Shown here piece by piece: positions 1 through 64,000 of a stretch of 64,000 nt of DNA; the stretch's first letter is position 1, and the number at the start of each line of letters is the position of its first letter. A model generated the notes under the pieces. That model did not search any database. It was not told where the DNA came from and worked only from the letters and a program-made list of their open reading frames with translations. The position numbers were made by a program, and so were the translations under genes. The stretch covers positions 1 to 64,000 of the forward strand of contig JACABB010000007.1 of assembly GCA_013376985.1 (NCBI GenBank), written 5' to 3'. This DNA comes from Bacteroidales bacterium (lineage in GTDB: Bacteria; Bacteroidota; Bacteroidia; Bacteroidales; Tenuifilaceae).

Positions 1-83
1 ATTATTCCAGCACTCCATTGTTTCAAATAAAACAATTTGACTGATAAACAGATTAATACATTGTTTATTACATCGAACTGACG

Positions 84-2126
84 TTAATTAGATTGCATCT
101 GTTCCATTTCGCTGATTTGCTCCAATAATTCTTGCGCTCTATAAACCTCTTGATATCTCTCTAAAATATCTTTTGCTATCTTCAAATTGCTTTTATTCTT
201 TTTAAATAAATCAACGCCCATAACTAATATTTGGGCATATTCAGTTTCATAGGCTTGTGGGTTTTTTTGGGCAAGTTCACTATAAATCTTCAAGGCTTCC
301 TCGTATTTTTCTTGTGCTTGCGGGAATTCGTTTTTTTCCGAATGTAAAATCGTTAAATTGGTTAAGATTTTAGCCACAGTGGGCAAATACGTTCTTGAAT
401 TTTCCTGGGCTAGATACTTATAGATATTCAAGGCTTCCTCATATTTTTCTTGAGCCTGCAGAAATTCGTTATTATCCTTTTGTAAAATCGCCAGATTGTT
501 TAAGGTCATTGCCACATCTGGCAGATACATCTTTGGATTCTCTTTGGCTAGTTCTCTTTGTATCTTCAGAGCCTCTTCGTATTTTTTTTGGGCTTGCGGA
601 AATTCATTATTATCCTTTTGTAAAACAGCCAAATTGTTCAAGGTTGCTGCAACATTAGACTGATAGGTCTTAGAGTTCTCTTGGGCTAGATATCTATAAA
701 TCGTCAAGGTCTCCTCGTATTTTATTTGGGCTTGCAGGAATTCATTATTATCCTTTTGTAAAATCGCCAAATTGTTTAAAGTCATTGCTACATCTGGTAG
801 ATATGTCCTTGAGTCCTCATTGGCTAGCTCTCTTTGTATCTTAAGCACCTCTTTGTATTTTTCTTGGGCTTGTGGAAATTCATTCTTATCCGAATGTAAA
901 ATCGCCAGATTGTTAAGGGTAATCACCACATCAGGCAGATATGTCTTCGGGTTCTTCTGGGCGAAGTCCCTATAAATCTTCAAGGCCTCCTCGTATTTTT
1001 TTTGAACCTGGGTGAATTCATTATTATCTTTTTGTAAAATCGCCAAATTGTTGAGGGTCATCGCCACATCGGGTAGAAACGTTGTTGGGTTCTCTTGGGC
1101 TAGTTCTCTTCGTATCTTCAAAGCCTCTTCGTATTTTTCTTGAGCCTGAATGAATTCATTCCTATCCGCATGTAAAATCGCCAAATTGTTCAAAGTAATG
1201 GCCATATCTGGCAGATAAGTTCTTGGGTTCTTCAGGGCTAGAGTTTGATAAATTTTCAAGATTTTTTGATATAAGCTGGCAGCCTCATCAAAATAGTCGA
1301 GTTTTTTTAAAAAATATGCTGTTTGAAAATAATTTTCTGCTGTTGGTTCTAGTAAAATTAGCTCTTTGTATAAATCTGCCGTCTGAGGGAATGCATAAAG
1401 GCTTTTTGTTGCTTTTATTGATTGTTTTAGCACTAGAATATTCTTTTTCTCTTTCTTCTCCTTTCTCGAAAAATACTCTAACTTTATTTTTTCGGCATCA
1501 CACCCTTGGAAATGCTTCTGAATGTTTTCTAGTACCCTAGCAAAATCTGTTTCCCCTACCGTTTTAAAATGGGTAATTTCATTAGCCAATGCTTCATTCT
1601 GCACAAAAAGCGAAGCTATTACTACCAATAGTAGCTCTTTTATCTCTAGTGATATCTTTCTAGTTTGATACCATTCATTAATTCTTGTCCTTACTTCGTC
1701 TTTGCCATTTTTTAAAGGTAGATTTTTCAGATATTGTTCAATATCATGGGAATCAATGTTTGATTTCTTTATCAACTCATCTAGTTTTTTGTGTGATTCT
1801 GCTATTGTTCCTAGATTTGAGACTTGTCCTTCAATTATTTTTTCACTGTTTTTCAGCATTTGTCCCTCTTTGTTTGAGAACAGAATGTCATATAAAATTG
1901 ATGAAAACAGGTTTATAAAAATACCTGATATAAAAGCGATGATAAGAGAACCAGATAAAAACCATGCTTCCAGATTGGTTAAACTACCATTAAGGGAGTT
2001 CCATTCGAAGCTAAGTACATACTCTAAACGGTTTGTACTATACAAGTAGGCTATTACACCCAGTAGTATAAGAGCGGGTATAAATAATCCTAGTAACCAT
2101 TTGTGTTTTTCAATAAATTTTTTCAT
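84..2126 (-). CDS. Membrane-anchored TPR-repeat protein (paralogue A)
   Basis: A 680-residue protein with two hydrophobic segments near the N terminus (about residues 12-30 and 55-78), a charged linker, then about eight tandem 46-residue helical repeats (about residues 280-645) of the pattern NEFxQAQEKYEEALKIxRxLAxENPxTYLPDVAxTLNNLAxLxxDx. This is a tetratricopeptide array of the kinesin-light-chain-like class, so a protein-interaction role at the inner membrane with the repeats in the cytoplasm is the likely reading. No catalytic domain is visible. It is paralogous to the next gene (3140-4849), which has about two fewer repeats, and both share the same upstream sequence, so the pair arose by tandem duplication. 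The repeats are nearly identical at DNA level (138-bp period), which favours repeat-number change by recombination. The physiological role is unknown. Confidence 0.85.
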   Translation of the reverse strand: MKKFIEKHKWLLGLFIPALILLGVIAYLYSTNRLEYVLSFEWNSLNGSLTNLEAWFLSGSLIIAFISGIFINLFSSILYDILFSNKEGQMLKNSEKIIEGQVSNLGTIAESHKKLDELIKKSNIDSHDIEQYLKNLPLKNGKDEVRTRINEWYQTRKISLEIKELLLVVIASLFVQNEALANEITHFKTVGETDFARVLENIQKHFQGCDAEKIKLEYFSRKEKKEKKNILVLKQSIKATKSLYAFPQTADLYKELILLEPTAENYFQTAYFLKKLDYFDEAASLYQKILKIYQTLALKNPRTYLPDMAITLNNLAILHADRNEFIQAQEKYEEALKIRRELAQENPTTFLPDVAMTLNNLAILQKDNNEFTQVQKKYEEALKIYRDFAQKNPKTYLPDVVITLNNLAILHSDKNEFPQAQEKYKEVLKIQRELANEDSRTYLPDVAMTLNNLAILQKDNNEFLQAQIKYEETLTIYRYLAQENSKTYQSNVAATLNNLAVLQKDNNEFPQAQKKYEEALKIQRELAKENPKMYLPDVAMTLNNLAILQKDNNEFLQAQEKYEEALNIYKYLAQENSRTYLPTVAKILTNLTILHSEKNEFPQAQEKYEEALKIYSELAQKNPQAYETEYAQILVMGVDLFKKNKSNLKIAKDILERYQEVYRAQELLEQISEMEQMQSN

Positions 2127-2242
2127 ACAATTTTAGTTTATTAAGAATCTTATTTATAATGATAACAGCTGCTAATTAAACTTTTATCAAACGGTATATT
2201 AATACGAATATTTTTATTTATAGTATTGATCTTTGTAATCCT

Positions 2243-2275
2243 AGAGTTTCGAACTTTTTAAAAGTCCGGAACTCT
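2243..2275. repeat. Short imperfect palindrome, copy 1
   Basis: Inverted repeat with 15-nt arms (AGAGTTTCGAACTTT and AAAGTCCGGAACTCT), mismatched at a few positions. A second version lies at 2688-2721 and a degraded half near 5578-5592. It lies among other repeats upstream of the TPR gene and has no clear terminator U-tract. Confidence 0.6.
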
Positions 2276-2302
2276 TATCACATATCAAAACGAAAGTATG
2301 TA

Positions 2303-2690
2303 AAAACATGCTTGCTTGCGCATCAACCCGAATATTTTTTATTTATAGTATTGGTCTTTGTGGGTGGAGTTTAATATAACGACACCTCTAAAAATTACTT
2401 TTGTCTGTCATTCCTGCGAATGCAGGAATCTAACATTAAGTAATTTAGGGATTCCTGCATTCGCAGGAATGACAGGTTAACGTGATGCTCTTGAATTTTT
2501 AGAGGTAACTATAACGGTGTGATGTAGTTCCTTTACCAAAATTATGTAATTGGGCAACAAATATTATGCGGCTCTGCCGCTACGAGGGCATTTAACAATA
2601 TGGATTCACGCTTTGGGTGCGTAGCACCTTGATATTTGTAGGCTATAAGGGCAATAGTTGCAGGGTACAGTAATCTTTTTAAATCCTAGA
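2303..2690. repeat. Dispersed palindrome-rich repeat unit, interrupted by an insertion
   Basis: This stretch is homologous to the repeat at 5085-5575. It contains the same run: a lead-in with CTTGCTTGCGCATCAACCC, then the mini-palindromes GCGGCTCTGCCGC and GGTGCGTAGCACC. A 128-bp element at 2382-2509 splits it. The matching position upstream of the second TPR gene suggests it was duplicated together with that gene. Confidence 0.75.
2382..2509. mobile_element. MITE-like non-autonomous element with target duplication
   Basis: The element has perfect 13-bp terminal inverted repeats (ACCTCTAAAAATT at 2384-2396 and its complement at 2494-2506) and is flanked by a direct duplication TATAACG (2375-2381 and 2510-2516). 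The uninterrupted version of the host repeat at 5154-5180 shows the pre-insertion sequence. Inside is a second perfect inverted repeat with 26-nt arms (2405-2430 and 2450-2475) around a 19-nt loop. There is no coding capacity, so a transposase would have to act in trans; none is in this window. Confidence 0.75.
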
Positions 2691-2721
2691 GTTCCAAACC
2701 TTCTAAAAAGTTCGGAACTCT
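2688..2721. repeat. Short imperfect palindrome, copy 2
   Basis: Second copy of the palindrome at 2243-2275: the left arm begins AGAGTTCCAAACC and the right arm ends TTCGGAACTCT. It sits immediately after the interrupted repeat unit. Confidence 0.6.
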
Positions 2722-2819
2722 TACAAAATTAAGATGTTTGCTTCCAGAGAATCTTTTTGTTTTTGTCAACCAAACGCCATTAGGTTCTTCGAACTCTACT
2801 GGGTTTTCCAAGGTGCAAG

Positions 2820-2849
2820 ACCTTCCAGAGTCGATAGTATCTGGAAGAG
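2820..2849. repeat. Small hairpin
   Basis: Perfect 8-bp arms CTTCCAGA (2822-2829) and TCTGGAAG (2840-2847) around a 10-nt loop. It lies within repeat-rich intergenic DNA; no adjacent gene ends here, so a terminator role is not supported. Confidence 0.45.
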
Positions 2850-2867
2850 TCTGTAGAATATCGCTTG

Positions 2868-3094
2868 CTCAACCCCTTTCCTTAATAATGATAAATTGTA
2901 ATATGAACCCCTTGTCATCCTGAGCGCAGCGAAGGATCTAAGATGCTTCACTCCGTTCAGCATGACAAGAAACGGTGTGTTCAGAAAACCTCAACCCCTT
3001 TCCTTAATAATGATAAATTGTAATATGATCCCCTTGTCATCCTGAGCAAAGCGAAGGATCTTCCCCTTGTCATGCTGAGTGCAGCAAAGCATCT
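2868..3094. repeat. 58-bp direct repeat plus 'TCATCCTGAGC' palindromic repeats
   Basis: A 58-bp segment occurs twice in direct orientation (2868-2925 and 2990-3047) with one or two differences. Each copy runs into a dispersed repeat containing GTCATCCTGAGC and GCGAAGGATCT; at 2914-2966 this forms an imperfect inverted repeat ending in GTTCAGCATGAC, and at 3036-3094 there is a tandem version. The reverse-complement form occurs again at 6254-6306. Elements like this are scattered intergenically in many Bacteroidota genomes. Confidence 0.8.
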
Positions 3095-3139
3095 AATTAT
3101 CCAAAAACAGCCACCATTCAATATTTAATCGGATAACAA

Positions 3140-4849
3140 TTACTCTAATTTCCTTATTAACTTCAATAATTCTTGCGCACTATAAACCTCTTGGTATCTC
3201 TCTAAAATACCCTTTGCTATTTTCAAATTGCTTTTATCCTTTTTAAATAATTTGACACCCATAATTAACATTCTGGCATAATCAATTTCATACGCACGAG
3301 AGTTTTCTTGGGCGAGGTCTCTTTGTATTTTCAGGGCTTCCTCGTATTTTTCTTGGGCTTGCGGAAATTCATTCTTACTCCAATGTAAAACCGCTAAATT
3401 ATTCAGAGTCATTGCTACATCGGGCTGATACGTTCTTGGGTTCTCTTGGGCTAGGTTTCTATAAATCTTTAAGGCCTCCTCGTATTTTTCTTGGGCCTGT
3501 GGAAATTCATTCTTTGCATTTTGTAAAATCGCCAAATTGCTCAGAGTCATCGCCAAATCAGGTAGAAACGTTCTTGGGTTCTCTTGGACTAGGTTTCTAT
3601 AAATCTTTAGTGCCTCCTCGTATTTTTCTTGGGCCTGCGGAAACTCATTCTTTTCCGAATGTAGAATCGCCAAATTGTTTAGAGTCATCGCCACATCGGA
3701 CTGATACGTTTTTGGGTTCTCTTTGGCTAGCTTTTTTCGTATTTCCAAAGCTTCTTCGCATTTTTCTTGGGCCTGCGAAAATTCATTCTTTACATTTTGT
3801 AAATAAGCCAAATTGTTCAAAGTTGTTGCCACATCGGGCAGATATGCTATTGGGTTCTCTTCAGCTAGATCTCTTCTTATCTTCAAGGCCTCCTCGTATT
3901 TTTCTTGAGCCTGTGGAAATTCATTCTTATCCGAATGTAAATCCGCCAAATTATTCAAGGTTTCAGCCACATTGGGTAGATATGCCCTTGGGTTCTCCTG
4001 AGCTAGATCTCTATAAATCTTCAAGGTTTTTTGATATAAGTTGGCAGCCTCATCAAAATATTTGAGTTTATGTAAAAAATATGCTGTTTGGAAATAATTT
4101 TCTGCAGTTGGTTCTACTAAAATCAGCTCTTTATATAAATCAACTGTCTGCTGGAATGCAAAAAGGGCTTCTGTTGATTTAATTGATTGCTTTAGTATTA
4201 AAATATTCTCTTTCTCTACCTTCTCTTTTCTCGAAAAATACTCCTGTTTTATTTTTTCGGCATCACCCTCCTGAAAATACTTCTGAATATTTTCTAATAC
4301 TCCAGCAAAATCTGTTTTCCCTGTCGATTTTAAAAACGTAATTGTATTAGTCAAATCTTCATTTTGTTCAAAAATCACCTTTGTTACCACCAATAACAGC
4401 TCTTTTATTTCGAGAGATATTTTTCTTGCTTGGTACCACTCATCAATTCTTGCGTTTGTTTCCTCTTTGCCATCTTTTAAAGGTAGATTTTTTAGATATT
4501 GTTCAATATCACGGGGATCAATACTAGCGTCTTTTAATAGTTTATCTAATTTTTCATTTGATTCTGAAATTAATTCTATTGAGGTATCTTGTTTCTCATC
4601 TATTTTTAAAAATTCCTTATTGGAATTTGGGGATACAAGTTCATATATGACCGAAGAGACCAAATTAGTTAGGGTGCTGAACGTAAAAGTTGCAATTAAA
4701 GAACCTGCTAAAAACCATTTTTCTACTTTATTTAAAGACTTGAATAATAACTTCCGTTTAGATTTTAATAAATAGCTCAACCGCTTTGTGAAATATAGAT
4801 AAACTATTATCGCTAATAGTATAAGTATAGAAATATAAACACCTATCAT
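3140..4849 (-). CDS. Membrane-anchored TPR-repeat protein (paralogue B)
   Basis: A 569-residue paralogue of the protein at 84-2126, with the same layout: hydrophobic segments at about residues 3-20 and 45-68, a linker with the motif DPRDIEQYLKNLPLKDG, then about six 46-residue tetratricopeptide repeats. The N terminus is shorter. An upstream ATG at 4878 begins a peptide (MKEFIKTLKL) that matches the start of paralogue A but runs into TGA after ten codons, so an indel seems to have removed the original start and translation now begins at 4849. The first membrane segment survives. Likely a membrane-tethered scaffold; no enzyme domain is visible. The duplication includes upstream DNA, since both genes share TTAAGAATCTTATTTATAAT before the start. 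Confidence 0.83.
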   Translation of the reverse strand: MIGVYISILILLAIIVYLYFTKRLSYLLKSKRKLLFKSLNKVEKWFLAGSLIATFTFSTLTNLVSSVIYELVSPNSNKEFLKIDEKQDTSIELISESNEKLDKLLKDASIDPRDIEQYLKNLPLKDGKEETNARIDEWYQARKISLEIKELLLVVTKVIFEQNEDLTNTITFLKSTGKTDFAGVLENIQKYFQEGDAEKIKQEYFSRKEKVEKENILILKQSIKSTEALFAFQQTVDLYKELILVEPTAENYFQTAYFLHKLKYFDEAANLYQKTLKIYRDLAQENPRAYLPNVAETLNNLADLHSDKNEFPQAQEKYEEALKIRRDLAEENPIAYLPDVATTLNNLAYLQNVKNEFSQAQEKCEEALEIRKKLAKENPKTYQSDVAMTLNNLAILHSEKNEFPQAQEKYEEALKIYRNLVQENPRTFLPDLAMTLSNLAILQNAKNEFPQAQEKYEEALKIYRNLAQENPRTYQPDVAMTLNNLAVLHWSKNEFPQAQEKYEEALKIQRDLAQENSRAYEIDYARMLIMGVKLFKKDKSNLKIAKGILERYQEVYSAQELLKLIRKLE

Positions 4850-4943
4850 AATTTTAAAGTTTTAATAAATTCTTTCATACAAATTGAGTCTATTAAGAAT
4901 CTTATTTATAATGATAATAGTATCCAAAAAGCCCTCTGAGGCA

Positions 4944-5030
4944 TTCTGTGCTACTCTGTGTGATAAATTAAGGCATTGTTAAACAGAGATATACTGAGAA
5001 AACACAGAGATACACTGAGAATGAAAATGA
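4944..5030. repeat. Degenerate 'CACAGAGATACACTGAGA' repeat
   Basis: Contains CTGTGCTACTCTGTGTG, then AACAGAGATATACTGAG and ACACAGAGATACACTGAG on the same strand. Fragments of the same family lie at 11536-11632 and 21440-21475. It appears to be an eroding dispersed repeat; no coding function is seen. Confidence 0.55.
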
Positions 5031-5084
5031 AATAGACTTTTGGACAATTCCCTCTTATTAAACAGCATATCAATACGAAAATAT

Positions 5085-5575
5085 ATAAAAACATGCTTGC
5101 TTGCGCATCAACCCCAATATATTTTACTTATAGTATTGGTCTTTGCGGGTGGAATTTAATATTACGGTGCGATGCACCTCTTTTACCAGAATTATATAAT
5201 TGGACTACAAATATTATGCGGCTCTGCCGCCAGTAGAGCATTTAACCAATGGATTCACTTTTCGGGTGCGTAGCACCTTAATATTTGTAGACATATCAAG
5301 ACCATAAGGGCAATAGGTAAAGAGTACCGTAACCTTATCAAACTCAATTTAACGGTGCGATGCACCTCATTTACCAAAATTATGTATGGGCTACAAATAC
5401 TATGCGGCTCTGCCGCCAGTAGAGCATTTAACCCTATGGATTCACGCTTTGGGTGCGTAGCACCTTAATATTTGTAGACATTTCAAGACCATAAAGGCAA
5501 TAGGTACAGAGTACCGTAATCTTATCAAACTCAATATAATGGTGCGATGCACCTTATTTACTAGAATTATATTAA
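5085..5575. repeat. 188-bp tandem repeat built of short palindromes
   Basis: After a lead-in shared with 2303-2380, a unit of 187-188 bp begins at 5165, 5353 and 5540 (the third is cut off near 5575). Each unit carries, in order, GGTGCGATGCACC, GCGGCTCTGCCGC and GGTGCGTAGCACC, which are all 13-bp palindromes with 5-bp arms and 3-nt loops. No open reading frame is conserved. A divergent single copy lies at 2515-2690. Confidence 0.85.
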
Positions 5576-5658
5576 CCCTAGAGTTCTGGACTGTTATGTT
5601 AATAAAACCCTTACAATATCTGTGTTAATAAAATAAGGTTGATTTCGTGGGTTGTTCA

Positions 5659-5714
5659 ATTTTCTACTAAGGTTTTAAAACCTTATTTTCAGATATTTAA
5701 CCTTCGTAGAAAAT
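5659..5714. repeat. Nested inverted repeat
   Basis: Outer arms ATTTTCTAC (5659-5667) and GTAGAAAAT (5706-5714) enclose a perfect 16-bp palindrome AAGGTTTTAAAACCTT (5669-5684). It is AT-rich and not next to a gene end. Confidence 0.5.
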
Positions 5715-5799
5715 TATTGTTCATACAAGAATTTAACCTTATTACCTTATTAGAGGAACGCCGACAATAAATATTGTTTACAATCTTCTTTATACTACC

Positions 5800-6125
5800 G
5801 TTGCAGATCATCAAAATACCATTGCACATCATCAAAACCCCTTTGTAGACCATCAAAACCCCTTTGCAGAATAACAAAATTTATTTGAAGAATAACAAAA
5901 CTTCTTTGAAGACCATCAAAACCTCTTTGAAGACCGACAAAACCCTTTTGCAGAGCAACAAAACCTCTTTGAAGACCGATAAAACCCATTTGCAGACCAA
6001 CAAAACCTATTCGCGCTTCATCAATCGTGAATTGCGAAGGCACAAAACCCTATTGCGAAGCCACAATCGGAAATTGCATTACAATAAAATACCACTGCAT
6101 CTCAATTATCGCATTTTGCGATAGT
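5800..6125. repeat. 21-bp periodic tandem array with phased A-tracts
   Basis: The motif CAAAA (or a one-base variant) recurs at 5812, 5833, 5854, 5875, 5896, 5917, 5938, 5959, 5980 and 6001, i.e. exactly every 21 bp, and weaker copies continue at 6022, 6043, 6064 and 6085. The unit is close to CCTCTTTGAAGACCGACAAAA. Because 21 is a multiple of three, both strands are open and give heptapeptide repeats (GFVGLQR-like on the minus strand, NKTSLKT-like on the plus strand), but the only starts available are GTG and TTG. Twenty-one bp is also two helical turns, so phased A-tracts could bend the DNA. Coding status is undecided. Confidence 0.8.
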
Positions 6126-6253
6126 TTAATCGCAAAAAGTAAGTACACAATCACAAACCGCAAAGTACAAGGGGGGAGGAAATAGGATATATTATAGCCT
6201 ATCTATAAGATGAAATCAAGTTGATTTTCAGTACAGTATTAAATTGTAGTATT

Positions 6254-6306
6254 GTCATGCTGAACGGAGTGAAGCATCTTAGATCCTTCGCTTCGCTCAG
6301 GATGAC
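6254..6306. repeat. Dispersed palindromic repeat, inverted copy
   Basis: Reverse-complement form of the repeat at 2914-2966: it starts GTCATGCTGAACGG and ends CGCTCAGGATGAC, with AAGCATCTTAGATCC in the centre. It sits just downstream of the SsnA-like gene (which ends at 6338 on the minus strand) and could fold as a transcript-end hairpin. Confidence 0.65.
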
Positions 6307-6337
6307 ATCCTACATTGAACTTCCGTTGGTTTGTAAA

Positions 6338-7612
6338 TTACTCCTGCATCTTCTTCCAAAGCCGAAGAGCACGTTCTTTAGAAACCTTCAGAATTTCAGC
6401 CTCATCAACAGTTTGAATTAGCCTGTTTTTCACAATCAGCTTGCCATTCGATATAACATCACAAACATGGTTTGAGTTGATACCGAAGATGAAATGTCCT
6501 AAGAAGTTATTCTGGTTAATCTCAGTAGGAGTGGCGTAATCAAGCACAACAAGGTTATTATCACCATCGCCCTTAAAGCCATTATCCTCGATGTATTTAT
6601 GAACATTTCTGAAACGTTGGTAGGATGAAGGATATGTAATATTATCGAAACCTTGACCTACAAAAAAGGCTGATTTTGCGCTTTGTAGCATATCGCTGTG
6701 CATTCCATCGGTGCCAAGCATTATCCTCGAACCAAGAAACTCGCCGTTAAAATAGCCAACGTTATTATTCAGGTTACTCTCCGTGTTTTGAACCACCCAG
6801 CATGGGGAGTTTCGGATAATATCCTTCTCATCCTCATCGAGGTGAAGGCAATGACCAAGTATTGTTTTAGATGATTTTAGAGCACCATATTCGTTTAGGC
6901 GATTAACAACCCTTTTTCCATACTTCTTGATGCAAAAATCCTGATCATACAAATCCTCGGCAACGTGAATATGGATGCCAGAATTAAAACGATTCATCAT
7001 CTCTACAGATTTCTCCAGAGTCTCATCGTTTACTGTGAATGAGGCGTGCAAACCAACTAGCCCTTGACGTTTGCTTAGATATTCCTCGGTTTCTTCAACT
7101 CCTTCTTTTGAAGATTTAAACCCATCACGATCAGATATTTCGTAGCATAAAAGGTGCGAAACACCAACCTTATCGAATGCTTTAGCAATTGTTTCCAACG
7201 AGCCTTTTACTGCAAAAGGGGAGGCGTGATGATCGATAACGAAGGTGGAACCAGCCTTTGCGCAAGCAATTGCTGTTACCAATGCGCTTGATTCAACCAT
7301 TTCAAGATCAAGGCATTTATCCAGAGTCCACCAAATATATTTTAAAACTTCGTAGAAATTTTCTGGACTTTTCTTGGGAGCACCCATACCACGAGATAGT
7401 GCCGAATAAACATGATGATGTCCAACACCAAACGATTTGGTTACCAATTTGCCAGTGCAATCAAGCACCTCAAGGTTCGATTTATCGGCTATTTGATCGA
7501 TATTTTCAACGAACTGAATCGTGGTTTTATCTTGTTCAACCAAAATATTCTTTTGACTGAATTCAAGCGTTTTCCAGTCAATATAGGTGGCATTTTTTAG
7601 TAGTATAGACAT
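6338..7612 (-). CDS. ssnA: SsnA-like aminohydrolase (amidohydrolase superfamily)
   Basis: A 424-residue metal-dependent aminohydrolase. Visible metal-site motifs are GVGHHHVY near residue 65, HIHVAED near residue 220, LGHCLHLDEDE near residue 255 and GTDGMHSDM near residue 300, the usual order in the cytosine deaminase/chlorohydrolase-like branch. SsnA proteins lie in selenium-dependent molybdenum hydroxylase and purine-degradation clusters and are thought to hydrolyse a ring intermediate. Here it is the last gene of a minus-strand run that begins at 13123 and lies 86 nt downstream of the xanthine dehydrogenase-like gene, which supports this assignment. The exact substrate is not known from the sequence. 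Length is normal and all metal ligands appear intact. Confidence 0.85.
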   Translation of the reverse strand: MSILLKNATYIDWKTLEFSQKNILVEQDKTTIQFVENIDQIADKSNLEVLDCTGKLVTKSFGVGHHHVYSALSRGMGAPKKSPENFYEVLKYIWWTLDKCLDLEMVESSALVTAIACAKAGSTFVIDHHASPFAVKGSLETIAKAFDKVGVSHLLCYEISDRDGFKSSKEGVEETEEYLSKRQGLVGLHASFTVNDETLEKSVEMMNRFNSGIHIHVAEDLYDQDFCIKKYGKRVVNRLNEYGALKSSKTILGHCLHLDEDEKDIIRNSPCWVVQNTESNLNNNVGYFNGEFLGSRIMLGTDGMHSDMLQSAKSAFFVGQGFDNITYPSSYQRFRNVHKYIEDNGFKGDGDNNLVVLDYATPTEINQNNFLGHFIFGINSNHVCDVISNGKLIVKNRLIQTVDEAEILKVSKERALRLWKKMQE

Positions 7613-7625
7613 TCTTAATAGATTT

Positions 7626-7690
7626 TAAACGCAACGTCGCTAAGGCGCAAAGTTAATAATCTTAGCGTCTCAGCGACTTAGCGTTCGGAA
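7626..7690. repeat. Degenerate 'CGCTAAGGCGCAAAG' repeat
   Basis: Contains ACGTCGCTAAGGCGCAAAG and, inverted, CTCAGCGACTTAGCG. It belongs to a family of eroded intergenic repeats also seen at 26066-26156. It fills the gap between the dehydrogenase and SsnA genes. Confidence 0.5.
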
Positions 7691-7698
7691 TTTATGAA

Positions 7699-10248
7699 TT
7701 ATTTTCTTTTCATCGGGAGTTTTGTCCTCTTTATGCCATCGAAAGCATAAAAAGCATTGGCAACTGCGGCAGCAGTGGGAACTAGACCTATTTCGCCAAT
7801 TCCTTTTGCACCGTAAGGTCCAACAGGATCTTTCTCCTCAATACCAATTATCTCCATTTCAGGCATTTCATTGGCTCTGAGAATACCAATATCCTTAAAC
7901 TTTAGGCTAACTGGTCTTCCATCTTTATAGGGTAAATCCTCTGTAAGTGCATATCCAAGACCCATGTGCAGAGCACCTTCAATCTGACCCTCAAAAAGCA
8001 TCTGGTTCATGATTTTACCTACATCGTGAGCGGCAATAATCTTGCTTATTTCGCCTTTATCATCAAGTATAACAACCTGAGTAGCATAACCATAAGCAAA
8101 GTGGATTACAGGTTCGGCAGTATCTGCACCGGGTTTGCATGTCCAATCGCACACGAATTTTCCTCTGTAGGATCTTCCTGCAAGTTGGCTTAGTGTGCAA
8201 TTCTTTAAATCTTCCTTGATTCTTTTTGATGCATCAATAATTGCGTTGGCAACTAAGGCTGTAGCCCTAGATGAAGTGGTCATTCCAGTTGGGATATTCA
8301 CTTCGGTCTCTACTTTCACCTCAATAATCTCTGGAGATATTCCTGTTTCCTGATGGAAGGTTTGGATTGCCATTGTATGAACCCCTTGACCCATCTCAGT
8401 CCAACCATGATGGATTATCACCTTTTTATCCGAAACTATATTGATTATCACATCACTTTCATCGGTCATTCCATTACCAACTCCTGTATTCTTGATTCCA
8501 CAGGCTATTCCTGCATATTTAGCACTTTGAAATTGATCTTTTACTGCTAAAAGAGTTTGCTTTAACCCAACACCACGCAATACTTGACCTGTAGCGGTTT
8601 TCTTGCCATCTTCTAATGCGTTATTGTAACGAATCTGCCAGCGATCGAAATCACCCATTTTGCAAATCTCATCGATACAACTCTCAACTGCAAATACTGC
8701 CTGAGGAACGCCAAACCCACGCATTGCACCGCAAGGAACATTGTTGGTGTAGACTGTATCAGCCTTAATATCAACAGAAGGTACTGTGTAACCGCCAGTA
8801 GCATGACCTACAACACGTTCCATTACCTTAGTTCCTACCGATGCGTAAGCACCAGAATCGCCAATGGCACTCAGCTTAATGCCGGTAAACATTCCATTCT
8901 TATCACATGCTAGGCTAATATCCATCCAAACAGGATGACGCTTTGGGTGCATAATAATCGATTCATCCCTATTTAGGTGAACCCTAACTGGCATTTTAAG
9001 TAGATATGCATGTAGCGAAGCATGGCTCTGAACAGTAGTATCCTCCTTGCCTCCAAAACCGCCACCATTCTGAACTTGGACAACTTTTACCTTATCCTCG
9101 GTAAGTCCAAGAACTTTTGCAACAAGCCGTCTATCAACATAAGCGCCTTGGCCTTGAGAGTAGAGTCTTACACCATCATCCTCTGGAAGAGCAATGGCTG
9201 TCTCGGTTTCAAGGAAAGCGTGTTCAATGCGTTGAGTTTCATAATGTCCGCTTGATACGAAAGCAGCCTCTTCGAATGCTTTATCAACATCGCCAAAGCG
9301 AATGCTGCATGTTTCTAAGATATTTGAATGATCGGCATGAACACGAGTGCAATTAGGCTTTACAGCCTCATGAACATCGGTAATTGCCTCAAGAACTTCA
9401 TAATCTACCTTAATAAGTTTTACCGCTTTGCGGGCAATTGCTTCGGTTTTAGCAACAACGCTGGCAACAACATCACCAATATAGTTGGTTATCTCGCCCT
9501 CGCCAATCATCATTGGCCAATCGTGGTAAACAATACCAATTACCTTATTTCCAGGAATATCTTTTGATGTAAATACTCTAATAACACCTTCAACTTTAAG
9601 TGCTTCTGTGAAATCAATCTTAAGAACCTTTGCCCTAGGATGATCGGAGAACTTTAAGACACCATGCACCATACCATCGAAGTGCATATCATCTACGAAA
9701 TCTCTATCACCTAAAGCCGTTTCAACTGCCTGATATTTGGGATATGGTTTACCTATTAAAGCTGATTTTGCTTTGTTTTCTAAGCCATTGCCGTTTAACT
9801 CCTTAAAGGTCTCGTAAATTGCATCAACTATTTTGACATAGCCGGTACACCTACATATATTGGGGGTGATAGCCTTTACAATTTCGGGTCGGGTAGGGGT
9901 TTTGTTAACATTATACAGCCCTTTTGCACGCATTATCATACCTGGAGAGCAGAATCCGCACTGAACAGCACCTTTATTAGCAAAGTTTTTGCCGATTGTG
10001 GAACGGAATTCATTGGGAAGCCCTTCTGTTGTATTGATTTCAGCACCCTCAAGGTCTTTCATCTTGGTTCTACAAGCCAATTTCGGTTTTCCATCAATTT
10101 CAACGGTACAAGCACCGCAAACTCCTTGACCAGAACAACCATCTTTTGCCGATGTAATCTTATGTTCGAGCCTTAAATGATCGAGAAGAGTTTCTTCCAG
10201 ATTACCAGAAAAGGTTCGTTTTATGCCGTTAAGGGTATATGAAATCAT
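7699..10248 (-). CDS. Selenium-dependent-type xanthine dehydrogenase, one-chain Fe-S/molybdopterin
   Basis: An 849-residue fusion of a small ferredoxin-like part and a large molybdopterin-binding part, without an FAD domain. Cysteines 38, 44, 47 and 59 form the plant-type [2Fe-2S] site and C97, C100, C132 and C134 the second [2Fe-2S] site. The molybdopterin part (from about residue 170) shows GGGFGGKED, GAMRGFG, EMGQGVHT and the catalytic-glutamate motif GAKGIGEIG near the end. This architecture and length match the family annotated as selenium-dependent xanthine dehydrogenase, in which labile selenium is a ligand of molybdenum. It would hydroxylate a purine. Its start overlaps the stop of the upstream threonine synthase-like gene by 4 nt, so the two are co-translated. 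Neighbouring ssnA, ygfK and mocA-like genes agree. Selenium use is inferred, not visible. Confidence 0.87.
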   Translation of the reverse strand: MISYTLNGIKRTFSGNLEETLLDHLRLEHKITSAKDGCSGQGVCGACTVEIDGKPKLACRTKMKDLEGAEINTTEGLPNEFRSTIGKNFANKGAVQCGFCSPGMIMRAKGLYNVNKTPTRPEIVKAITPNICRCTGYVKIVDAIYETFKELNGNGLENKAKSALIGKPYPKYQAVETALGDRDFVDDMHFDGMVHGVLKFSDHPRAKVLKIDFTEALKVEGVIRVFTSKDIPGNKVIGIVYHDWPMMIGEGEITNYIGDVVASVVAKTEAIARKAVKLIKVDYEVLEAITDVHEAVKPNCTRVHADHSNILETCSIRFGDVDKAFEEAAFVSSGHYETQRIEHAFLETETAIALPEDDGVRLYSQGQGAYVDRRLVAKVLGLTEDKVKVVQVQNGGGFGGKEDTTVQSHASLHAYLLKMPVRVHLNRDESIIMHPKRHPVWMDISLACDKNGMFTGIKLSAIGDSGAYASVGTKVMERVVGHATGGYTVPSVDIKADTVYTNNVPCGAMRGFGVPQAVFAVESCIDEICKMGDFDRWQIRYNNALEDGKKTATGQVLRGVGLKQTLLAVKDQFQSAKYAGIACGIKNTGVGNGMTDESDVIINIVSDKKVIIHHGWTEMGQGVHTMAIQTFHQETGISPEIIEVKVETEVNIPTGMTTSSRATALVANAIIDASKRIKEDLKNCTLSQLAGRSYRGKFVCDWTCKPGADTAEPVIHFAYGYATQVVILDDKGEISKIIAAHDVGKIMNQMLFEGQIEGALHMGLGYALTEDLPYKDGRPVSLKFKDIGILRANEMPEMEIIGIEEKDPVGPYGAKGIGEIGLVPTAAAVANAFYAFDGIKRTKLPMKRK

Positions 10249-11483
10249 GATATAAGTTTTTTCAGGTTATCAATCGATGGGTGAATTGATTCAGGAATTT
10301 TTAGCATGCTACTTACTGATTTTAAATCTTTTAACCCACTACCAGTTAACAGAACAACATTGTTTGAACCATCTATAATTTTACCGCTTTTTTGGTAAGA
10401 TAGCATTCCTGCAAAGGCAGTTGTAGCAGCAGGTTCCGAGAATATTCCTGTATTCCTTGATAGAACAGCAGAAGCATTCATAATCTCCTCATCAGTAACG
10501 ATGAGTATTTCACCATTATACTTTTGAATAAACTGCTGAGCCATGTAGAAATTCCGAGGTATGTCAACAGAAATGGAGTCTGCCATTGTTGTACTTGGCA
10601 CAATTTTAAACTCCTTTTGGTTGATATTTCTAACTAAATTATCGCTGCCCTTAGATTGAACAGCAACGATTGTAGGCATTCTATCAATTAAATTCAATAA
10701 TAGTAAGTCCTCAAAACCTTTATAAACGCCCGAAATAATTACGCCATCGCCAACTGGGACGAAAATTCTATGTGGAGTTTTAAACTTTAGCTGTTCAATA
10801 AGTTCAAATGAAACCGTCTTTTTCCCCTCAATTGTAAATGGGTTAAAGGCTGTATTGCGATTGTACCATCCAAACTCCTCGGTTGCCTTAACGCTAAGGT
10901 CAAAAGCCTCATCATAAGTGCCTTTAACAGGAACTATGGTGGCTCCGTACATTATTATCTGAGTTAGCTTTGCTAGCGGAGCCGTTTCAGGTACCATAAT
11001 TATAGCTTTTTGAGCTTGCGCAGCGCACATACCTGCTAGCGAAGAACCCGCATTCCCAGTTGAAGCGGCTACTATCGTATTTAACCTATTTTCTTTGGCA
11101 TAAGCTGATACTAAGGCAGATGCTCTATCTTTAAAGGAGAAAGTTGGGTTTTGAGAATCATCTTTCAGATGAAGTTGGAAAGGCAAAGGTTTACCCTCCA
11201 ATTTATCGAATGAGTAAAGAGGAGTTTTTCCGACTCTTAAAACAGGCAAACTATCAGTATTTTCAATAGGCAGAAGGCTAATAAAGTCATTTTGGCGTAA
11301 CTCGTAAAAACCAGAAAGTTTTTTTCCTAAAGAATGATAATCATACACCACTTTTAAAACACCTTTTGGTGGATTTGTAGATGTATTTTCTTTACTACAT
11401 GTTGGACAAAGGTACATAACGCCATTTGGCGTATATTCTTTACCACAATCGGTACATCGATATATAAACTTGGATGAATTCAT
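10245..11483 (-). CDS. Threonine synthase-like PLP enzyme
   Basis: A 412-residue fold-type II pyridoxal-phosphate enzyme. It starts with a zinc ribbon (C10, C13, C26, C29), followed by the PLP lysine in SFKDRAS (K118), the phosphate-binding loop STGNAGSS and the late motif LLTGSGLKD. These fit the threonine synthase/threonine dehydratase group. Its place inside the purine/selenium island, overlapping the xanthine dehydrogenase gene by 4 nt, argues for a catabolic job, for example beta-elimination or replacement on an amino acid derived from purine breakdown, rather than threonine synthesis. That is inference; a true ThrC cannot be excluded. Confidence 0.75.
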   Translation of the reverse strand: MNSSKFIYRCTDCGKEYTPNGVMYLCPTCSKENTSTNPPKGVLKVVYDYHSLGKKLSGFYELRQNDFISLLPIENTDSLPVLRVGKTPLYSFDKLEGKPLPFQLHLKDDSQNPTFSFKDRASALVSAYAKENRLNTIVAASTGNAGSSLAGMCAAQAQKAIIMVPETAPLAKLTQIIMYGATIVPVKGTYDEAFDLSVKATEEFGWYNRNTAFNPFTIEGKKTVSFELIEQLKFKTPHRIFVPVGDGVIISGVYKGFEDLLLLNLIDRMPTIVAVQSKGSDNLVRNINQKEFKIVPSTTMADSISVDIPRNFYMAQQFIQKYNGEILIVTDEEIMNASAVLSRNTGIFSEPAATTAFAGMLSYQKSGKIIDGSNNVVLLTGSGLKDLKSVSSMLKIPESIHPSIDNLKKLIS

Positions 11484-11535
11484 GACTTTTGAGCAGAGCT
11501 AAATTACTGTTTTTTAGGTATAACTATTAAAAAAA

Positions 11536-11632
11536 ACTCTGTGATTCTCGATGTCCTATAGTTACTCTATGTTAGAATTCTAATCAGAGAGGCACTGCGA
11601 ATACACCGAGATACACAGAGGGAAAAGTAAGT
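11536..11632. repeat. Degenerate 'CACAGAG' repeat
   Basis: Contains CTCTGTGATTCTCGATG upstream and ACACCGAGATACACAGAG downstream, like 4944-5030. It separates the two PLP-enzyme genes and carries no ORF. Confidence 0.5.
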
Positions 11633-11641
11633 CTCTATTTC

Positions 11642-13123
11642 TTATAAACCTTTTAAAAGGCCAGTACGTTCGTTGAATTCGTTTATCAGTTTATCCCACT
11701 GATTTACTTGATGGAAAAGGGTATCCCAGATCTCTCTATCGTACCAAAGTTGGTTCAAATCTTCAACTTCTTTTCCTTGCTGTTCGCACCAAGTAAAATA
11801 CTTTAGGTTATGAATTGCTTTCCTATCATTATAGGTAAGTTCTTTCATAGTATCAGCTCTTGTTCCTAAAATACATTTTTCGAAATCGCGAACTGCTTGA
11901 ATATCATTATATTTTCCTTTTTCAACGCTTAGTTCTTCAACTCTCGATTTGTACATATCAGCGGAATCGGTAGCGATGGTGAAAATAACATCTTCACCAG
12001 TCATTTCGAAATGCTTAGCGGTTTTAATTGCTGAAAGCATATTGCCAATACCTGATATCCCTATTAAGTGAAGGTCGTTGATTAAATTTTGATCGATACC
12101 AATCGATTTTAGGTAAGCATGACCTTCTTTCTCATTAAATAAACGAAGAATTCTCATGCAATCCTCATCATCAATGGCAGTTACAACATCTGTATTCTTA
12201 ACATTGTGTACCCAAGGAACGTGCTTATCGCCAATACCTTCGATTCTGTGTCCACCAAATCCATTGTTAAGTAGGGTTGGGCATTGTAATGCTTCAGAAG
12301 CAACAACTTTAATATGAGGAGCGATGGTGCGGAGGTAATCACCAGCAGCAATTGTACCAGCAGAACCAGTAGCTGAAACGTAAGCAGCCAACTTGCTATT
12401 CTTGCCTTTAACTAGGTTGTATACATCTTCTATTGCTCTTCCAGTAGTATTGTAGTGCCATGCTGAGTTTCCAAACTCATCGAATTGGTTGAAAATGATG
12501 CAATCCTTACGGGTTCTCTTTATCTCCCAGCATTTATCGTAAATTTCTTTTACGTTCGATTCACAACCATGAGTGGCAATCACCTCAGATCCAATTACAT
12601 CACGTAACCAAGCAAATCGTTCTTTGCTCATTTCTTCGGGTAGGATAGCAACAGATTCTGTTCCCATTACCTTTGAGTCAAAAGCACCGCCTCTGCAATA
12701 GTTTCCTGTTGATGGCCATACTGCTTTATGAAAGGTTGGATCGAATTCTCCTGTGGTTATTCTTGGTGCAAGGCAACCATAGGCAGCGCCAACTTTATGT
12801 GCTCCTGTAGGAAACCATTTGCCAATAAGTAGTACAATTCTAGCATCTACTCCAGTTATTGCTTTTGGTAGCTCTACATAATTCGGATTACCATATAAGC
12901 CGCCTTTTTCCTTTGGCTCATTTTTCCAAGTTATGCGGAAAAGGTTAAGGGGGTTAATATCCCATAGACCTATATTTTTAAGTTGGTCTTTTATTTTTTG
13001 TGGAATTAGCTCAGGATTTCTTTGTTGCTCAAATGTAGGTAATATAATACCTCTTTCTTTGAAGCGTTTAACTGCATTTTCTAAGGCTTTCTCGTTTGTT
13101 ACCTTATCAATTGGCTGAATCAT
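11642..13123 (-). CDS. PLP-dependent fold-type II enzyme (TrpB/cysteine synthase-like), about 490 aa
   Basis: A protein of 493 residues from the start chosen here. The motif PTGAHKVGAAYG carries the likely PLP lysine (K110), WPSTGNYCRGGA looks like the phosphate loop, and GIGDKHVPW follows later. The family is usually annotated only as a pyridoxal-phosphate-dependent protein beta subunit. It lacks the diaminopropionate ammonia-lyase signature, so it is not a plain YgeX. An in-frame start at 13156 would lie at the probable promoter, so I place the start at 13123. It is the first gene of the minus-strand run into the threonine synthase-like, dehydrogenase and ssnA genes and is divergent from the Lrp-type regulator, which probably controls it. 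Substrate unknown; a beta-lyase in nitrogen salvage is a guess. Confidence 0.75.
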   Translation of the reverse strand: MIQPIDKVTNEKALENAVKRFKERGIILPTFEQQRNPELIPQKIKDQLKNIGLWDINPLNLFRITWKNEPKEKGGLYGNPNYVELPKAITGVDARIVLLIGKWFPTGAHKVGAAYGCLAPRITTGEFDPTFHKAVWPSTGNYCRGGAFDSKVMGTESVAILPEEMSKERFAWLRDVIGSEVIATHGCESNVKEIYDKCWEIKRTRKDCIIFNQFDEFGNSAWHYNTTGRAIEDVYNLVKGKNSKLAAYVSATGSAGTIAAGDYLRTIAPHIKVVASEALQCPTLLNNGFGGHRIEGIGDKHVPWVHNVKNTDVVTAIDDEDCMRILRLFNEKEGHAYLKSIGIDQNLINDLHLIGISGIGNMLSAIKTAKHFEMTGEDVIFTIATDSADMYKSRVEELSVEKGKYNDIQAVRDFEKCILGTRADTMKELTYNDRKAIHNLKYFTWCEQQGKEVEDLNQLWYDREIWDTLFHQVNQWDKLINEFNERTGLLKGL

Positions 13124-13215
13124 AGTTGTTATTTTATTGGATAAATTTCTCTGCAATTTAAGTATAATATAGATATATTCTTAAATTACTATTAATAATA
13201 GGATATATTGCTGTC

Positions 13216-13248
13216 ATTGGTAATTATCATAGAATTATATTATCTTTG
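13216..13248 (+). promoter_or_regulatory. Promoter of the Lrp-family gene
   Basis: ATTG at 13216-13219 and TATCTTTG at 13241-13248, 21 nt apart, match the Bacteroidota TTTG / TAnnTTTG pattern. The longest reading frame of the regulator would start inside the -7 box, so the ATG at 13288 is the better start. Confidence 0.7.
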
Positions 13249-13287
13249 CAGAGATATTCTCATTATTTAAAAGAAAATCGGACTATC

Positions 13288-13749
13288 ATGAAAACATTAG
13301 ATGAAATTGACAGGAAACTATTGAATATCCTTCAACTTAACAGTCGAATTACCATTCGTGAGCTTTCAGATAAACTTCATTTATCAACAACCCCTATTCA
13401 TGAAAGGATAAAGAAACTGGAAAAGAGTGGATATGTTAAGCAGTACCTAACTCTATTGGATCCAAAGTTACTTGGTAAAAAACTAATTGTTTATGTTTCG
13501 GTTTCCTTAAATAATCACACAAAGGAGGCAGTTGATGAGTTTGAGAGAGAGATGGAGAAATTGGAAGAAGTAATGGAGTGTTATTATATCTCAGGAAACT
13601 CAGATTTTCTTTTGAAGGTTCATTGTAACGATATGGACGATTTCCATAATTTCATTACTTATAAATTTTCCGTTATTAAGAACATTACCCAATTCTATAG
13701 CTCATTTGTAATGGCAGAAACAAAGGTTAAGCGACATTTTAAATTGTAA
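13288..13749 (+). CDS. Lrp/AsnC-family transcriptional regulator
   Basis: A 153-residue regulator. The N-terminal winged helix (LDEIDRKLLNILQLNSRITI then ELSDKLHLSTTPIHERIKKL) is followed by a RAM/AsnC ligand-binding domain with YISGNSDFLLKV and an FVMAETK tail. Such proteins are octameric regulators that sense amino acids or related metabolites. It is transcribed divergently from the PLP-enzyme/xanthine dehydrogenase run and converges on the YgfK-like gene, so it is the natural local regulator of the island, perhaps reporting on an amino-acid product of purine breakdown. The start at 13288 was preferred because the longer frame would begin inside the promoter. Confidence 0.88.
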   Translation: MKTLDEIDRKLLNILQLNSRITIRELSDKLHLSTTPIHERIKKLEKSGYVKQYLTLLDPKLLGKKLIVYVSVSLNNHTKEAVDEFEREMEKLEEVMECYYISGNSDFLLKVHCNDMDDFHNFITYKFSVIKNITQFYSSFVMAETKVKRHFKL

Positions 13750-13767
13750 ATATTTTTGAAAGAATTT

Positions 13768-13805
13768 AAAAACCCCTTAGGATGTAAAAATCAAAAGGGG
13801 TTTTT
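13768..13805. terminator. Bidirectional terminator
   Basis: AAAAACCCC (13768-13776) pairs with GGGGTTTTT (13797-13805) between the convergent Lrp-type and YgfK-like genes. A-tract and T-tract flanks allow it to work on both strands. Confidence 0.8.
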
Positions 13806-13825
13806 CCTTTGTATAATATTAGATG

Positions 13826-16800
13826 CTAGGCAAATATCAAACTCTTTGCTCCTTTAAGAATTATGCTCATTATAGCTGCATTCTCAAAATATAACTCTTT
13901 AGCGCAGTTAGTTTTACATTTAACCTCAAGTATGCTAAAATCATTCATGTTCAAACGGGCAAATACATAATCCGTCTCGTAAACATATTCACCTTTAACT
14001 TCTGTAAGAGTTTTGAAACCAGGACCTTCTTTCGCAATTAGAATACGTTTATCATCTTTAATCGATAGGTAATAACCATCCTCAGCCTCTTTAAATGCGC
14101 TAAGGGTTAAGTAGATTTTTGGTTTCTCCTTGTATGGTGCACTATTAGTAGGGCAGAAGGTATTGCAATTTCCGCACTCGTTGCAGAAGTTAGCAATGTT
14201 GAGAATTTGATACTTTTGGTTTACCTCAAATGCCTTATCAGTTTGAATATCAAACTTTCCTTTTTCAATTTGAATGGCCTTTTGTAGGTTATACTTAACA
14301 GGCTCTATTTCATAGGAGAAGTTTGCAAAGTTTGGACAAACAGTTGTGCAGATATTACAAATCTCATCGCAGTAAAGGCAACGGCTGGATTCTTCAATAA
14401 TTGTCTGTTTTGAAAGTGTTTCGCTAACAAGCTTGAAATTTCTTCTATCGTTTAATGGCAATTCCTTTAGTTCTGTTCCAAATACTCGTTTGGAGCGTTT
14501 AATCATCAAGTCTTTCTTTGAGAAATTCTTGCTATTTGGCTTTTGAATGCTAAAATCAACTTTTGATTCTTTCATTATTTGCTCAGCAGCCTTTCGCCCG
14601 TCACCAATTGCATTGATTGCCGTTGATGCACCGCGTAAAGCATCCCCACCAATGTAAACGTTGCCAAGTTTGGTTTTGTAGGTCTTTGTATCAGCAGATA
14701 ATAGGTCATTGGTAGCAAAATCAATATCTAGGTTCTGTCCAATTGCTGGGATTATAGTATCGCAAACTATTTCGAATTCAGAACCTTCAACTTTTTGAGG
14801 TTGTAATCTCCCTTTGGCATCAACACCCTTTAGCTCCATTTTACTGCAAAGAAGGGCTTTCACATTTCCATCTTTCTGTACAATCTTTTCGGGTGCAACA
14901 AGTTCAATGATATCAACGCCTTCCTCAAGAACTGCCTTTATTTCACCTTGATCTGCTGGCATCTCGTTGATTGTTCGACGATAAACAATAGTCACCTTAC
15001 CATCTTTACCAACCAAGCGATAGGCCGTACGTGCCGCATCCATAGCAGTGTTTCCACCACCAATGATTACAATATTCTTTCCCAGCCCTGTCTCTTTCCC
15101 TTGTTTTACATTGAAAAGGAAAGTCAAAGGATCAATAACGCCTTTTGTTTCTGAACCTTCAATCTTTAGTTCAGCAGATAATTGAGCTCCTGCACCAATA
15201 TATATATGGTTGTATTCTTTCTTAAGTGATTGAAATTTATTGCTATCAACCTTTGTGTTGAAGTTAATATTTACTCCAAGGTCAGTTACCCTTTTGAAAT
15301 CCTTTGCAATTGCCTCATCGGTTAGTCTAAATCCAGGGATTGCAAACTGCACCATTCCTCCTGATTTTGATTTGGCTTCAAATACATCCACCGAGAATCC
15401 TGCCAATGCCAAGTAGTATGCGCTCGATAAACCCGAAGGTCCAGCTCCAATAATGGCAACCTTAATGCCGTTTTTAGCCGCTGGCTTGAGTTTTACCTCA
15501 TCCTGTTCCGATATAAACCGCTTAACCTCTCTTATTTGCAATGAATTATCGTAGTTAATCCGAGTACACTTGTTCTGGCAAAGGTGATCACAAACCATAC
15601 CCGTAATTGAAGGGAAAGGGTTTGTTCTCAGAATTACTTCGTAAGCCTTATCGAACTGATTTGTTGATGTATAATATAGGTAATCGGGTATATCTTGATT
15701 CGTAGAGCAAGTGTCTCGACAAGGTGCAGAGATACAATCAAAGTATCCAAGTTCTTTCTTCCCTTTAATATCTGGAGTTTTAATATACTCACGCTTATAA
15801 TCTTCTGATTCTAAAACTTTATCAGCATATTTATTTAGATTTGATAATGAGGCATCCTTCAAATTCTGCTTATCTGATGATTTAACAACAAATTCATCAA
15901 TTCTCAATGAACCCTTTGCCTTGAAATTCTCATCTAACTTTTCAAAGTACTGATTCAACCTCATATATCCGCCCGGTCTCAAAATATCTGAACAAACAGT
16001 AACGGTCTTGAATCCACATGATAGGATATCTGAGATGTTGAACGCATTTGCGCCAGCCGAGAAGGATAGCTGCAATTCACCGTTGAATTCGTTTTGCAAC
16101 TTCTTTGCAACATTTATCGATATTGGATGTAGGGCACGACCGCTCATATACATCATATCTACACCACTTCCAAAGATATCTTTGCTATTAATAGATTCAA
16201 GAGTGTTTGTTAGTTTAAGTCCAAATTGCAGGTTTTTCTCTTTAGCCGTTTTTTGCAATGATTTGATAATTCTTAATGCATCCGGATATTTAAGATCGTG
16301 TTCAAAAGCGATATCTGGCACATTGGTTTTAAAATTCAACTTGTTGTTAAGAATATCCCTTAACATTTCTGGGCCAAGTAGAGTTGGGTTTAACTTAACG
16401 TATGTATGAAGGTTTTTCTTTTCGAGTAGATATTTGGCGATGTCCTCTATTTCATTTGCAGGACATCCGTGCATTGTAGATAAGGTGATATTATTTGATA
16501 GTGTAGATGGAATCTCAATCTCATTAACCTGTGGATATGTGCCTTCAATATCTTCAATGACCTCGATTAGTTCGTTCTTACAGTTGTTCATTTTTTCGAA
16601 GAACCATTGAACATTATCGTTCATAATGCCTTGTAGATTATAACCGACGCTCATGTTGAAGATTGTTCCAATCTCTTTCCCCCAACCAAATTTGTGATTC
16701 AGTATATGAATTACAATCCAAGCGTTTAAGTACTCATTAAAACTCTCCTGAATTTTCAATTCTTGTGACCACTCACAGTTATAACCCTCGTCCTGCATAT

Positions 16801-17101
16801 CGATACAAGGTTTTGAAACCTCAAGTTCATCGAGTGTTTGAACAGTTTTTAGTTCAATATATCGAGCTCCCATAAGCCATGCACCAATTATATTCTGTGC
16901 CATTTGGGAGTGAGGGCCTGCTGCAACACCTAGTGGAGTGTGAATCTTCTGATTGAAAATCTCAATTGATAATTGGTTGTTATGCTTTGGGTTAAAGAAT
17001 AGTTCTTTGGGAATACCTAAAATGCTGCCATTATTATCATATTCATTGAGGATAAGTTTAAGTAGCTGCTTTAAAGATATTGGTTGGAATTTGTCGGACA
17101 T
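13826..17101 (-). CDS. ygfK: YgfK-like putative selenate reductase subunit / Fe-S flavoprotein
   Basis: A 1091-residue multidomain oxidoreductase. Residues about 1-420 resemble a dihydroorotate dehydrogenase-type barrel; about 455-520 hold a cysteine-rich Fe-S segment (CISAPCRDTC, CDHLCQNKC) as in the glutamate synthase small chain; GAGPSG near 552 is the FAD fold and GGGNTAMDAA near 682 the NAD(P)H fold; CLYCDEICNICTTVCP and CNECGNCNTFCP near the C terminus are ferredoxin-like [4Fe-4S] sites. This order matches YgfK, found in purine and selenium clusters. The name 'selenate reductase' is historical; more likely the protein moves electrons between NAD(P)H and a pyrimidine/purine-like substrate handled by the barrel. 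It converges on the Lrp-family gene across a shared terminator. Confidence 0.87.
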   Translation of the reverse strand: MSDKFQPISLKQLLKLILNEYDNNGSILGIPKELFFNPKHNNQLSIEIFNQKIHTPLGVAAGPHSQMAQNIIGAWLMGARYIELKTVQTLDELEVSKPCIDMQDEGYNCEWSQELKIQESFNEYLNAWIVIHILNHKFGWGKEIGTIFNMSVGYNLQGIMNDNVQWFFEKMNNCKNELIEVIEDIEGTYPQVNEIEIPSTLSNNITLSTMHGCPANEIEDIAKYLLEKKNLHTYVKLNPTLLGPEMLRDILNNKLNFKTNVPDIAFEHDLKYPDALRIIKSLQKTAKEKNLQFGLKLTNTLESINSKDIFGSGVDMMYMSGRALHPISINVAKKLQNEFNGELQLSFSAGANAFNISDILSCGFKTVTVCSDILRPGGYMRLNQYFEKLDENFKAKGSLRIDEFVVKSSDKQNLKDASLSNLNKYADKVLESEDYKREYIKTPDIKGKKELGYFDCISAPCRDTCSTNQDIPDYLYYTSTNQFDKAYEVILRTNPFPSITGMVCDHLCQNKCTRINYDNSLQIREVKRFISEQDEVKLKPAAKNGIKVAIIGAGPSGLSSAYYLALAGFSVDVFEAKSKSGGMVQFAIPGFRLTDEAIAKDFKRVTDLGVNINFNTKVDSNKFQSLKKEYNHIYIGAGAQLSAELKIEGSETKGVIDPLTFLFNVKQGKETGLGKNIVIIGGGNTAMDAARTAYRLVGKDGKVTIVYRRTINEMPADQGEIKAVLEEGVDIIELVAPEKIVQKDGNVKALLCSKMELKGVDAKGRLQPQKVEGSEFEIVCDTIIPAIGQNLDIDFATNDLLSADTKTYKTKLGNVYIGGDALRGASTAINAIGDGRKAAEQIMKESKVDFSIQKPNSKNFSKKDLMIKRSKRVFGTELKELPLNDRRNFKLVSETLSKQTIIEESSRCLYCDEICNICTTVCPNFANFSYEIEPVKYNLQKAIQIEKGKFDIQTDKAFEVNQKYQILNIANFCNECGNCNTFCPTNSAPYKEKPKIYLTLSAFKEAEDGYYLSIKDDKRILIAKEGPGFKTLTEVKGEYVYETDYVFARLNMNDFSILEVKCKTNCAKELYFENAAIMSIILKGAKSLIFA

Positions 17102-17188
17102 AATATAAGGTTACTTATTGTGAAATATTAATAGTTAAAAATTTATTTTAGTATACTCCGTTTAAATGCTATTGTTCTTTTACCAATT

Positions 17189-18334
17189 TTATTTATCCGT
17201 AACAGATATGATGAATCTGAATGCTGTCATTTCTTTCTTGTCATCATAAGCATTTATTCTTAAAACCACATCACCCACTTCTACTGGATTTCCTGTCAAA
17301 GTTTTTGTTTTTGCGTCAAATGTCAACCAGGTTGGCAATGGGCTTCCATTTAATAGTAAAACTTCAAAAGTTATTCCTGTTCCATCATCATCGCAAACTG
17401 CATCCTCTGGAATTGTATAAGTAAATTTTTTGGCAATAGTAGCCTTTTGAGGTTTAGGTTTATTTCTTACATAAGGTGGAAGATTTGTGTGTTTCATACT
17501 ATCAACAATGTTACCCATACTCACCCAATAGATGTGGGTATCGGAATAATCCATTTTAGTTCCTGTAGTAAAAAACATATATTTATTATCAGCCGTAACA
17601 TAAGCACCCCAACCGCCAATGCCAAAATTAATTTTCTCATTTAAATACCTAGGGTTTGACCACTTTCCTTTACCATTTGGATAGCTTATGCATACAGGCC
17701 CTGTGGGGCAAGTGATCATATAACTCTCGTCTTTTGCGATATAAAAATCTAAATCATCAACCATTCTATTAATAGGGAATCCAAGGCTTACAGTAGTTGT
17801 GTCTTTACCCTTTATTTGAATTTTACTCCAATCAGCTAATCCAACAGAACTTTTTGAACGTGCTGAAACATAATAGTTTCCTTTGCTAGTAATTTGTAAG
17901 TAATGCGCTGAATCAACCGCAGAAAAGCAAACTTTAGGTTTACTCCATTCCGAATTTTTTCTAACAGAATAGTACATTTTGAAATCGCCTTCAAAAAAGA
18001 GGGTATCGCCTGAGACAGATAATGCAGGGGCATTGAAATCCTCGAATAGAACGAAAGGGCCTGTCCATTTATTTTTTTGATACTTATAAAATTTTACTTT
18101 TGCACCGACAACTGGATAGTAACTCTTAATTTCAGAATAGTAAATTTCAGATCCATCATTTGATATTGCAATGCGTTCTGCAGCAAATGTTCCAGGTGTT
18201 ACAGCAAGTTTAAATATTTTAGGTTCGTTCTCTGGAGGTGTCTGGCCTAAATACAAACTATCTTTAGGAACAGTTTGTGAATTAGTTAGTTTTAATAAAA
18301 CTAAGCAAATAAATAAAATGCTTATTTTTTTCAT
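17189..18334 (-). CDS. Secreted PD40-type beta-propeller protein with cadherin-like C-terminal domain
   Basis: A 381-residue protein with an N-terminal signal peptide (hydrophobic residues 4-18, cleavage likely near NSQT). The middle part shows repeated blades with SNDGSEIYYSE, SVSGDTLFFEG and TADNKYMFFTTG, typical of WD40-like/TolB PD40 repeats. The C terminus (about 285-381) looks like a CADG/He_PIG domain with LPTWLTFDAKTKTLTG. It is exported to the periplasm or surface; the ligand is unknown. It lies between ygfK and the mocA-like gene, but nothing ties it to purine metabolism, so its place in the island may be incidental. Confidence 0.72.
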   Translation of the reverse strand: MKKISILFICLVLLKLTNSQTVPKDSLYLGQTPPENEPKIFKLAVTPGTFAAERIAISNDGSEIYYSEIKSYYPVVGAKVKFYKYQKNKWTGPFVLFEDFNAPALSVSGDTLFFEGDFKMYYSVRKNSEWSKPKVCFSAVDSAHYLQITSKGNYYVSARSKSSVGLADWSKIQIKGKDTTTVSLGFPINRMVDDLDFYIAKDESYMITCPTGPVCISYPNGKGKWSNPRYLNEKINFGIGGWGAYVTADNKYMFFTTGTKMDYSDTHIYWVSMGNIVDSMKHTNLPPYVRNKPKPQKATIAKKFTYTIPEDAVCDDDGTGITFEVLLLNGSPLPTWLTFDAKTKTLTGNPVEVGDVVLRINAYDDKKEMTAFRFIISVTDK

Positions 18335-18524
18335 AATAAAATTGTTTTGAGAATAAATAGTAAAAATTGTGATATTACATTTTCTATCTATTTATGAACC
18401 TTAATTTATCTTTTACCCTTTGTATACACTAGGTTAATTTACGAAAACAAAACTAAGGAAAAGGGTGGACATAATCATAAAAATCTTAGTTTTATAGATA
18501 TTTTAGGAAAACCATATAGAAAAT

Positions 18525-19115
18525 ATGAATAACAGCAAAAAATATTCTGCTATAATCCTTTCAGCTGGAAAATCATCGAGGATGGGAGTGCATAAGTTTT
18601 CGTTAAAGTATAATGCAACTACAACATTCCTCGAAAATCTAATTAACCAGTTTAACAATTTTGGTTGTGAGGAGATTATTGTTGTGCTAAATCCAGATGG
18701 TAAAGTGTTTCTTGAAAATCTAAAGTTAAACCTCTTGTCAAAAATAAAGATTGTTATCAATGAACACCCTGAGTGGGAGCGGTTTTACTCTCTGAAATTG
18801 GCAGCAAATGAGTTTTCTAAATATAACCCAACGTTTGTAAGTAATATTGATAATCCATTTGTTGACCTAAAAGTTCTTGAATTGCTCGCAAAATCTGACA
18901 CTGATTATTCCTATCCAGTCTTTAATGGAAGGGGTGGACATCCATTTCTAATTTCCGAAAGAGTAATTGCAGACCTTAACTCTGAACCAAAAGACGAAAT
19001 CCACCTTAAAGAATTTTTAGGTAGATATTCCAAAAGCGCAATTACTGTTAATGATGAAAAGGTTCTTTTGAATGTTAATACTGAAGAGGAATACAGAAGG
19101 CTTTTTAAGATTTAA
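18525..19115 (+). CDS. MocA/YgfJ-like molybdenum cofactor nucleotidyltransferase
   Basis: A 196-residue NTP-transferase-like protein with the nucleotide-binding motif AIILSAGKSSRMG at residues 9-21, then VVLNPDG, SNIDNPFVD (a metal-binding position) and the substrate-side motif GRGGHPFLI. This matches MobA-like/MocA enzymes that convert molybdopterin to its cytidine dinucleotide, and the YgfJ branch that accompanies selenium-dependent molybdenum hydroxylases. It is a single plus-strand gene among minus-strand island genes, divergent from the PD40 gene and convergent with the molybdopterin subunit gene, whose product is a likely client. Which nucleotide it attaches cannot be told from the sequence. 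Confidence 0.82.
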   Translation: MNNSKKYSAIILSAGKSSRMGVHKFSLKYNATTTFLENLINQFNNFGCEEIIVVLNPDGKVFLENLKLNLLSKIKIVINEHPEWERFYSLKLAANEFSKYNPTFVSNIDNPFVDLKVLELLAKSDTDYSYPVFNGRGGHPFLISERVIADLNSEPKDEIHLKEFLGRYSKSAITVNDEKVLLNVNTEEEYRRLFKI

Positions 19116-19182
19116 TTGGAACAGCATAAAAAAAGGAACACCTTAGTGCTCCTTCGTGAAATATCCTTTGTGCCCTTAGTGG

Positions 19183-21438
19183 TTAAGCCTTTGAATACAA
19201 CCTCATTAATACCTTCTCCGGTGTAAGTGGTGCATCAAAATCAATCTTGTAGTTTGGATTAAATGCTTTGATTGCATTTTGAATTGCAAAGAATGCCCCT
19301 ATACCATACATGAATGGTGGCTCACCAACCGCTTTAGATTTTAATATAGCAAAATCAGGACCTTCCGTTTCCAATGGTTGGCAATCTAAAACTTTTGGTG
19401 CAGAGTATATATCAGGAACTTTATATGTAGATAAACTATTTGATAGTAGTTTCCCGGACTTATTGAATGCTATCTCTTCCATGGTAACCCATCCAATTCC
19501 TTGCACCACAGCACCTTCAACCTGCCCCTTATCAATAGTAGGGTTAATGCTATTCCCAAAATCATGAACGATTAGAACATCATCAATCTCATAAGTTCCT
19601 CTTAAACAATCAAGTGTAATAGTTACAATAGCTGTACCATACACATGGTATGCGAAAGGATGTCCCTTCTCCTTAGTTTTATCAAAGAAAATAGTAGGAG
19701 TGGAGTAGTGGCCATTTTCGGTTAAGCTAATTCTGCTTAAATGGGTTGTCATTATCAGTTTTTCCCAACCAATATCGGTTGCTTGACCATTCTTTAGTAC
19801 TAATTCATTCTTCAAACTAATCTCATCAGCATTGCAATTAAGCATTTTTGCTGCAGATGATTTAAGTCTCTTAAGTAGTTCGTTGCAGGCAATAAGAACT
19901 GCATTACCGTTTAAATCGGCTCCAGAACTTGCTGCTGTGGGTGACGTATTTGCAACCCTAGACGTATTGGTCGATTCCAACTTTACCCTTTTGATATCAA
20001 CAGAGAAAACCTTGGACGCAATTTGAGCCATTTTAGTGTTCACACCTTGACCCATTTCAATAGCACCAGTGCTAACCCCAATGCTGCCATCCTGATAAAT
20101 ATGAACCAACGCTCTAGCCTGATTCATTGAAGTATTCGTGAACGAAATTCCAAAACAGATAGGCATTAAGGCCATCCCTTTTTTGAATTGCTCGTTCTTG
20201 CTATTAAATTCAGCGACTTCTTTTTCTGTTTTTTCAATCTCAAACAACTTGTTGGCAGAATTTAAACAATTGCCAATATTTACGCTTTTGGCTATCTGTC
20301 CGTAGGGGAATTCATCATTATCCTTCAAAAAATTGCGTTCCTGAATTTTTTTTGCTGGAATATTGAGTTCATTAGCCGCTTTAGCAATAGCCGATTCAAT
20401 TACAAACATTCCTTGTGGGCCACCAAATCCTCTAAATGCTGTATTTGGTGGTAGATTTGTCTTGCAGCTATATGTTGTAACCTCTGTATTTGGAATAAAA
20501 TAGCAGTTTGTAGAGTGAAAAAGTGTCCGCTCCATGATTGCAGGCGATAAATCGGCTGCAGCACCGCCATTCTGGTAAAGTGTTGTCTGGTATGCCAGTA
20601 TTTTTAAGTCTTTCGAAAGACCTATTTTGAAATCAGAACTATAAGGGTGACGCTTACCTGTCATCCGCATATCGTCTAACCTATGAAGCGACAATTTTAC
20701 TGGTTTTTGCAGCACGAACGATGCAAGTGCCACCATTGCCGCAAATCCTGATGCTTGATCCTCTTTTCCGCCGAATCCACCACCTAAACGGGCAACATCG
20801 ACTTCAATTCGGTTCATTGGAATACCTAAAACCTTTGAGATTGTCTTCTGCACCGCAGTTGGTCCTTGGGTCGAGGAGTGAATCTTTATGCTTCCATTGT
20901 CGACAGGGTAGGCGTATGCTCCCTGTGTTTCGATATATAGATGCTCTTGTCCACCGCTTTCTGCCTTACCTTCGAATATGTAATCACATTTTGACCATGC
21001 AGATGCGACATCACCTAATCTGAAAGTTCTAGGAGGAATCAGTAGTAATCCTTTCTCTTTAGCAGTGCGAGGATCAATAACTGCTTCGTGTTCCTCTATT
21101 TTTAAATCAATAAGTTTCAGTGCCTTTCGAGCAGTATGCTCATCCTTTGCAACAACCAGAGCAACTGCTTGTCCGTTGAAATGTACCTCGCCATCTGCAA
21201 AAAGTGGTTCATCCTCAATTATTCCACCAATTTGGTTTATACCGGTAATATCTTTAGGTGTAAATACCTTCACAACGCCTTGCAAAGCCTCGGCTTTAGA
21301 AATATTTAGGTGAAGAATCTTTCCATGGGCAACTGGTGAACCTAAAATAACCGCATGCAGGGTTCCTTTCTGAACTGGGATGTCATCAAGGTAAACCGAT
21401 TTGCCTCTTACATGATTGATGGAATCTATATTATTCAT
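19183..21438 (-). CDS. Xanthine dehydrogenase-like molybdopterin-binding subunit
   Basis: A 751-residue large subunit of the xanthine oxidase family. Visible motifs: LGGGFGGKED, NTAFRGFGGPQG, IEMGQGVNTK and the catalytic glutamate in SKAVGEPP near residue 702. It has no Fe-S or FAD domain of its own; these lie on the next gene (21479-22867), 40 nt upstream in transcription, so the two make an XdhA/XdhB-type pair. It differs in architecture from the one-chain enzyme at 7699-10248, so the island codes for two separate molybdenum hydroxylases. Substrate is probably a purine, but aldehyde or N-heterocycle oxidation is possible. Confidence 0.85.
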   Translation of the reverse strand: MNNIDSINHVRGKSVYLDDIPVQKGTLHAVILGSPVAHGKILHLNISKAEALQGVVKVFTPKDITGINQIGGIIEDEPLFADGEVHFNGQAVALVVAKDEHTARKALKLIDLKIEEHEAVIDPRTAKEKGLLLIPPRTFRLGDVASAWSKCDYIFEGKAESGGQEHLYIETQGAYAYPVDNGSIKIHSSTQGPTAVQKTISKVLGIPMNRIEVDVARLGGGFGGKEDQASGFAAMVALASFVLQKPVKLSLHRLDDMRMTGKRHPYSSDFKIGLSKDLKILAYQTTLYQNGGAAADLSPAIMERTLFHSTNCYFIPNTEVTTYSCKTNLPPNTAFRGFGGPQGMFVIESAIAKAANELNIPAKKIQERNFLKDNDEFPYGQIAKSVNIGNCLNSANKLFEIEKTEKEVAEFNSKNEQFKKGMALMPICFGISFTNTSMNQARALVHIYQDGSIGVSTGAIEMGQGVNTKMAQIASKVFSVDIKRVKLESTNTSRVANTSPTAASSGADLNGNAVLIACNELLKRLKSSAAKMLNCNADEISLKNELVLKNGQATDIGWEKLIMTTHLSRISLTENGHYSTPTIFFDKTKEKGHPFAYHVYGTAIVTITLDCLRGTYEIDDVLIVHDFGNSINPTIDKGQVEGAVVQGIGWVTMEEIAFNKSGKLLSNSLSTYKVPDIYSAPKVLDCQPLETEGPDFAILKSKAVGEPPFMYGIGAFFAIQNAIKAFNPNYKIDFDAPLTPEKVLMRLYSKA

Positions 21439-21478
21439 AATGTCATTTTTCTCTGTGTAACTCTGTGTTTAGAATTTT

Positions 21479-22867
21479 TTAGATTAAATCTTTCAAATTC
21501 ACCTTACTTGGAAATAGTTTAATAAAATGCCCAAAGAATAGTTGTCTGGCCAAAAGCCTTTTATAATCAACACTTCCACGTACATCGCTGATAGGAGATA
21601 TCTCTTCCTGTAGTATCTTATTAGCCTCAAGTATAGTTTCCTTTGACACAGTCTTTCCTTTAAGATATTCGCTGGTTTTTGCAAGATGTAGTGGGATAGG
21701 ACTAACTCCTCCTGCTGATACATTGCATTCTACAATCTTTTCTCCATCCATTTTAAGGATGATAGCGCTATTTACACTGGCTATATCTAGATGAGTCCTT
21801 TTGCTTACCTTCTCAAAATTGAAAAGACTTGGTTTTGAAGATATTGCAAAATTGATGCCCTTAACATGCTCACCCTCATTGATATTCAGTTTCTTATATC
21901 CAACGAAGAAATCTTTTAAAGGAACAATTCTATCGCCTAAACTAACCTCAGCATTTAATGCAAGGAAAATAATCGATAAATCGCCAATTGGCGAGGCATT
22001 CACAATATTACCTGCTATAGTCCCCATATTTCTTATAGGTTCCGATGATACCAGTTTGAAATATGATGCTAAATCAGGAATAACTTTCTGTATTATTGAT
22101 GATTGCATTATCTCACTAGCTGTAGTTGCGGCTCCTATAATGCACTTCCCATTTTCAACCTTAATACCTTTAAGTTCAGCTCTATTCTGAAATAGTTCAA
22201 CCTCTGATTCTACAAGTTCTTCAGACCTTTGAACCATCAAATCGGTTCCTCCGGCTATTATTGTATTATTTGGGTTGATAGTCGATTTTGAAGTATCAAT
22301 CTTCTCAAGACGATTTTCAATGCTCAAAAAGTAAGCGGGCAAATGATTGTTCTCAACAAGCCATCCGATAGGATCTTTGATATCTTTATCCTTTAGAATT
22401 ATGGTAATTTCTTCTGCAGCTTTTTCAATCGATTTATAGCCTGTACACCTACATATATTTCCACTAACCGATGCAATTGCGCTTTGTTTAGTTGATTTTT
22501 CCTTCGATAGGCTATGCGCAGTGAGCGACATCACAAAGCCAGGAGTACAAAACCCGCATTGTGTGGCTGCATTATCAACAAAGGCTTTCTGAACGGGCGA
22601 TAGATGCCCCATGTTTATCCCTTCAATTGTCACAATGTGCTTACCATGGGCATTTCCAAGAGGAGTGAGGCACGAAACAATGCTCTTATACTGCATCTTG
22701 CCATCGACCAAAGTACCCTCAAGTACAGTGCAAGCGCCACAATCGCCTTCGCGACATCCAATCTTGGTTCCTGGAAGATCCTCATCATACCTGATAAAAT
22801 CGAGTAGCGACACTCCAAAAGCCCTATCGGTTGTGATTAGTTGGTTATTTAGAATAAATGATATCAT
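21479..22867 (-). CDS. Xanthine dehydrogenase-like Fe-S/FAD subunit
   Basis: A 462-residue small subunit. Cysteines 38, 43, 46 and 66 make the first [2Fe-2S] site; TQCGFCTPG and ICRCTGY provide the second. A CO-dehydrogenase-type FAD domain follows with IIAGGTDLMVQ and PIRNMGTIAGNIVNASP. This is the electron-transfer half of a two-chain xanthine dehydrogenase whose molybdopterin half is the downstream gene. The hydroxylation electrons would pass through both clusters to FAD and then to NAD+ or another acceptor. A promoter -7 box lies 33 nt upstream of the start. Confidence 0.87.
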   Translation of the reverse strand: MISFILNNQLITTDRAFGVSLLDFIRYDEDLPGTKIGCREGDCGACTVLEGTLVDGKMQYKSIVSCLTPLGNAHGKHIVTIEGINMGHLSPVQKAFVDNAATQCGFCTPGFVMSLTAHSLSKEKSTKQSAIASVSGNICRCTGYKSIEKAAEEITIILKDKDIKDPIGWLVENNHLPAYFLSIENRLEKIDTSKSTINPNNTIIAGGTDLMVQRSEELVESEVELFQNRAELKGIKVENGKCIIGAATTASEIMQSSIIQKVIPDLASYFKLVSSEPIRNMGTIAGNIVNASPIGDLSIIFLALNAEVSLGDRIVPLKDFFVGYKKLNINEGEHVKGINFAISSKPSLFNFEKVSKRTHLDIASVNSAIILKMDGEKIVECNVSAGGVSPIPLHLAKTSEYLKGKTVSKETILEANKILQEEISPISDVRGSVDYKRLLARQLFFGHFIKLFPSKVNLKDLI

Positions 22868-22899
22868 AGACTGATTAGTAATTCATTTTCAAAGTATCG

Positions 22900-22907
22900 C
22901 AAATTTA
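22900..22907 (-). promoter_or_regulatory. -7 box upstream of the Fe-S/FAD subunit gene
   Basis: TAAATTTG on the minus strand (22907 to 22900), followed by C, matches TAnnTTTG. It would give a leader of about 25 nt before the start at 22867. No well-spaced upstream TTTG was found. Confidence 0.55.
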
Positions 22908-23087
22908 TAAATTAGTGAATCAAATTTACGTTAACATTGTTATTTAGGTTTTTAAAAAACATCTATTTCTTCTTATTTTAAAAATTCTTTATGGTGATTT
23001 TAGAATAAAAACCTAACTGTAGTAACCAATTATTTTCACATAGGTTGAATAAAAGCTATTTTTAGCAAAAATTTAGGAGAATGGATT

Positions 23088-24263
23088 ATGAAAGCAAAGA
23101 ATGTAAAGAGCACTAGAACACCTATTTATAGAGATGCTGGTTTTCTACTTGAGGATATTCCAACAATGAAAAAAGCCTTTGTAGATGAGATAAACCACCC
23201 CCATAATCCTGATCTCTACATTTATTCACGATACCGTAACCCAAATGTTGTAGAAGCAGAAGAACACCTCTCGAAGATTGAAGGAGCAAAGTGGGCTTTA
23301 CTCACACAATCGGGTCAAGCCGCCTTAGATGTTGCCCTTTCTATTTTTCAAAAAAGCAATAAACCCAATAAATGGCTTTTCTTCACTGAAATTTATGGAG
23401 GCACAAACTCCTTTATCGATAAAGTTTTAGTTGCAAGAAGAGGAATCGAAGCAATACGTTTTGCCCCCAACGGGGATTCATATTCATTGGATGCTTTTGA
23501 AAAGGCTCTAATTGAGACGAAACCTGAAATAGTTTTTTTTGAAGCACTCTCAAACCCGATGCTTATTGCCCTTGATGGTGATGCCGTGATTCGAATTGCA
23601 AAGAAGCATGGTGCAATAGCTATTGTAGATAACACCTTTGCTACCCCTCTGCTTTGGAAACCCCTTGCATCGGGTGCTGATTTGGTTTTTCAAAGCGTAA
23701 CCAAATATCTGTCAGGACATGGCAACCTCTCAGCAGGGGCTGTTATGGGGAATGACCCTGAATTATTGAAACTCGCTATTGAGTATCGTAAATGGGTTGG
23801 TCATATGTTATCACCTGACGATGCTTACCGCCTAATTGACATGCTTAAAACTTTTGAGTTACGGTTCTCAAGGCATTGCCAAAATGCGTTTGCTATTGCC
23901 AATTACCTTAATAATCACCCAATTATCGAAAAGGTTTTATATCCTGGGCTGGAATCTCATCCGACACATAATGAAGCCAATAGACTTTTTAATGGAAAAG
24001 GATTTGGAGGTATGGTTACATTCGATATAAAAGGTTCAAATCCAAAGGAAAAGGCTCAACGTTGTGATCTGTTCATTCATCAAGTGGCCAATTCTATTGC
24101 CTTAGTTCCAACTTTAGGAGATGCCGATACTATTCTAATGCCTGTAGAGCCTGTTTGGGGCGATAAATACCCATTCCCAGGAATGATAAGGCTTTCGGTA
24201 GGTATCGAGGATCAAAAAGAGCTAATAAAGGTGATTGGAAACGCTTTAGATACACTAAAATAA
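23088..24263 (+). CDS. Cys/Met-metabolism PLP enzyme (cystathionine gamma-lyase/synthase-like)
   Basis: A 391-residue fold-type I PLP enzyme of the trans-sulfuration family. YSRYRNPN near residue 48 and LTQSGQAA near residue 74 shape the cofactor site; VDNTFATPLLWKP and QSVTKYLSGHGN follow, the latter with the PLP lysine. LGDADTI replaces the common LGGxES motif. The reaction could be gamma-elimination of methionine or cystathionine, or gamma-replacement; the sequence does not decide. An AGGAGA seven nt before the ATG is an unusually good ribosome site for this genome. It is a single-gene unit that converges on ygiQ. A link to selenium through methionine or cysteine analogues is conceivable but unsupported. 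Confidence 0.82.
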   Translation: MKAKNVKSTRTPIYRDAGFLLEDIPTMKKAFVDEINHPHNPDLYIYSRYRNPNVVEAEEHLSKIEGAKWALLTQSGQAALDVALSIFQKSNKPNKWLFFTEIYGGTNSFIDKVLVARRGIEAIRFAPNGDSYSLDAFEKALIETKPEIVFFEALSNPMLIALDGDAVIRIAKKHGAIAIVDNTFATPLLWKPLASGADLVFQSVTKYLSGHGNLSAGAVMGNDPELLKLAIEYRKWVGHMLSPDDAYRLIDMLKTFELRFSRHCQNAFAIANYLNNHPIIEKVLYPGLESHPTHNEANRLFNGKGFGGMVTFDIKGSNPKEKAQRCDLFIHQVANSIALVPTLGDADTILMPVEPVWGDKYPFPGMIRLSVGIEDQKELIKVIGNALDTLK

Positions 24264-24275
24264 AGAAGTTAATTG

Positions 24276-26051
24276 CTATTTTTTGTTTTTTGATTTTTGA
24301 AATTTGTCTTTTGACTTTTCATTAGGTTTCTGGTACCAGAAAAAATAACTCCTCTGTTTTACCTTCTGTTCCTGCGTTTTAGCAACAAATACCTTCTTCT
24401 TTGTATATGGGTCAAATCCTGTGTAGTATATTGTCGATGCCAATGTCATTGGGGTTGGCGTAAAATCTTGAATTTGCTCTAGCTTAAAGTTTAACTTTTT
24501 GGTTTCATTGGCCAGCTCCTTCATATCAGCCTCAGTTGAACCCGGATGACTCGAAATAAAATAGGGGATAAGTTGTTGATTTAGTGAATACATACTATTG
24601 ATATCGTTAAACTTTTGGTTAAACTTTTTAAACGACTCAAAAGGTGGTTTTCGCATATTCCTAAGCACCTCATCTGAGGTATGCTCTGGAGCTACCTTCA
24701 ACCTTCCAGAGACGTGATGACGGATGAGTTCTGTGATATACTCGTCATTCTCATTCATCGATAAATCGTAGCGAACACCGCTGCCCACAAACGCTTTCTT
24801 AACTCCAGGTCTTTTCCCTACTGCTCGATACAGCGATAGAAGGTTCTCGTGACTAGTATTCAGGTTGTTACAGATGTTAGGAAATATGCACGATGGCCGT
24901 TTACAAGCATCACACTTTTTCTGATCTAGCCCTTTCATTGTAAACATATTTGCCGATGGACCGCCCAAATCGCTCAGATATCCTTTGAATCCTTCCATAG
25001 CAACCACTTTATCCACCTCATCGAGTATCGATTTTTGCGATCGCGAAGCGATAAACTTTCCCTGATGTGCCGAAATAGTGCAGAAACTGCAGCCTCCAAA
25101 GCATCCACGGTGGATATTCACCGAGAATTTAATCATCTCCCATGCAGGTAGAAACTTCCCTTTATACCTAGGGTGTGGCATTCTTGAGTACGGTAAATCA
25201 TACCAGCTATCAATTTCATCAGTTGTAGGCAGAGGATAGGGTGAATTAACCACAACGAACTTACTATTTGTAGGCTCTACAAGCCTTTTAGGGCTAACTC
25301 TATTCGACTCAGTCTCAATTATCTTGAAATTTTCCCCAAACACCTCCTTCGAACTCAAGCAGTTCTCAAATGAGGAAAGTATAATCGTATCTTTATCAGA
25401 TATATATCTATTTGCATCTGAATCGATAAATGAGATTTGGGGGATATCATAAAGCTCATAGACCGATTGGCCATCAGCCAACTTTTTGGCTATTTCAACA
25501 ATAGGCTTTTCACCCATTCCGTAAACAAGTATGTCGGCACCAGAATCAATAAGTACGCTGGGTTTAAGTGTATCGCTCCAGTAGTCGTAGTGGGTTAAGC
25601 GCCGTAGCGAGGCTTCAATACCACCTATTATTAAAGGGGTTCCTGGATATAGCTTCTTAAGTATTTTGGAGTAGACAGTAACAGCATAATCTGGACGGTA
25701 ACCCGATTTATCATCGGGAGTATAGGCATCATCGCTTCTAAGCCGCTTGTTTGCTGTATAGTGGTTCACCATTGAATCCATTGATCCAGCAGTAACCCCA
25801 AAGAATAGTCGAGGTGCACCTAGTTTCTTAAAATCACGTAGATCGTCACGCCAGTTGGGCTGGGGGACTATGGCAACCCGCAAACCAATATTCTCAAGCA
25901 CTCTTCCAATTACCGCAGCCCCAAACGATGGATGATCAATGTACGCATCGCCAGTAAAAAGGATGACATCAGCCTGTTCCCAGCCTAACGCCTCCATCTC
26001 TTTCTTCGAGGTGGGTAGAAATTTGCTATTAATATCCTTGTTTTCTGGCAT
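24276..26051 (-). CDS. YgiQ-family radical SAM protein
   Basis: A 591-residue protein with a cobalamin-binding-like N-terminal domain (ADVILFTGDAYIDHPSFG), then the radical SAM motif CFGGCSFCTI near residue 317, which binds the [4Fe-4S] cluster that cleaves SAM. A further cysteine group, CDACKRPSCIFPNIC near residue 386, may hold another cluster. The family (UPF0313/YgiQ) is widespread and its reaction is not established. The C terminus is lysine-rich. The gene sits 149 nt downstream of queA on the same strand, but a repeat separates them. Confidence 0.88.
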   Translation of the reverse strand: MPENKDINSKFLPTSKKEMEALGWEQADVILFTGDAYIDHPSFGAAVIGRVLENIGLRVAIVPQPNWRDDLRDFKKLGAPRLFFGVTAGSMDSMVNHYTANKRLRSDDAYTPDDKSGYRPDYAVTVYSKILKKLYPGTPLIIGGIEASLRRLTHYDYWSDTLKPSVLIDSGADILVYGMGEKPIVEIAKKLADGQSVYELYDIPQISFIDSDANRYISDKDTIILSSFENCLSSKEVFGENFKIIETESNRVSPKRLVEPTNSKFVVVNSPYPLPTTDEIDSWYDLPYSRMPHPRYKGKFLPAWEMIKFSVNIHRGCFGGCSFCTISAHQGKFIASRSQKSILDEVDKVVAMEGFKGYLSDLGGPSANMFTMKGLDQKKCDACKRPSCIFPNICNNLNTSHENLLSLYRAVGKRPGVKKAFVGSGVRYDLSMNENDEYITELIRHHVSGRLKVAPEHTSDEVLRNMRKPPFESFKKFNQKFNDINSMYSLNQQLIPYFISSHPGSTEADMKELANETKKLNFKLEQIQDFTPTPMTLASTIYYTGFDPYTKKKVFVAKTQEQKVKQRSYFFWYQKPNEKSKDKFQKSKNKK

Positions 26052-26065
26052 ATGTTAAACAGTAT

Positions 26066-26156
26066 AGCTATAACGCAAAGGTACGCTAAGAACCGCTAAG
26101 TCTCGCCAAGTTAACCTTTGCGAATCTTCTTACCTTTGCGAAACTTTGCGTAATAA
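26066..26156. repeat. Degenerate 'GCTAAG...CTTTGCG' repeat
   Basis: The sequence has AACGCAAAGGTACGCTAAG on the left and repeated CTTTGCGAA on the right. It is the family also seen at 7626-7690 and, weakly, at 19123-19180, an eroded dispersed repeat typical of this phylum. Confidence 0.5.
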
Positions 26157-26200
26157 TTAATTGATTGATATATAATTAACCACTATCAATTCTTCATTCT

Positions 26201-27421
26201 TCATTCTTCATTTTTGATTAACAAAGAACTATCCCCATAGCTCAAAAATCTAAACCCGCTATCCATGGCGTATTTATACACTTTCTTCCAATCCTCCCCA
26301 ATAAAAGCCGCTACAAGCAACAGCAGTGTTGATTTTGGTTGATGGTAGTTGGTGATCAGAGCATCTGCCATTCTTACCTTGTAACCAGGCACAATTAGAA
26401 TTTGGGTTGATGCCGCTAAATAGTCTGTATTCTTGTTGCTCATTAAATTTTCCAAAGCATTTAATGCATCAACAATACCTACATTGTTTGGTAGTTCATA
26501 GGGCTCCCATTGTGAAACAGCTAGAGTCTCATTAAGTTTACCGGCAAAAGCCTTAACTCCAAGCCAATAAATGCTCTCAAGTGTTCTTAGCGAAGTGGTT
26601 CCAACAACAACTCGTTTCCCTTTATGATTCAGTAAGTTATGTATTGTGCTTTTCTTTACAACGAAATGCTCGGTATGCATCTCATGGTCACGGATATTCT
26701 CAGCCTTAACAGGTTTAAATGTACCTGCACCTACATGAAGTGTAACGTATTCAGTATCAATATTTTTAATCTTTAGCGATTCGAAAACCCAATCGGTAAA
26801 ATGCAAACCCGCTGTTGGCGCCGCGACTGAACCTTCTGGTTTGGCATATATAGTCTGATACCTATCCTTATCATCTGAATCAGCATCCCTATTTAAGTAT
26901 GGAGGAATTGGAATATTCCCACACAGTTCAACAATTCTAGCAAAGCTAAGCGATGTATCATTCCAAGATAATTCAACCTCAATACCTTCGGATAGGTTAC
27001 GTATTTTTCTTGCGCAAAGCGTTGATTTACTGTTAGGAATAGGCATCATAAGCTCATCTTCTTTCCACTTCTTGAGATTGCCCACGATGCACTTCCAAAC
27101 AACTTTAGTATTACTTGCAAACGAAAGGACGTAGTCGAAAGGGGCAATGGGCTCTAGCAGAAACACCTCAATCTGAGCACCTGTGCTGCGTCTGAAGAGC
27201 AAACGAGCTTGAACCACCTTTGTATTATTGAAAAGCACAAGGCTGTTTTCGGGGAGATGATCGGCTAAGTTTAAAAAAATATCCTCCTTTATCGATGAAT
27301 CTTTATAAAGCAACAACTTAGACTTATCACGCTCATCCAGAGGATGTTTAGCGATCCTATCATCTGGTAAAGGGTAGTCAAAATCTGATATATTGATGTT
27401 GCCAATTAGCTGATTTGCCAC
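26201..27421 (-). CDS. queA: S-adenosylmethionine:tRNA ribosyltransferase-isomerase
   Basis: A 406-residue QueA. Signature stretches are FDYPLPDDRIAKHP, LVLFNNTKVVQARL, TAGLHFT, THLHVGAGTF-like VTLHVGAGTFKPV and the C-terminal ITNYHQPKSTLL. The enzyme transfers and isomerises the ribosyl part of SAM onto 7-aminomethyl-7-deazaguanine in tRNA, the step that makes epoxyqueuosine. The start is GTG at 27421; no upstream or nearby ATG fits, and a -7 box about 30 nt upstream supports this start. Confidence 0.93.
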   Translation of the reverse strand: MANQLIGNINISDFDYPLPDDRIAKHPLDERDKSKLLLYKDSSIKEDIFLNLADHLPENSLVLFNNTKVVQARLLFRRSTGAQIEVFLLEPIAPFDYVLSFASNTKVVWKCIVGNLKKWKEDELMMPIPNSKSTLCARKIRNLSEGIEVELSWNDTSLSFARIVELCGNIPIPPYLNRDADSDDKDRYQTIYAKPEGSVAAPTAGLHFTDWVFESLKIKNIDTEYVTLHVGAGTFKPVKAENIRDHEMHTEHFVVKKSTIHNLLNHKGKRVVVGTTSLRTLESIYWLGVKAFAGKLNETLAVSQWEPYELPNNVGIVDALNALENLMSNKNTDYLAASTQILIVPGYKVRMADALITNYHQPKSTLLLLVAAFIGEDWKKVYKYAMDSGFRFLSYGDSSLLIKNEE

Positions 27422-27449
27422 GTGATTATTATTAAATCAATAAAACTCC

Positions 27450-27468
27450 GCAAAATTAGCTATTTTTG
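27450..27468. promoter_or_regulatory. Overlapping divergent promoters of queA and the Smr gene
   Basis: On the minus strand TAATTTTG (27458 to 27451) lies upstream of queA; on the plus strand TATTTTTG (27461-27468) lies upstream of the Smr gene. Both match TAnnTTTG and are only 2 nt apart, so polymerase bound for one gene should block the other. Confidence 0.65.
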
Positions 27469-27517
27469 CAATAATATTCTATTTGTTTATTTAATTGATA
27501 TTCAATATAATAATACT

Positions 27518-28597
27518 ATGAAGTGTGGGATAGGAGATAAGGTAAGATTCCTTAATGATGTGGGTGGAGGAACTGTAATTAAGATTATCAACAAAACGAC
27601 AGTAGCTGTCCTAACCGATGACGGTTTTGAAGTTCCATCGCTTGATAATGAACTAGTTATAATTGGTCAAGGTGACGAAAAGTTGCTATCGATCATACCC
27701 GATAAGGAGACTAGCGGAACAAAGACGGTTGGCAAAAAGCCTATAAGCGCGGCTAGCTCTGAGATTAAGAAACATTCTGAGCCAGTAATCGTTCGTAAAG
27801 AGGTTAACGATCCCCAAGGCAACACTGTTGGATTATATTTGGCTTTTGTACCAGAGGATTCATCGAAGTTGACTGGTAGTAACCAGATTCTACATATTAT
27901 TAATGATAGCGATTATAGGGTTTTCTATTCGCTATCAGTGTGGACTCAGCAGAATGTAACGCCACTTAAGAGTGGAATATTACTACCTGATTCAAAGGAA
28001 TTTATAAAAACCTATGCGAACAGTGAGTTGAATAACAATTTTATTATCAATGTACAGGCTGTTTTCTTTAAGAACACCCAGTACGTGATTCAGCAACCTG
28101 AGTACATGGATATTAGCATCAACCCGCTAAAACTGTGTAAGGATAGTTCGTTCACCGAGAACGACTTCTTCGATGAGAAGGCGTACATCATCTCAATTGC
28201 CGATTCTCGTAAGGAGGAACTTTTGAAGTCGGTTACTGATGAAGCTATTAAAGAGTCTATTAGCCAAAAGGATACCGTGGTTAAACCAAAACCTCCTAAA
28301 GAGATAAAATCTGATATCGAGGAGGTTGATTTGCATATCCACGAGCTGATCGAAAACTATCAGAGCCTTTCGGCCTCGGAGATAATACAAACCCAACTAG
28401 CGCGCTTTGAGACCGCGTTAGAGGGCGGAATTCGAAGCAGCAGCACCAAAAAGATGGTTTTTATTCATGGCCTTGGTAATGGCAAGTTAAAGCTCGAAAT
28501 TCGCAAGATCCTAGAAACAAAGTATACAAAGTTTAAGTATCAGGATGCATCGTTCAAAGAGTACGGATTTGGTGCAACAATGGTATATATTCATTAG
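27518..28597 (+). CDS. DUF2027/Smr-domain protein
   Basis: A 359-residue protein. The N terminus (about 1-70) is a DUF2027-type beta-rich domain, KCGIGDKVRFLNDVGGGTV; the centre (about 100-240) looks like a second beta domain with GLYLAFVPED; and the C terminus (about 275-359) is an Smr domain with EVDLHIHEL and VFIHGLGNGKLK. Smr domains are nucleic-acid endonuclease folds related to the MutS2 tail. This combination is common in Bacteroidota and its function is unknown. The start at 27518 is chosen because the promoter lies at 27461; the longer frame would start upstream of it. Confidence 0.85.
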   Translation: MKCGIGDKVRFLNDVGGGTVIKIINKTTVAVLTDDGFEVPSLDNELVIIGQGDEKLLSIIPDKETSGTKTVGKKPISAASSEIKKHSEPVIVRKEVNDPQGNTVGLYLAFVPEDSSKLTGSNQILHIINDSDYRVFYSLSVWTQQNVTPLKSGILLPDSKEFIKTYANSELNNNFIINVQAVFFKNTQYVIQQPEYMDISINPLKLCKDSSFTENDFFDEKAYIISIADSRKEELLKSVTDEAIKESISQKDTVVKPKPPKEIKSDIEEVDLHIHELIENYQSLSASEIIQTQLARFETALEGGIRSSSTKKMVFIHGLGNGKLKLEIRKILETKYTKFKYQDASFKEYGFGATMVYIH

Positions 28598-28615
28598 TCC
28601 TGTCCACGTTATTTG

Positions 28616-29021
28616 AAATAAACAGTAAACCGCTCTATCGCTCCTTGAAATATAGGGGAGGAAAGTCCGGGCAACTCAGGGCACCATTCTTCCTAACAGG
28701 AAGATATTCGTGAGGGTATAGTAGCGTAACAGAAAATAACCGTCCCAATTTATTGGGATAAGGGTGAAAAGGTGGGGTAAGAGCCCACCGGGTTCTGTAG
28801 CAATACGGAATGCCGTACGCCTAATGGGTTGTAAGACCATGTATATTACGATTCTTTCTGCTTTGCAGAAGGAGCAGAGCTGCTCGCATTGTTTTAGGGT
28901 AACCTAAAGTCGTAAGGGGTAGGTCGCTCGAGGTTATAGGTGACTATAATCCTAGATAAATGATAGAGGCCTTAATTTATTTATCGCACAGAACCCGGCT
29001 TACAGGTTTACTGTTTTATTT
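28616..29021 (+). ncRNA. rnpB: RNase P RNA (bacterial type A-like)
   Basis: Contains the universal core GGAGGAAAGTCCGGGC near 28657 (P4 and CR-I), the segment ACAGAAAATAACCG near 28729, GGTAAGAGCCCACCG in the middle, and the 3' element ACAGAACCCGGCTTAC at 28988. The ends pair: AACAGTAAACC at 28621 with GGTTTACTGTT at 29005-29015, making helix P1. A T-rich tract follows. It is the catalytic part of RNase P, which cuts the 5' leader of pre-tRNAs. It starts 18 nt after the Smr stop codon. Confidence 0.95.
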
Positions 29022-30161
29022 CTTCTTTTTTCTACCCCAGCATTCTACTTTAATTATGTTAAATAAGATTTTGACTAAAAACTAGTCAATTCTACATTAA
29101 TAAACACCTATTTTCATACAAAATTACATATGTAAACCATTGAAATATGACACTATTACAGAAATATGTTTACATATGTATAATAAATACTTATCATATA
29201 ATTGATATATCAGCATAGTCGAATTGAATATTTTATCATACTATATACCAGCTTTTTATGATGATTAATTGATTTTATTATTCAATGTTTTAAGGGCTTC
29301 TTATCAATTTTAACGTGCAAAATGCTGTTTTTAATAACTTATTTAATAGATAACCAGCAATATATGCAATTCATTATAATAACTTGTTTAAAGTATATGC
29401 ATACTACATACTTCAAAAGTGAATAACTGGCTTATATTTGACCTATAAAGCATGTTATTCGAAGCTATTAATGCATAGGTAATGATATTTGACCCTATCA
29501 AATCTAAGTAAAGGTGATTTAATACTTAAGCACCATTTCATAGGCTATTAGCAGATAAATTCAATAGAAGGATGTGAACTAATATGCTGAAAAATACATT
29601 TTGTTTACATATAACACACTGTTTTAATGGTGATTATCGTTAATTCACGTTTATTATCTCTTCTAAACGCTAATACGCGTAATCTCATTAAACATCTGTT
29701 CTTTATTCACTTACGATTTATAAACTAATTAGCCATTCTTCAATGGCCAGACATAGTTTTATTCAAACAGAGAGCATTCAAAAGCATTTCAAGAGTAGAA
29801 TCCGCGTATTCTTCCCCCCAATCTTACAGAAAATCAAAATTTCGCTAAGAGCAATCGTTAGTTTAAGGCATAATAATTTTCTTTTAGCTGACCTAAAGCG
29901 CTTTGCACGATAAACAATCGAAAAACGGTTTTACTTCCTTATTATATCTGAAAATATTATATATATACCTAAATATTAACGCAATATACAACTTAGGGAC
30001 TATCACAATTCATAGGTGCATTTAGTTTGAAGTGAGCCCAGAATAAAATGGTTACATAAGACGCAATAATTACACATGTAATCACAACTAGTTTACGCAT
30101 GGAACATGAAATGATTACATATGTATTGATAATTTTATTACATTTGTAAAAAAATACATTT
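29022..30161. other. 1.1-kb AT-rich non-coding region with repeated operator-like palindromes
   Basis: No credible reading frame is present on either strand. Palindromes close to TTACATATGTAA occur at 29124-29135 (perfect), 29170-29181, 30070-30081, 30115-30126 and 30138-30149; half sites lie near 29604 and 30057. They cluster at the two ends, and the paired sites at each end are 45-46 bp apart. I see no DnaA boxes, no tRNA and no transposase. One isolated -7-like TATATTTG lies at 29433-29440. The region may regulate the XRE gene and perhaps host a small RNA. Confidence 0.7.
30138..30149 (+). promoter_or_regulatory. Operator overlapping the XRE gene promoter
   Basis: The palindrome TTACATTTGTAA contains TACATTTG (30139-30146), which is itself a TAnnTTTG -7 box placed 16 nt before the ATG at 30162. 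A protein bound to the palindrome would cover the promoter, which suggests autorepression. Confidence 0.65.
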
Positions 30162-30572
30162 ATGGAGGCACGTATTCAGAAGTTAATAAGCTATGAAAAC
30201 CTTACGCCTACTAAGTTTGCTGATATTATAGGGGTGCAACGTAGTGCTATTTCCCATATACTGTCTGGTAGAAATAAGCCGAGTTTCGATTTGATTCAGA
30301 AAATTCTAAACAAATTTCCTAGGCTTAGCTCTGAATGGTTGCTTATGGGAAGAGGCGAAATGTATAAAACTATGGTACAACAGCGTTTATTCGATGTTGA
30401 TCAAAAACCTAATGATATTAAAACTGAGGTTAAACCCCCTGTAATTCAAGAAAATGCACCTATTATTTCGATTCCTAAAGAGGCTGAGAGTCGCGTAAAC
30501 GACAGCAGCATTGAGCGTATCATAATATTTTACAGCGATAAAAGCTTTAAAGAGTACACCCCCGGCGAGTAA
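30162..30572 (+). CDS. Small XRE-family helix-turn-helix regulator
   Basis: A 136-residue protein. Residues about 3-65 form a Cro/C1-type helix-turn-helix (LTPTKFADIIGVQRSAISHI then LSGRNKPSFDLI), with SEWLLMGRGEMY after it. The C terminus, ERIIIFYSDKSFKEYTPGE, is a tail found in many Bacteroidota regulators of this size. Upstream DNA holds five TTACATATGTAA-like palindromes, one over its own -7 box, so it probably binds these and represses itself. It stands 52 nt upstream of pyrD but pyrD has its own promoter. Its wider targets are unknown. Confidence 0.8.
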   Translation: MEARIQKLISYENLTPTKFADIIGVQRSAISHILSGRNKPSFDLIQKILNKFPRLSSEWLLMGRGEMYKTMVQQRLFDVDQKPNDIKTEVKPPVIQENAPIISIPKEAESRVNDSSIERIIIFYSDKSFKEYTPGE

Positions 30573-30579
30573 TTTTTTG

Positions 30580-30611
30580 TTTGGTAAATTTTTGAGATTA
30601 TAGTAGTTTTG
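30580..30611 (+). promoter_or_regulatory. Promoter of pyrD
   Basis: TTTG at 30580-30583 and TAGTTTTG at 30604-30611, 20 nt apart, a near-ideal Bacteroidota promoter. The TTG that would start the longest frame (30609) lies inside it, so translation starts at the ATG at 30624 with a very short leader. Confidence 0.75.
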
Positions 30612-30623
30612 CAAAAATTCTTT

Positions 30624-31667
30624 ATGTACGAGAAACTACTTCGACCAATCCTTTTTTTACTCTCCCCCGAAAAAATTCATTCACTTGTAGTTGTTTTCAT
30701 TAAAGTCGGATTTCGGATTCCTGGAATCAAATGGATTATTCGCAGAGTAACCAAAGTTGAACATCCATTGCTTCATAGAACTGTTCTTGGATTTGAATTC
30801 AAAAACCCTGTAGGTTTTGCGGCTGGATTCGATAAGAACGCCGAAGTTTACCAAGATTTCGAAGCATTTGGCTTTTCTTTTATAGAAATAGGTACCGTTA
30901 CACCTAAACCACAACCTGGTAATCCAAAACCACGATCATTTCGACTTAAAGCCGATAAAGCTCTTATAAATAGGATGGGCTTTAACAATAAAGGGGTAGT
31001 ATACGCAAAGGAGAGACTTCAAAACCGGCAGGGTAGTATTATAGTTGGTGGCAATATTGGGAAAAACACAGCAACACCTAACGAGCAAGCCATTGACGAC
31101 TATGTGTTCTGTTTTAAGGAGTTATACGACCATGTCGATTATCTTGTTGTCAATATTAGTTGTCCTAATGTTGCAAACCTTCGTCATCTGCAGGATGGTG
31201 AGCATCTGGGACAAATTCTCGATGTGTTGATGACTGAGCGTAAGCTGAGAAGCAAATACAAACCAATACTACTTAAGGTTTCACCTGATCTTACAGTAGA
31301 ACAGCTTGATGAGACAATTACAACTGCCGTAGCTTCTGGTATTGATGGGTTTATTGCGACCAACACAACTACTTCACGCGATAACCTATCAACAAGTAAA
31401 GCAAAGGTAGCTGCAATAGGCAATGGCGGCCTAAGTGGAGCTCCAATTACCAAGCGTTCAACCGAGGTTATACGTTACATCTCACAAAAAACGTCTGGCA
31501 AAATACCTATTATTGGTGTAGGAGGCATAATGACTGCTGACGATGCTATTGAAAAATTGAATGCAGGCGCATCTCTAATTCAGTTATATACTGGGTTTAT
31601 CTATTCAGGACCAATGTTCGTGAAGAGGATAAATAAAGCATTATTAAAAAAACAAAATAATATATAA
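30624..31667 (+). CDS. pyrD: Dihydroorotate dehydrogenase (quinone), class 2
   Basis: A 347-residue class 2 enzyme. An N-terminal helix (YEKLLRPILFLLSPEKIHSL) for membrane association is followed by the barrel with NPVGFAAGFDKN, GFGFIEIGTVTP-like FSFIEIGTVTPKPQ, NRMGFNNKG, VVNISCPN with the active-site serine region, and IGVGGI. It oxidises dihydroorotate to orotate for pyrimidine synthesis, passing electrons to quinone. It lies 11 nt upstream of the selenium-related yedF gene, so the selenium genes probably share its promoter, an unexpected pairing. Confidence 0.93.
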   Translation: MYEKLLRPILFLLSPEKIHSLVVVFIKVGFRIPGIKWIIRRVTKVEHPLLHRTVLGFEFKNPVGFAAGFDKNAEVYQDFEAFGFSFIEIGTVTPKPQPGNPKPRSFRLKADKALINRMGFNNKGVVYAKERLQNRQGSIIVGGNIGKNTATPNEQAIDDYVFCFKELYDHVDYLVVNISCPNVANLRHLQDGEHLGQILDVLMTERKLRSKYKPILLKVSPDLTVEQLDETITTAVASGIDGFIATNTTTSRDNLSTSKAKVAAIGNGGLSGAPITKRSTEVIRYISQKTSGKIPIIGVGGIMTADDAIEKLNAGASLIQLYTGFIYSGPMFVKRINKALLKKQNNI

Positions 31668-31678
31668 ATCAAATAGTT

Positions 31679-32284
31679 ATGAGAGTTATTGATTGTAAGG
31701 GACTTATCTGTCCGATGCCACTTATCGAGACCAAAAAAGTTATTCGTGAGAGTAAGATTGGAGATGAGCTGTTGGTGGAGGTTGATAATGAGACATCCTT
31801 TAACAACCTATCTCACTTTCTGAATGATAATGGATTGACGTTTGAACACTCCAAGGAAGGAATTATATATCGGATTAAATTCATTGTTAAAGAGTTACAG
31901 ATAAAACCTCAAGAGAATAAAGTTGACTCTAAGCCACTTGCAAATCACGGTAACTATATAATTGTTTTTAGCTCCAATTCCATGGGCTCAGGCGATGATG
32001 ATCTCGGAAAACTACTTATGAAAGGCTATATAAACACTATAGATCAACTCGAAACGTTGCCTCAGGAGATAATTTGCTACAATAGTGGTGTAACTCTTGC
32101 AACAAAGGGTTCTGACTCGGGTAAATCGTTAAAAAGGATTGAAGGGCTAGGAGTAAAGATTTCGGTCTGTGGAACCTGTGTCGATTTCTTTGGCCTAAAG
32201 GATAACCTCGAGGTTGGAACCATTACAAATATGCTTTATATCGCTGGCAAACTTGCTGGAGATAGCAGAATTGTAAAGCCATAA
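31679..32284 (+). CDS. yedF: YedF-like selenium-metabolism sulfurtransferase-like protein
   Basis: A 201-residue protein made of an N-terminal TusA/SirA-like domain (about 1-75; [16 protein letters not shown] with the conserved CPxP, cysteine 11) and a C-terminal DsrE-like domain (about 95-201) that holds [25 protein letters not shown] and CGTCVDFFG. This two-domain form is the 'sulfurtransferase-like selenium metabolism protein YedF' group that travels with SelD. It may carry selenium or sulfur as a persulfide-type relay between the desulfurase-like enzyme next door and SelD or the client hydroxylases. Confidence 0.85.
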
Positions 32285-32300
32285 TAGTCATACATATACA

Positions 32301-33431
32301 ATGAACCTTTACTTTGATAACGCTAGCACTAGTTTTCCTAAACCTCCTGAGGTTGGTGAACTAATTACTAAATATTTGAGTGAAGGAGGAACCTATGGAA
32401 GGGCTGCCTACCAGCGTGTTTTTAATGCCTCACGATTGGTTGAAGAGACGCGTGAACTAGTTGCATCGGTTATTGGTACATCGTTGATTTCGAACGTGTT
32501 ATTTACCTACAACTCAACATACGCTTTAAATACTGTAATCCAAGGTTTTACTTACAAACACAGGAAGATTCTAATCTCGCCATTGGAGCATAATGCAGTT
32601 GGTAGACCTGTTGAGCATTTAAAGCAGGAATTTGGTATCGACTATGACATATTACCCCATTTTTCTGACGGTCTAGTAGATACTGAAAAACTTAAGTCGA
32701 TTGATTTTTCGCAAGTTGATTTGGTTATAATAAACCATGTAAGCAATGTAAATGGGCTTATCCAGCCCATAAAAGAGATTAAACAGGCTATCGGAATTGT
32801 ACCGTTGCTTGTAGATGCTAGCCAATCACTAGGCAAACTGCCTGTAATGGTTGATGAATGGGGAATTGACATGCTTGCCTTTACTGGTCATAAGGGTTTA
32901 CTAGGTCCAACGGGCATTGGCGGCTTTTTTATCAGAAAGCCTGAGCTAGTAAAGCCTTTAGTTTATGGTGGAACTGGTTCAAATTCGGATAAACTTGAAA
33001 TGCCTAAATTTTATCCAGATCGTTTTGAAGCAGGAACCATGAATATTCTGGGCATATACGGTCTTTACGGGGCGTTAGAAAACCAACCTAATGTAATCTA
33101 TACAATTGCTGTTTTTAGGGAAATTATAGATCGCCTTAAAACAAATAGTTCGATCAAACTGCTAATTGCTAACAATATAGAGAATCAATCCGATGTTTTT
33201 TCGATTGTTCCGCTCAAAACATCAGTCTCGAATTTTACAAAACTACTCTATGATATCCATAAAATTGAAGTTAGAGGAGGGTTGCACTGTTCACCGATTG
33301 CGTATCAGACATTGGGCGAGTATCCTCAAGGTGCTGTAAGGGTATCACTTTCGAATTACCATACCGATAGCGAGTTAAAACACCTATATAGTTGTATTTC
33401 AGATATAATTGATAAGACCTGCAATGGATGA
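32301..33431 (+). CDS. Class V PLP enzyme, cysteine desulfurase/selenocysteine lyase-like
   Basis: A 376-residue fold-type I enzyme. The N terminus [15 protein letters not shown] is typical of SufS/CsdA-like proteins, [15 protein letters not shown] carries the PLP lysine, and [15 protein letters not shown] contains the probable catalytic cysteine. It would release sulfur or selenium from cysteine or selenocysteine. In the operon with YedF, DUF3343 and SelD, supply of selenium to SelD is the natural role. It overlaps the next gene by 8 nt, which points to translational coupling. A pure sulfur-trafficking role is the alternative. Confidence 0.85.
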
Positions 33432-33642
33432 TCGATGCCTAATACTGTTCCAAAACGTTCATATTGTGATTAAATCTGAACAGCTAATTAGAAGTAAAGG
33501 GTTTGAATATCAGATTATTCCTGTACCATCAAACATTAGCTCTGAGTGTGGAATGTGCATTGAGATTAGCACAATCAATTCAAGTGAGGTATGCTTACTG
33601 CTTGATTTAAAACAAATTAACTATCATCTTTACACAAAATAG
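33424..33642 (+). CDS. DUF3343-family small protein
   Basis: A 72-residue protein from the ATG at 33424, which overlaps the end of the desulfurase-like gene; a longer frame from 33409 is less likely. The pattern [36 protein letters not shown] resembles the DUF3343 family, members of which often sit beside SelD and class V desulfurase-like genes. The two close cysteines (ECGMC) could bind selenium or sulfur, or a metal. The function is not known. Confidence 0.75.
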
Positions 33643-33645
33643 TAT

Positions 33646-34680
33646 ATGTCATTCGATCTGCTTACTACTGTTGAAAACGGAGGATGTTCCGCAAAAATAC
33701 CAGCTGCAATCCTTGAGAAAACCTTGCTAAACCTAGTAAGAGTAAAGGATCCAAATATTTTGGTTGATATTGATACGCACGATGATGCTGGAGTATATCG
33801 GATTAATGATGACTTAGCCCTAATATTCACCACCGATTTTTTTCCACCTATATGCTCAGATCCCTACGAATTTGGTGAGATTGCTGCTGCCAACTCCTTA
33901 AGTGATGTTTATGCTATGGGTGGCGAACCGTTCTTGGCATTAAATATTGCCATGTTTCCTGCTGCAATTATCCCAATGGAAGCCTATGTTCAGATTCTTG
34001 AGGGGGCTGCAAGTGTTTCGGCCAAAGCAAACACCATTGTAATTGGTGGCCATACCATTGATGATAACCCACCAAAATTCGGATTGGCAGTTATCGGGAG
34101 AGTTCATCCTACAAAGGTGATTACTAATTCAGGGCTTAGACCGGGTGATAGACTTATCCTCACAAAACCCTTAGGAATAGGCATAATCATTGCTGGAAAG
34201 AAGTTAAATATGGTCAGCCAAAATGCTTATAATGAGGCTTTAATGTGGATGAAAACCCTAAATAAAGAGGGTGCTACCATAATGCAAGAAAATTATGTTA
34301 CCGGAGCAACCGATATTACTGGGTTTGGACTCCTTGGTCATGCTTTAAAAATGGCCAGGGCTAGCAAGGTTGATATTCGAATAAATACAAACGATGTTCC
34401 AATAATTCAAGAATCTTACCAACTAGTTGATAATGGATGCATTCCTTGTGCTGCATTTAAGAACCTTGAGTATATTGAGAGTTCTGTAAACTTTGGTAAG
34501 TGTGACTATAATCTAAAGATGATGCTCACCGATGCCCAAACATCTGGTGGATTATTAATGGGAGTTCAACCTGACAAGGTTGATAGTGTGCTTAATTCTT
34601 TGATTAAAAGTGGTTTTTCATACTCAAAGGTGATTGGTGAAGTAATTGGGGCGGGAGAGGGCAACATAGTCTTAAATTGA
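33646..34680 (+). CDS. selD: Selenide, water dikinase (selenophosphate synthetase)
   Basis: A 344-residue SelD. NGGCSAKIP near the N terminus supplies the catalytic cysteine (C14) and lysine (K17); the second cysteine of the common motif is alanine here, which is tolerated in the family. DDAGVYRIND, TTDFFPPICSDPYEFG and the later IGGHTIDD, GATDITGFGLLGH and DAQTSGGLL motifs bind ATP and metal. The enzyme makes selenophosphate from selenide and ATP. No selenocysteine codon is present. No selA, selB or tRNA-Sec lies in this window, which suggests a labile-selenium role for the molybdenum hydroxylases. Confidence 0.94.
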   Translation: MSFDLLTTVENGGCSAKIPAAILEKTLLNLVRVKDPNILVDIDTHDDAGVYRINDDLALIFTTDFFPPICSDPYEFGEIAAANSLSDVYAMGGEPFLALNIAMFPAAIIPMEAYVQILEGAASVSAKANTIVIGGHTIDDNPPKFGLAVIGRVHPTKVITNSGLRPGDRLILTKPLGIGIIIAGKKLNMVSQNAYNEALMWMKTLNKEGATIMQENYVTGATDITGFGLLGHALKMARASKVDIRINTNDVPIIQESYQLVDNGCIPCAAFKNLEYIESSVNFGKCDYNLKMMLTDAQTSGGLLMGVQPDKVDSVLNSLIKSGFSYSKVIGEVIGAGEGNIVLN

Positions 34681-34689
34681 AGCTTTTCG

Positions 34690-35592
34690 ATGAAATTTGA
34701 AGAGGGGATATGGTATTCGTTTTCCATTTCAGGAATTGTAGACATTCCTGATAAGGGAGAACACTTTATACTTTTACATGATTCGGGTCGAAAAATGCTC
34801 CTACGAACTGATTATTATGTTAAATACAATTATGCTTTAGGCCAAATCATTGAATGTCGTGTTGATAAAGTGAATTGCACAGGGCAAGTATTCTTAGAGC
34901 CTAAACATCCACACTACAACGATGGTCAGGTTTATTCATTTGATATAATAAGGATATTTTTAGATGAGGAATCTCTCTATAATGCTAAAGTGAAAGATGT
35001 TTTTAGCAACGAAATAGATGTCTATTTATATCAGACGGATGGTTTGCAAACCAAAAAAAATATTATGTTACAAGTGGTTCAGGTTAAAAAAGGCTTACCA
35101 ATATTGTGTGATATCCAAAAAGGGAAAAGTGAAATAATTGAATTCGATTATGGTAAAGAGATTAAATTAAAGGTTAAATCAGTTAAGAAATATAACTCAG
35201 AAGATTTCTATATTCTTTATGATGGTGACACTATAAAAACTAAAATTAAGGTTAAGTATTATAAAAATTATGGTTTTGATATTGGTGATGAAGTTATATG
35301 TGAAATAATTGGTATCGAATCAAATAACTATTTTATAGTTGTTGAACCGAAAAATCCTTGGTATAAAATTGGAAATGTTTACACTTTTACTAAGATTGGC
35401 ATAGAGAAGTATGCTGGTTTAGAAGAAGATAAAGCAAAAGTAATGATAGTGCTTGATAATAATGGAAATAAATGCGGCGTACCTATAAATAAAACAATAG
35501 CAACGAGCCTACAAGAAAGAGATAAAATCGAATGTAGGGTGATTGGTTTCAGAAAAGGTCGACCTCAATTAGAGATCGACCAAAATCCATAA
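34690..35592 (+). CDS. Uncharacterised protein with duplicated beta-rich modules
   Basis: A 300-residue protein whose start is 10 nt after the SelD stop, so it is probably the last gene of the selenium operon. It has no signal peptide or membrane segment. It shows an ABAB internal duplication with a period of about 149 residues: EPKHPHYNDGQVYSF at 70 matches EPKNPWYKIGNVYTF at 219, and GQIIECRVDKV at 51 matches GDEVICEIIGI at 199. The modules, rich in beta strands and with short EC/CE motifs, resemble small OB- or S1-like barrels. I do not recognise a named family. A role in selenium handling or nucleic-acid binding is only a guess from context and fold. Confidence 0.72.
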   Translation: MKFEEGIWYSFSISGIVDIPDKGEHFILLHDSGRKMLLRTDYYVKYNYALGQIIECRVDKVNCTGQVFLEPKHPHYNDGQVYSFDIIRIFLDEESLYNAKVKDVFSNEIDVYLYQTDGLQTKKNIMLQVVQVKKGLPILCDIQKGKSEIIEFDYGKEIKLKVKSVKKYNSEDFYILYDGDTIKTKIKVKYYKNYGFDIGDEVICEIIGIESNNYFIVVEPKNPWYKIGNVYTFTKIGIEKYAGLEEDKAKVMIVLDNNGNKCGVPINKTIATSLQERDKIECRVIGFRKGRPQLEIDQNP

Positions 35593-35596
35593 CAAA

Positions 35597-35914
35597 CTAA
35601 TCTTCTCCATACTCTTCTGATGGTTCTTCACTTTCTTCTGGGAACGAATCTCCATCGGTTCCAATATCGTCGCTTTCAGAAAAGAAGTCTTTTTCTTCGT
35701 CCTCATCCTTGGGCTTGGTATCTATCTTAACATTTACTTTGATTAAATAACTTGTATCATCAGTATCTAATGTGATAGCGTAAAAGAAATCATTATTTGG
35801 TTTAGTAACTTTTATAACGCTATTTAAGTATCCATAAGGGTACTTTTTCTTGACTAGCTCCAATACTTCTGGGGATAAGTTGTTATAACTGATAACCAGC
35901 CTTTTCTTTTCCAT
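35597..35914 (-). CDS. Small acidic protein
   Basis: A 105-residue protein. Residues 1-70 are a mixed region (SYNNLSPEVLELVKKKYPYG, FYAITLDTDDTSYLIKV), and the last 35 residues are strongly acidic (EDEEKDFFSESDD, EESEEPSEEYGED). No enzyme motif. It converges on the selenium operon with only 4 nt between the stops. Similar small acidic-tailed proteins are common in Bacteroidota and uncharacterised. Confidence 0.65.
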   Translation of the reverse strand: MEKKRLVISYNNLSPEVLELVKKKYPYGYLNSVIKVTKPNNDFFYAITLDTDDTSYLIKVNVKIDTKPKDEDEEKDFFSESDDIGTDGDSFPEESEEPSEEYGED

Positions 35915-36119
35915 ATATTCCCTTTAAATTTTTTTGCAATAATACATTAAAAATTGAAATTTCATAGATGACATATAGATTTTTTATTTCTATTTTTTAA
36001 CTTGAATATTAGGATTTTTAATATTATCATTTGTCTTATAATTAATATTATGTTAAATAGGTATTGGTTTAATAAACCTCAGCAATTATCCACTGAGGTT
36101 TATCGACACTACTTCAATA

Positions 36120-37430
36120 CTACTTCAATTGCTCTGATTTATCTTTAAATTCTAAATATTTCTTATTCATTTCATCGCTTTCGGTTCTATATCGAAAATA
36201 AATATTTTTTAATGTCTCAACAGTAGATTTATCTGTGGGTTTGATTTCATTGGCCTTAAGAATGTATGGTAAAGCATTTTTGAATTCAATATTAGCTTTT
36301 GCTATTAAAGCATCATACTTTTCAAGTTCCTTTGCCGGCACTTTATTGGCTTCTTCCAAATACTTCACACCTTTATTATAAATTATAGCACCTAGGTTGA
36401 AATACGCATCAAAAAAGTTAGGATCACAATCTATAGATTTTTGATATATTTCTGCAGCTTTATCAAAATCACTTAACTTATCATATATTGCGGCTTTATT
36501 AAAGTATAATGAAGCATTTTTTGGATCATCTTGAATAGCCTTATCAATATAAGTTAGCACTTTGTTAGGATCCTCGTTTTTATTTATGTAGTAGTTAATT
36601 AAGGCAATAAGAACATTCTGATTCTTTGGGTATTTAATAAACCCTTGTTCAAGATAAGGTAAACCTGATTCATTGTCACCTATTGCTCTGTATGCTTGTT
36701 CTAAATATGAATAGGCATTACCTTCTGAGGTATATCCTAATTCTATAGCTTTTTTATATAAATCAACAGCTTCTTTGTTTTTACCATCTAATTGTGCAGA
36801 AAGAGCTGAATAATAATAAATTGCAGTGTCTTTTTGATTTAACTGAGGAAGTAATCCAATGTTAATAACAGTGCTAAAACTATTGTAAGCACAGGTGTAT
36901 TTTTTAAAACTATAACAATTGGAGCCTTCTGAAATTAACAGTTCTTTTAACCTAATATAGTTTGCACTTATAGATTTAGTCTTCTTTCCATTTACATCAA
37001 TTTCTCTTGCTTTGTTAAGACTTTCCATAGCGAGAGCAAGGGGGTTTTCAATTACAGGGTTAAGTACTTCCCATTTTTCAAGTGTACCATTCACGAAATA
37101 GAAAACGGCACGATCCATAATGTATTTATCAACTAAATTACCATCTTGCTCCTCTTGAACCTTGTTTTTTGGTTGACCAACTAATATTGTGAATTCTTTT
37201 ACAGGCATTCCCGATCTGGTATTTAAAAGTTGTGATTCATAAACCTCCATCATCAATTCTGCTCTATCGATCCATGTGCTTTCTTTGATGTTTTTCTTAG
37301 GGTTTTGAATATCGGCATCGCTTTTATCAACTTTTTTCTTTAGTTGTTCGAAGTTGATCGGAACTCCGGTTTGTGAATATGAAAGGTTAAAACCGAAGAT
37401 TAATAAGAAAATGATTGACAGTTTTTTCAT
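36120..37430 (-). CDS. Periplasmic tetratricopeptide repeat protein
   Basis: A protein of 436 residues with a signal peptide (MKKLSIIFLLIFGFNLSYSQ). After an N-terminal region of about 120 residues come tetratricopeptide repeats: KNKEAVDLYKKAIELGYTS, GLPYLEQGFIKYPKNQNV, and SDFDKAAEIYQKSIDCDPNF, with a final helix pair. It is exported and may assemble envelope complexes. The start at 37430 was chosen because the longer frame begins in a -7 box. It follows gyrA with its own promoter. Confidence 0.8.
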   Translation of the reverse strand: MKKLSIIFLLIFGFNLSYSQTGVPINFEQLKKKVDKSDADIQNPKKNIKESTWIDRAELMMEVYESQLLNTRSGMPVKEFTILVGQPKNKVQEEQDGNLVDKYIMDRAVFYFVNGTLEKWEVLNPVIENPLALAMESLNKAREIDVNGKKTKSISANYIRLKELLISEGSNCYSFKKYTCAYNSFSTVINIGLLPQLNQKDTAIYYYSALSAQLDGKNKEAVDLYKKAIELGYTSEGNAYSYLEQAYRAIGDNESGLPYLEQGFIKYPKNQNVLIALINYYINKNEDPNKVLTYIDKAIQDDPKNASLYFNKAAIYDKLSDFDKAAEIYQKSIDCDPNFFDAYFNLGAIIYNKGVKYLEEANKVPAKELEKYDALIAKANIEFKNALPYILKANEIKPTDKSTVETLKNIYFRYRTESDEMNKKYLEFKDKSEQLK

Positions 37431-37466
37431 TTTTTTTAAAAATTTAAGTTCTAGTTTAATTTTTTG

Positions 37467-37474
37467 CAAAAATA
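37467..37474 (-). promoter_or_regulatory. -7 box of the periplasmic TPR gene
   Basis: TATTTTTG on the minus strand (37474 to 37467), followed by C. It lies about 37 nt before the start at 37430 and overlaps the alternative, unlikely start codon. Confidence 0.6.
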
Positions 37475-37489
37475 TTGATAATTAATTTA

Positions 37490-39991
37490 TTATTCAAGCT
37501 CTGAAATAATATTTTCAGATACATTATCAAACTCATCATCAGTTTTTTCATCAGATGATTCTACATTTGCTACTGCAGCAATTGCGTCGTTATTCTTGAG
37601 ATTTATTAATCGGACTCCTTGAGTAGCTCTTCCTGTAATTCTCATTTTAGATACGGAAAGTCTAATAGTTATACCACTCCGATTGATAATCATCAAATCG
37701 TTATTATCTGTAACGCCCTTAATTGCTATTAAGTTGCCTGTTTTTGGGGTAATATTTAAAGTTTTTACTCCTTTTCCACCCCTGTTTGTAATCCGATAGT
37801 CATCTAACTTAGAACGTTTACCATAGCCCATTTCTGATACAACAAGTATATCTTTTTGCTCAGTATCAGTAACACAAACCATACCAATTACTTCATCTGT
37901 TTGTTTTATAGAAATAGCTCTTACTCCACTTCCTGTTCTTCCTATAGGTCGTACAAGTTTTTCGGGGAATCTAATTGCTTTCCCATCTTTTGCTGCTATT
38001 AAAACGTGACAAGTGCCATTTGTTAAACATGCTTCAAGCAATTGGTCTCCATCTTTAATCGTAATAGCATTTACTCCATTCTGTCTTGGTCTGCTATATG
38101 CCTCTAATGAAGTCTTTTTAATTATACCTTTCTTTGTACAAAGAATGATATAATTATTTTGAATATATTCATTATCAGTTAGTTTTTTAACATTCAGATA
38201 TGCTTTTACATTATCATCACTTTCTATATTCAGCATATTCTGAATAGCCCTTCCTTTAGATGTTTTACTTCCTTCGGGAATATCGTAGACTTTAAGCCAA
38301 AAACACTTTCCTTTTTCCGTAAAGAAAAGCATAGTATTATGCATACTAGCGGTATAAAGATGTTCAATAAAATCCTCGTCTCTAGTATTGCTTCCTTTGG
38401 TGCCTACTCCTCCTCTAGCCTGAGTTCTATATTCAGTTAAAGGTGTTCTTTTTATGTAACCTAGCCTAGATATTGTAATTACAACTTCTTCATCAGCATA
38501 AAAATCTTCTGGGTTGAACTCTTCAGCATTTGGAATTATTTCGGTTCTACGATCATCTCCGTACTTTTCTTTAATATAGAGCATTTCGTCCTTAATAATC
38601 TTCATTTGCAAAGCAGTATCAGTAAGAATATTCTTTAAAAAAGCAATCTGATTGAGCAATTCATTATACTCTTCTTTTACCTTATCGCGTTCTAGTCCAG
38701 TTAAGCTTCGTAAACGCATGTCGATTATTGCACGAGACTGAATATCAGAGAGTCCGAAACGAGTCATTAAACTCTCACGAGCCATATCAGGTGTTTCAGC
38801 TGCACGAATTAGTGCTATAACCTCATCTATATGATCGATAGCTATGAGTAAACCCTCGAGGATGTGAGCTCTTTTTTCAGCTTGATCTAATTCGAATTGA
38901 GTTCTCCTAATAATGACATTGTGGCGATGTTTAATGAAAAGAACGATTAGATCCTTAAGATTCAATACTTTTGGTCGTCCATCAACTAGGGCAATATTAT
39001 TAATAGCGAAAGAGGATTGTAATTGAGAATGTTTATAAAGGTTATTCAAAACTACATTTGCAACGGCCTCTTTTTTAAGAATCATGACAACTCGAGTTCC
39101 TTGACGATCCGATTCATCGTTTATATAGCTAATACCTTCAAGTTTCTTTTCGTTAATCAAGTCAGCGATCTTACGTATCATCTCTGATTTGTTAACCATA
39201 TAGGGTATTTCAGTTACAATAATCTTTGATCTACCCGATTCAGTTTGTTCAATTTCAGTTTTAGATCTGATTACTACTCTGCCCTTACCTGTATGGTATG
39301 ATTCTTTAACACCTTGATAGCCATAAATAATAGCTCCTGTTGGAAAATCGGGCCCTTTGACATACTTCAGTAGTTCATCAATGGTTATTTCGGGATTATC
39401 AATAGTTGCGCAAATGGCATCGACAACCTCCTTTAAATTGTGAGGTGCCATGTTTGTTGCCATACCAACTGCAATCCCTGATGAACCATTTACCAAAAGG
39501 GTTGGAATTTTAGTTGGTAAAACAGTTGGTTCTTCGAGAGAGTCATCAAAATTCAATCTAAAATCAACCGTATTCTTTTCAAGATCTGCTAGAGTTTCCT
39601 CTGCAATCTTAGTTAATCGAGCTTCAGTATAACGCATGGCTGCTGGGCTATCCCCATCAACAGAGCCAAAGTTACCCTGCCCATCAACAAAAGGGTATCT
39701 TAGTGACCATTCCTGAGCCATCCTAACCATAGCATCATACACCGAGGTATCACCGTGGGGATGATACTTTCCTAAAACCTCACCTACTATACGAGCCGAT
39801 TTTTTAAAGGGTTTACCTGATAAAACTCCTAGCTCAGACATACCAAAAAGTACCCTTCTGTGTACTGGTTTTAACCCATCCCTCACATCGGGTAGCGCTC
39901 TTGAAACAATTACCGACATTGAGTAGTCAATGTAGGCCGATTTCATCTCCTCTTCGATGTTGATCTGAATAATTCTTTCTCCTTCAGCCAT
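37490..39991 (-). CDS. gyrA: DNA gyrase subunit A
   Basis: An 833-residue Gyr[25 protein letters not shown] opens the breakage-reunion domain split here as [17 protein letters not shown] and [21 protein letters not shown] carries the catalytic tyrosine at about residue 122. The C-terminal beta-pinwheel holds [10 protein letters not shown], the GyrA box, and later repeats such as [10 protein letters not shown] and [10 protein letters not shown]. The tail is acidic ([14 protein letters not shown]). With GyrB it introduces negative supercoils. Length is usual. Confidence 0.95.
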
Positions 39992-40220
39992 ATTATTAAT
40001 TAAAGAATCGAAATTATTGTTAATAAATACTTTTTTAAGAACCCGCTAAAGTACTCAATTATCATTAATAATAAACCATTTTTTTTCAATGAATTATTAA
40101 CATTAATCATCATATTTACCAAGTGATCTTAATCATTAAAAGTATATTAAACTTTATGCTTGTATTTACGTTATTCTATATTACTTTAGTATTCGAATTT
40201 TAATATCAATGTTTTGTATT

Positions 40221-42758
40221 ATGGACTCCAAATTTTCTCAAAAAATAAAAGATATACTTACCTATAGTCGCGAAGAAGCGATTAGGCTAGGTAATAGTTC
40301 CATTAGCCCTGAGCATTTATTTCTCGGTATGCTGCGTGATGGAGAAAGCATTGCCATTGATGTATTAAACTCATTAGGATTAGATCTAGCGGAGATAAAA
40401 AAATTAATTGAAAAAAAACTTTTAAAGAGTAAAGATGTATCGAATGTTAGTGAGCCAGATGAACTTAATCTTTATAAATCCTCTGAAAGGGCTTTAAAGC
40501 TCGTTTTTTTGGAGGCAAGATCCCTCAAGACGGATGTAGTAAATCCGGCTCATCTCCTATTGGCGATACTAAAAGACGAGAATAATTATATTACGCAAAT
40601 TTTAGCAGAGAGAAAGGTTAACTATCTATCTGTTAGAGCTGAACTTGAAATGGGTGAAATCAAATCTCAGGGTGATTTTTCTGATGAGGATGATGAACGC
40701 AGCCAATTTGGAGCTCCCCGCGGAGGCTCTCAGCAAACACCAGGCAAGCCTGCGTCCGACACGCCTGTACTTGATAATTTCGGAATTGATTTAACCAAGG
40801 CAGCAGAAGAAGGACGTTTGGATCCTATAATTGGTAGAGAACGGGAGATTGAACGTATAGCTCAAATTTTAAGTAGAAGAAAGAAAAATAACCCTATACT
40901 TATTGGAGAACCAGGAGTTGGAAAGTCAGCAATTGCGGAGGGATTGGCACTTAGGATAATAAAAAAGAAAGTATCTAGAGTTCTTTTTAACAAAAGGGTT
41001 GTTACGTTAGACTTAGCATCTATTGTTGCTGGAACTAAGTATAGAGGACAATTTGAAGAAAGGATGAAAGCTATTCTTAACGAATTAGCTAAGACCAATG
41101 ATGTAATTTTATTCATAGATGAGATTCACACCATTGTTGGTGCCGGAGGTGCAACAGGCTCATTGGATGCTGCAAATATGCTAAAGCCTTCTTTGGCTCG
41201 AGGAGAACTTCAATGTATTGGTGCAACAACTCTTGATGAATATCGTGAGCATATAGAAAAAGATGGTGCTTTAGAGCGTAGATTCCAAAAGGTAATGGTC
41301 GATCCCACATCACCCGAAGAAACCGTTGAAATTTTAAACAATATTAAGGAACGATATGAGGAGCACCATAATGTTACCTATACTCCCGAAGCCATTAATG
41401 CTTGTGTTAAATTAACTATGCGTTACATTTCTGATCGGCATTTACCCGATAAAGCTATTGATGCCTTGGACGAATCGGGATCTAGGGTTCATATCTCTAA
41501 TATCAAAGTTCCTGAGAAAATGATTATGCTTGAAAAGCAGGTTGAAGAAGCTAAAAAAGACAAAATTAAATCGGTTAAAAATCAGGATTTTGAATCTGCT
41601 GCTAGTTTTAGGGACAAGGAAAAGCAATTTATAGATCTATTAGATCAAGAACAGAAGCGCTGGGAGTGTGAACTTACTAAACATCGCGAGATAGTAAGTG
41701 AAGATAAGGTTGCAGAGGTTGTTGCTATGATGACTGGTGTTCCGGTTCAAAGAATTGCCCAAGCTGAGGGTGCAAGGCTAGTAAAAATGGCTGATGAACT
41801 TAGAGGTTCTATTATTGGACAAGATGATGCCATAGGTAAGGTTGTTAAAGCAATTCAGAGAAATAGAGCAGGATTGAAAGATCCTAATAAACCTATTGGC
41901 ACCTTCATTTTCCTTGGACCTACTGGGGTTGGTAAAACACAGCTAGCTAAAGTTCTCGCTAGGTATCTTTTTGATTCATACGATAACCTCATTCGTATTG
42001 ATATGAGTGAATATATGGAGAAATTTTCAGTATCAAGGCTTGTTGGAGCACCTCCAGGTTACATCGGATACGAAGAAGGGGGGCAATTAACAGAGAAAGT
42101 ACGTCGTAAACCATATTCAGTTGTGTTGTTGGATGAAGTTGAAAAAGCGCACCCTGATGTTTTTCATATATTACTTCAGGTCTTGGATGAAGGTCTTCTT
42201 ACTGATAGCTTAGGCAGAAGAGTTGATTTTAAAAATACTATTGTTATTATGACGTCCAACATTGGAACTAGAGAACTTAAGGAGTTTGGACGTGGTGTTG
42301 GTTTTAATACTGCTGCTAAAGAAGCAACAGCAAATGATTACTCTAAAAATGTACTTCAAAAGGCATTGAAAAAAGCGTTCGCCCCTGAATTCTTAAATCG
42401 TATTGATGATATAGTGATATTCAATACTTTATCAAGACCTGATATTCACAAAATTATTGATATCGAGTTAAAAGGTCTCTATGATAGGATCTTAAGCCTT
42501 GGCTATTTGATTAAAATATCACCAGCAGCCAAAGATTATATTACTGAAAAAGGTTTTGATATTCAGTATGGTGCTAGGCCGTTGAAGAGAGCTATTCAGA
42601 AATATCTTGAAGATCCTATGGCCGAAGTAATTATAAAAAGCACTATGAAAGCAGGTGATGTTATTTCTGTAGGCTTTAATAAGAAGAAAGAAGAGATTGT
42701 AATTAAAATAATCACTAAAGAGGAAGAGTCCACAGAGATTACTTCGGATGAAGAATAA
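40221..42758 (+). CDS. clpC: ATP-dependent Clp protease ATPase, ClpC-type
   Basis: An 845-residue Hsp100 protein. The N domain (SQKIKDILTYSREEAIRLGN) binds substrates or adaptors; AAA module 1 has Walker A GEPGVGKSAIAEG and Walker B VILFIDEIHT; a UVR-like coiled segment (QDFESAASFRDKEKQ) sits between; AAA module 2 has GPTGVGKTQLAK and VVLLDEVEKAHP. It unfolds proteins and feeds them to ClpP. I chose ATG 40221 from family N termini; another ATG lies four codons upstream. It is divergent from gyrA. Confidence 0.94.
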   Translation: MDSKFSQKIKDILTYSREEAIRLGNSSISPEHLFLGMLRDGESIAIDVLNSLGLDLAEIKKLIEKKLLKSKDVSNVSEPDELNLYKSSERALKLVFLEARSLKTDVVNPAHLLLAILKDENNYITQILAERKVNYLSVRAELEMGEIKSQGDFSDEDDERSQFGAPRGGSQQTPGKPASDTPVLDNFGIDLTKAAEEGRLDPIIGREREIERIAQILSRRKKNNPILIGEPGVGKSAIAEGLALRIIKKKVSRVLFNKRVVTLDLASIVAGTKYRGQFEERMKAILNELAKTNDVILFIDEIHTIVGAGGATGSLDAANMLKPSLARGELQCIGATTLDEYREHIEKDGALERRFQKVMVDPTSPEETVEILNNIKERYEEHHNVTYTPEAINACVKLTMRYISDRHLPDKAIDALDESGSRVHISNIKVPEKMIMLEKQVEEAKKDKIKSVKNQDFESAASFRDKEKQFIDLLDQEQKRWECELTKHREIVSEDKVAEVVAMMTGVPVQRIAQAEGARLVKMADELRGSIIGQDDAIGKVVKAIQRNRAGLKDPNKPIGTFIFLGPTGVGKTQLAKVLARYLFDSYDNLIRIDMSEYMEKFSVSRLVGAPPGYIGYEEGGQLTEKVRRKPYSVVLLDEVEKAHPDVFHILLQVLDEGLLTDSLGRRVDFKNTIVIMTSNIGTRELKEFGRGVGFNTAAKEATANDYSKNVLQKALKKAFAPEFLNRIDDIVIFNTLSRPDIHKIIDIELKGLYDRILSLGYLIKISPAAKDYITEKGFDIQYGARPLKRAIQKYLEDPMAEVIIKSTMKAGDVISVGFNKKKEEIVIKIITKEEESTEITSDEE

Positions 42759-42790
42759 ATATTCTTTAAAAAATTTAGATCTTTAAAATA

Positions 42791-42827
42791 AAACGTTGAA
42801 CAATTTACCAATGTTCAGCGTTTATTT
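42791..42827 (+). terminator. Terminator after clpC
   Basis: AAACGTTGAACA (42791-42802) pairs with TGTTCAGCGTTT (42812-42823) with one mismatch, followed by ATTTTA. It separates clpC from tpx. Confidence 0.7.
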
Positions 42828-42849
42828 TAAAAAATAAATCATAAAAACT

Positions 42850-43359
42850 ATGAATAATCGAAAAGTTATATTTGGTGGTAATCCGCTAGAACTTGCAGGA
42901 AATGAATTGAAAATAGGTGCCAAAGCACCAGAATTTAATCTATTAGACATTGGCCTAAAACCAGTAAAACTATCTGATTTTAAAGACAAAGTAAAACTTA
43001 TTTCTGTATTTCCTTCTATTGATACAAGTGTTTGTTCTATTCAAAACCACAAATTCAATAGCGAAGCAGCATCATATGGTGAAAAAGTTGCTTTTCTAGC
43101 CATCTCAATGGATTTACCCTTTGCATTAAAAAGATTTTGTGGTGCAGAAGGCATTAATAACCTTAAAACCCTTTCTGATCATAGGGATGCTGATTTTGGT
43201 AATAAATACGGGTTTCTTATCAAAGATTTACGATTACTTGCCAGAGGTGTTGTTATAATTGATAAAGATGATAATATACAATACGTTGAAGTTTTACCAG
43301 AAATCGGAAAAGAACCAAACTATGATGCCGCCTTAAAGGCATTAAAAACATTACTATAA
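42850..43359 (+). CDS. tpx: Thiol peroxidase
   Basis: A 169-residue Tpx-type peroxiredoxin. FPSIDTSVCSIQNHKFNSEA contains the peroxidatic cysteine (about C57) in the T-x-x-C pattern, and RFCGAEGINNLKTLSD supplies the resolving cysteine. It reduces hydroperoxides using thioredoxin. It lies between clpC and rimO as a single-gene unit with terminators on both sides. Confidence 0.94.
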   Translation: MNNRKVIFGGNPLELAGNELKIGAKAPEFNLLDIGLKPVKLSDFKDKVKLISVFPSIDTSVCSIQNHKFNSEAASYGEKVAFLAISMDLPFALKRFCGAEGINNLKTLSDHRDADFGNKYGFLIKDLRLLARGVVIIDKDDNIQYVEVLPEIGKEPNYDAALKALKTLL

Positions 43360-43397
43360 AACAAAGGGCTGCAAAATTTCGCAGCCCTTTGTTTTTT
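43358..43397. terminator. Bidirectional terminator between tpx and rimO
   Basis: A strong hairpin, AAACAAAGGGCTGC pairing with GCAGCCCTTTGTTT, with T-tracts on both strands. It overlaps the last bases of both convergent genes. Confidence 0.88.
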
Positions 43398-44697
43398 ATA
43401 TCACCTCTCCCATTAAATCATAGTCATCGCATGATGATATTTTAACATTTACAAAATCTCCAATGGCTATCATTTTATCAGGCTTTATTATAACCTCTTG
43501 ATCAACTTCGGGTGAGTCGTATTCTGTTCTCCCTACAAAATATTCATCTTCGATTCGATCAATAATAACTTTATAGACCTTTCCTACTCTCTTTGAATTA
43601 TTGTTTAAAGATATCTCACGCTGGATTTCCATTATTTTATTAAAACGACGATTTTTTACAGAGTTGGATATTTTATCGGGATAGTTATTCGCAGAATAAG
43701 TTCCCTCTTCCTCAGAATAAGTGAAAACCCCTACTCTATCAAACTTTGATTCGGTAACAAAATCAACCAATTCCTTAAAATCCTGTTCAGTTTCGCCCGG
43801 ATGACCAACTAAAAATGTAGTACGTATGGCAATGTCAGGCACACTTTTTCTAAGTTTATCAACTAACTTAATTGTCTCATCTTTAGTCAAACCTCTACGC
43901 ATTAACTTTAGCATGTTATCGCTAATATGCTGAAAAGGTATGTCTATATACTTACAAACTTTTGGATTATTCTTAATTACATTAATTAGCGGCATTGGAA
44001 AATTGCTTGGGTATGCATAATGAATCCTTATCCACTCAATACCCTTAATTTCACTAAGTTTTTCAATAAGTTCAGCCAGCATTCTCTTTCCATAAAGGTC
44101 AAGCCCGTAGTATGTGGAATCCTGAGCAATAATAAGAAGTTCTTTTACACCATCATGGGCTATTTTAGTTGCCTCATCAACAAGTGATTCAATGCTTCTA
44201 GAAATATGTTTACCTCTAATTAAAGGTATGGCACAATAACCACAGCCCCAGTTACATCCTTCTGATATTTTAAGGTAAGCATAGTGTTTAGGGGTAAGTA
44301 GCATTCGAGCATTAGCAATCTCATCTCTATACTTAGATTTTAGATCTTTGAGAATTTCAGGAAGATCCGTTACTCCATAAAATCCATCAACCTCAGGGAT
44401 TTCTTTGGATAGATCATCTTTATACCTTTGAGATAGACAACCCATAACATAGACTCTATCGATAACCCCTTGATTTTTGGCATTTACAAAACGAAGAATA
44501 GTATCAGTTGACTCCTCTTTTGCATCGGCAATGAAACCACAAGTGTTAATCACTACAACTTTTGCCGAAGTATCATTAGAGTCGTGAATAACCTCCCATC
44601 CATCAAAATCCAGTTGTTTCATTAAGAATTCCGAATCAACGATATTCTTAGAACAACCCAAGGTTACAACGTTTATTTTTCTTTTGTTTCTCTTCAT
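43396..44697 (-). CDS. rimO: Ribosomal protein S12 methylthiotransferase
   Basis: A 433-residue radical SAM enzyme. The UPF0004 domain begins VVTLGCSKNIVDSE and includes NTCGFI and GCLSQRY (second-cluster cysteines); the radical SAM motif CNWGCGYCAIP follows; a TRAM domain ends the protein. VVTLGCSKN and length match RimO rather than MiaB. It adds a methylthio group to an aspartate of S12. It follows ftsY, from which a terminator divides it. Confidence 0.94.
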   Translation of the reverse strand: MKRNKRKINVVTLGCSKNIVDSEFLMKQLDFDGWEVIHDSNDTSAKVVVINTCGFIADAKEESTDTILRFVNAKNQGVIDRVYVMGCLSQRYKDDLSKEIPEVDGFYGVTDLPEILKDLKSKYRDEIANARMLLTPKHYAYLKISEGCNWGCGYCAIPLIRGKHISRSIESLVDEATKIAHDGVKELLIIAQDSTYYGLDLYGKRMLAELIEKLSEIKGIEWIRIHYAYPSNFPMPLINVIKNNPKVCKYIDIPFQHISDNMLKLMRRGLTKDETIKLVDKLRKSVPDIAIRTTFLVGHPGETEQDFKELVDFVTESKFDRVGVFTYSEEEGTYSANNYPDKISNSVKNRRFNKIMEIQREISLNNNSKRVGKVYKVIIDRIEDEYFVGRTEYDSPEVDQEVIIKPDKMIAIGDFVNVKISSCDDYDLMGEVI

Positions 44698-44704
44698 ATT
44701 ATGG

Positions 44705-44730
44705 AAAAACCCGGAAGTTATCCCCGGGTT
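44705..44730 (-). terminator. Terminator after ftsY
   Basis: AACCCGG and CCGGGTT arms on both sides of an 8-9-nt loop; on the minus strand a T-tract follows. It lies between the ftsY stop and the rimO start. Confidence 0.72.
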
Positions 44731-44751
44731 GATTGTATTGATAAAATTGGA

Positions 44752-45702
44752 TTAACTAAATAACGAGTCAACAAACTCAACTCTATTAAATATTTGAAGA
44801 TCAGTCATTTTTTCACCAACTCCAATGAATTTTACAGGAATTTTAAACTGATCGGAGATTCCAATTACAACACCGCCTTTTGCTGTACCATCAAGTTTTG
44901 TGAGTGCTAGAGCGGTAACCTCTGTTGATTTAGTAAACTGTTTTGCTTGTTCAAAGGCGTTTTGTCCTACCGAACCATCTAAGACCAATAAAACCTCATG
45001 AGGTGCATCAGGAATAACCTTCTGCATAACCTTTTTGATTTTCGATAGTTCATTCATTAAGTTAATTTTATTGTGGAGTCTCCCTGCCGTATCAATTATA
45101 ACTATGTCAAAATTATTGGCTTTTGCAGATGTAAGGGTATCAAAAGCCACTGAGGCGGGGTCTGCTCCCATTTGCTGCTTAACAATTGGAACTCCAACCC
45201 TATCGGCCCAAATGGTTATTTGATCAACAGCAGCAGCTCTAAAAGTATCTGCAGCACCAATTAATACGGATTTTCCACTACTTTTAAAAAGGTAGGCAAG
45301 TTTTCCAATGGTAGTGGTTTTACCAACACCATTAACCCCAACCACCATTATGACATATGGATTGCCACCATTCCTCGTTGGAAGTAATTCTGATTCAACT
45401 GATTTATTCTCAGCAAGTAAATTAACAATTTCAGATTTTAAAATTTGATTTAATTCATTAGTATTCAAATATTTATCACTGGCTGCTCTTTTTTGAATCC
45501 TTTCAATAATCCTAAGCGTTGTTTCTACGCCAACATCCGAAGATACTAATATCTCTTCAAGGTTGTCAAGCACCTCATCATCAACACGAGATTTGCCAAT
45601 AACTGCCTTGGATATCTTTGTGAGTAAACTCTCCTTTGTTTTTTCAAGACCTTTATTCAGAGAATCCTTGTTCTCCTTTGAAAAGAAACCTAAAATACCC
45701 AT
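44752..45702 (-). CDS. ftsY: Signal recognition particle receptor FtsY
   Basis: A 316-residue SRP-type GTPase: an N domain, then the G domain with GVNGVGKTTTIGKLA, GAADTFRAAAVDQ, DTAGRLHNK and TKLDGTAKGG. It docks ribosome-SRP complexes at the membrane. The acidic A domain is very short, as usual in Bacteroidota. Its order after rpmB, rpmG and DUF4295 and before rimO is typical of the phylum. Confidence 0.95.
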   Translation of the reverse strand: MGILGFFSKENKDSLNKGLEKTKESLLTKISKAVIGKSRVDDEVLDNLEEILVSSDVGVETTLRIIERIQKRAASDKYLNTNELNQILKSEIVNLLAENKSVESELLPTRNGGNPYVIMVVGVNGVGKTTTIGKLAYLFKSSGKSVLIGAADTFRAAAVDQITIWADRVGVPIVKQQMGADPASVAFDTLTSAKANNFDIVIIDTAGRLHNKINLMNELSKIKKVMQKVIPDAPHEVLLVLDGSVGQNAFEQAKQFTKSTEVTALALTKLDGTAKGGVVIGISDQFKIPVKFIGVGEKMTDLQIFNRVEFVDSLFS

Positions 45703-45731
45703 ATAGATTTAAATAAATAAACGCCAATATA

Positions 45732-45766
45732 CAAAAAAAGAAAAGCTTTCCGATGAAGAAAGCTTT
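45732..45766 (-). terminator. Terminator after the DUF4295 gene
   Basis: AAAGCTTTC (45742-45750) and GAAAGCTTT (45758-45766) form a hairpin followed on the minus strand by a T-tract. It would end the rpmB-rpmG-DUF4295 transcript before ftsY. Confidence 0.8.
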
Positions 45767-45801
45767 ATCAAATATGTCTCAAGCTAAGAAAACAAAACAA
45801 A

Positions 45802-45957
45802 TTATTTTGCTTTAAAAAAATCTTGAATCTCAGCGTTGTTAACCATTTCCTCTTTAAACATGTAAGCACCTGTTTTAGGTGATCTTACCATTTTTATGCA
45901 TTTTGTACGTACCCTTCCGGTACCTTTCTGCATTGAAGCAACTACTTTCTTTGCCAT
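45802..45957 (-). CDS. DUF4295-family small basic protein
   Basis: A 51-residue protein, MAKKVVASMQKGTGRVRTKC at its N terminus and ending DFFKAK. It is basic, has no cysteine cluster, and matches the DUF4295 family of Bacteroidota. It lies 10 nt after rpmG in the run rpmB-rpmG-DUF4295, so it is probably ribosome-associated. The function is not known. Confidence 0.88.
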   Translation of the reverse strand: MAKKVVASMQKGTGRVRTKCIKMVRSPKTGAYMFKEEMVNNAEIQDFFKAK

Positions 45958-45967
45958 GTTTTAAATA

Positions 45968-46150
45968 TTATTTTGTTTCACGATGAAGGGTAACCCTTTT
46001 TAATACAGGGTTGTACTTACGGAACTCAAGTCTTTCTGGGGTGTTCTTTTTATTTTTTGTGGTTATATATCTTGATGTACCGGGCATACCACTCTCTTTA
46101 TGCTCTGTACACTCCATAATAACCTGCACCCTGTTACCTTTCTTAGCCAT
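45968..46150 (-). CDS. rpmG: 50S ribosomal protein L33
   Basis: A 60-residue L33: [16 protein letters not shown] at the N terminus, [15 protein letters not shown] in the middle and [17 protein letters not shown] at the end. The usual zinc-binding CxxC pairs are missing, so this is the zinc-free form. It lies between rpmB and the DUF4295 gene with short gaps (11 and 10 nt). Confidence 0.94.
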
Positions 46151-46161
46151 TTGTTAACTCT

Positions 46162-46404
46162 TTAGTAAATGTTAATCAACCCTTTTTCTTGTGATTCTTT
46201 AAGAACTGCTTTCAGCCCTTTTTTGTTGATGTTACGTACACCAGCTGCGGTAACTTTAAGAGTAACCCAGCGGTTTTCTTCTTCTAAAAAAAATCTTTTT
46301 GTTAGAAGATTAGGATAAAACCTTCTTTTGGTTCTCCTCTTTGAATGGGAAACGTTATTCCCAACCATCATTTTTTTCCCGGTAATCTGACAAATTCTTG
46401 ACAT
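46162..46404 (-). CDS. rpmB: 50S ribosomal protein L28
   Basis: An 80-residue L28 that begins [20 protein letters not shown], followed by [13 protein letters not shown] and ending with KGLINIY. It is the first gene of the ribosomal run and likely has the promoter in the 100 nt upstream. Confidence 0.95.
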
Positions 46405-46504
46405 CTTGTATAATCTTTTTCAAACAGGTTTTTCAAAACAGGACGCAAAATACGCTATAAATATTTAAATATTCAAATTTTTATCGAAAAATATTTCCAT
46501 TAAA

Positions 46505-47752
46505 TCAAAGATTTTCATCAATTAGCATCAAACGTAACATATTCAGAGCAGTAACGGATGTTCTTAAAATATTCCTTTGGCGATCCGAAGTAAATATTAA
46601 CTCCTTGCTAAATAACGACTTATTCGATGCAATGGCAAAACATACAGTCCCAACAGGCTTTTCTAAGGTACCACCATCTGGTCCAGCAATTCCAGAAACA
46701 GCGATTGAGTAATCAGTTTTAAGTTTTTCTTTAACTGAAATTGCTATTGCTTCAACAACAGTTATACTTACAGCACCAAATTTTTTTATTAACTCAGCAT
46801 CAACACCAAGAATCTCCTCTTTAACCTGATTTGAGTATGCCACTACACTACCCTTAAAATACGAGGATGAACCTGGAATTTGTGTTAATAAATGAGCAAT
46901 TGTTCCACCCGTACAACTCTCTGCTGTAGAAATAGTTGCACTTCTCAATCTCAACATTTGTCCAAGTACACTCTGCAAGGTGTCATCTCCTTCTCCAAAA
47001 ATAATTCTTGGAATAATTTGATATAACTTCTTCACTTCAACATCTATCAAACCTTTAAGGTTCATGCTTACATCACCATATGCCGATAATCGTAAACGAA
47101 TTGATATAGGGCTAGGCAGATAAGCTAGTTTAAGGTTATGTGGTAATTGACCTTCCCATTCTGATAATTTTTCCGCTAAGAATGATTCTGGTAAGCCAAA
47201 GGTCTGAATGGTTCTATGAGTAATTACTTGGTTAGTAGTCAATTTTGACAATCTAGGTATTACCTCGTTTTCCATTAAATTAATCATTTCAAAGGGCACT
47301 CCAGGTAGTGAGATTAAAATTTTGCCCATTTTCTCAAACCACATTCCTGGTGCTGTTCCTAATTGATTATTCAGAACTATGCAACAATCAGGAATCTCAG
47401 CCTGTTTTCGATTTAATTCAGTAAGTTCCATTCCTCGTCTGCTAAAAAACGAGGTAATTTGAGCAAGTGATGGTTCGTGAACGATAAAACTACCTTTAAA
47501 ATATTCATTAAGAGTTGATTTGGTAATATCATCATTTGTGGGGCCAAGCCCTCCTGTCATAATAATAAGATCAGAATTCACAAACGATTCGTCTATAGAT
47601 GTTTTAATCGCCTCCCTTGTATCTGAAATTGAAAGTATTCTACTTACTTTTATCCCTATTGAATTAAGGTTTTCAGCAATCCAAGCTGAGTTTGTATCAA
47701 CTATTTGGCCTATGAGTATTTCATCGCCAATCGTTATGAGTATTGCATTCAT
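46505..47752 (-). CDS. cinA: CinA-like protein (competence/damage-inducible; NMN amidohydrolase type)
   Basis: A 415-residue protein. The N-terminal molybdopterin-binding-like (COG1058) domain has GDEILIGQIVDTNS and TGGLGPTNDD; the C-terminal domain has STAESCTGGTIAHLLT, AYSNQVKEEILGV and SGIAGPDGG, typical of the pyridine-nucleotide amidase. It probably deamidates NMN and hydrolyses ADP-ribose in nucleotide salvage. It lies between tRNA-Thr and rpmB. Confidence 0.93.
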   Translation of the reverse strand: MNAILITIGDEILIGQIVDTNSAWIAENLNSIGIKVSRILSISDTREAIKTSIDESFVNSDLIIMTGGLGPTNDDITKSTLNEYFKGSFIVHEPSLAQITSFFSRRGMELTELNRKQAEIPDCCIVLNNQLGTAPGMWFEKMGKILISLPGVPFEMINLMENEVIPRLSKLTTNQVITHRTIQTFGLPESFLAEKLSEWEGQLPHNLKLAYLPSPISIRLRLSAYGDVSMNLKGLIDVEVKKLYQIIPRIIFGEGDDTLQSVLGQMLRLRSATISTAESCTGGTIAHLLTQIPGSSSYFKGSVVAYSNQVKEEILGVDAELIKKFGAVSITVVEAIAISVKEKLKTDYSIAVSGIAGPDGGTLEKPVGTVCFAIASNKSLFSKELIFTSDRQRNILRTSVTALNMLRLMLIDENL

Positions 47753-47764
47753 TTTGGTGATAAT

Positions 47765-47789
47765 AAAAAGAGTAGCTTTAAATAGCTAC
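47765..47789 (-). terminator. Terminator after tRNA-Thr
   Basis: GTAGCT (47772-47777) and AGCTAC (47784-47789) form a short hairpin, followed on the minus strand by TCTTTTTATT. Confidence 0.65.
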
Positions 47790-47797
47790 CCTTATTG

Positions 47798-47870
47798 AGC
47801 CTCTCACGGGACTTGAACCCGCGACCTGCGGTTTACGAAACCGCTGCTCTACCAGCTGAGCTAAAGAGGC
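47798..47870 (-). tRNA. tRNA-Thr (anticodon CGT)
   Basis: A 73-nt cloverleaf on the minus strand. The acceptor GCCTCTT pairs with GAGAGGC, the D arm has AGCTCAGCTGGTAGAGC, the anticodon stem GCGGT/ACCGC holds the loop TTCGTAA (anticodon CGT, decoding ACG), and the T arm has GGTTCAA. CCA is not encoded. Confidence 0.95.
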
Positions 47871-47931
47871 AATTCGAGGCGCAAAAGTAACTATTTAATC
47901 AACGTTTTCCAACGAGTAAATAAAAATTACT

Positions 47932-49191
47932 TTAAATTGATTTTTGCAGTTCATTTGTAAAATTTAGTGCCTTAAGTCTTTCATAAAGCGGCGGATGTGA
48001 ATAGTTTATGATAACATATAAAGAGTGAGGTGTTAAATTTGAATAGTTTAAAGAGGATATCTTTTTTAGAGCGGTACCTAAATCTTGACCCAAACCGTAT
48101 TTATTTGCAAAACTATCAGCTGAATACTCCATTTTCCTGCTAATCAAATTTAATAGTATACCAAGAATAGTTTCAACTGGGTTAATAAGCAACACAAAAC
48201 AAATAATATTAAGATAAAATACAGGTGTATTTGTAGTTCCTCCCATCACCTGAGTAAAAATAGCGCTTTGAGAGATCAAATTAAAAAAGTATAGAAAAAT
48301 TGATGATTGGATAATTCCGATAATAAGGTTTACCCAAATATGATGTCTTTTATAATGACCAAGTTCATGTGCCAGTACAGCAACAATTTCTTCATTATTA
48401 AGACTATTAGTAAGTGTATCGTATAAAAAAATCTTTTTCTTTTTACCGAAACCAGTAAAAAAAGCGTTTGCCTTTGAAGATCTTTTTGAACCATCAAGAA
48501 GGTATATATTATTGATTGAAAATCCTTGTGATTCGGCAAATGAAAGTACTTTATGCTTTAAATCTCCCTCTTTTAGAGGTGTTTTTTTGTTAAAAAGCGG
48601 CAGAATTATTGAAGAGTAAAGTGCATTCATCAAAAGTGAAAATATTAATACCACCCCTAATGCCATAAGCCAGAATAAATGTGGATTTTTAGTATATAGC
48701 CATGTTAAAAATCCGATTAAAATTCCACCAATTATTGTTGAGAGTAAAAGGGTTTTTATATTATCAATAAAAAAGAGTTTTTTTGAAGATTTATTAAATC
48801 CGAACTTCTCCTCTATCACAAAGTTGTCATAATAGCTAAAAGGTATTGATATTAGAAATGAAACAAGTCCTAGAATACCGAAAAAAAGTAATGTTTGAAC
48901 AATAATACTATTACTGTAATTTGATACAAACAATTGTAAATGGCCAAAACCTTTAAGTGAAAAGAAAAAGATAATCAATATAGAGCCAAAGATTGTTTCA
49001 ATTTGAGAAAACCTAACTTTTTCTCTTTCATATTCTTGTTGTTTCAAATAATTATCAGAATCGTAAACGTCTGAAATTAGATCTGGTAATTTTATAGATC
49101 TTACTGCCAAATTTATTTGTTCAAGTATTATTGAAAACAGAAGATTAAAAACCAGAATAGCGATAATAAAGAAATAGAGGGTATTTACCAT
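47932..49191 (-). CDS. M48-family zinc metalloprotease (Ste24/CAAX-protease-like)
   Basis: A 419-residue integral-membrane protease. The N terminus has a hydrophobic anchor and several membrane segments (about 1-25, 65-85, 100-125, 150-170, 180-205); the zinc motif HELGHYKRHH is near residue 283 and the third ligand glutamate is expected in KMEYSADSFANKYG. Length and layout fit the Ste24-type CAAX protease branch. In bacteria these are membrane protein quality-control enzymes. It lies 21 nt upstream, in transcription order after, the DUF6340-like lipoprotein gene and could share its transcript. Confidence 0.9.
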   Translation of the reverse strand: MVNTLYFFIIAILVFNLLFSIILEQINLAVRSIKLPDLISDVYDSDNYLKQQEYEREKVRFSQIETIFGSILIIFFFSLKGFGHLQLFVSNYSNSIIVQTLLFFGILGLVSFLISIPFSYYDNFVIEEKFGFNKSSKKLFFIDNIKTLLLSTIIGGILIGFLTWLYTKNPHLFWLMALGVVLIFSLLMNALYSSIILPLFNKKTPLKEGDLKHKVLSFAESQGFSINNIYLLDGSKRSSKANAFFTGFGKKKKIFLYDTLTNSLNNEEIVAVLAHELGHYKRHHIWVNLIIGIIQSSIFLYFFNLISQSAIFTQVMGGTTNTPVFYLNIICFVLLINPVETILGILLNLISRKMEYSADSFANKYGLGQDLGTALKKISSLNYSNLTPHSLYVIINYSHPPLYERLKALNFTNELQKSI

Positions 49192-49212
49192 GATTTTAAA
49201 TGTTATATTTTT

Positions 49213-50184
49213 CTACTTTATTTTGTTAGCAATTCGTTCTTTAACAGTGCTTTGATAATCTTCAATCTCGGATAAAGGATAATATTTTTTGGCCTTAATT
49301 AGCCATTCCAAGGAAAGATCAAATTTTCCAAGCATCTCGTTTGCAAGTGCAAGATTAAATGCGGCCTTAGCATTAAGTATTCTATTTTTTAAAGTAAAAA
49401 CTTTTTGCCATTCTATAGCCGCCTCTATCCATTGTTCTTTTACCACATATTCGCTTGCTTTTTCCATTTCTTTTGATCCCTTATGGAAAAAAATTCTTTT
49501 ATCATCGGACCATACTGGAGCAATTTTTTGAGCATATTTCTCTCCGCAATCACTTCCAGCATAAGCTGAAGCATTGAAGAACCCTGGGAGCTGATTTCCC
49601 ACAGTAACTGGAGTCCAATCTGTAGTATCCCATATTAGAGTGTCGCGGTAAAGAAATCCATTTAAAATCTGTTTTTTTTGGGTATCATAAACTCTCCAAT
49701 AACAGTATAATGGAACTTTTAAATACCCATAAAAACATTCAACTTGATTCTCTATAATTTTATAGGAATCCGTTAATTCCATGATTTTAATGTATTCTAA
49801 CGAGATAATTAAATCTACACTATCTTTATTAGCAATGCTATTTACAGTACTCCATGCTAGTGGTTTAATGTATCTAGAACTATCCATACGTTGATATCTT
49901 TGAATTGAGATATCAAAACCCTCAAATAAAGGTGATTTCTGAAGATTCTCTTTTAATGATATAGCAGCTTCCTCTGAAGCTAAACTATCTATTGCATATT
50001 CAAACCTATCCTTTTTATTATTTCTTTTATTTTGATAAGAATTAATCAGAATTAGTGGCTTATTGAAATTGGGTGATATTTTAATTACAGGTTCTTTAAT
50101 ATATTGTATATCAATTTTTTTATATGGAATACATGAAGTAAATCCTAATATAAAAATGTATACTAAATTTTTAAAATTTCTCAT
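49213..50184 (-). CDS. DUF6340-like putative lipoprotein
   Basis: A 323-residue exported protein. MRNFKNLVYIFILGFTSC ends in a lipobox-like LGFTSC with the modified cysteine at 18. The middle (LIISLEYIKIMEL, YLKVPLYCYWRVYD) and the C-terminal helical pair region (about 235-310, TPR-like) resemble the DUF6340 family of Bacteroidota. Role unknown. It precedes the M48 protease gene by 21 nt. Confidence 0.75.
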   Translation of the reverse strand: MRNFKNLVYIFILGFTSCIPYKKIDIQYIKEPVIKISPNFNKPLILINSYQNKRNNKKDRFEYAIDSLASEEAAISLKENLQKSPLFEGFDISIQRYQRMDSSRYIKPLAWSTVNSIANKDSVDLIISLEYIKIMELTDSYKIIENQVECFYGYLKVPLYCYWRVYDTQKKQILNGFLYRDTLIWDTTDWTPVTVGNQLPGFFNASAYAGSDCGEKYAQKIAPVWSDDKRIFFHKGSKEMEKASEYVVKEQWIEAAIEWQKVFTLKNRILNAKAAFNLALANEMLGKFDLSLEWLIKAKKYYPLSEIEDYQSTVKERIANKIK

Positions 50185-50204
50185 TTACTGATGCTTAGTT
50201 AAAA

Positions 50205-50233
50205 CAAAAACCATCCAAGTGGATGGTTTGTTG
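50205..50233 (-). terminator. Terminator after fabG
   Basis: AAACCATCC and GGATGGTTT flank a 4-nt loop, with T-rich flanks on the minus strand. It separates fabG from the lipoprotein gene. Confidence 0.72.
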
Positions 50234-50253
50234 TTTATTTATTACATAATTTT

Positions 50254-51000
50254 TTAAGTATTCATTGCTCCACATACATTTAGAACTTGCCCGCTAACAT
50301 ATGATGAAAGATCTGATCCTAAGAAAATACATGCGTTTGCAACATCTTCTGGAGTACCTCCACGTTGAAGCGGAATCTTTTTAATCCATTCATTGCGAAC
50401 ATCATCGGGCAATTGATGTGTCATTTCAGTGATAATAAAGCCAGGAGCAATTGCATTACTACGAATATTTCTTGAACCTAATTCTCTAGCAATTGATTTA
50501 GTAAATCCAATAATTCCAGCTTTCGAAGCAGAATAATTTGATTGTCCAGCATTTCCAGAAACTCCAACAACTGAGCTCATGTTAATAATCGAACCATTCT
50601 TCTGTTTTAGCATATATTTTTGTACGGCTTTGGTAAGATTGAAAACAGACTTTAGATTAACTCTTATTACCAGATCCCACTGCTCTTCTGTCATTCTCAT
50701 TATCAGATTATCGCGAGTAATTCCAGCATTATTTACAAGTATATCAATCCTTCCGAAATCAGCAATAATATCATCAATCATTTTCTGTGAAGACTCAAAA
50801 TTGCTAGCATCAGAAACATACCCTTTTGCTTTAACTCCTAATGCCAATAGTTCTTTTTCTAAATTCGTAAAATTATCATCATTAGCAATGTCAGTAAATG
50901 CAACATTTGCTCCCTCCCTTGCATAAGCGATGGCTATTGCTCTACCTATTCCTCGAGCAGCACCAGTAATAAGTCCAGTTTTTCCTTCAAGTAATTTCAT
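50254..51000 (-). CDS. fabG: 3-oxoacyl-[acyl-carrier-protein] reductase
   Basis: A 248-residue short-chain dehydrogenase. TGAARGIGRAIA binds NADP(H), NNAGITRDNLIMRM is the typical FabG stretch, and the catalytic SER-TYR-LYS triad is in SSVVGVSGNAGQSNYSASKAG. It reduces beta-ketoacyl-ACP in fatty-acid elongation. A monocistronic unit. Confidence 0.92.
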   Translation of the reverse strand: MKLLEGKTGLITGAARGIGRAIAIAYAREGANVAFTDIANDDNFTNLEKELLALGVKAKGYVSDASNFESSQKMIDDIIADFGRIDILVNNAGITRDNLIMRMTEEQWDLVIRVNLKSVFNLTKAVQKYMLKQKNGSIINMSSVVGVSGNAGQSNYSASKAGIIGFTKSIARELGSRNIRSNAIAPGFIITEMTHQLPDDVRNEWIKKIPLQRGGTPEDVANACIFLGSDLSSYVSGQVLNVCGAMNT

Positions 51001-51217
51001 AGTTTATTGTTTGATGATTTTAATGCAAAAGTAAGAAAAACTACAGAAAACAAAACATCAGTATATTTATTGGAATCATAATCGGTTAAGGTTTTTTAAT
51101 CTAAAAGACTACTTTTTTAAAATGATCTCTATAATTTTTGTATTACACAAAATATAGCTTATTTTCACCTATTCATACCAATACCAGAACTTAATCATAT
51201 TCAATAAGCACAAGGCA

Positions 51218-53551
51218 ATGAAAATCAGGATGAAAATTAGAAGTAAAATGCTTCTATCAGTTGTAATAATTGCATCAATGGTATTTTTATTATCCATTGG
51301 TTATCTTACTAATAAATTGAAATCCATTTCTTTAAAAGAATCATCTAGCCTTGCCGATGCCATTGCGGCCGAGAATGCAAATATGATAAAATCAACTTTA
51401 ACCGCAGAGATGGGGATGGCAAGAACTATGGCTAATAGTTTAGCCGATTTTAGAGAACACCCAGATGTAAAACGAGTTGAATATACTAATCAGATATTAA
51501 AGAATGTTGCAACTCAAAACCCTGATTTTCTTTCAGTATGGTGTATTTGGGAGTTAAGTTCAGTGGATGCAAACTGGAATAAACCTTATGGGAGATTATC
51601 TCTAACTTATTTTAGAGAAAATGGGAAATTAATTTTTACTTCAGAACGAGAAAGACTTGATGGAGATTTGCTTACGGGTAGTTATTATTCTTTGAAAACA
51701 CATAAAAAGGAGGCTGTTTTTGATCCTTATCGATATACATATAAGGGTTCAAATATCACTATTCTTGAAACGAGTGTTTGTGTTCCGCTCTTAGAGGGAG
51801 AAAAGTTTGCTGGAGTATTTGGATTCGACTTCTCTTTGTCTCATCATCAGGTTTTAATTAATAAAATAAAGCCATTTGATGGGAGTATTGCAATGCTTCT
51901 ATCTCAAAATGCTTCTATCGTAGCCCATTCAAATGAAAAGTTGATTGGACTTACATTCGATAGTATTTACCCTAAAGAGAATAAATTATTTGAAGTAACT
52001 AAAAATGTAAATAGTGGTAAAAAATTTTCGGGTACATTCACTGACTCAAAAACAAACATTGAATACTACGCCACTTTTGCCAGTTTTGCAATTGAAAAAT
52101 CAGAAAATCCTTGGACTCTTGCTCTTTTCGTTCCAACAAAGGTTTTAATGAAAGAGGCCAATGCTGTTTCTAAAACCTCTTTCATGGTTATTCTTGTTGG
52201 ATTGTTTGTTCTAATAATTGTTATTTGGATAATTGCCTTCAGTATTACCAACCCATTGGTGCGAACAACACAAATACTTGGAAAACTCGCTCAAGGTAAT
52301 ATTGATGCTAATAGTAAGTTGAACGTAAAATCTGGTGATGAAATAGAAGATATTGCTAACTCAGTTAACACTTTAATTGATGGGTTAGCTAAAACAGTAA
52401 ATTTTGCCAATGAAATTGGCAAGGGAAATCTCAATGTATCTTATACTAAACTTAGTGATAGAGATTTGCTAGGTGAGGCTCTTTTAAACATGCGCAAAAG
52501 TATAGAACAAGCAAAAATACAAGAAGATAAGAGAAAAATTGATGATGAAAAAATGAATTGGGCTACGCAAGGTGTCGCAAAATTTGCAGAAATATTACGT
52601 TTGAATACTGATGATATGAATGAATTTTCATACCAGATTATTAGCAATTTAGTTAAATATGTGGATGCAAATGTTGGCGGACTTTTCTTGATCAATAATG
52701 ATAATAAAAATGATATCTTCTTTGAATTAGCATCTTGTTATGCATATAGTAGACGTAAGTATTTACAAAAAAAGATAAACCTTGGTGAAGGATTGGTTGG
52801 GAGATGTGCAAAAGAAGGTGAAACCATTTATTTAACTGATATTCCTAAAGATTATATTCATATTGTTTCTGGTTTAGGCGATGAAAAACCATCAAGTTTA
52901 CTTATTGTTCCCCTTAAGCTTAATGATGAAGTATACGGAGTTGTTGAAATTGCTTCTTTTGAAATAATTGAAAAATATATTATCGATTTTATCGAAAAAA
53001 TAGGTGAAAGCATAGCAGCTACAGTTTCAAATGTGAAAATAAATGTAAGGACTATAAAACTTTTAGAGGAATCTAGGATTAAATCAGAAGAATTAGCATC
53101 ACAAGAGGAGGAAATGCGCCAAAATATGGAAGAACTTCAGGCAACACAAGAAGAATCAGCAAGAAAGTCTAGTGAAACTGAAAGTTTAGTTAATGCATTA
53201 AATATCTCTAGTTATGTAATTGAATATGATATCAATGGAAGAGTTATTTCTGTTAATGATGCTTATTTAGATTTAACAGGTCAAAAAGCAAAAGAGATAA
53301 TTGGTACGCATCATAGCGATAATCTGCTGATGACCGAAAAACAAAAACATGATTATCGAAATTTTTGGAGAGATTTAAAAAATGGAGCAATTCGTAAGGA
53401 AACAAATAAAGTCATTCTTTCTGATAAAACATACACTTTCATTGAAACCTATTCGCCAATTTTTAATGAGAATCATGAAGTAACAAAAGTATTAAAGATT
53501 GCACATGATATTGCTGATTTTATTATTGATAAAAAAGAAAGTGAAATATAA
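51218..53551 (+). CDS. Cache-HAMP-GAF-PAS sensor protein without a catalytic output domain
   Basis: A 777-residue membrane receptor. A first membrane helix (about 11-30), a periplasmic dCache-like domain (about 40-310; ISIWELS-like SVWCIWELSS and PFDGSIAMLLS), a second helix (about 325-350), HAMP segments (about 350-445), a coiled coil, a GAF domain (about 480-610; LASCYAYSRRKYL, LVGRCAKEGETIYLTDIP), a long coiled coil rich in glutamate (about 620-660) and a PAS domain (about 660-770; VIEYDINGRVISVNDAYLDLTG). No histidine kinase, MCP signalling or GGDEF domain follows; it ends in KKESEI just before a terminator, so output must be through a partner. No partner gene adjoins it. Confidence 0.85.
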   Translation: MKIRMKIRSKMLLSVVIIASMVFLLSIGYLTNKLKSISLKESSSLADAIAAENANMIKSTLTAEMGMARTMANSLADFREHPDVKRVEYTNQILKNVATQNPDFLSVWCIWELSSVDANWNKPYGRLSLTYFRENGKLIFTSERERLDGDLLTGSYYSLKTHKKEAVFDPYRYTYKGSNITILETSVCVPLLEGEKFAGVFGFDFSLSHHQVLINKIKPFDGSIAMLLSQNASIVAHSNEKLIGLTFDSIYPKENKLFEVTKNVNSGKKFSGTFTDSKTNIEYYATFASFAIEKSENPWTLALFVPTKVLMKEANAVSKTSFMVILVGLFVLIIVIWIIAFSITNPLVRTTQILGKLAQGNIDANSKLNVKSGDEIEDIANSVNTLIDGLAKTVNFANEIGKGNLNVSYTKLSDRDLLGEALLNMRKSIEQAKIQEDKRKIDDEKMNWATQGVAKFAEILRLNTDDMNEFSYQIISNLVKYVDANVGGLFLINNDNKNDIFFELASCYAYSRRKYLQKKINLGEGLVGRCAKEGETIYLTDIPKDYIHIVSGLGDEKPSSLLIVPLKLNDEVYGVVEIASFEIIEKYIIDFIEKIGESIAATVSNVKINVRTIKLLEESRIKSEELASQEEEMRQNMEELQATQEESARKSSETESLVNALNISSYVIEYDINGRVISVNDAYLDLTGQKAKEIIGTHHSDNLLMTEKQKHDYRNFWRDLKNGAIRKETNKVILSDKTYTFIETYSPIFNENHEVTKVLKIAHDIADFIIDKKESEI

Positions 53552-53587
53552 AAAAAGAGTCCAGATTTTTCTGGACTCTTTTTTTAT
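53552..53587. terminator. Bidirectional terminator
   Basis: AAAAAGAGTCCAG pairs with CTGGACTCTTTTT around a 6-nt loop between the convergent sensor gene and the DUF6588-like gene. Confidence 0.88.
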
Positions 53588-53604
53588 TATTGAAGGAAAT
53601 TTAT

Positions 53605-54603
53605 TTATCTAAAATTAATTCCAACACCAGCATTATATAGTTTATATTTTCCAACAGTATAATCAAAATGGAAAGCTATAACTGCTAATTTGATTCTTAA
53701 TCCAATATTAGCGTTTACACCACTATTTTTAAACTCTAAAGAAAAAGGATTTGATATATCAACACCTACGCCTGGAATATTGTATTTACCTTTTAAATCA
53801 ACATTTGTTTTTGATTTATTAATTCCAACACCAGCATAAACTGTTAGAACAGGGATAGATTTACTTATTAATAATTTCCCAGTATATCCTGTGGCACTAA
53901 AATCAAGTGTTTGTTTTGAATTTCCAGCTTGGGGAGCATTTAAGTCAAAATTTGAAGTGAATTTTGTATAACCAAGTAAAGCGGAAACGTTAAAAGGCAA
54001 TGCCTTAAATCCTGGAATAAATTCTTTGAACTCGTTCTTAATCCCAAGGCCAAACATACTAAAATTACCAACATCAGGAACATCAATTTTAGGTAAATAT
54101 CTTACTATAAGTTCTGTATGTAAAGGAAGTCCTATGCCAACCTGAATCATAGGTAATGGTATAAACTTTAAGTTGGCCCCTTGTGGAAGAGTGATTGAAG
54201 CTGGTTGCCCGGGAAGTACTCCCGATGGAATCAAAATAGGACCATTTAATTTATCGCCAGTAACAGTTGGTGATAATTTGTTCGCAGGGTTTTGGAGTGT
54301 CCAAGCTGTTAAGCCAAGTTTTGAAACATCAAAAGTTTTTGAACTTGATGGAGGAATTGCTGTTGCAACAGATAATGTGATATCGAAACCTCCAAGTTTA
54401 TGAGGCTTTGCCGAATTATACCAACCATGATTTAAAGCATTTCCAAACCCATTTGCAAATGGATCAATATAGGCTTTACTTAACTTTGTAGCATCACTAA
54501 CACTCCCAGCTAAAAAATTGATAATATTTTCCTGCGCTTTAAGAGTTATTGAACTAAAGAAAAGGATGGCTAGGAAGAATAGAACATGTTTATTTATTTT
54601 CAT
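53605..54603 (-). CDS. Outer-membrane beta-barrel protein (DUF6588-like)
   Basis: A 332-residue protein with a signal peptide (HVLFFLAILFFSSITLKAQ). The mature part alternates hydrophobic and polar residues as in beta strands, e.g. LVRYLPKIDVPDVGNFS-like and FHFDYTVGKYKLYNAGVGINFR at the C terminus, ending in an aromatic residue-rich strand typical of outer-membrane barrels. The layout matches the DUF6588 family of Bacteroidota. Its cargo is unknown. Confidence 0.72.
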   Translation of the reverse strand: MKINKHVLFFLAILFFSSITLKAQENIINFLAGSVSDATKLSKAYIDPFANGFGNALNHGWYNSAKPHKLGGFDITLSVATAIPPSSSKTFDVSKLGLTAWTLQNPANKLSPTVTGDKLNGPILIPSGVLPGQPASITLPQGANLKFIPLPMIQVGIGLPLHTELIVRYLPKIDVPDVGNFSMFGLGIKNEFKEFIPGFKALPFNVSALLGYTKFTSNFDLNAPQAGNSKQTLDFSATGYTGKLLISKSIPVLTVYAGVGINKSKTNVDLKGKYNIPGVGVDISNPFSLEFKNSGVNANIGLRIKLAVIAFHFDYTVGKYKLYNAGVGINFR

Positions 54604-54735
54604 AGTACTAAGTTTTAGGTTTATTTTAGTTTTTGAATAAGCGAATATAATTTAATTGTTAAACAATCGATATTAAAAAATGTTGTTTGTTGGTATCTTC
54701 TACAAAAATATCAAATACCTTTAATTAAAAGTGCA

Positions 54736-54743
54736 TATTTTTG
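54736..54743 (+). promoter_or_regulatory. -7 box of rarA
   Basis: TATTTTTG followed by C, 11 nt before the ATG at 54755. The leader must be only a few nucleotides long. Confidence 0.62.
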
Positions 54744-54754
54744 CAAAAAAATGA

Positions 54755-56041
54755 ATGATGACTAGTGTCCCTCTTGCGGAACGTATGCGGCCAAAAACTC
54801 TTGATGAGTATATTGGACAAAAACATCTTGTTGGTGAAAGGAGCATACTTAGGGAGATGATAAATTCAGGAAATATATCATCATTTATACTTTGGGGGCC
54901 ACCAGGTGTTGGGAAAACAACACTTGCCAAAATAGTTGCCAATCATCTTAAAAGACCATTTCATATTCTAAGCGCAATAAATTCCGGAGTTAAGGATATT
55001 AGAGAGGTTATTGATAAATCCAAATCTCAAAAATTCTTTGATTCACCAGCACCTATCCTATTTATTGACGAAATACATCGCTTTAGCAAGTCACAACAAG
55101 ATTCATTGCTTGGTGCTGTAGAACAGGGTGTTGTTGTTCTAATCGGTGCAACGACAGAGAATCCTTCATTTGAGGTTATCTCTCCCCTTCTATCCAGATG
55201 TCAGGTGTATATTCTTAGAAATTTGGAGGAGGCAGAACTTCAAGAATTAATCAAGAGAGCAATTGAAAATGATATTGTACTTAAAAAATATCAATTCAAT
55301 ATTGAGGAAACGGATGCTATTTTTCGCTTTTCAGGTGGAGATGCAAGGAAACTACTTAACATCCTTGAGTTAGCATTTAATTCCCAAATGCAGAATCAAT
55401 TTGTTTCAATTAACAATAAGTTAATCATCGAAATACTTCAAGAAAATATAGCCTTATATGATAAAAGTGGAGAACAGCATTATGATATTATCTCAGCATT
55501 TATAAAATCAATCAGAGGAAGCGATCCAAATGCAGCTGTATATTGGCTCGCTAGGATGATTGAGGGTGGTGAAGAGCCTAAGTTTATTGCACGTAGGTTG
55601 GTGATACTAGCATCAGAGGATATTGGATTAGCTAATCCAAATGCCTTGCTTCTTGCCACTAGTTGTTTTCAAGCAGTATCGTTAATTGGAATGCCCGAAT
55701 CAAGAATTATTTTATCGCAAACAGCCATTTACCTTGCAACTTCGCCTAAAAGCAATTCTTCAATAGAAGCAATAAACTCCGCGCAAGAACTTGTAAGAAG
55801 AACAGGAGATCAACCTGTCCCACTTCATTTACGCAACGCACCTACGAAACTTATGAAAGAGATTGGTTATGGTGCCGATTATAAATACGCCCATAGCTAT
55901 AAGAATAATTTTGTGGTACAAGATTTTCTTCCTGAATCCATTACGGGAACTATTCTTTATAACCCTCAGGAAAATAGTAAAGAGATTGAAATTGCAACTA
56001 GATTGGCATCACTTTGGAAATCAAAGTATAACTATAAATAG
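54755..56041 (+). CDS. rarA: Replication-associated recombination protein A
   Basis: A 428-residue AAA ATPase of the RarA/MgsA/WRNIP1 family. LAERMRPKTLDEYIGQKHLVG, Walker A WGPPGVGKTTLA, Walker B ILFIDEIHRF and sensor 1 IGATTENPSF are present; the C terminus has ASEDIGLANP and the tetramerisation region. It acts at stalled replication forks. It lies 20 nt upstream of kdsA and may share a transcript. Confidence 0.95.
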   Translation: MMTSVPLAERMRPKTLDEYIGQKHLVGERSILREMINSGNISSFILWGPPGVGKTTLAKIVANHLKRPFHILSAINSGVKDIREVIDKSKSQKFFDSPAPILFIDEIHRFSKSQQDSLLGAVEQGVVVLIGATTENPSFEVISPLLSRCQVYILRNLEEAELQELIKRAIENDIVLKKYQFNIEETDAIFRFSGGDARKLLNILELAFNSQMQNQFVSINNKLIIEILQENIALYDKSGEQHYDIISAFIKSIRGSDPNAAVYWLARMIEGGEEPKFIARRLVILASEDIGLANPNALLLATSCFQAVSLIGMPESRIILSQTAIYLATSPKSNSSIEAINSAQELVRRTGDQPVPLHLRNAPTKLMKEIGYGADYKYAHSYKNNFVVQDFLPESITGTILYNPQENSKEIEIATRLASLWKSKYNYK

Positions 56042-56061
56042 TCAAATAAAATCATTTAAAT

Positions 56062-56886
56062 ATGAGCATTTTAAGTAGAATAGAATATCTTCATAATCTC
56101 GATTCTGGAAACTTTTTTTTAATGGCTGGCCCATGTGTAGTTGAGAATGAGGAGATAACTTTCCAGATTGCTAATGAGATAAGGCAGATTACTGAAAAGT
56201 ATAAAGTGCCTTTTATCTTCAAAGCATCCTACAAGAAAGCAAATCGTTCGAAATTAGATTCTTTTTCAGGAATTGGGGATCAAAAAGCTTTAAAAATTCT
56301 TTCAGAGATCAGGTCTAAGTATCAAATACCAGTTGTTACAGATATTCATACTATAGATGAGGCCTATCTTGCAGCCGAGTTTGTTGATGTATTGCAAATT
56401 CCAGCGTTTTTGTGTAGGCAAACTGAACTTTTAATTGCGGCTGCCAAGACTGGAAAAGTTATAAATATTAAGAAGGGTCAATTTGTTTCCCCCGAATCAA
56501 TGAGATTTGCTGCTCAAAAAGTTGTTGAATCTGGTAATAATCAGGTTTTCCTTACGGAACGTGGAACAACTTTTGGGTATCAAGATCTTGTGGTTGATTT
56601 TAGGGGTATTCCAATTATGAAAAATTTTGGTTTTCCAGTTGTTATGGATGTTACTCATTCTCTTCAGCAGCCCAATCAAGCAGTTGGAGTTACAGGAGGT
56701 CATCCGGAATTAATTGAAACAATTGCACGGGCTGCAATTTCAGTAGGTGCTGATGGACTTTTTATTGAAACTCATCCCAACCCTTCTAAAGCTTTATCGG
56801 ATGGAGCAAATATGCTTAACTTAAGTTTACTTGAAGGGTTAATTGATAGATTAGTTAAGATTAGGCAAGTAATTAATAATCTTTAA
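56062..56886 (+). CDS. kdsA: 3-deoxy-8-phosphooctulonate synthase
   Basis: A 274-residue KdsA. AGPCVVENEE, FKASYKKANRSKLDSFSGIG, VLQIPAFLCRQTELLIAAA, KKGQFVSPE and DVTHSLQQPN are family motifs. It makes the KDO precursor from phosphoenolpyruvate and arabinose 5-phosphate for lipopolysaccharide. The cysteine in PAFLCRQ fits the metal-dependent class in part; the class is not resolved here. Confidence 0.95.
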   Translation: MSILSRIEYLHNLDSGNFFLMAGPCVVENEEITFQIANEIRQITEKYKVPFIFKASYKKANRSKLDSFSGIGDQKALKILSEIRSKYQIPVVTDIHTIDEAYLAAEFVDVLQIPAFLCRQTELLIAAAKTGKVINIKKGQFVSPESMRFAAQKVVESGNNQVFLTERGTTFGYQDLVVDFRGIPIMKNFGFPVVMDVTHSLQQPNQAVGVTGGHPELIETIARAAISVGADGLFIETHPNPSKALSDGANMLNLSLLEGLIDRLVKIRQVINNL

Positions 56887-56906
56887 GCTATATCTTGTTG
56901 AATAAC

Positions 56907-56944
56907 AACAAAAAGCCGCTCCATATTTGGAGCGGCTTTTTTAT
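56907..56944. terminator. Bidirectional terminator
   Basis: AAAAAGCCGCTCCA pairs with TGGAGCGGCTTTTTT between the convergent kdsA and beta-barrel genes. Confidence 0.92.
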
Positions 56945-56958
56945 GATAGCATCAATTT

Positions 56959-57606
56959 TTAGAAGAAAATTCCTAGGCTAAATATCCATTGAGAATTTCT
57001 CTGGTCAAATTTGTAGGAAGAATTGTTAAGTGTTATTCCACTACCAAGTTTACTAAGATTACCCTCGTATTTAACATCGATAGCAATTTTCTTTAGGATA
57101 TCCAACCCAACACCAACTTGATAACCAAAAGTAGCATTCTTAAAGTTGCTCTTTGTTGTTTGATTTGCTAAATTGGATAGTTTATCCTTTAAACCATCTT
57201 TTTCATTTAGCATAATTGTAGCAACTGGCCCTAAACCTATTCGAGCGGGGCCCAACTTCCAACCAACTAATACGGGAATATCAACTTTATTGAACTTCTG
57301 TGTTTCGTTATACACCTTGCTTGCTGTTACATCTGTTAATTTAGCCTCACTTTGTGAATGAGAGAAAAGTAGTTCAGGTTGAATAAATAATCCTAATAGT
57401 TGAATTCTTCCAAAAAAGCCGAATTGCATACCAAATTTTGAGTTTCCTTGTTCTGCAATAAACTGATTTGTGCCAAAAGTTGTTTTATCAAATTTAACAT
57501 TTGATGAGGTTAATCCTCCTTTAACACCAAAGCGGAGGAACTGTGCGTTAGCAGTACCTATTATGGCAAATAATGCTAAAACTATAACTACGATATTCTT
57601 TTTCAT
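56959..57606 (-). CDS. Outer-membrane beta-barrel protein (porin/PorT-like)
   Basis: A 215-residue protein with a signal peptide (IVVIVLALFAIIGTANAQ). The strands FLRFGVKGGLTSSNVKFD, FGMQFGFFGRIQLLGLFIQ and FGYQVGVGLDILKKIAIDV fit an eight-stranded OMP_b-brl barrel; the last residues QWIFSLGIFF end in aromatics as usual for outer-membrane barrels. No specific function is recognisable. Confidence 0.82.
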   Translation of the reverse strand: MKKNIVVIVLALFAIIGTANAQFLRFGVKGGLTSSNVKFDKTTFGTNQFIAEQGNSKFGMQFGFFGRIQLLGLFIQPELLFSHSQSEAKLTDVTASKVYNETQKFNKVDIPVLVGWKLGPARIGLGPVATIMLNEKDGLKDKLSNLANQTTKSNFKNATFGYQVGVGLDILKKIAIDVKYEGNLSKLGSGITLNNSSYKFDQRNSQWIFSLGIFF

Positions 57607-57689
57607 AAAAATCAGTTTTTGATTAACAGTTAAAATTACATTTTTACTTTAAATATTACGATGAGTAAGACAATTTTAATGCCAAAAAA

Positions 57690-59168
57690 TTAGAATAGAG
57701 GACTAAAAAGCCTCGCTACAGACTCTTTAAGATTGTATTTATGTGAACGTAAGTTCCATTCATCTGAAATAATCATTTTGCTTCTTGAAAGATCATTCAA
57801 AAAAGATTTTTCTAAAAGATCTGTTATTTGCTCATCATAAATTATGGCTGCAATCTCAAAATTATCTTCAAAACTTCTGATGTCCATGTTAGCAGATCCA
57901 ACAGATGCAAACGAACGATCTATCATTAGAATTTTTGAATGATTAAAGCCATTCTGATAGAGGTATACTTTTATACCAGCATCTAAAAGTTCAGATACGT
58001 ATGATAATGAACTCCAATATACTACAGTGGAATCTGATTTGCCAGGAAGCATTATCCTAACATCCACACCGCTTAAAGATGCTGTTTTTAAAGCCGTAAG
58101 GATGCTTTCATTTGGAACAAAATATGGTGAAGCAATGTAGATATGATGTCTTGCTTTGGTAATAGCCAGAAAAAAGGCTTGCATAATGCTAGCCCAATCA
58201 GAATCGGGACCACATGCAGTAATCTGTATAGGATGATGCGAACTAACATTTTGTTCAGGAAAATATTTTTTTCGATCACTAATAATTTGATTACTTACAA
58301 AATACCAATCAACAAGGAAAATAGCTTGTAATGAGTGAACGGCCTCCCCTACAAGTTTAATCATTGTATCTCGCCAAGGTCCTAACTCTTTACTTCCTTC
58401 TAAATATCTGTCCGCAATATTCATTCCCCCAACAAAACCAACCTTACCATCAACAATAATTATTTTTCGGTGATTTCTATAGTTAACTTTGCTAGTTAAT
58501 AATGGGAATTTTACTTCCATAAATGGGTGCACAAAAACTCCCGCATCCCTCATAGACCTAATATACTTTTTTGACAAACTCCAACTTCCTACATCATCGA
58601 ACACCAGCCGAACTTCAATTCCTAACTTTGCTTTCTCAATAAGGATATCTTTAATCTTATTTCCAATTTTGTCATCGCTAACTATATAAAATTCGATGTG
58701 AATTGTGCTTTTGGCAGAACTTAGAACATCAATAATAGAGTTGAAAGCCCCATCACCATCCTGGAAAATCTCAACTTCGTTGAATTCTGTTAATAGTGAT
58801 TTGCTGTTATTTAATAGTAAGGTAATAATGTTAAGGTTGTCGATAATCTTAGAACTTCGATTGAAGTTTTCTTTATGCAATTTTAAAATTTGAAGATGAC
58901 TTAAATTCTCAATTTGCTCTAAATCCCTAAGCCCTTTTCTATTGAATATTTTTTCTTTACGATGATACTGTCCAAAAAAAATATAAAAGATTAGCCCTGC
59001 TATAGGTAATAAAATGAGAATGAGAACCCAAGAGGTGGTTTTAACTGGATCACGTTTTTCTCTAACAACCATAATAGCAGTAGAAAAAACAGTTATTGCA
59101 TATATTATTATGAGAATCAATGAAATATTTGCAGCAGAAATGTTTTTCCAAATAGAAAGAAGTACCAT
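57690..59168 (-). CDS. cls: Cardiolipin synthase (phospholipase D family)
   Basis: A 492-residue bacterial cardiolipin synthase. Two membrane helices (about 12-38 and 46-68) are followed by two HKD motifs: NYRNHRKIIIVDGKVGFVGG near residue 230 and FNHSKILMIDRSFASVGSAN near residue 405. It joins phosphatidylglycerol molecules at the inner membrane. A monocistronic gene on the minus strand. Confidence 0.94.
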   Translation of the reverse strand: MVLLSIWKNISAANISLILIIIYAITVFSTAIMVVREKRDPVKTTSWVLILILLPIAGLIFYIFFGQYHRKEKIFNRKGLRDLEQIENLSHLQILKLHKENFNRSSKIIDNLNIITLLLNNSKSLLTEFNEVEIFQDGDGAFNSIIDVLSSAKSTIHIEFYIVSDDKIGNKIKDILIEKAKLGIEVRLVFDDVGSWSLSKKYIRSMRDAGVFVHPFMEVKFPLLTSKVNYRNHRKIIIVDGKVGFVGGMNIADRYLEGSKELGPWRDTMIKLVGEAVHSLQAIFLVDWYFVSNQIISDRKKYFPEQNVSSHHPIQITACGPDSDWASIMQAFFLAITKARHHIYIASPYFVPNESILTALKTASLSGVDVRIMLPGKSDSTVVYWSSLSYVSELLDAGIKVYLYQNGFNHSKILMIDRSFASVGSANMDIRSFEDNFEIAAIIYDEQITDLLEKSFLNDLSRSKMIISDEWNLRSHKYNLKESVARLFSPLF

Positions 59169-59317
59169 ACAACCCTATTTTTATTAATTGCATCTAATAT
59201 AAATAAAATGACTTTCTATAGCAATAGATAATTTAAATGGAATGAAATATTCTTATGTATAACATAGGAAAGAATATAAAGTTAGAAAAATATTTTTTTA
59301 ATATTAATTAATAAGAC

Positions 59318-59854
59318 TTAATGTTGAAATCTATCGAGATTTGTTATCGCAATTACATTTTCAGGTTTTACTAAGTTTACAACCTTTTTGGGTTGAATTT
59401 TACCTATAAAACTGATACAGTATATTGCATCATTATTAGATACTAGTACAACTAGTTCATCAAAGTGGTTTTTTTCTTTTTCAACTTTTACCCTAATTAT
59501 TTCTTTACCATTATTAATTTGAGCAAGGTCATAGAATTTTAGGCTATCAAGTTGTATGTTTAACATATTTAAATACTGATGCTTACAATTATCAGTATTC
59601 TTTTTATTGATTATAAGGAATGATAATTCTTTTACATCAACAAGAAGATCTTTAAGTTCAGAATTTCCTTTTTTAGAATCATCTAGGAATATAGATACTA
59701 TACCAGGGGGAACATTAAAGTAGTTTGCATTGTGATTAATACAATAACTTTTATATATATCAGCCGATGTTCTAGTCTTCATTTTCGCCCTTTCACAGGA
59801 TATTAGACTAAAAACTATTAACAAAACAAAAATATATTTAGTTTTATTAAGCAT
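59318..59854 (-). CDS. DUF4252-family lipoprotein
   Basis: A 178-residue lipoprotein: MLNKTKYIFVLLIVFSLISC with the lipobox cysteine at 20. The body shows LKDLLVDVKELSFLIINK and, near the end, VSNNDAIYCISFIGKIQPKK, a DUF4252-type fold shared with three neighbours. A longer frame starting at 59926 would begin inside the terminator, so 59854 is chosen; a -7 box at 59874 supports it. It belongs to the ECF-sigma gene group but has its own promoter. Confidence 0.8.
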   Translation of the reverse strand: MLNKTKYIFVLLIVFSLISCERAKMKTRTSADIYKSYCINHNANYFNVPPGIVSIFLDDSKKGNSELKDLLVDVKELSFLIINKKNTDNCKHQYLNMLNIQLDSLKFYDLAQINNGKEIIRVKVEKEKNHFDELVVLVSNNDAIYCISFIGKIQPKKVVNLVKPENVIAITNLDRFQH

Positions 59855-59872
59855 TATACAAAACCTCTGAGG

Positions 59873-59881
59873 GCAAAGATA
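59873..59881 (-). promoter_or_regulatory. -7 box of the DUF4252 lipoprotein gene
   Basis: TATCTTTGC on the minus strand (59881 to 59873), about 20 nt before the start at 59854. Consistent with TAnnTTTG. Confidence 0.6.
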
Positions 59882-59920
59882 GAAATTAATGTCTTCTGTT
59901 GTTTTCTTGAAAATAAAAAG

Positions 59921-59956
59921 ACCCAAAACCCATTTCCTTATAAGTGGGTTTTGGGT
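59921..59956 (-). terminator. Terminator after the DUF4252 operon
   Basis: A perfect 12-bp hairpin, ACCCAAAACCCA and TGGGTTTTGGGT, followed on the minus strand by TCTTTTTATTTT. It ends the sigma/anti-sigma/DUF4252 transcript and separates the lipoprotein gene. Confidence 0.88.
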
Positions 59957-59970
59957 TATTGCCTTGAATA

Positions 59971-60483
59971 TTACTTAATTTTTTCAAGATTTTCTAATCC
60001 ATTTATTTTCATTGATTTAGAAAGTTTTGCAATGTTTTTAAGGTTTATATTCTCACCTTGAATACATATTAAGACATTTTCGAATTTTCCACCAACAACC
60101 AGCAATAGTTCAACAATTACCCCATTTACATCTTTTACTAAAAACTTAATGTCTTGATTCTTTTCCTTTACAACCATTAATTCCTTGTAATCTTTTGAAG
60201 GAAGTTCTTTCATAATTTCATTATAAAAATTTACTCCAACATTATTGGAACTACTATCACTTGCAAGAATTTTAATGCTGTTTAATTTACTTACTAAATC
60301 ATTAAAATCTTTGTTTTCAGGGTTAACATCAGAAAACATGCTAAACATGTATTTTGATATTAAAATTGATGTATACCCCTCTTTACCAGAATATTTATCG
60401 AAAAGTTTATCAACTGCGGAGTTCTGGCCTTTGGCTACGATAAGAACCATTGCAAAGAAGATTAAAACACAAACCCTTTTCAT
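59971..60483 (-). CDS. DUF4252-family secreted protein
   Basis: A 170-residue protein with a signal peptide (VCVLIFFAMVLIVAKG). AVDKLFDKYSGKEGYTSILI, FNDLVSKLNSIKILASD and LKNIAKLSKSMKINGLENLE are DUF4252-like. It is downstream of the anti-sigma gene in the ECF operon and closely resembles the protein at 62273-62791 at its N terminus (KYSGKEG vs KYSGNDG), so one copy probably gave rise to the other. Confidence 0.82.
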   Translation of the reverse strand: MKRVCVLIFFAMVLIVAKGQNSAVDKLFDKYSGKEGYTSILISKYMFSMFSDVNPENKDFNDLVSKLNSIKILASDSSSNNVGVNFYNEIMKELPSKDYKELMVVKEKNQDIKFLVKDVNGVIVELLLVVGGKFENVLICIQGENINLKNIAKLSKSMKINGLENLEKIK

Positions 60484-60509
60484 AATCTATAATTTTATGT
60501 TATTTATAC

Positions 60510-61118
60510 CTAATTTTTATCTACGATGACTATATCAGAAATAATAGAAAAACGTTTCAATTCATGAGCCGAACCTTCTAATATACGGAATTGTTGTAAA
60601 CGTTTGACGTTTTTATCAATGGCTGAAAATGACTGCATTGCCTCGACTGGAATTGCCAATTTTCCAATGGGTCTAATTTCAGTATATGCGTATGCAAGTT
60701 TTGTTGAAACTAAACCTAGGTATTTTTGCACTGCTTTGTAAGCTTCATGAGGATTAGAGTAAGTATCAGTTAAAGTTTCAACGTGCTTTGTAGGATAGGA
60801 ATACCAAATACTGAATGAAAATACAATAAGAATTGAGGCAGCAACTGATGATAGGATCTGAATAGTTTTCCTTTGATTACGTTTTTTCTTCTCTGTTACT
60901 AATATTTTGCTCCAAATTTCATTTTCGGGGAATATAGGTAACTCCTCATCGTTGACAAATGAAAGCAAAGCTTTATCTGAGAGATTAGAATCGGGAATTT
61001 GATTTTGAACAAAATATTTTTTAAGCAATCGCTCCTCTTCTATCGTTGTACGACCATTGTAGTACTTAGATAAAATACTTTTAATTTCCTCTGGCAAAAT
61101 TTGATCTTTATTATTCAT
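60510..61118 (-). CDS. Anti-sigma-like membrane protein
   Basis: A 202-residue protein with one membrane helix (about 79-102; TIQILSSVAASILIVFSFSI). The N-terminal cytoplasmic part (ILSKYYNGRTTIEEERLLKK, then SDKALLSFVNDEE) is short and helical. It starts 8 nt after the sigma-factor gene, the usual place for an anti-sigma factor, and the periplasmic tail (about 103-202) would sense the envelope. No zinc-binding anti-sigma motif is visible, so the assignment rests on context and topology. Confidence 0.75.
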   Translation of the reverse strand: MNNKDQILPEEIKSILSKYYNGRTTIEEERLLKKYFVQNQIPDSNLSDKALLSFVNDEELPIFPENEIWSKILVTEKKKRNQRKTIQILSSVAASILIVFSFSIWYSYPTKHVETLTDTYSNPHEAYKAVQKYLGLVSTKLAYAYTEIRPIGKLAIPVEAMQSFSAIDKNVKRLQQFRILEGSAHELKRFSIISDIVIVDKN

Positions 61119-61126
61119 ATCAACAA

Positions 61127-61633
61127 TTATCTGGAAGTTTCTATCAACTCACGAATTTTTTTTCTTGCTCTTGAAAGCATAACCCTCAAATTTTCTTCAG
61201 ATATGCCTAATTCGTTGGAAATAGTATCATATTCTTTTTCTTCAAAATCTCTCATTAAAAAAATTTTTTGTTGCAATTCGGGAAGTTTTTTAATAACTCT
61301 CCTTACCAAATCAATCTTAACATCTACTTCTTCTAAATCATCTTCATTGTTGTTGCTTTCAGTAACAACAGATAATTTAACAAGACAACCCGAATCTAAA
61401 ACAGTACTTTTTATTTTCTTTAAACGATCAATGCAAAGATTTCTAACTATTGTTGTTGCAAAAGCTTCAATATTACTAATACTATTCAAATTTTTTCTAA
61501 TCGTCCATAACTTTACATACAAATCTTGAACCGTATCGTGAGCATCATCTTTATTGCCTAGTATTTTATAGCTATATCTGTAAAATTTACTGCTATAAAC
61601 CATTACCTTTTGGCTAAATTCTTGCTCGTTCAT
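61127..61633 (-). CDS. ECF RNA polymerase sigma factor
   Basis: A 168-residue group IV sigma factor. Region 2 is in YRYSYKILGNKDDAHDTVQD and LYVKLW; region 4 is in LPELQQKIFLMRDFEEKEYD and LGISEENLRVMLSRARKKIR. It directs RNA polymerase to its own promoters. It is followed by the anti-sigma-like gene and flanked by DUF4252 genes, which are probably part of the regulon. Confidence 0.92.
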   Translation of the reverse strand: MNEQEFSQKVMVYSSKFYRYSYKILGNKDDAHDTVQDLYVKLWTIRKNLNSISNIEAFATTIVRNLCIDRLKKIKSTVLDSGCLVKLSVVTESNNNEDDLEEVDVKIDLVRRVIKKLPELQQKIFLMRDFEEKEYDTISNELGISEENLRVMLSRARKKIRELIETSR

Positions 61634-61671
61634 CGTCTTTCTTTCAAGGCAATCAATATATAAAGAAATGC

Positions 61672-62178
61672 CTAAATATTATCAGGTTTTGGTTTGTTAA
61701 GTTTGTTTATTGAATTAACAATATTTTTAGGATTTATTTTTCCTGTCATCGATATTGCTGTTAGAGCATCTTCATCATAAATTATTATTACAACCTCTCG
61801 AATATATTCGTTATCAAACAAAGCTTTAATGGAGATATTTGATTTTGCATCTACAACACTAATTAGATTTTGGTAATTGGATAAATCTAAATTATTACAT
61901 ATTTTATTATATATCAATTTATTATCTTTATCACCATTATTGCTGGTAGCAAATTTTATGGAATGAGTTCCTTGTAAAAGAGGAATTATTTCCCTTGTAT
62001 CGCTAAAACTTAATGCATATCTAACTAGAAATGTGGGTATTTTGTAAGATTCAATACCTTCATTCTCTAAGAGTTTTGAAAAAACAGGTTCTGCTTTATA
62101 AGTTTTAAGAGAGTTTTTGCTTAAACCTACGGATGTTATTGTAAAGCAAGTTATTGCTATAATGAGATACTTTTTCAT
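61672..62178 (-). CDS. Secreted DUF4252-like protein
   Basis: A 168-residue protein with a signal peptide (YLIIAITCFTITSVGLS). IYNKICNNLDLSNYQNLISV and VVIIIYDEDALTAISMTGKI show the DUF4252 C-terminal half; the N-terminal half is more divergent. It precedes the sigma gene by 38 nt. Confidence 0.75.
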   Translation of the reverse strand: MKKYLIIAITCFTITSVGLSKNSLKTYKAEPVFSKLLENEGIESYKIPTFLVRYALSFSDTREIIPLLQGTHSIKFATSNNGDKDNKLIYNKICNNLDLSNYQNLISVVDAKSNISIKALFDNEYIREVVIIIYDEDALTAISMTGKINPKNIVNSINKLNKPKPDNI

Positions 62179-62272
62179 ACCGGTGTTTTTTTATGGATTT
62201 TAAATAATCTTGATGAAATTAAAGTTATTTGCTAAGTCATTTAATTATTTAGACCGTTTAGCATCCGATTTA

Positions 62273-62791
62273 TTATTCATCAAGATGTGTTAAGTATGAG
62301 AGAGGATGAAAACTTCCTTGGTGATTCGAATCTTTTCCCATCTCAATCAATTCCTTCATAGTAAATTGACCTTTTAGTGAGAGCAGAACTTCTTCGTTAT
62401 TTTCTGATGCAATAAGGACAAGGTGTATTATTTTATCGTTATCCTTTTTTACATAAAAATTGACCTTATTCTTACCATCTAATATTTCAATCAAGTTCTG
62501 ATAGTCGTTTTTAGTAATGCTATTCTTAATCTCATCTTTAAAAGTTGAGATATCTCCCTGTTGGTGTTTATCGGAAATAAGAATCCTCAGATCTGATATT
62601 TTTCCTTTTAACTTATCAATATCCTTGTCATTATTGCTTGTAAATGCAAAATCTAGTAGGTTTTTGTTTATTACGATTGTTGTAAAACCATCATTTCCAG
62701 AATATTTACGAAATAAGTCGTCAATAAAATCCTGTGCCCCGGCCAAAATGGGAAGCATTGCAAAAGACAGAATGATAATAATTCGTTTCAT
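62273..62791 (-). CDS. DUF4252-family secreted protein
   Basis: A 172-residue protein with a signal peptide (IIIILSFAMLPILAGAQ). DFIDDLFRKYSGNDGFTTIV, DLRILISDK and VLLSLKGQFTMKELIEM are DUF4252-like. As the first gene of the minus-strand run, it probably carries the operon promoter in the gap upstream, where two GTTAC motifs (TGTTACA and GGTTACA on the minus strand) precede a TCGTC, suggestive of an ECF-type promoter. Confidence 0.8.
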   Translation of the reverse strand: MKRIIIILSFAMLPILAGAQDFIDDLFRKYSGNDGFTTIVINKNLLDFAFTSNNDKDIDKLKGKISDLRILISDKHQQGDISTFKDEIKNSITKNDYQNLIEILDGKNKVNFYVKKDNDKIIHLVLIASENNEEVLLSLKGQFTMKELIEMGKDSNHQGSFHPLSYLTHLDE

Positions 62792-63037
62792 AGCAGTATG
62801 ATTTTTAAGTTTTAATAAAATGTTTTATGGTTAACCTTTACTACCAAGACGATTGTAACCTGATAATGTAACACATTTTCATTACAATTTTAAAATACAT
62901 AATGCATTTTGCTGTAAATGAACATTTAGCAACACTAAAAAATAGTAACGTTTATGTAATACTGAATGTATGTTCTACAGGAAGTAGGCTAGCCTAAAGT
63001 ACCTCTTAAAAAGAGGTCAATTTTTTATATAAAATTA
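62792..63037. other. Non-coding gap with possible small-RNA terminator
   Basis: No reading frame is supported. At 62838-62870 the minus strand has GGTTACA and TGTTACA with TCGTC downstream, a candidate ECF promoter. At 63001-63017 ACCTCTT-AAA-AAGAGGT is followed by TCAATTTTTTAT, a terminator-like hairpin with no gene ending at it, so a short transcript may end here. Confidence 0.4.
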
Positions 63038-63068
63038 TTTGGTGACATGAATTTTATTCGTACTTTTG
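63038..63068 (+). promoter_or_regulatory. Promoter of tRNA-Lys
   Basis: TTTG (63038-63041) and TACTTTTG (63061-63068) 19 nt apart match the Bacteroidota promoter, about 80 nt before the tRNA. Confidence 0.72.
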
Positions 63069-63148
63069 CCGCACCTTTAAAAAAAGGAAATTGATCTGAA
63101 AACGATCATTGGGACGCAAGGATAGTCCTTTTTTTTTGTTGATAAATT

Positions 63149-63221
63149 GATTCAGTAGCTCAGTTGGTAGAGCACATCCCTTTTAAGGATGGGGTCCTGG
63201 GTTCGAATCCCAGCTGGATCA
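63149..63221 (+). tRNA. tRNA-Lys (anticodon TTT)
   Basis: A 73-nt cloverleaf. Acceptor GATTCAG pairs with CTGGATC, D arm AGCTCAGTTGGTAGAGC, anticodon stem CATCC/GGATG with loop CTTTTAA (anticodon TTT), T arm GGTTCGAATCC, discriminator A. CCA is not encoded. Confidence 0.96.
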
Positions 63222-63222
63222 C

Positions 63223-63246
63223 AAAAAGCAGCCGAGGCTGCTTTTT
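63223..63246 (+). terminator. Terminator after tRNA-Lys
   Basis: AAAAAGCAGCC pairs with GGCTGCTTTTT with a 2-nt loop, directly behind the tRNA. Confidence 0.88.
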
Positions 63247-63267
63247 GTATTTTATAGAATGTATAAT

Positions 63268-63675
63268 CTAATCTACTTTAACCTTGCACGTATAGGGTAA
63301 TTTAACGCCAGAAAAATCAAAAAGTTCAACTCCCGCCTCTTTCATATCAACATCTTCGGGTTCGTAGTACCAAATTACTTCTACTGGTACTCCCATATGG
63401 GTAAATCCTTCAACAAGTTGAAGAAATGTAAGTAAATATTTATATGAAGCAGAGTTTATATACTTAAAAAAAAGTGAGAGTTGAATTGGTTTGGTTGATT
63501 TAGTTTCCTTAAGTTCTACTTTATACCCTTCAATCCAGTCAATAATTGGATCATAAAATTTAGTAACATTTTCAGGGTGACATACACCTGAAATACTAAA
63601 AATATTGGTTTTAGTGTCGAATTGAACAAAAGGAGAATCCTTAGTTTCAGTAATTATTAATTTTTCCATACTCAA
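63268..63675 (-). CDS. SiaC-like regulatory phosphoprotein (DUF1987)
   Basis: A 135-residue protein of the DUF1987/SiaC family: VQFDTKTNIFSISGVCHPEN, FYDPIIDWIEGY and LFFKYINSASYKYLLTFLQL, where the serines in YINSASYKYL are the expected phosphosite region. SiaC proteins are controlled by a SiaB kinase and SiaA phosphatase and signal to a diguanylate cyclase in other bacteria. It lies 54 nt after a second, related gene cut by the window edge. Confidence 0.85.
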   Translation of the reverse strand: MSMEKLIITETKDSPFVQFDTKTNIFSISGVCHPENVTKFYDPIIDWIEGYKVELKETKSTKPIQLSLFFKYINSASYKYLLTFLQLVEGFTHMGVPVEVIWYYEPEDVDMKEAGVELFDFSGVKLPYTCKVKVD

Positions 63676-63729
63676 AATTATAAAAACTAAACTATAAATT
63701 TAATAATAATTGTAAATTTATTTTAAAAT

Positions 63730-64000
63730 TTAACCTTTTGAAACAAATTGAAACGGAATATTAAGTAATTCGGCAAACTCCTCTCCCGACTCTTCAATTT
63801 CAATATCATGAGGAGGATATGACCAAGTGACAAGTACTTGGTTTCCATTTTTTTGGATATCTCGTATTTTATTAAGTATAATGAGTAGCATTTTTGATGA
63901 AGAGGTATTGAAGTATTCTAGATCAATGTAAAGATTTGTTGTTGGATTTGGATCCAATTTATATTGATCAAGCCATTGAATAAGAGGAGAATAAAAATTC
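63730..64000 (-). CDS. SiaC-like protein (DUF1987), 5' end outside the window
   Basis: Partial gene whose reading frame is open to the right edge of the window. The visible part contains FYSPLIQWLDQYKLDP and YFNTSSSKMLLIILNKIRDI, matching the SiaC pattern of the neighbour, and ends NIPFQFVSKG. The TTG-started shorter frame at 63957 is not the real start. It is tandem with, but clearly diverged from, the 63268-63675 gene, and the two are probably co-transcribed. Confidence 0.82.
   Translation of the reverse strand, partial: NFYSPLIQWLDQYKLDPNPTTNLYIDLEYFNTSSSKMLLIILNKIRDIQKNGNQVLVTWSYPPHDIEIEESGEEFAELLNIPFQFVSKG

Follow-up and report, generated by a model that had tools for sequence, protein, structure and literature searches.

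Two clusters of palindromic candidate operators conserved upstream of an XRE-family regulator gene in Bacteroidota, and a possible DNA loop between them

What do two operator-like palindromes do beside rnpB, at the far end of a long gap from the XRE-family gene at whose promoter their sister sites lie? The question arises in a window (the whole 64,000-nucleotide stretch of Bacteroidales DNA analysed here) in which the gene for the class A RNase P RNA, rnpB (28622-29018, plus strand; Rfam RF00010, 245.6 bits), is the left neighbour of a gene encoding a 136-residue XRE-family regulator (30162-30572, plus strand; Pfam HTH_3 PF01381, 35.2 bits against a cut-off of 23). The gap between them covers 29019-30161, or 1.14 kb; the original prediction had given it as 29022-30161, with the right end correct and the left end 3 bp too far in, since rnpB ends at 29018. 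Five palindromes of one family, TTACANNTGTAA with at most one mismatch, had been predicted in this gap and were found there by pattern search: the distal candidate operators D1 (TTACATATGTAA, a perfect palindrome, 29124-29135) and D2 (TTACATATGTAT, 29170-29181; aligned in three sister species, with changes), and the proximal P1 (TTACACATGTAA, 30070-30081), P2 (TTACATATGTAT, 30115-30126) and P3 (TTACATTTGTAA, 30138-30149). Their spacings of 46 bp at the rnpB end and of 45 and 23 bp before the XRE gene also agree with the prediction. A degenerate sixth proximal operator (TTACGCATGGAA, 30093-30104) has two mismatches and is aligned with better sites in sister species.

Five sites in 1.14 kb are far from chance, because the genome density predicts 0.007 (Poisson probability about 1.6e-13): the 5.26-Mb genome holds 33 sites with at most one mismatch from TTACATATGTAA, five of them in the gap, against 37 for the control (reversed) pattern. 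Allowing two mismatches, the whole window gave 11 matches against a shuffle mean of 7.4, which is no excess, so that it is the clustering that is unusual and not the motif as such. Exact TTACANNTGTAA was matched 226 times in 26 genomes and the control 236 times. The genome-wide search that had been proposed to find a regulon consequently gave no sign of one, and a regulon was rejected on the control-level frequencies in the 26 genomes and in the window's own. Randomly distributed palindromes had been named as an outcome that would speak against the prediction; outside the locus the sites do occur at chance level, but paired sites, defined as two sites within 5-35 bp, are concentrated at the XRE gene. 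Among 31 genomes, pairs gave 14 match rows in ten genomes and the control none; ten rows (eight genomes) lie upstream of an XRE gene and four (G029 and G005) elsewhere, and the seven genomes of the 31 in which no XRE relative was detected held no paired sites. All 12 rows from 20 finished genomes (eight of them with matches) fall within about 320 bp of an XRE gene, and control pairs were matched in one of the 20. Paired sites are thus nearly exclusive to this locus. Paired operator-like sites away from a detected XRE gene were seen at G029:C6:76253-76296 and G005:C59:54796-54827.

At a threshold of E<=0.001, 49 of 60 near genomes and 144 of 392 genomes of the phylum contain relatives of the XRE protein, the weaker of which are probably other XRE proteins. 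From 130 gathered loci we omitted L136 and L162, which lack an anchor, and L112, a duplicate of L102, leaving 127 anchored at the start codon, and then three with less than 450 bp upstream, leaving 124; at least one genome is counted twice in the set (L056 equals L043), and the 80 named loci span Bacteroidales, Flavobacteriales and Cytophagales. Sites within 200 bp of the XRE start were called proximal and those further out distal. In the 124 loci, which are related and were counted irrespective of kinship, proximal sites occur in 115, distal sites in 110 and both in 102, whereas none of five control patterns exceeded 18, 22 and 4, respectively, so the conservation in relatives proposed as a check is observed for both clusters. 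Counted per 100-bp bin, exact sites number 113 just before the XRE start, 0 just after it and 34 at -300 to -200, with a tail reaching -1000. The distal clusters lie 270-1040 bp upstream, here just behind rnpB, and are missing from Cytophagales loci with short gaps (e.g. L095, L098, L120, L123, L124 and L131). Adjacent sites are mostly 22-24, 33-36 or 45-46 bp apart; a periodicity near 11 bp in this spacing (R 0.70, n=267) is not taken as proof, since R reaches 0.50 at a period of 13 as well.

The upstream neighbours in the 127 loci include an M14 peptidase (35), rnpB (17), an SDF symporter (16) and queA (8), where one locus may hold two of these and the SDF and queA genes stand at varying distance and on varying strand. 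As judged from the sequences compared, the sites follow the XRE gene and not its neighbours, and rnpB is outside the conserved module. A single conserved divergent gene as the target was rejected, the upstream gene differing between loci. Two early loci near mid-contig had led us to consider a replication terminus, dif or origin; this was also rejected, the XRE gene lying at 0.03-0.46 of the genome from dnaA, with a mean of about 0.20, in 20 finished genomes (distances from rounded genome sizes, with dnaA as a proxy for the origin only).

The last palindrome, P3, had been said to contain the -7 box of the XRE gene, and indeed holds TACATTTG at 30139-30146, which fits TAnnTTTG, the -7 consensus of the Bacteroidetes sigma-ABfr promoter given in an excerpt of PMC7366714. 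On inspection by eye no TTTG, the -33 box, was seen about 20 bp upstream of it; the same excerpt says that no -33 motif was detected in F. johnsoniae. The last proximal site has a -7-like TT centre, giving TACATTTG, in 63 of 100 loci, and the proximal cluster stays with the gene as the flanks change. An operator over a gene's own promoter and conserved with that gene is what marks an autorepressor, and comparison lends good support to the original prediction that the XRE gene is repressed by its own product; autoregulation is likely.

The AlphaFold2 model of the XRE protein (mean pLDDT 84.1, pTM 0.52) comprises a confident five-helix HTH of Cro/CI type (helices within residues 2-62), a low-confidence linker and a C-terminal beta-hairpin (residues 120-132). 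Foldseek gave no match to it at E<=0.001, the best being 8e-3; the top matches were mostly XRE-type HTH repressors aligned over the HTH part. Three PDB entries match the protein by sequence, among them 9sf2, titled as the repressor of phage Phi106. The predicted fold contains no recognised oligomerisation domain, and as a guess from the model, the C-terminal hairpin might oligomerise. The linker is also where an operator-like palindrome falls inside the XRE gene of a few loci (L044 at +300, L045 at +267, L048 at +336, L060 at +279, L098 at +189, and L116 at +189 and +246). It encodes [ILV]TNV there, with the codons ACA AAT GTA or GTG in seven of seven peptides, a codon use hinting at intragenic operators. 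The XRE gene of the window has no such palindrome.

Downstream, pyrD (quinone-dependent dihydroorotate dehydrogenase; 30627-31667, plus strand; NCBIfam NF003652, 478 bits) is preceded by a separate promoter-like sequence of its own, read as TTTG-N20-TAGTTTTG (30580-30611, plus strand), and so need not depend on the XRE promoter. For its start, ATG 30627 seems preferable to the listed TTG 30609, because that TTG lies within the -7 box of pyrD. In 65 of 127 loci the XRE gene is closely followed by dihydroorotate dehydrogenase genes, which differ in class (class 2 pyrD, or pyrK with class 1 pyrD); given the promoter-like sequence of pyrD, the link with the XRE gene may be only positional.

The distal cluster is the part that calls for explanation. 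It could act as operator for a leftward promoter, which would make the locus a divergent promoter pair with each -7 box inside an operator and, in the window, with transcription antisense into rnpB. An AA centre in the leftmost distal site, which creates TACATTTG reading leftward, is found in 36 of 49 loci whose upstream neighbour is divergent, in 10 of 43 whose neighbour is codirectional and in 3 of 8 with no upstream ORF; in most M14 loci, the divergent gene is predicted to start 15-16 bp beyond the distal operator. Much of this preference comes from one M14 clade that makes up 29 of the 49 divergent loci (27 with AA); without it the difference is weak, 9 of 20 against 10 of 43. The AA centre occurs in none of 15 rnpB-flanked loci, and the leftmost distal site of the window has a TA centre, a weak box in either direction, so that a leftward promoter is an unlikely account of the cluster here. 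The counts by neighbour orientation suggest that certain lineages, with Flavobacteriia as the clearest case, also use the distal cluster as a divergent promoter, which the present lineage probably does not. A Flavobacteriia example is L115, where a zinc carboxypeptidase gene (Peptidase_M14; 1528-2679, minus strand) is divergent to the XRE gene. Such M14 peptidases are, from the arrangement of the genes, the likeliest second target of the XRE regulator. The same lack of leftward boxes in rnpB-flanked loci would suit a distal cluster left over, now without function, from a promoter that disappeared when rnpB became the upstream neighbour. We regard this as very improbable: across the genus, the distal block has changed less than most of the spacer, and D1 stays palindromic in all four species.

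The stretch between the clusters was compared in a middle set of 100 loci having at least two sites and a gap of more than 120 bp. An unguided motif search returned a 44-bp element with a log-likelihood of 734, against 118 for shuffled middles (60 and 25 random starts), and a consensus near TAa...acT.tatATCAgt..tTTA.a....ttaa.t.AA. Its weight matrix scores above 6 in 92 of 100 loci, counted on the training loci themselves. When it was trained on the 70 non-Flavobacteriia loci, 12 of the 30 held-out Flavobacteriia loci exceeded 6, against 6 of 30 on the opposite strand and 2.5% of shuffles, and 19 of the 30 best placements fell at -175 to -161; of the downstream control stretches, 1 in 117 scored above 8. 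Elements are present in 94 of 110 loci with distal sites and in 5 of 14 without.

The core of the element, ATCAg-N4-TTA, fits the IHF consensus WATCARNNNNTTR (as given in an excerpt of PMC8421141), including its exact 4-bp gap. On the plus strand, WATCARNNNNTTR has 47 sites in 40 of 100 loci, against 5.3 in shuffles (maximum 13 in 200 shuffles), and the pattern with gaps of 2, 3, 5 or 6 bp has 6-9 sites, about chance. Five permuted words gave 7-15 sites on the plus strand, the 15 of WTTCAR equalling the shuffle maximum, and the control word WTACAR was raised on the minus strand (22 against 7.1). The window carries two copies with starts 106 bp apart. Element A (29234-29277, plus strand; matrix score 16.3, position -928) has its core, TACCAGCTTTTTA, at 29246-29258, differing from WATCARNNNNTTR by a single T-to-C change, and element B (29340-29383, plus strand; matrix score 8.7, position -822) has the weaker core AACCAGCAATATA at 29352, with ACCAG at 29353. 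Neither contains the strict consensus, A having C for T and B also breaking TTR. Three HU/IHF-family genes are present in the window's genome.

Two copies exceed a score of 6 in 46 loci; 25 of these pairs are spaced 105-107 bp, 13 pairs 115-118 bp and eight are scattered, so that 38 of 46 correspond to about 10 or 11 helical turns. Pairs of A[TC]CAG behave similarly at the shorter distance (11 of 32 at 105-107 bp and 1 of 32 at 115-118 bp; shuffle means 0.1 and 0.2), and a looser core pattern carries little spacing signal (21 pairs, 1 and 3 at these distances). That the two spacings differ by a single helical turn suggests that both bends face the same side of the DNA. Conservation reaches beyond the 13-bp IHF core, to a TA 12 bp ahead of it and an AAgTa 25 bp behind it, as might be expected if another DNA-binding protein were bound there, an activator or a recombinase-like protein, whose complex the distal sites would serve. 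A recombinase-like protein came into consideration through a partial dyad, ACT-N7-AGT, in the middle elements; this dyad is not enriched in the window's genome (80 matches against 103 for controls), and the preference for an exact 4-bp gap fits IHF. We hold the reading with another protein to be possible, if doubtful.

The gap might instead encode a small or long non-coding RNA whose promoter is controlled by the distal operators. The distal site reads TTACATTTGTAA, a rightward -7 box, in 12 of 43 codirectional loci, and the 150-nt piece 29632-29781 (plus strand) folds better than its shuffles (z -2.74), the only such piece inside the gap; the other 11 pieces between the clusters have z of -1.5 to 1.5. 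That piece lies in a portion that diverges within the genus, two alignments of ten sequences gave 0 of 22 and 0 of 10 compensatory pairs, no Rfam family besides rnpB reaches its gathering score in the gap, and repeats set 10 or 11 helical turns apart suggest a role at the level of DNA. With no known family and no covarying fold, a small RNA was rejected as the main reading, and a non-coding RNA of any length appears most unlikely. Between rnpB and the first operator there is an inverted repeat, TTGACTA-N5-TAGTCAA (29071-29089), perhaps an rnpB processing or end signal; on the plus strand, a 105-nt stretch containing it has a more stable predicted fold than its shuffles (z -2.32). The sole listed ORF of at least 50 codons in the gap (29743-29913, 56 aa) had no match in Pfam or, by tblastn at E<=1, in any of the 126 remaining loci, and was rejected as a gene.

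The reading towards which we lean, by a small measure, is that of an XRE autorepressor bridging its two operator clusters over DNA bent by an HU/IHF-family protein, with its own gene as the main or only target. Two separate operator positions, present in 102 of 124 loci, are what a loop-forming repressor needs, and of the three options offered by the original prediction for the distal pair, looping fits best; a divergent transcript applies only to lineages with a divergent neighbour, and the small RNA is unsupported. We infer binding, autorepression, bending and looping at the locus as follows. XRE dimers would bind the TTACANNTGTAA sites of both clusters, and those over the promoter, the last one covering the -7 box, would repress the XRE gene. 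An HU/IHF-family protein would bend the DNA at one or two A/T-rich middle elements, and repressors on the two clusters could then bridge and close the loop, making repression tighter and switch-like. Where a divergent gene borders the distal cluster, the same cluster would be its promoter-operator; in the rnpB lineage, with no leftward -7 box, it would serve the loop only. The loop length differs greatly between loci, from about 150 to 900 bp, and the five loci that lack distal sites yet keep a middle element count against looping.

A bolder proposal, which we think improbable, is that the locus is a stand-alone nucleoprotein device of Bacteroidota, made of one XRE protein, one site and a phased, looped complex with HU/IHF-family proteins; the complex would itself be the product in place of a regulon, acting either as a switch that retains memory or as an anchor for the structure of the chromosome, and autoregulation would hold the protein level constant. 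Only a few model systems have provided repressors that loop DNA with the help of bending cofactors. If looping is right, the present locus would add one that is chromosomal and conserved across much of a phylum, and its natural variation in loop length, bend number and neighbouring genes would allow looping and helical phasing to be tested comparatively; it would raise the question of why a repressor is kept that seems to control little besides itself, and would offer a compact autoregulated promoter for Bacteroidota genetics.

A search limited to open-licence PMC papers found none on the TTACANNTGTAA operator or its XRE regulator, and comparison is therefore with other systems. Like lambda CI, the regulator described here has an HTH of Cro/CI type, clustered sites, probable autoregulation and, as proposed here, a long loop. 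The lambda operators are spaced near 23-24 bp, akin to the spacing found here, and the C-terminal part of CI is a protease-like domain, in place of which the XRE protein has a short hairpin. Lambda is not known to need IHF sites. No prophage context that was examined lends support to a phage origin here. The lambda CI loop between OL and OR measures 2.3 kb (excerpt of PMC4207663).

The closest XRE case, as far as the excerpt of PMC4207663 describes it, is the Rco switch of plasmid pLS20. Rco is likewise an XRE regulator with two multi-site operators; it controls its own and a divergent promoter through a DNA loop, and a half-turn insertion destroys the regulation. It differs in being a conjugation switch of a Bacillus plasmid, with a 75-bp spacer and intrinsic curvature, whereas the present system is chromosomal, belongs to Bacteroidota and has a longer spacer with IHF-type elements.

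The closest mechanism is that of the E. coli gal repressosome, in which GalR occupies OE and OI and HU sits at hbs at the loop apex, with an optimum at full helical turns; repression was optimal at 103, 113, 123 and 133 bp (both from an excerpt of PMC4693257). As in gal, there are two operator positions here, a putative bending site of HU/IHF type between them and full helical turns. GalR, in contrast, is a LacI-type protein with other targets and single operators 113 bp apart, whereas here an XRE protein would act on clusters of sites across a loop of about 150-900 bp, and it is the putative bending sites, not the operators, that keep 10 or 11 turns.
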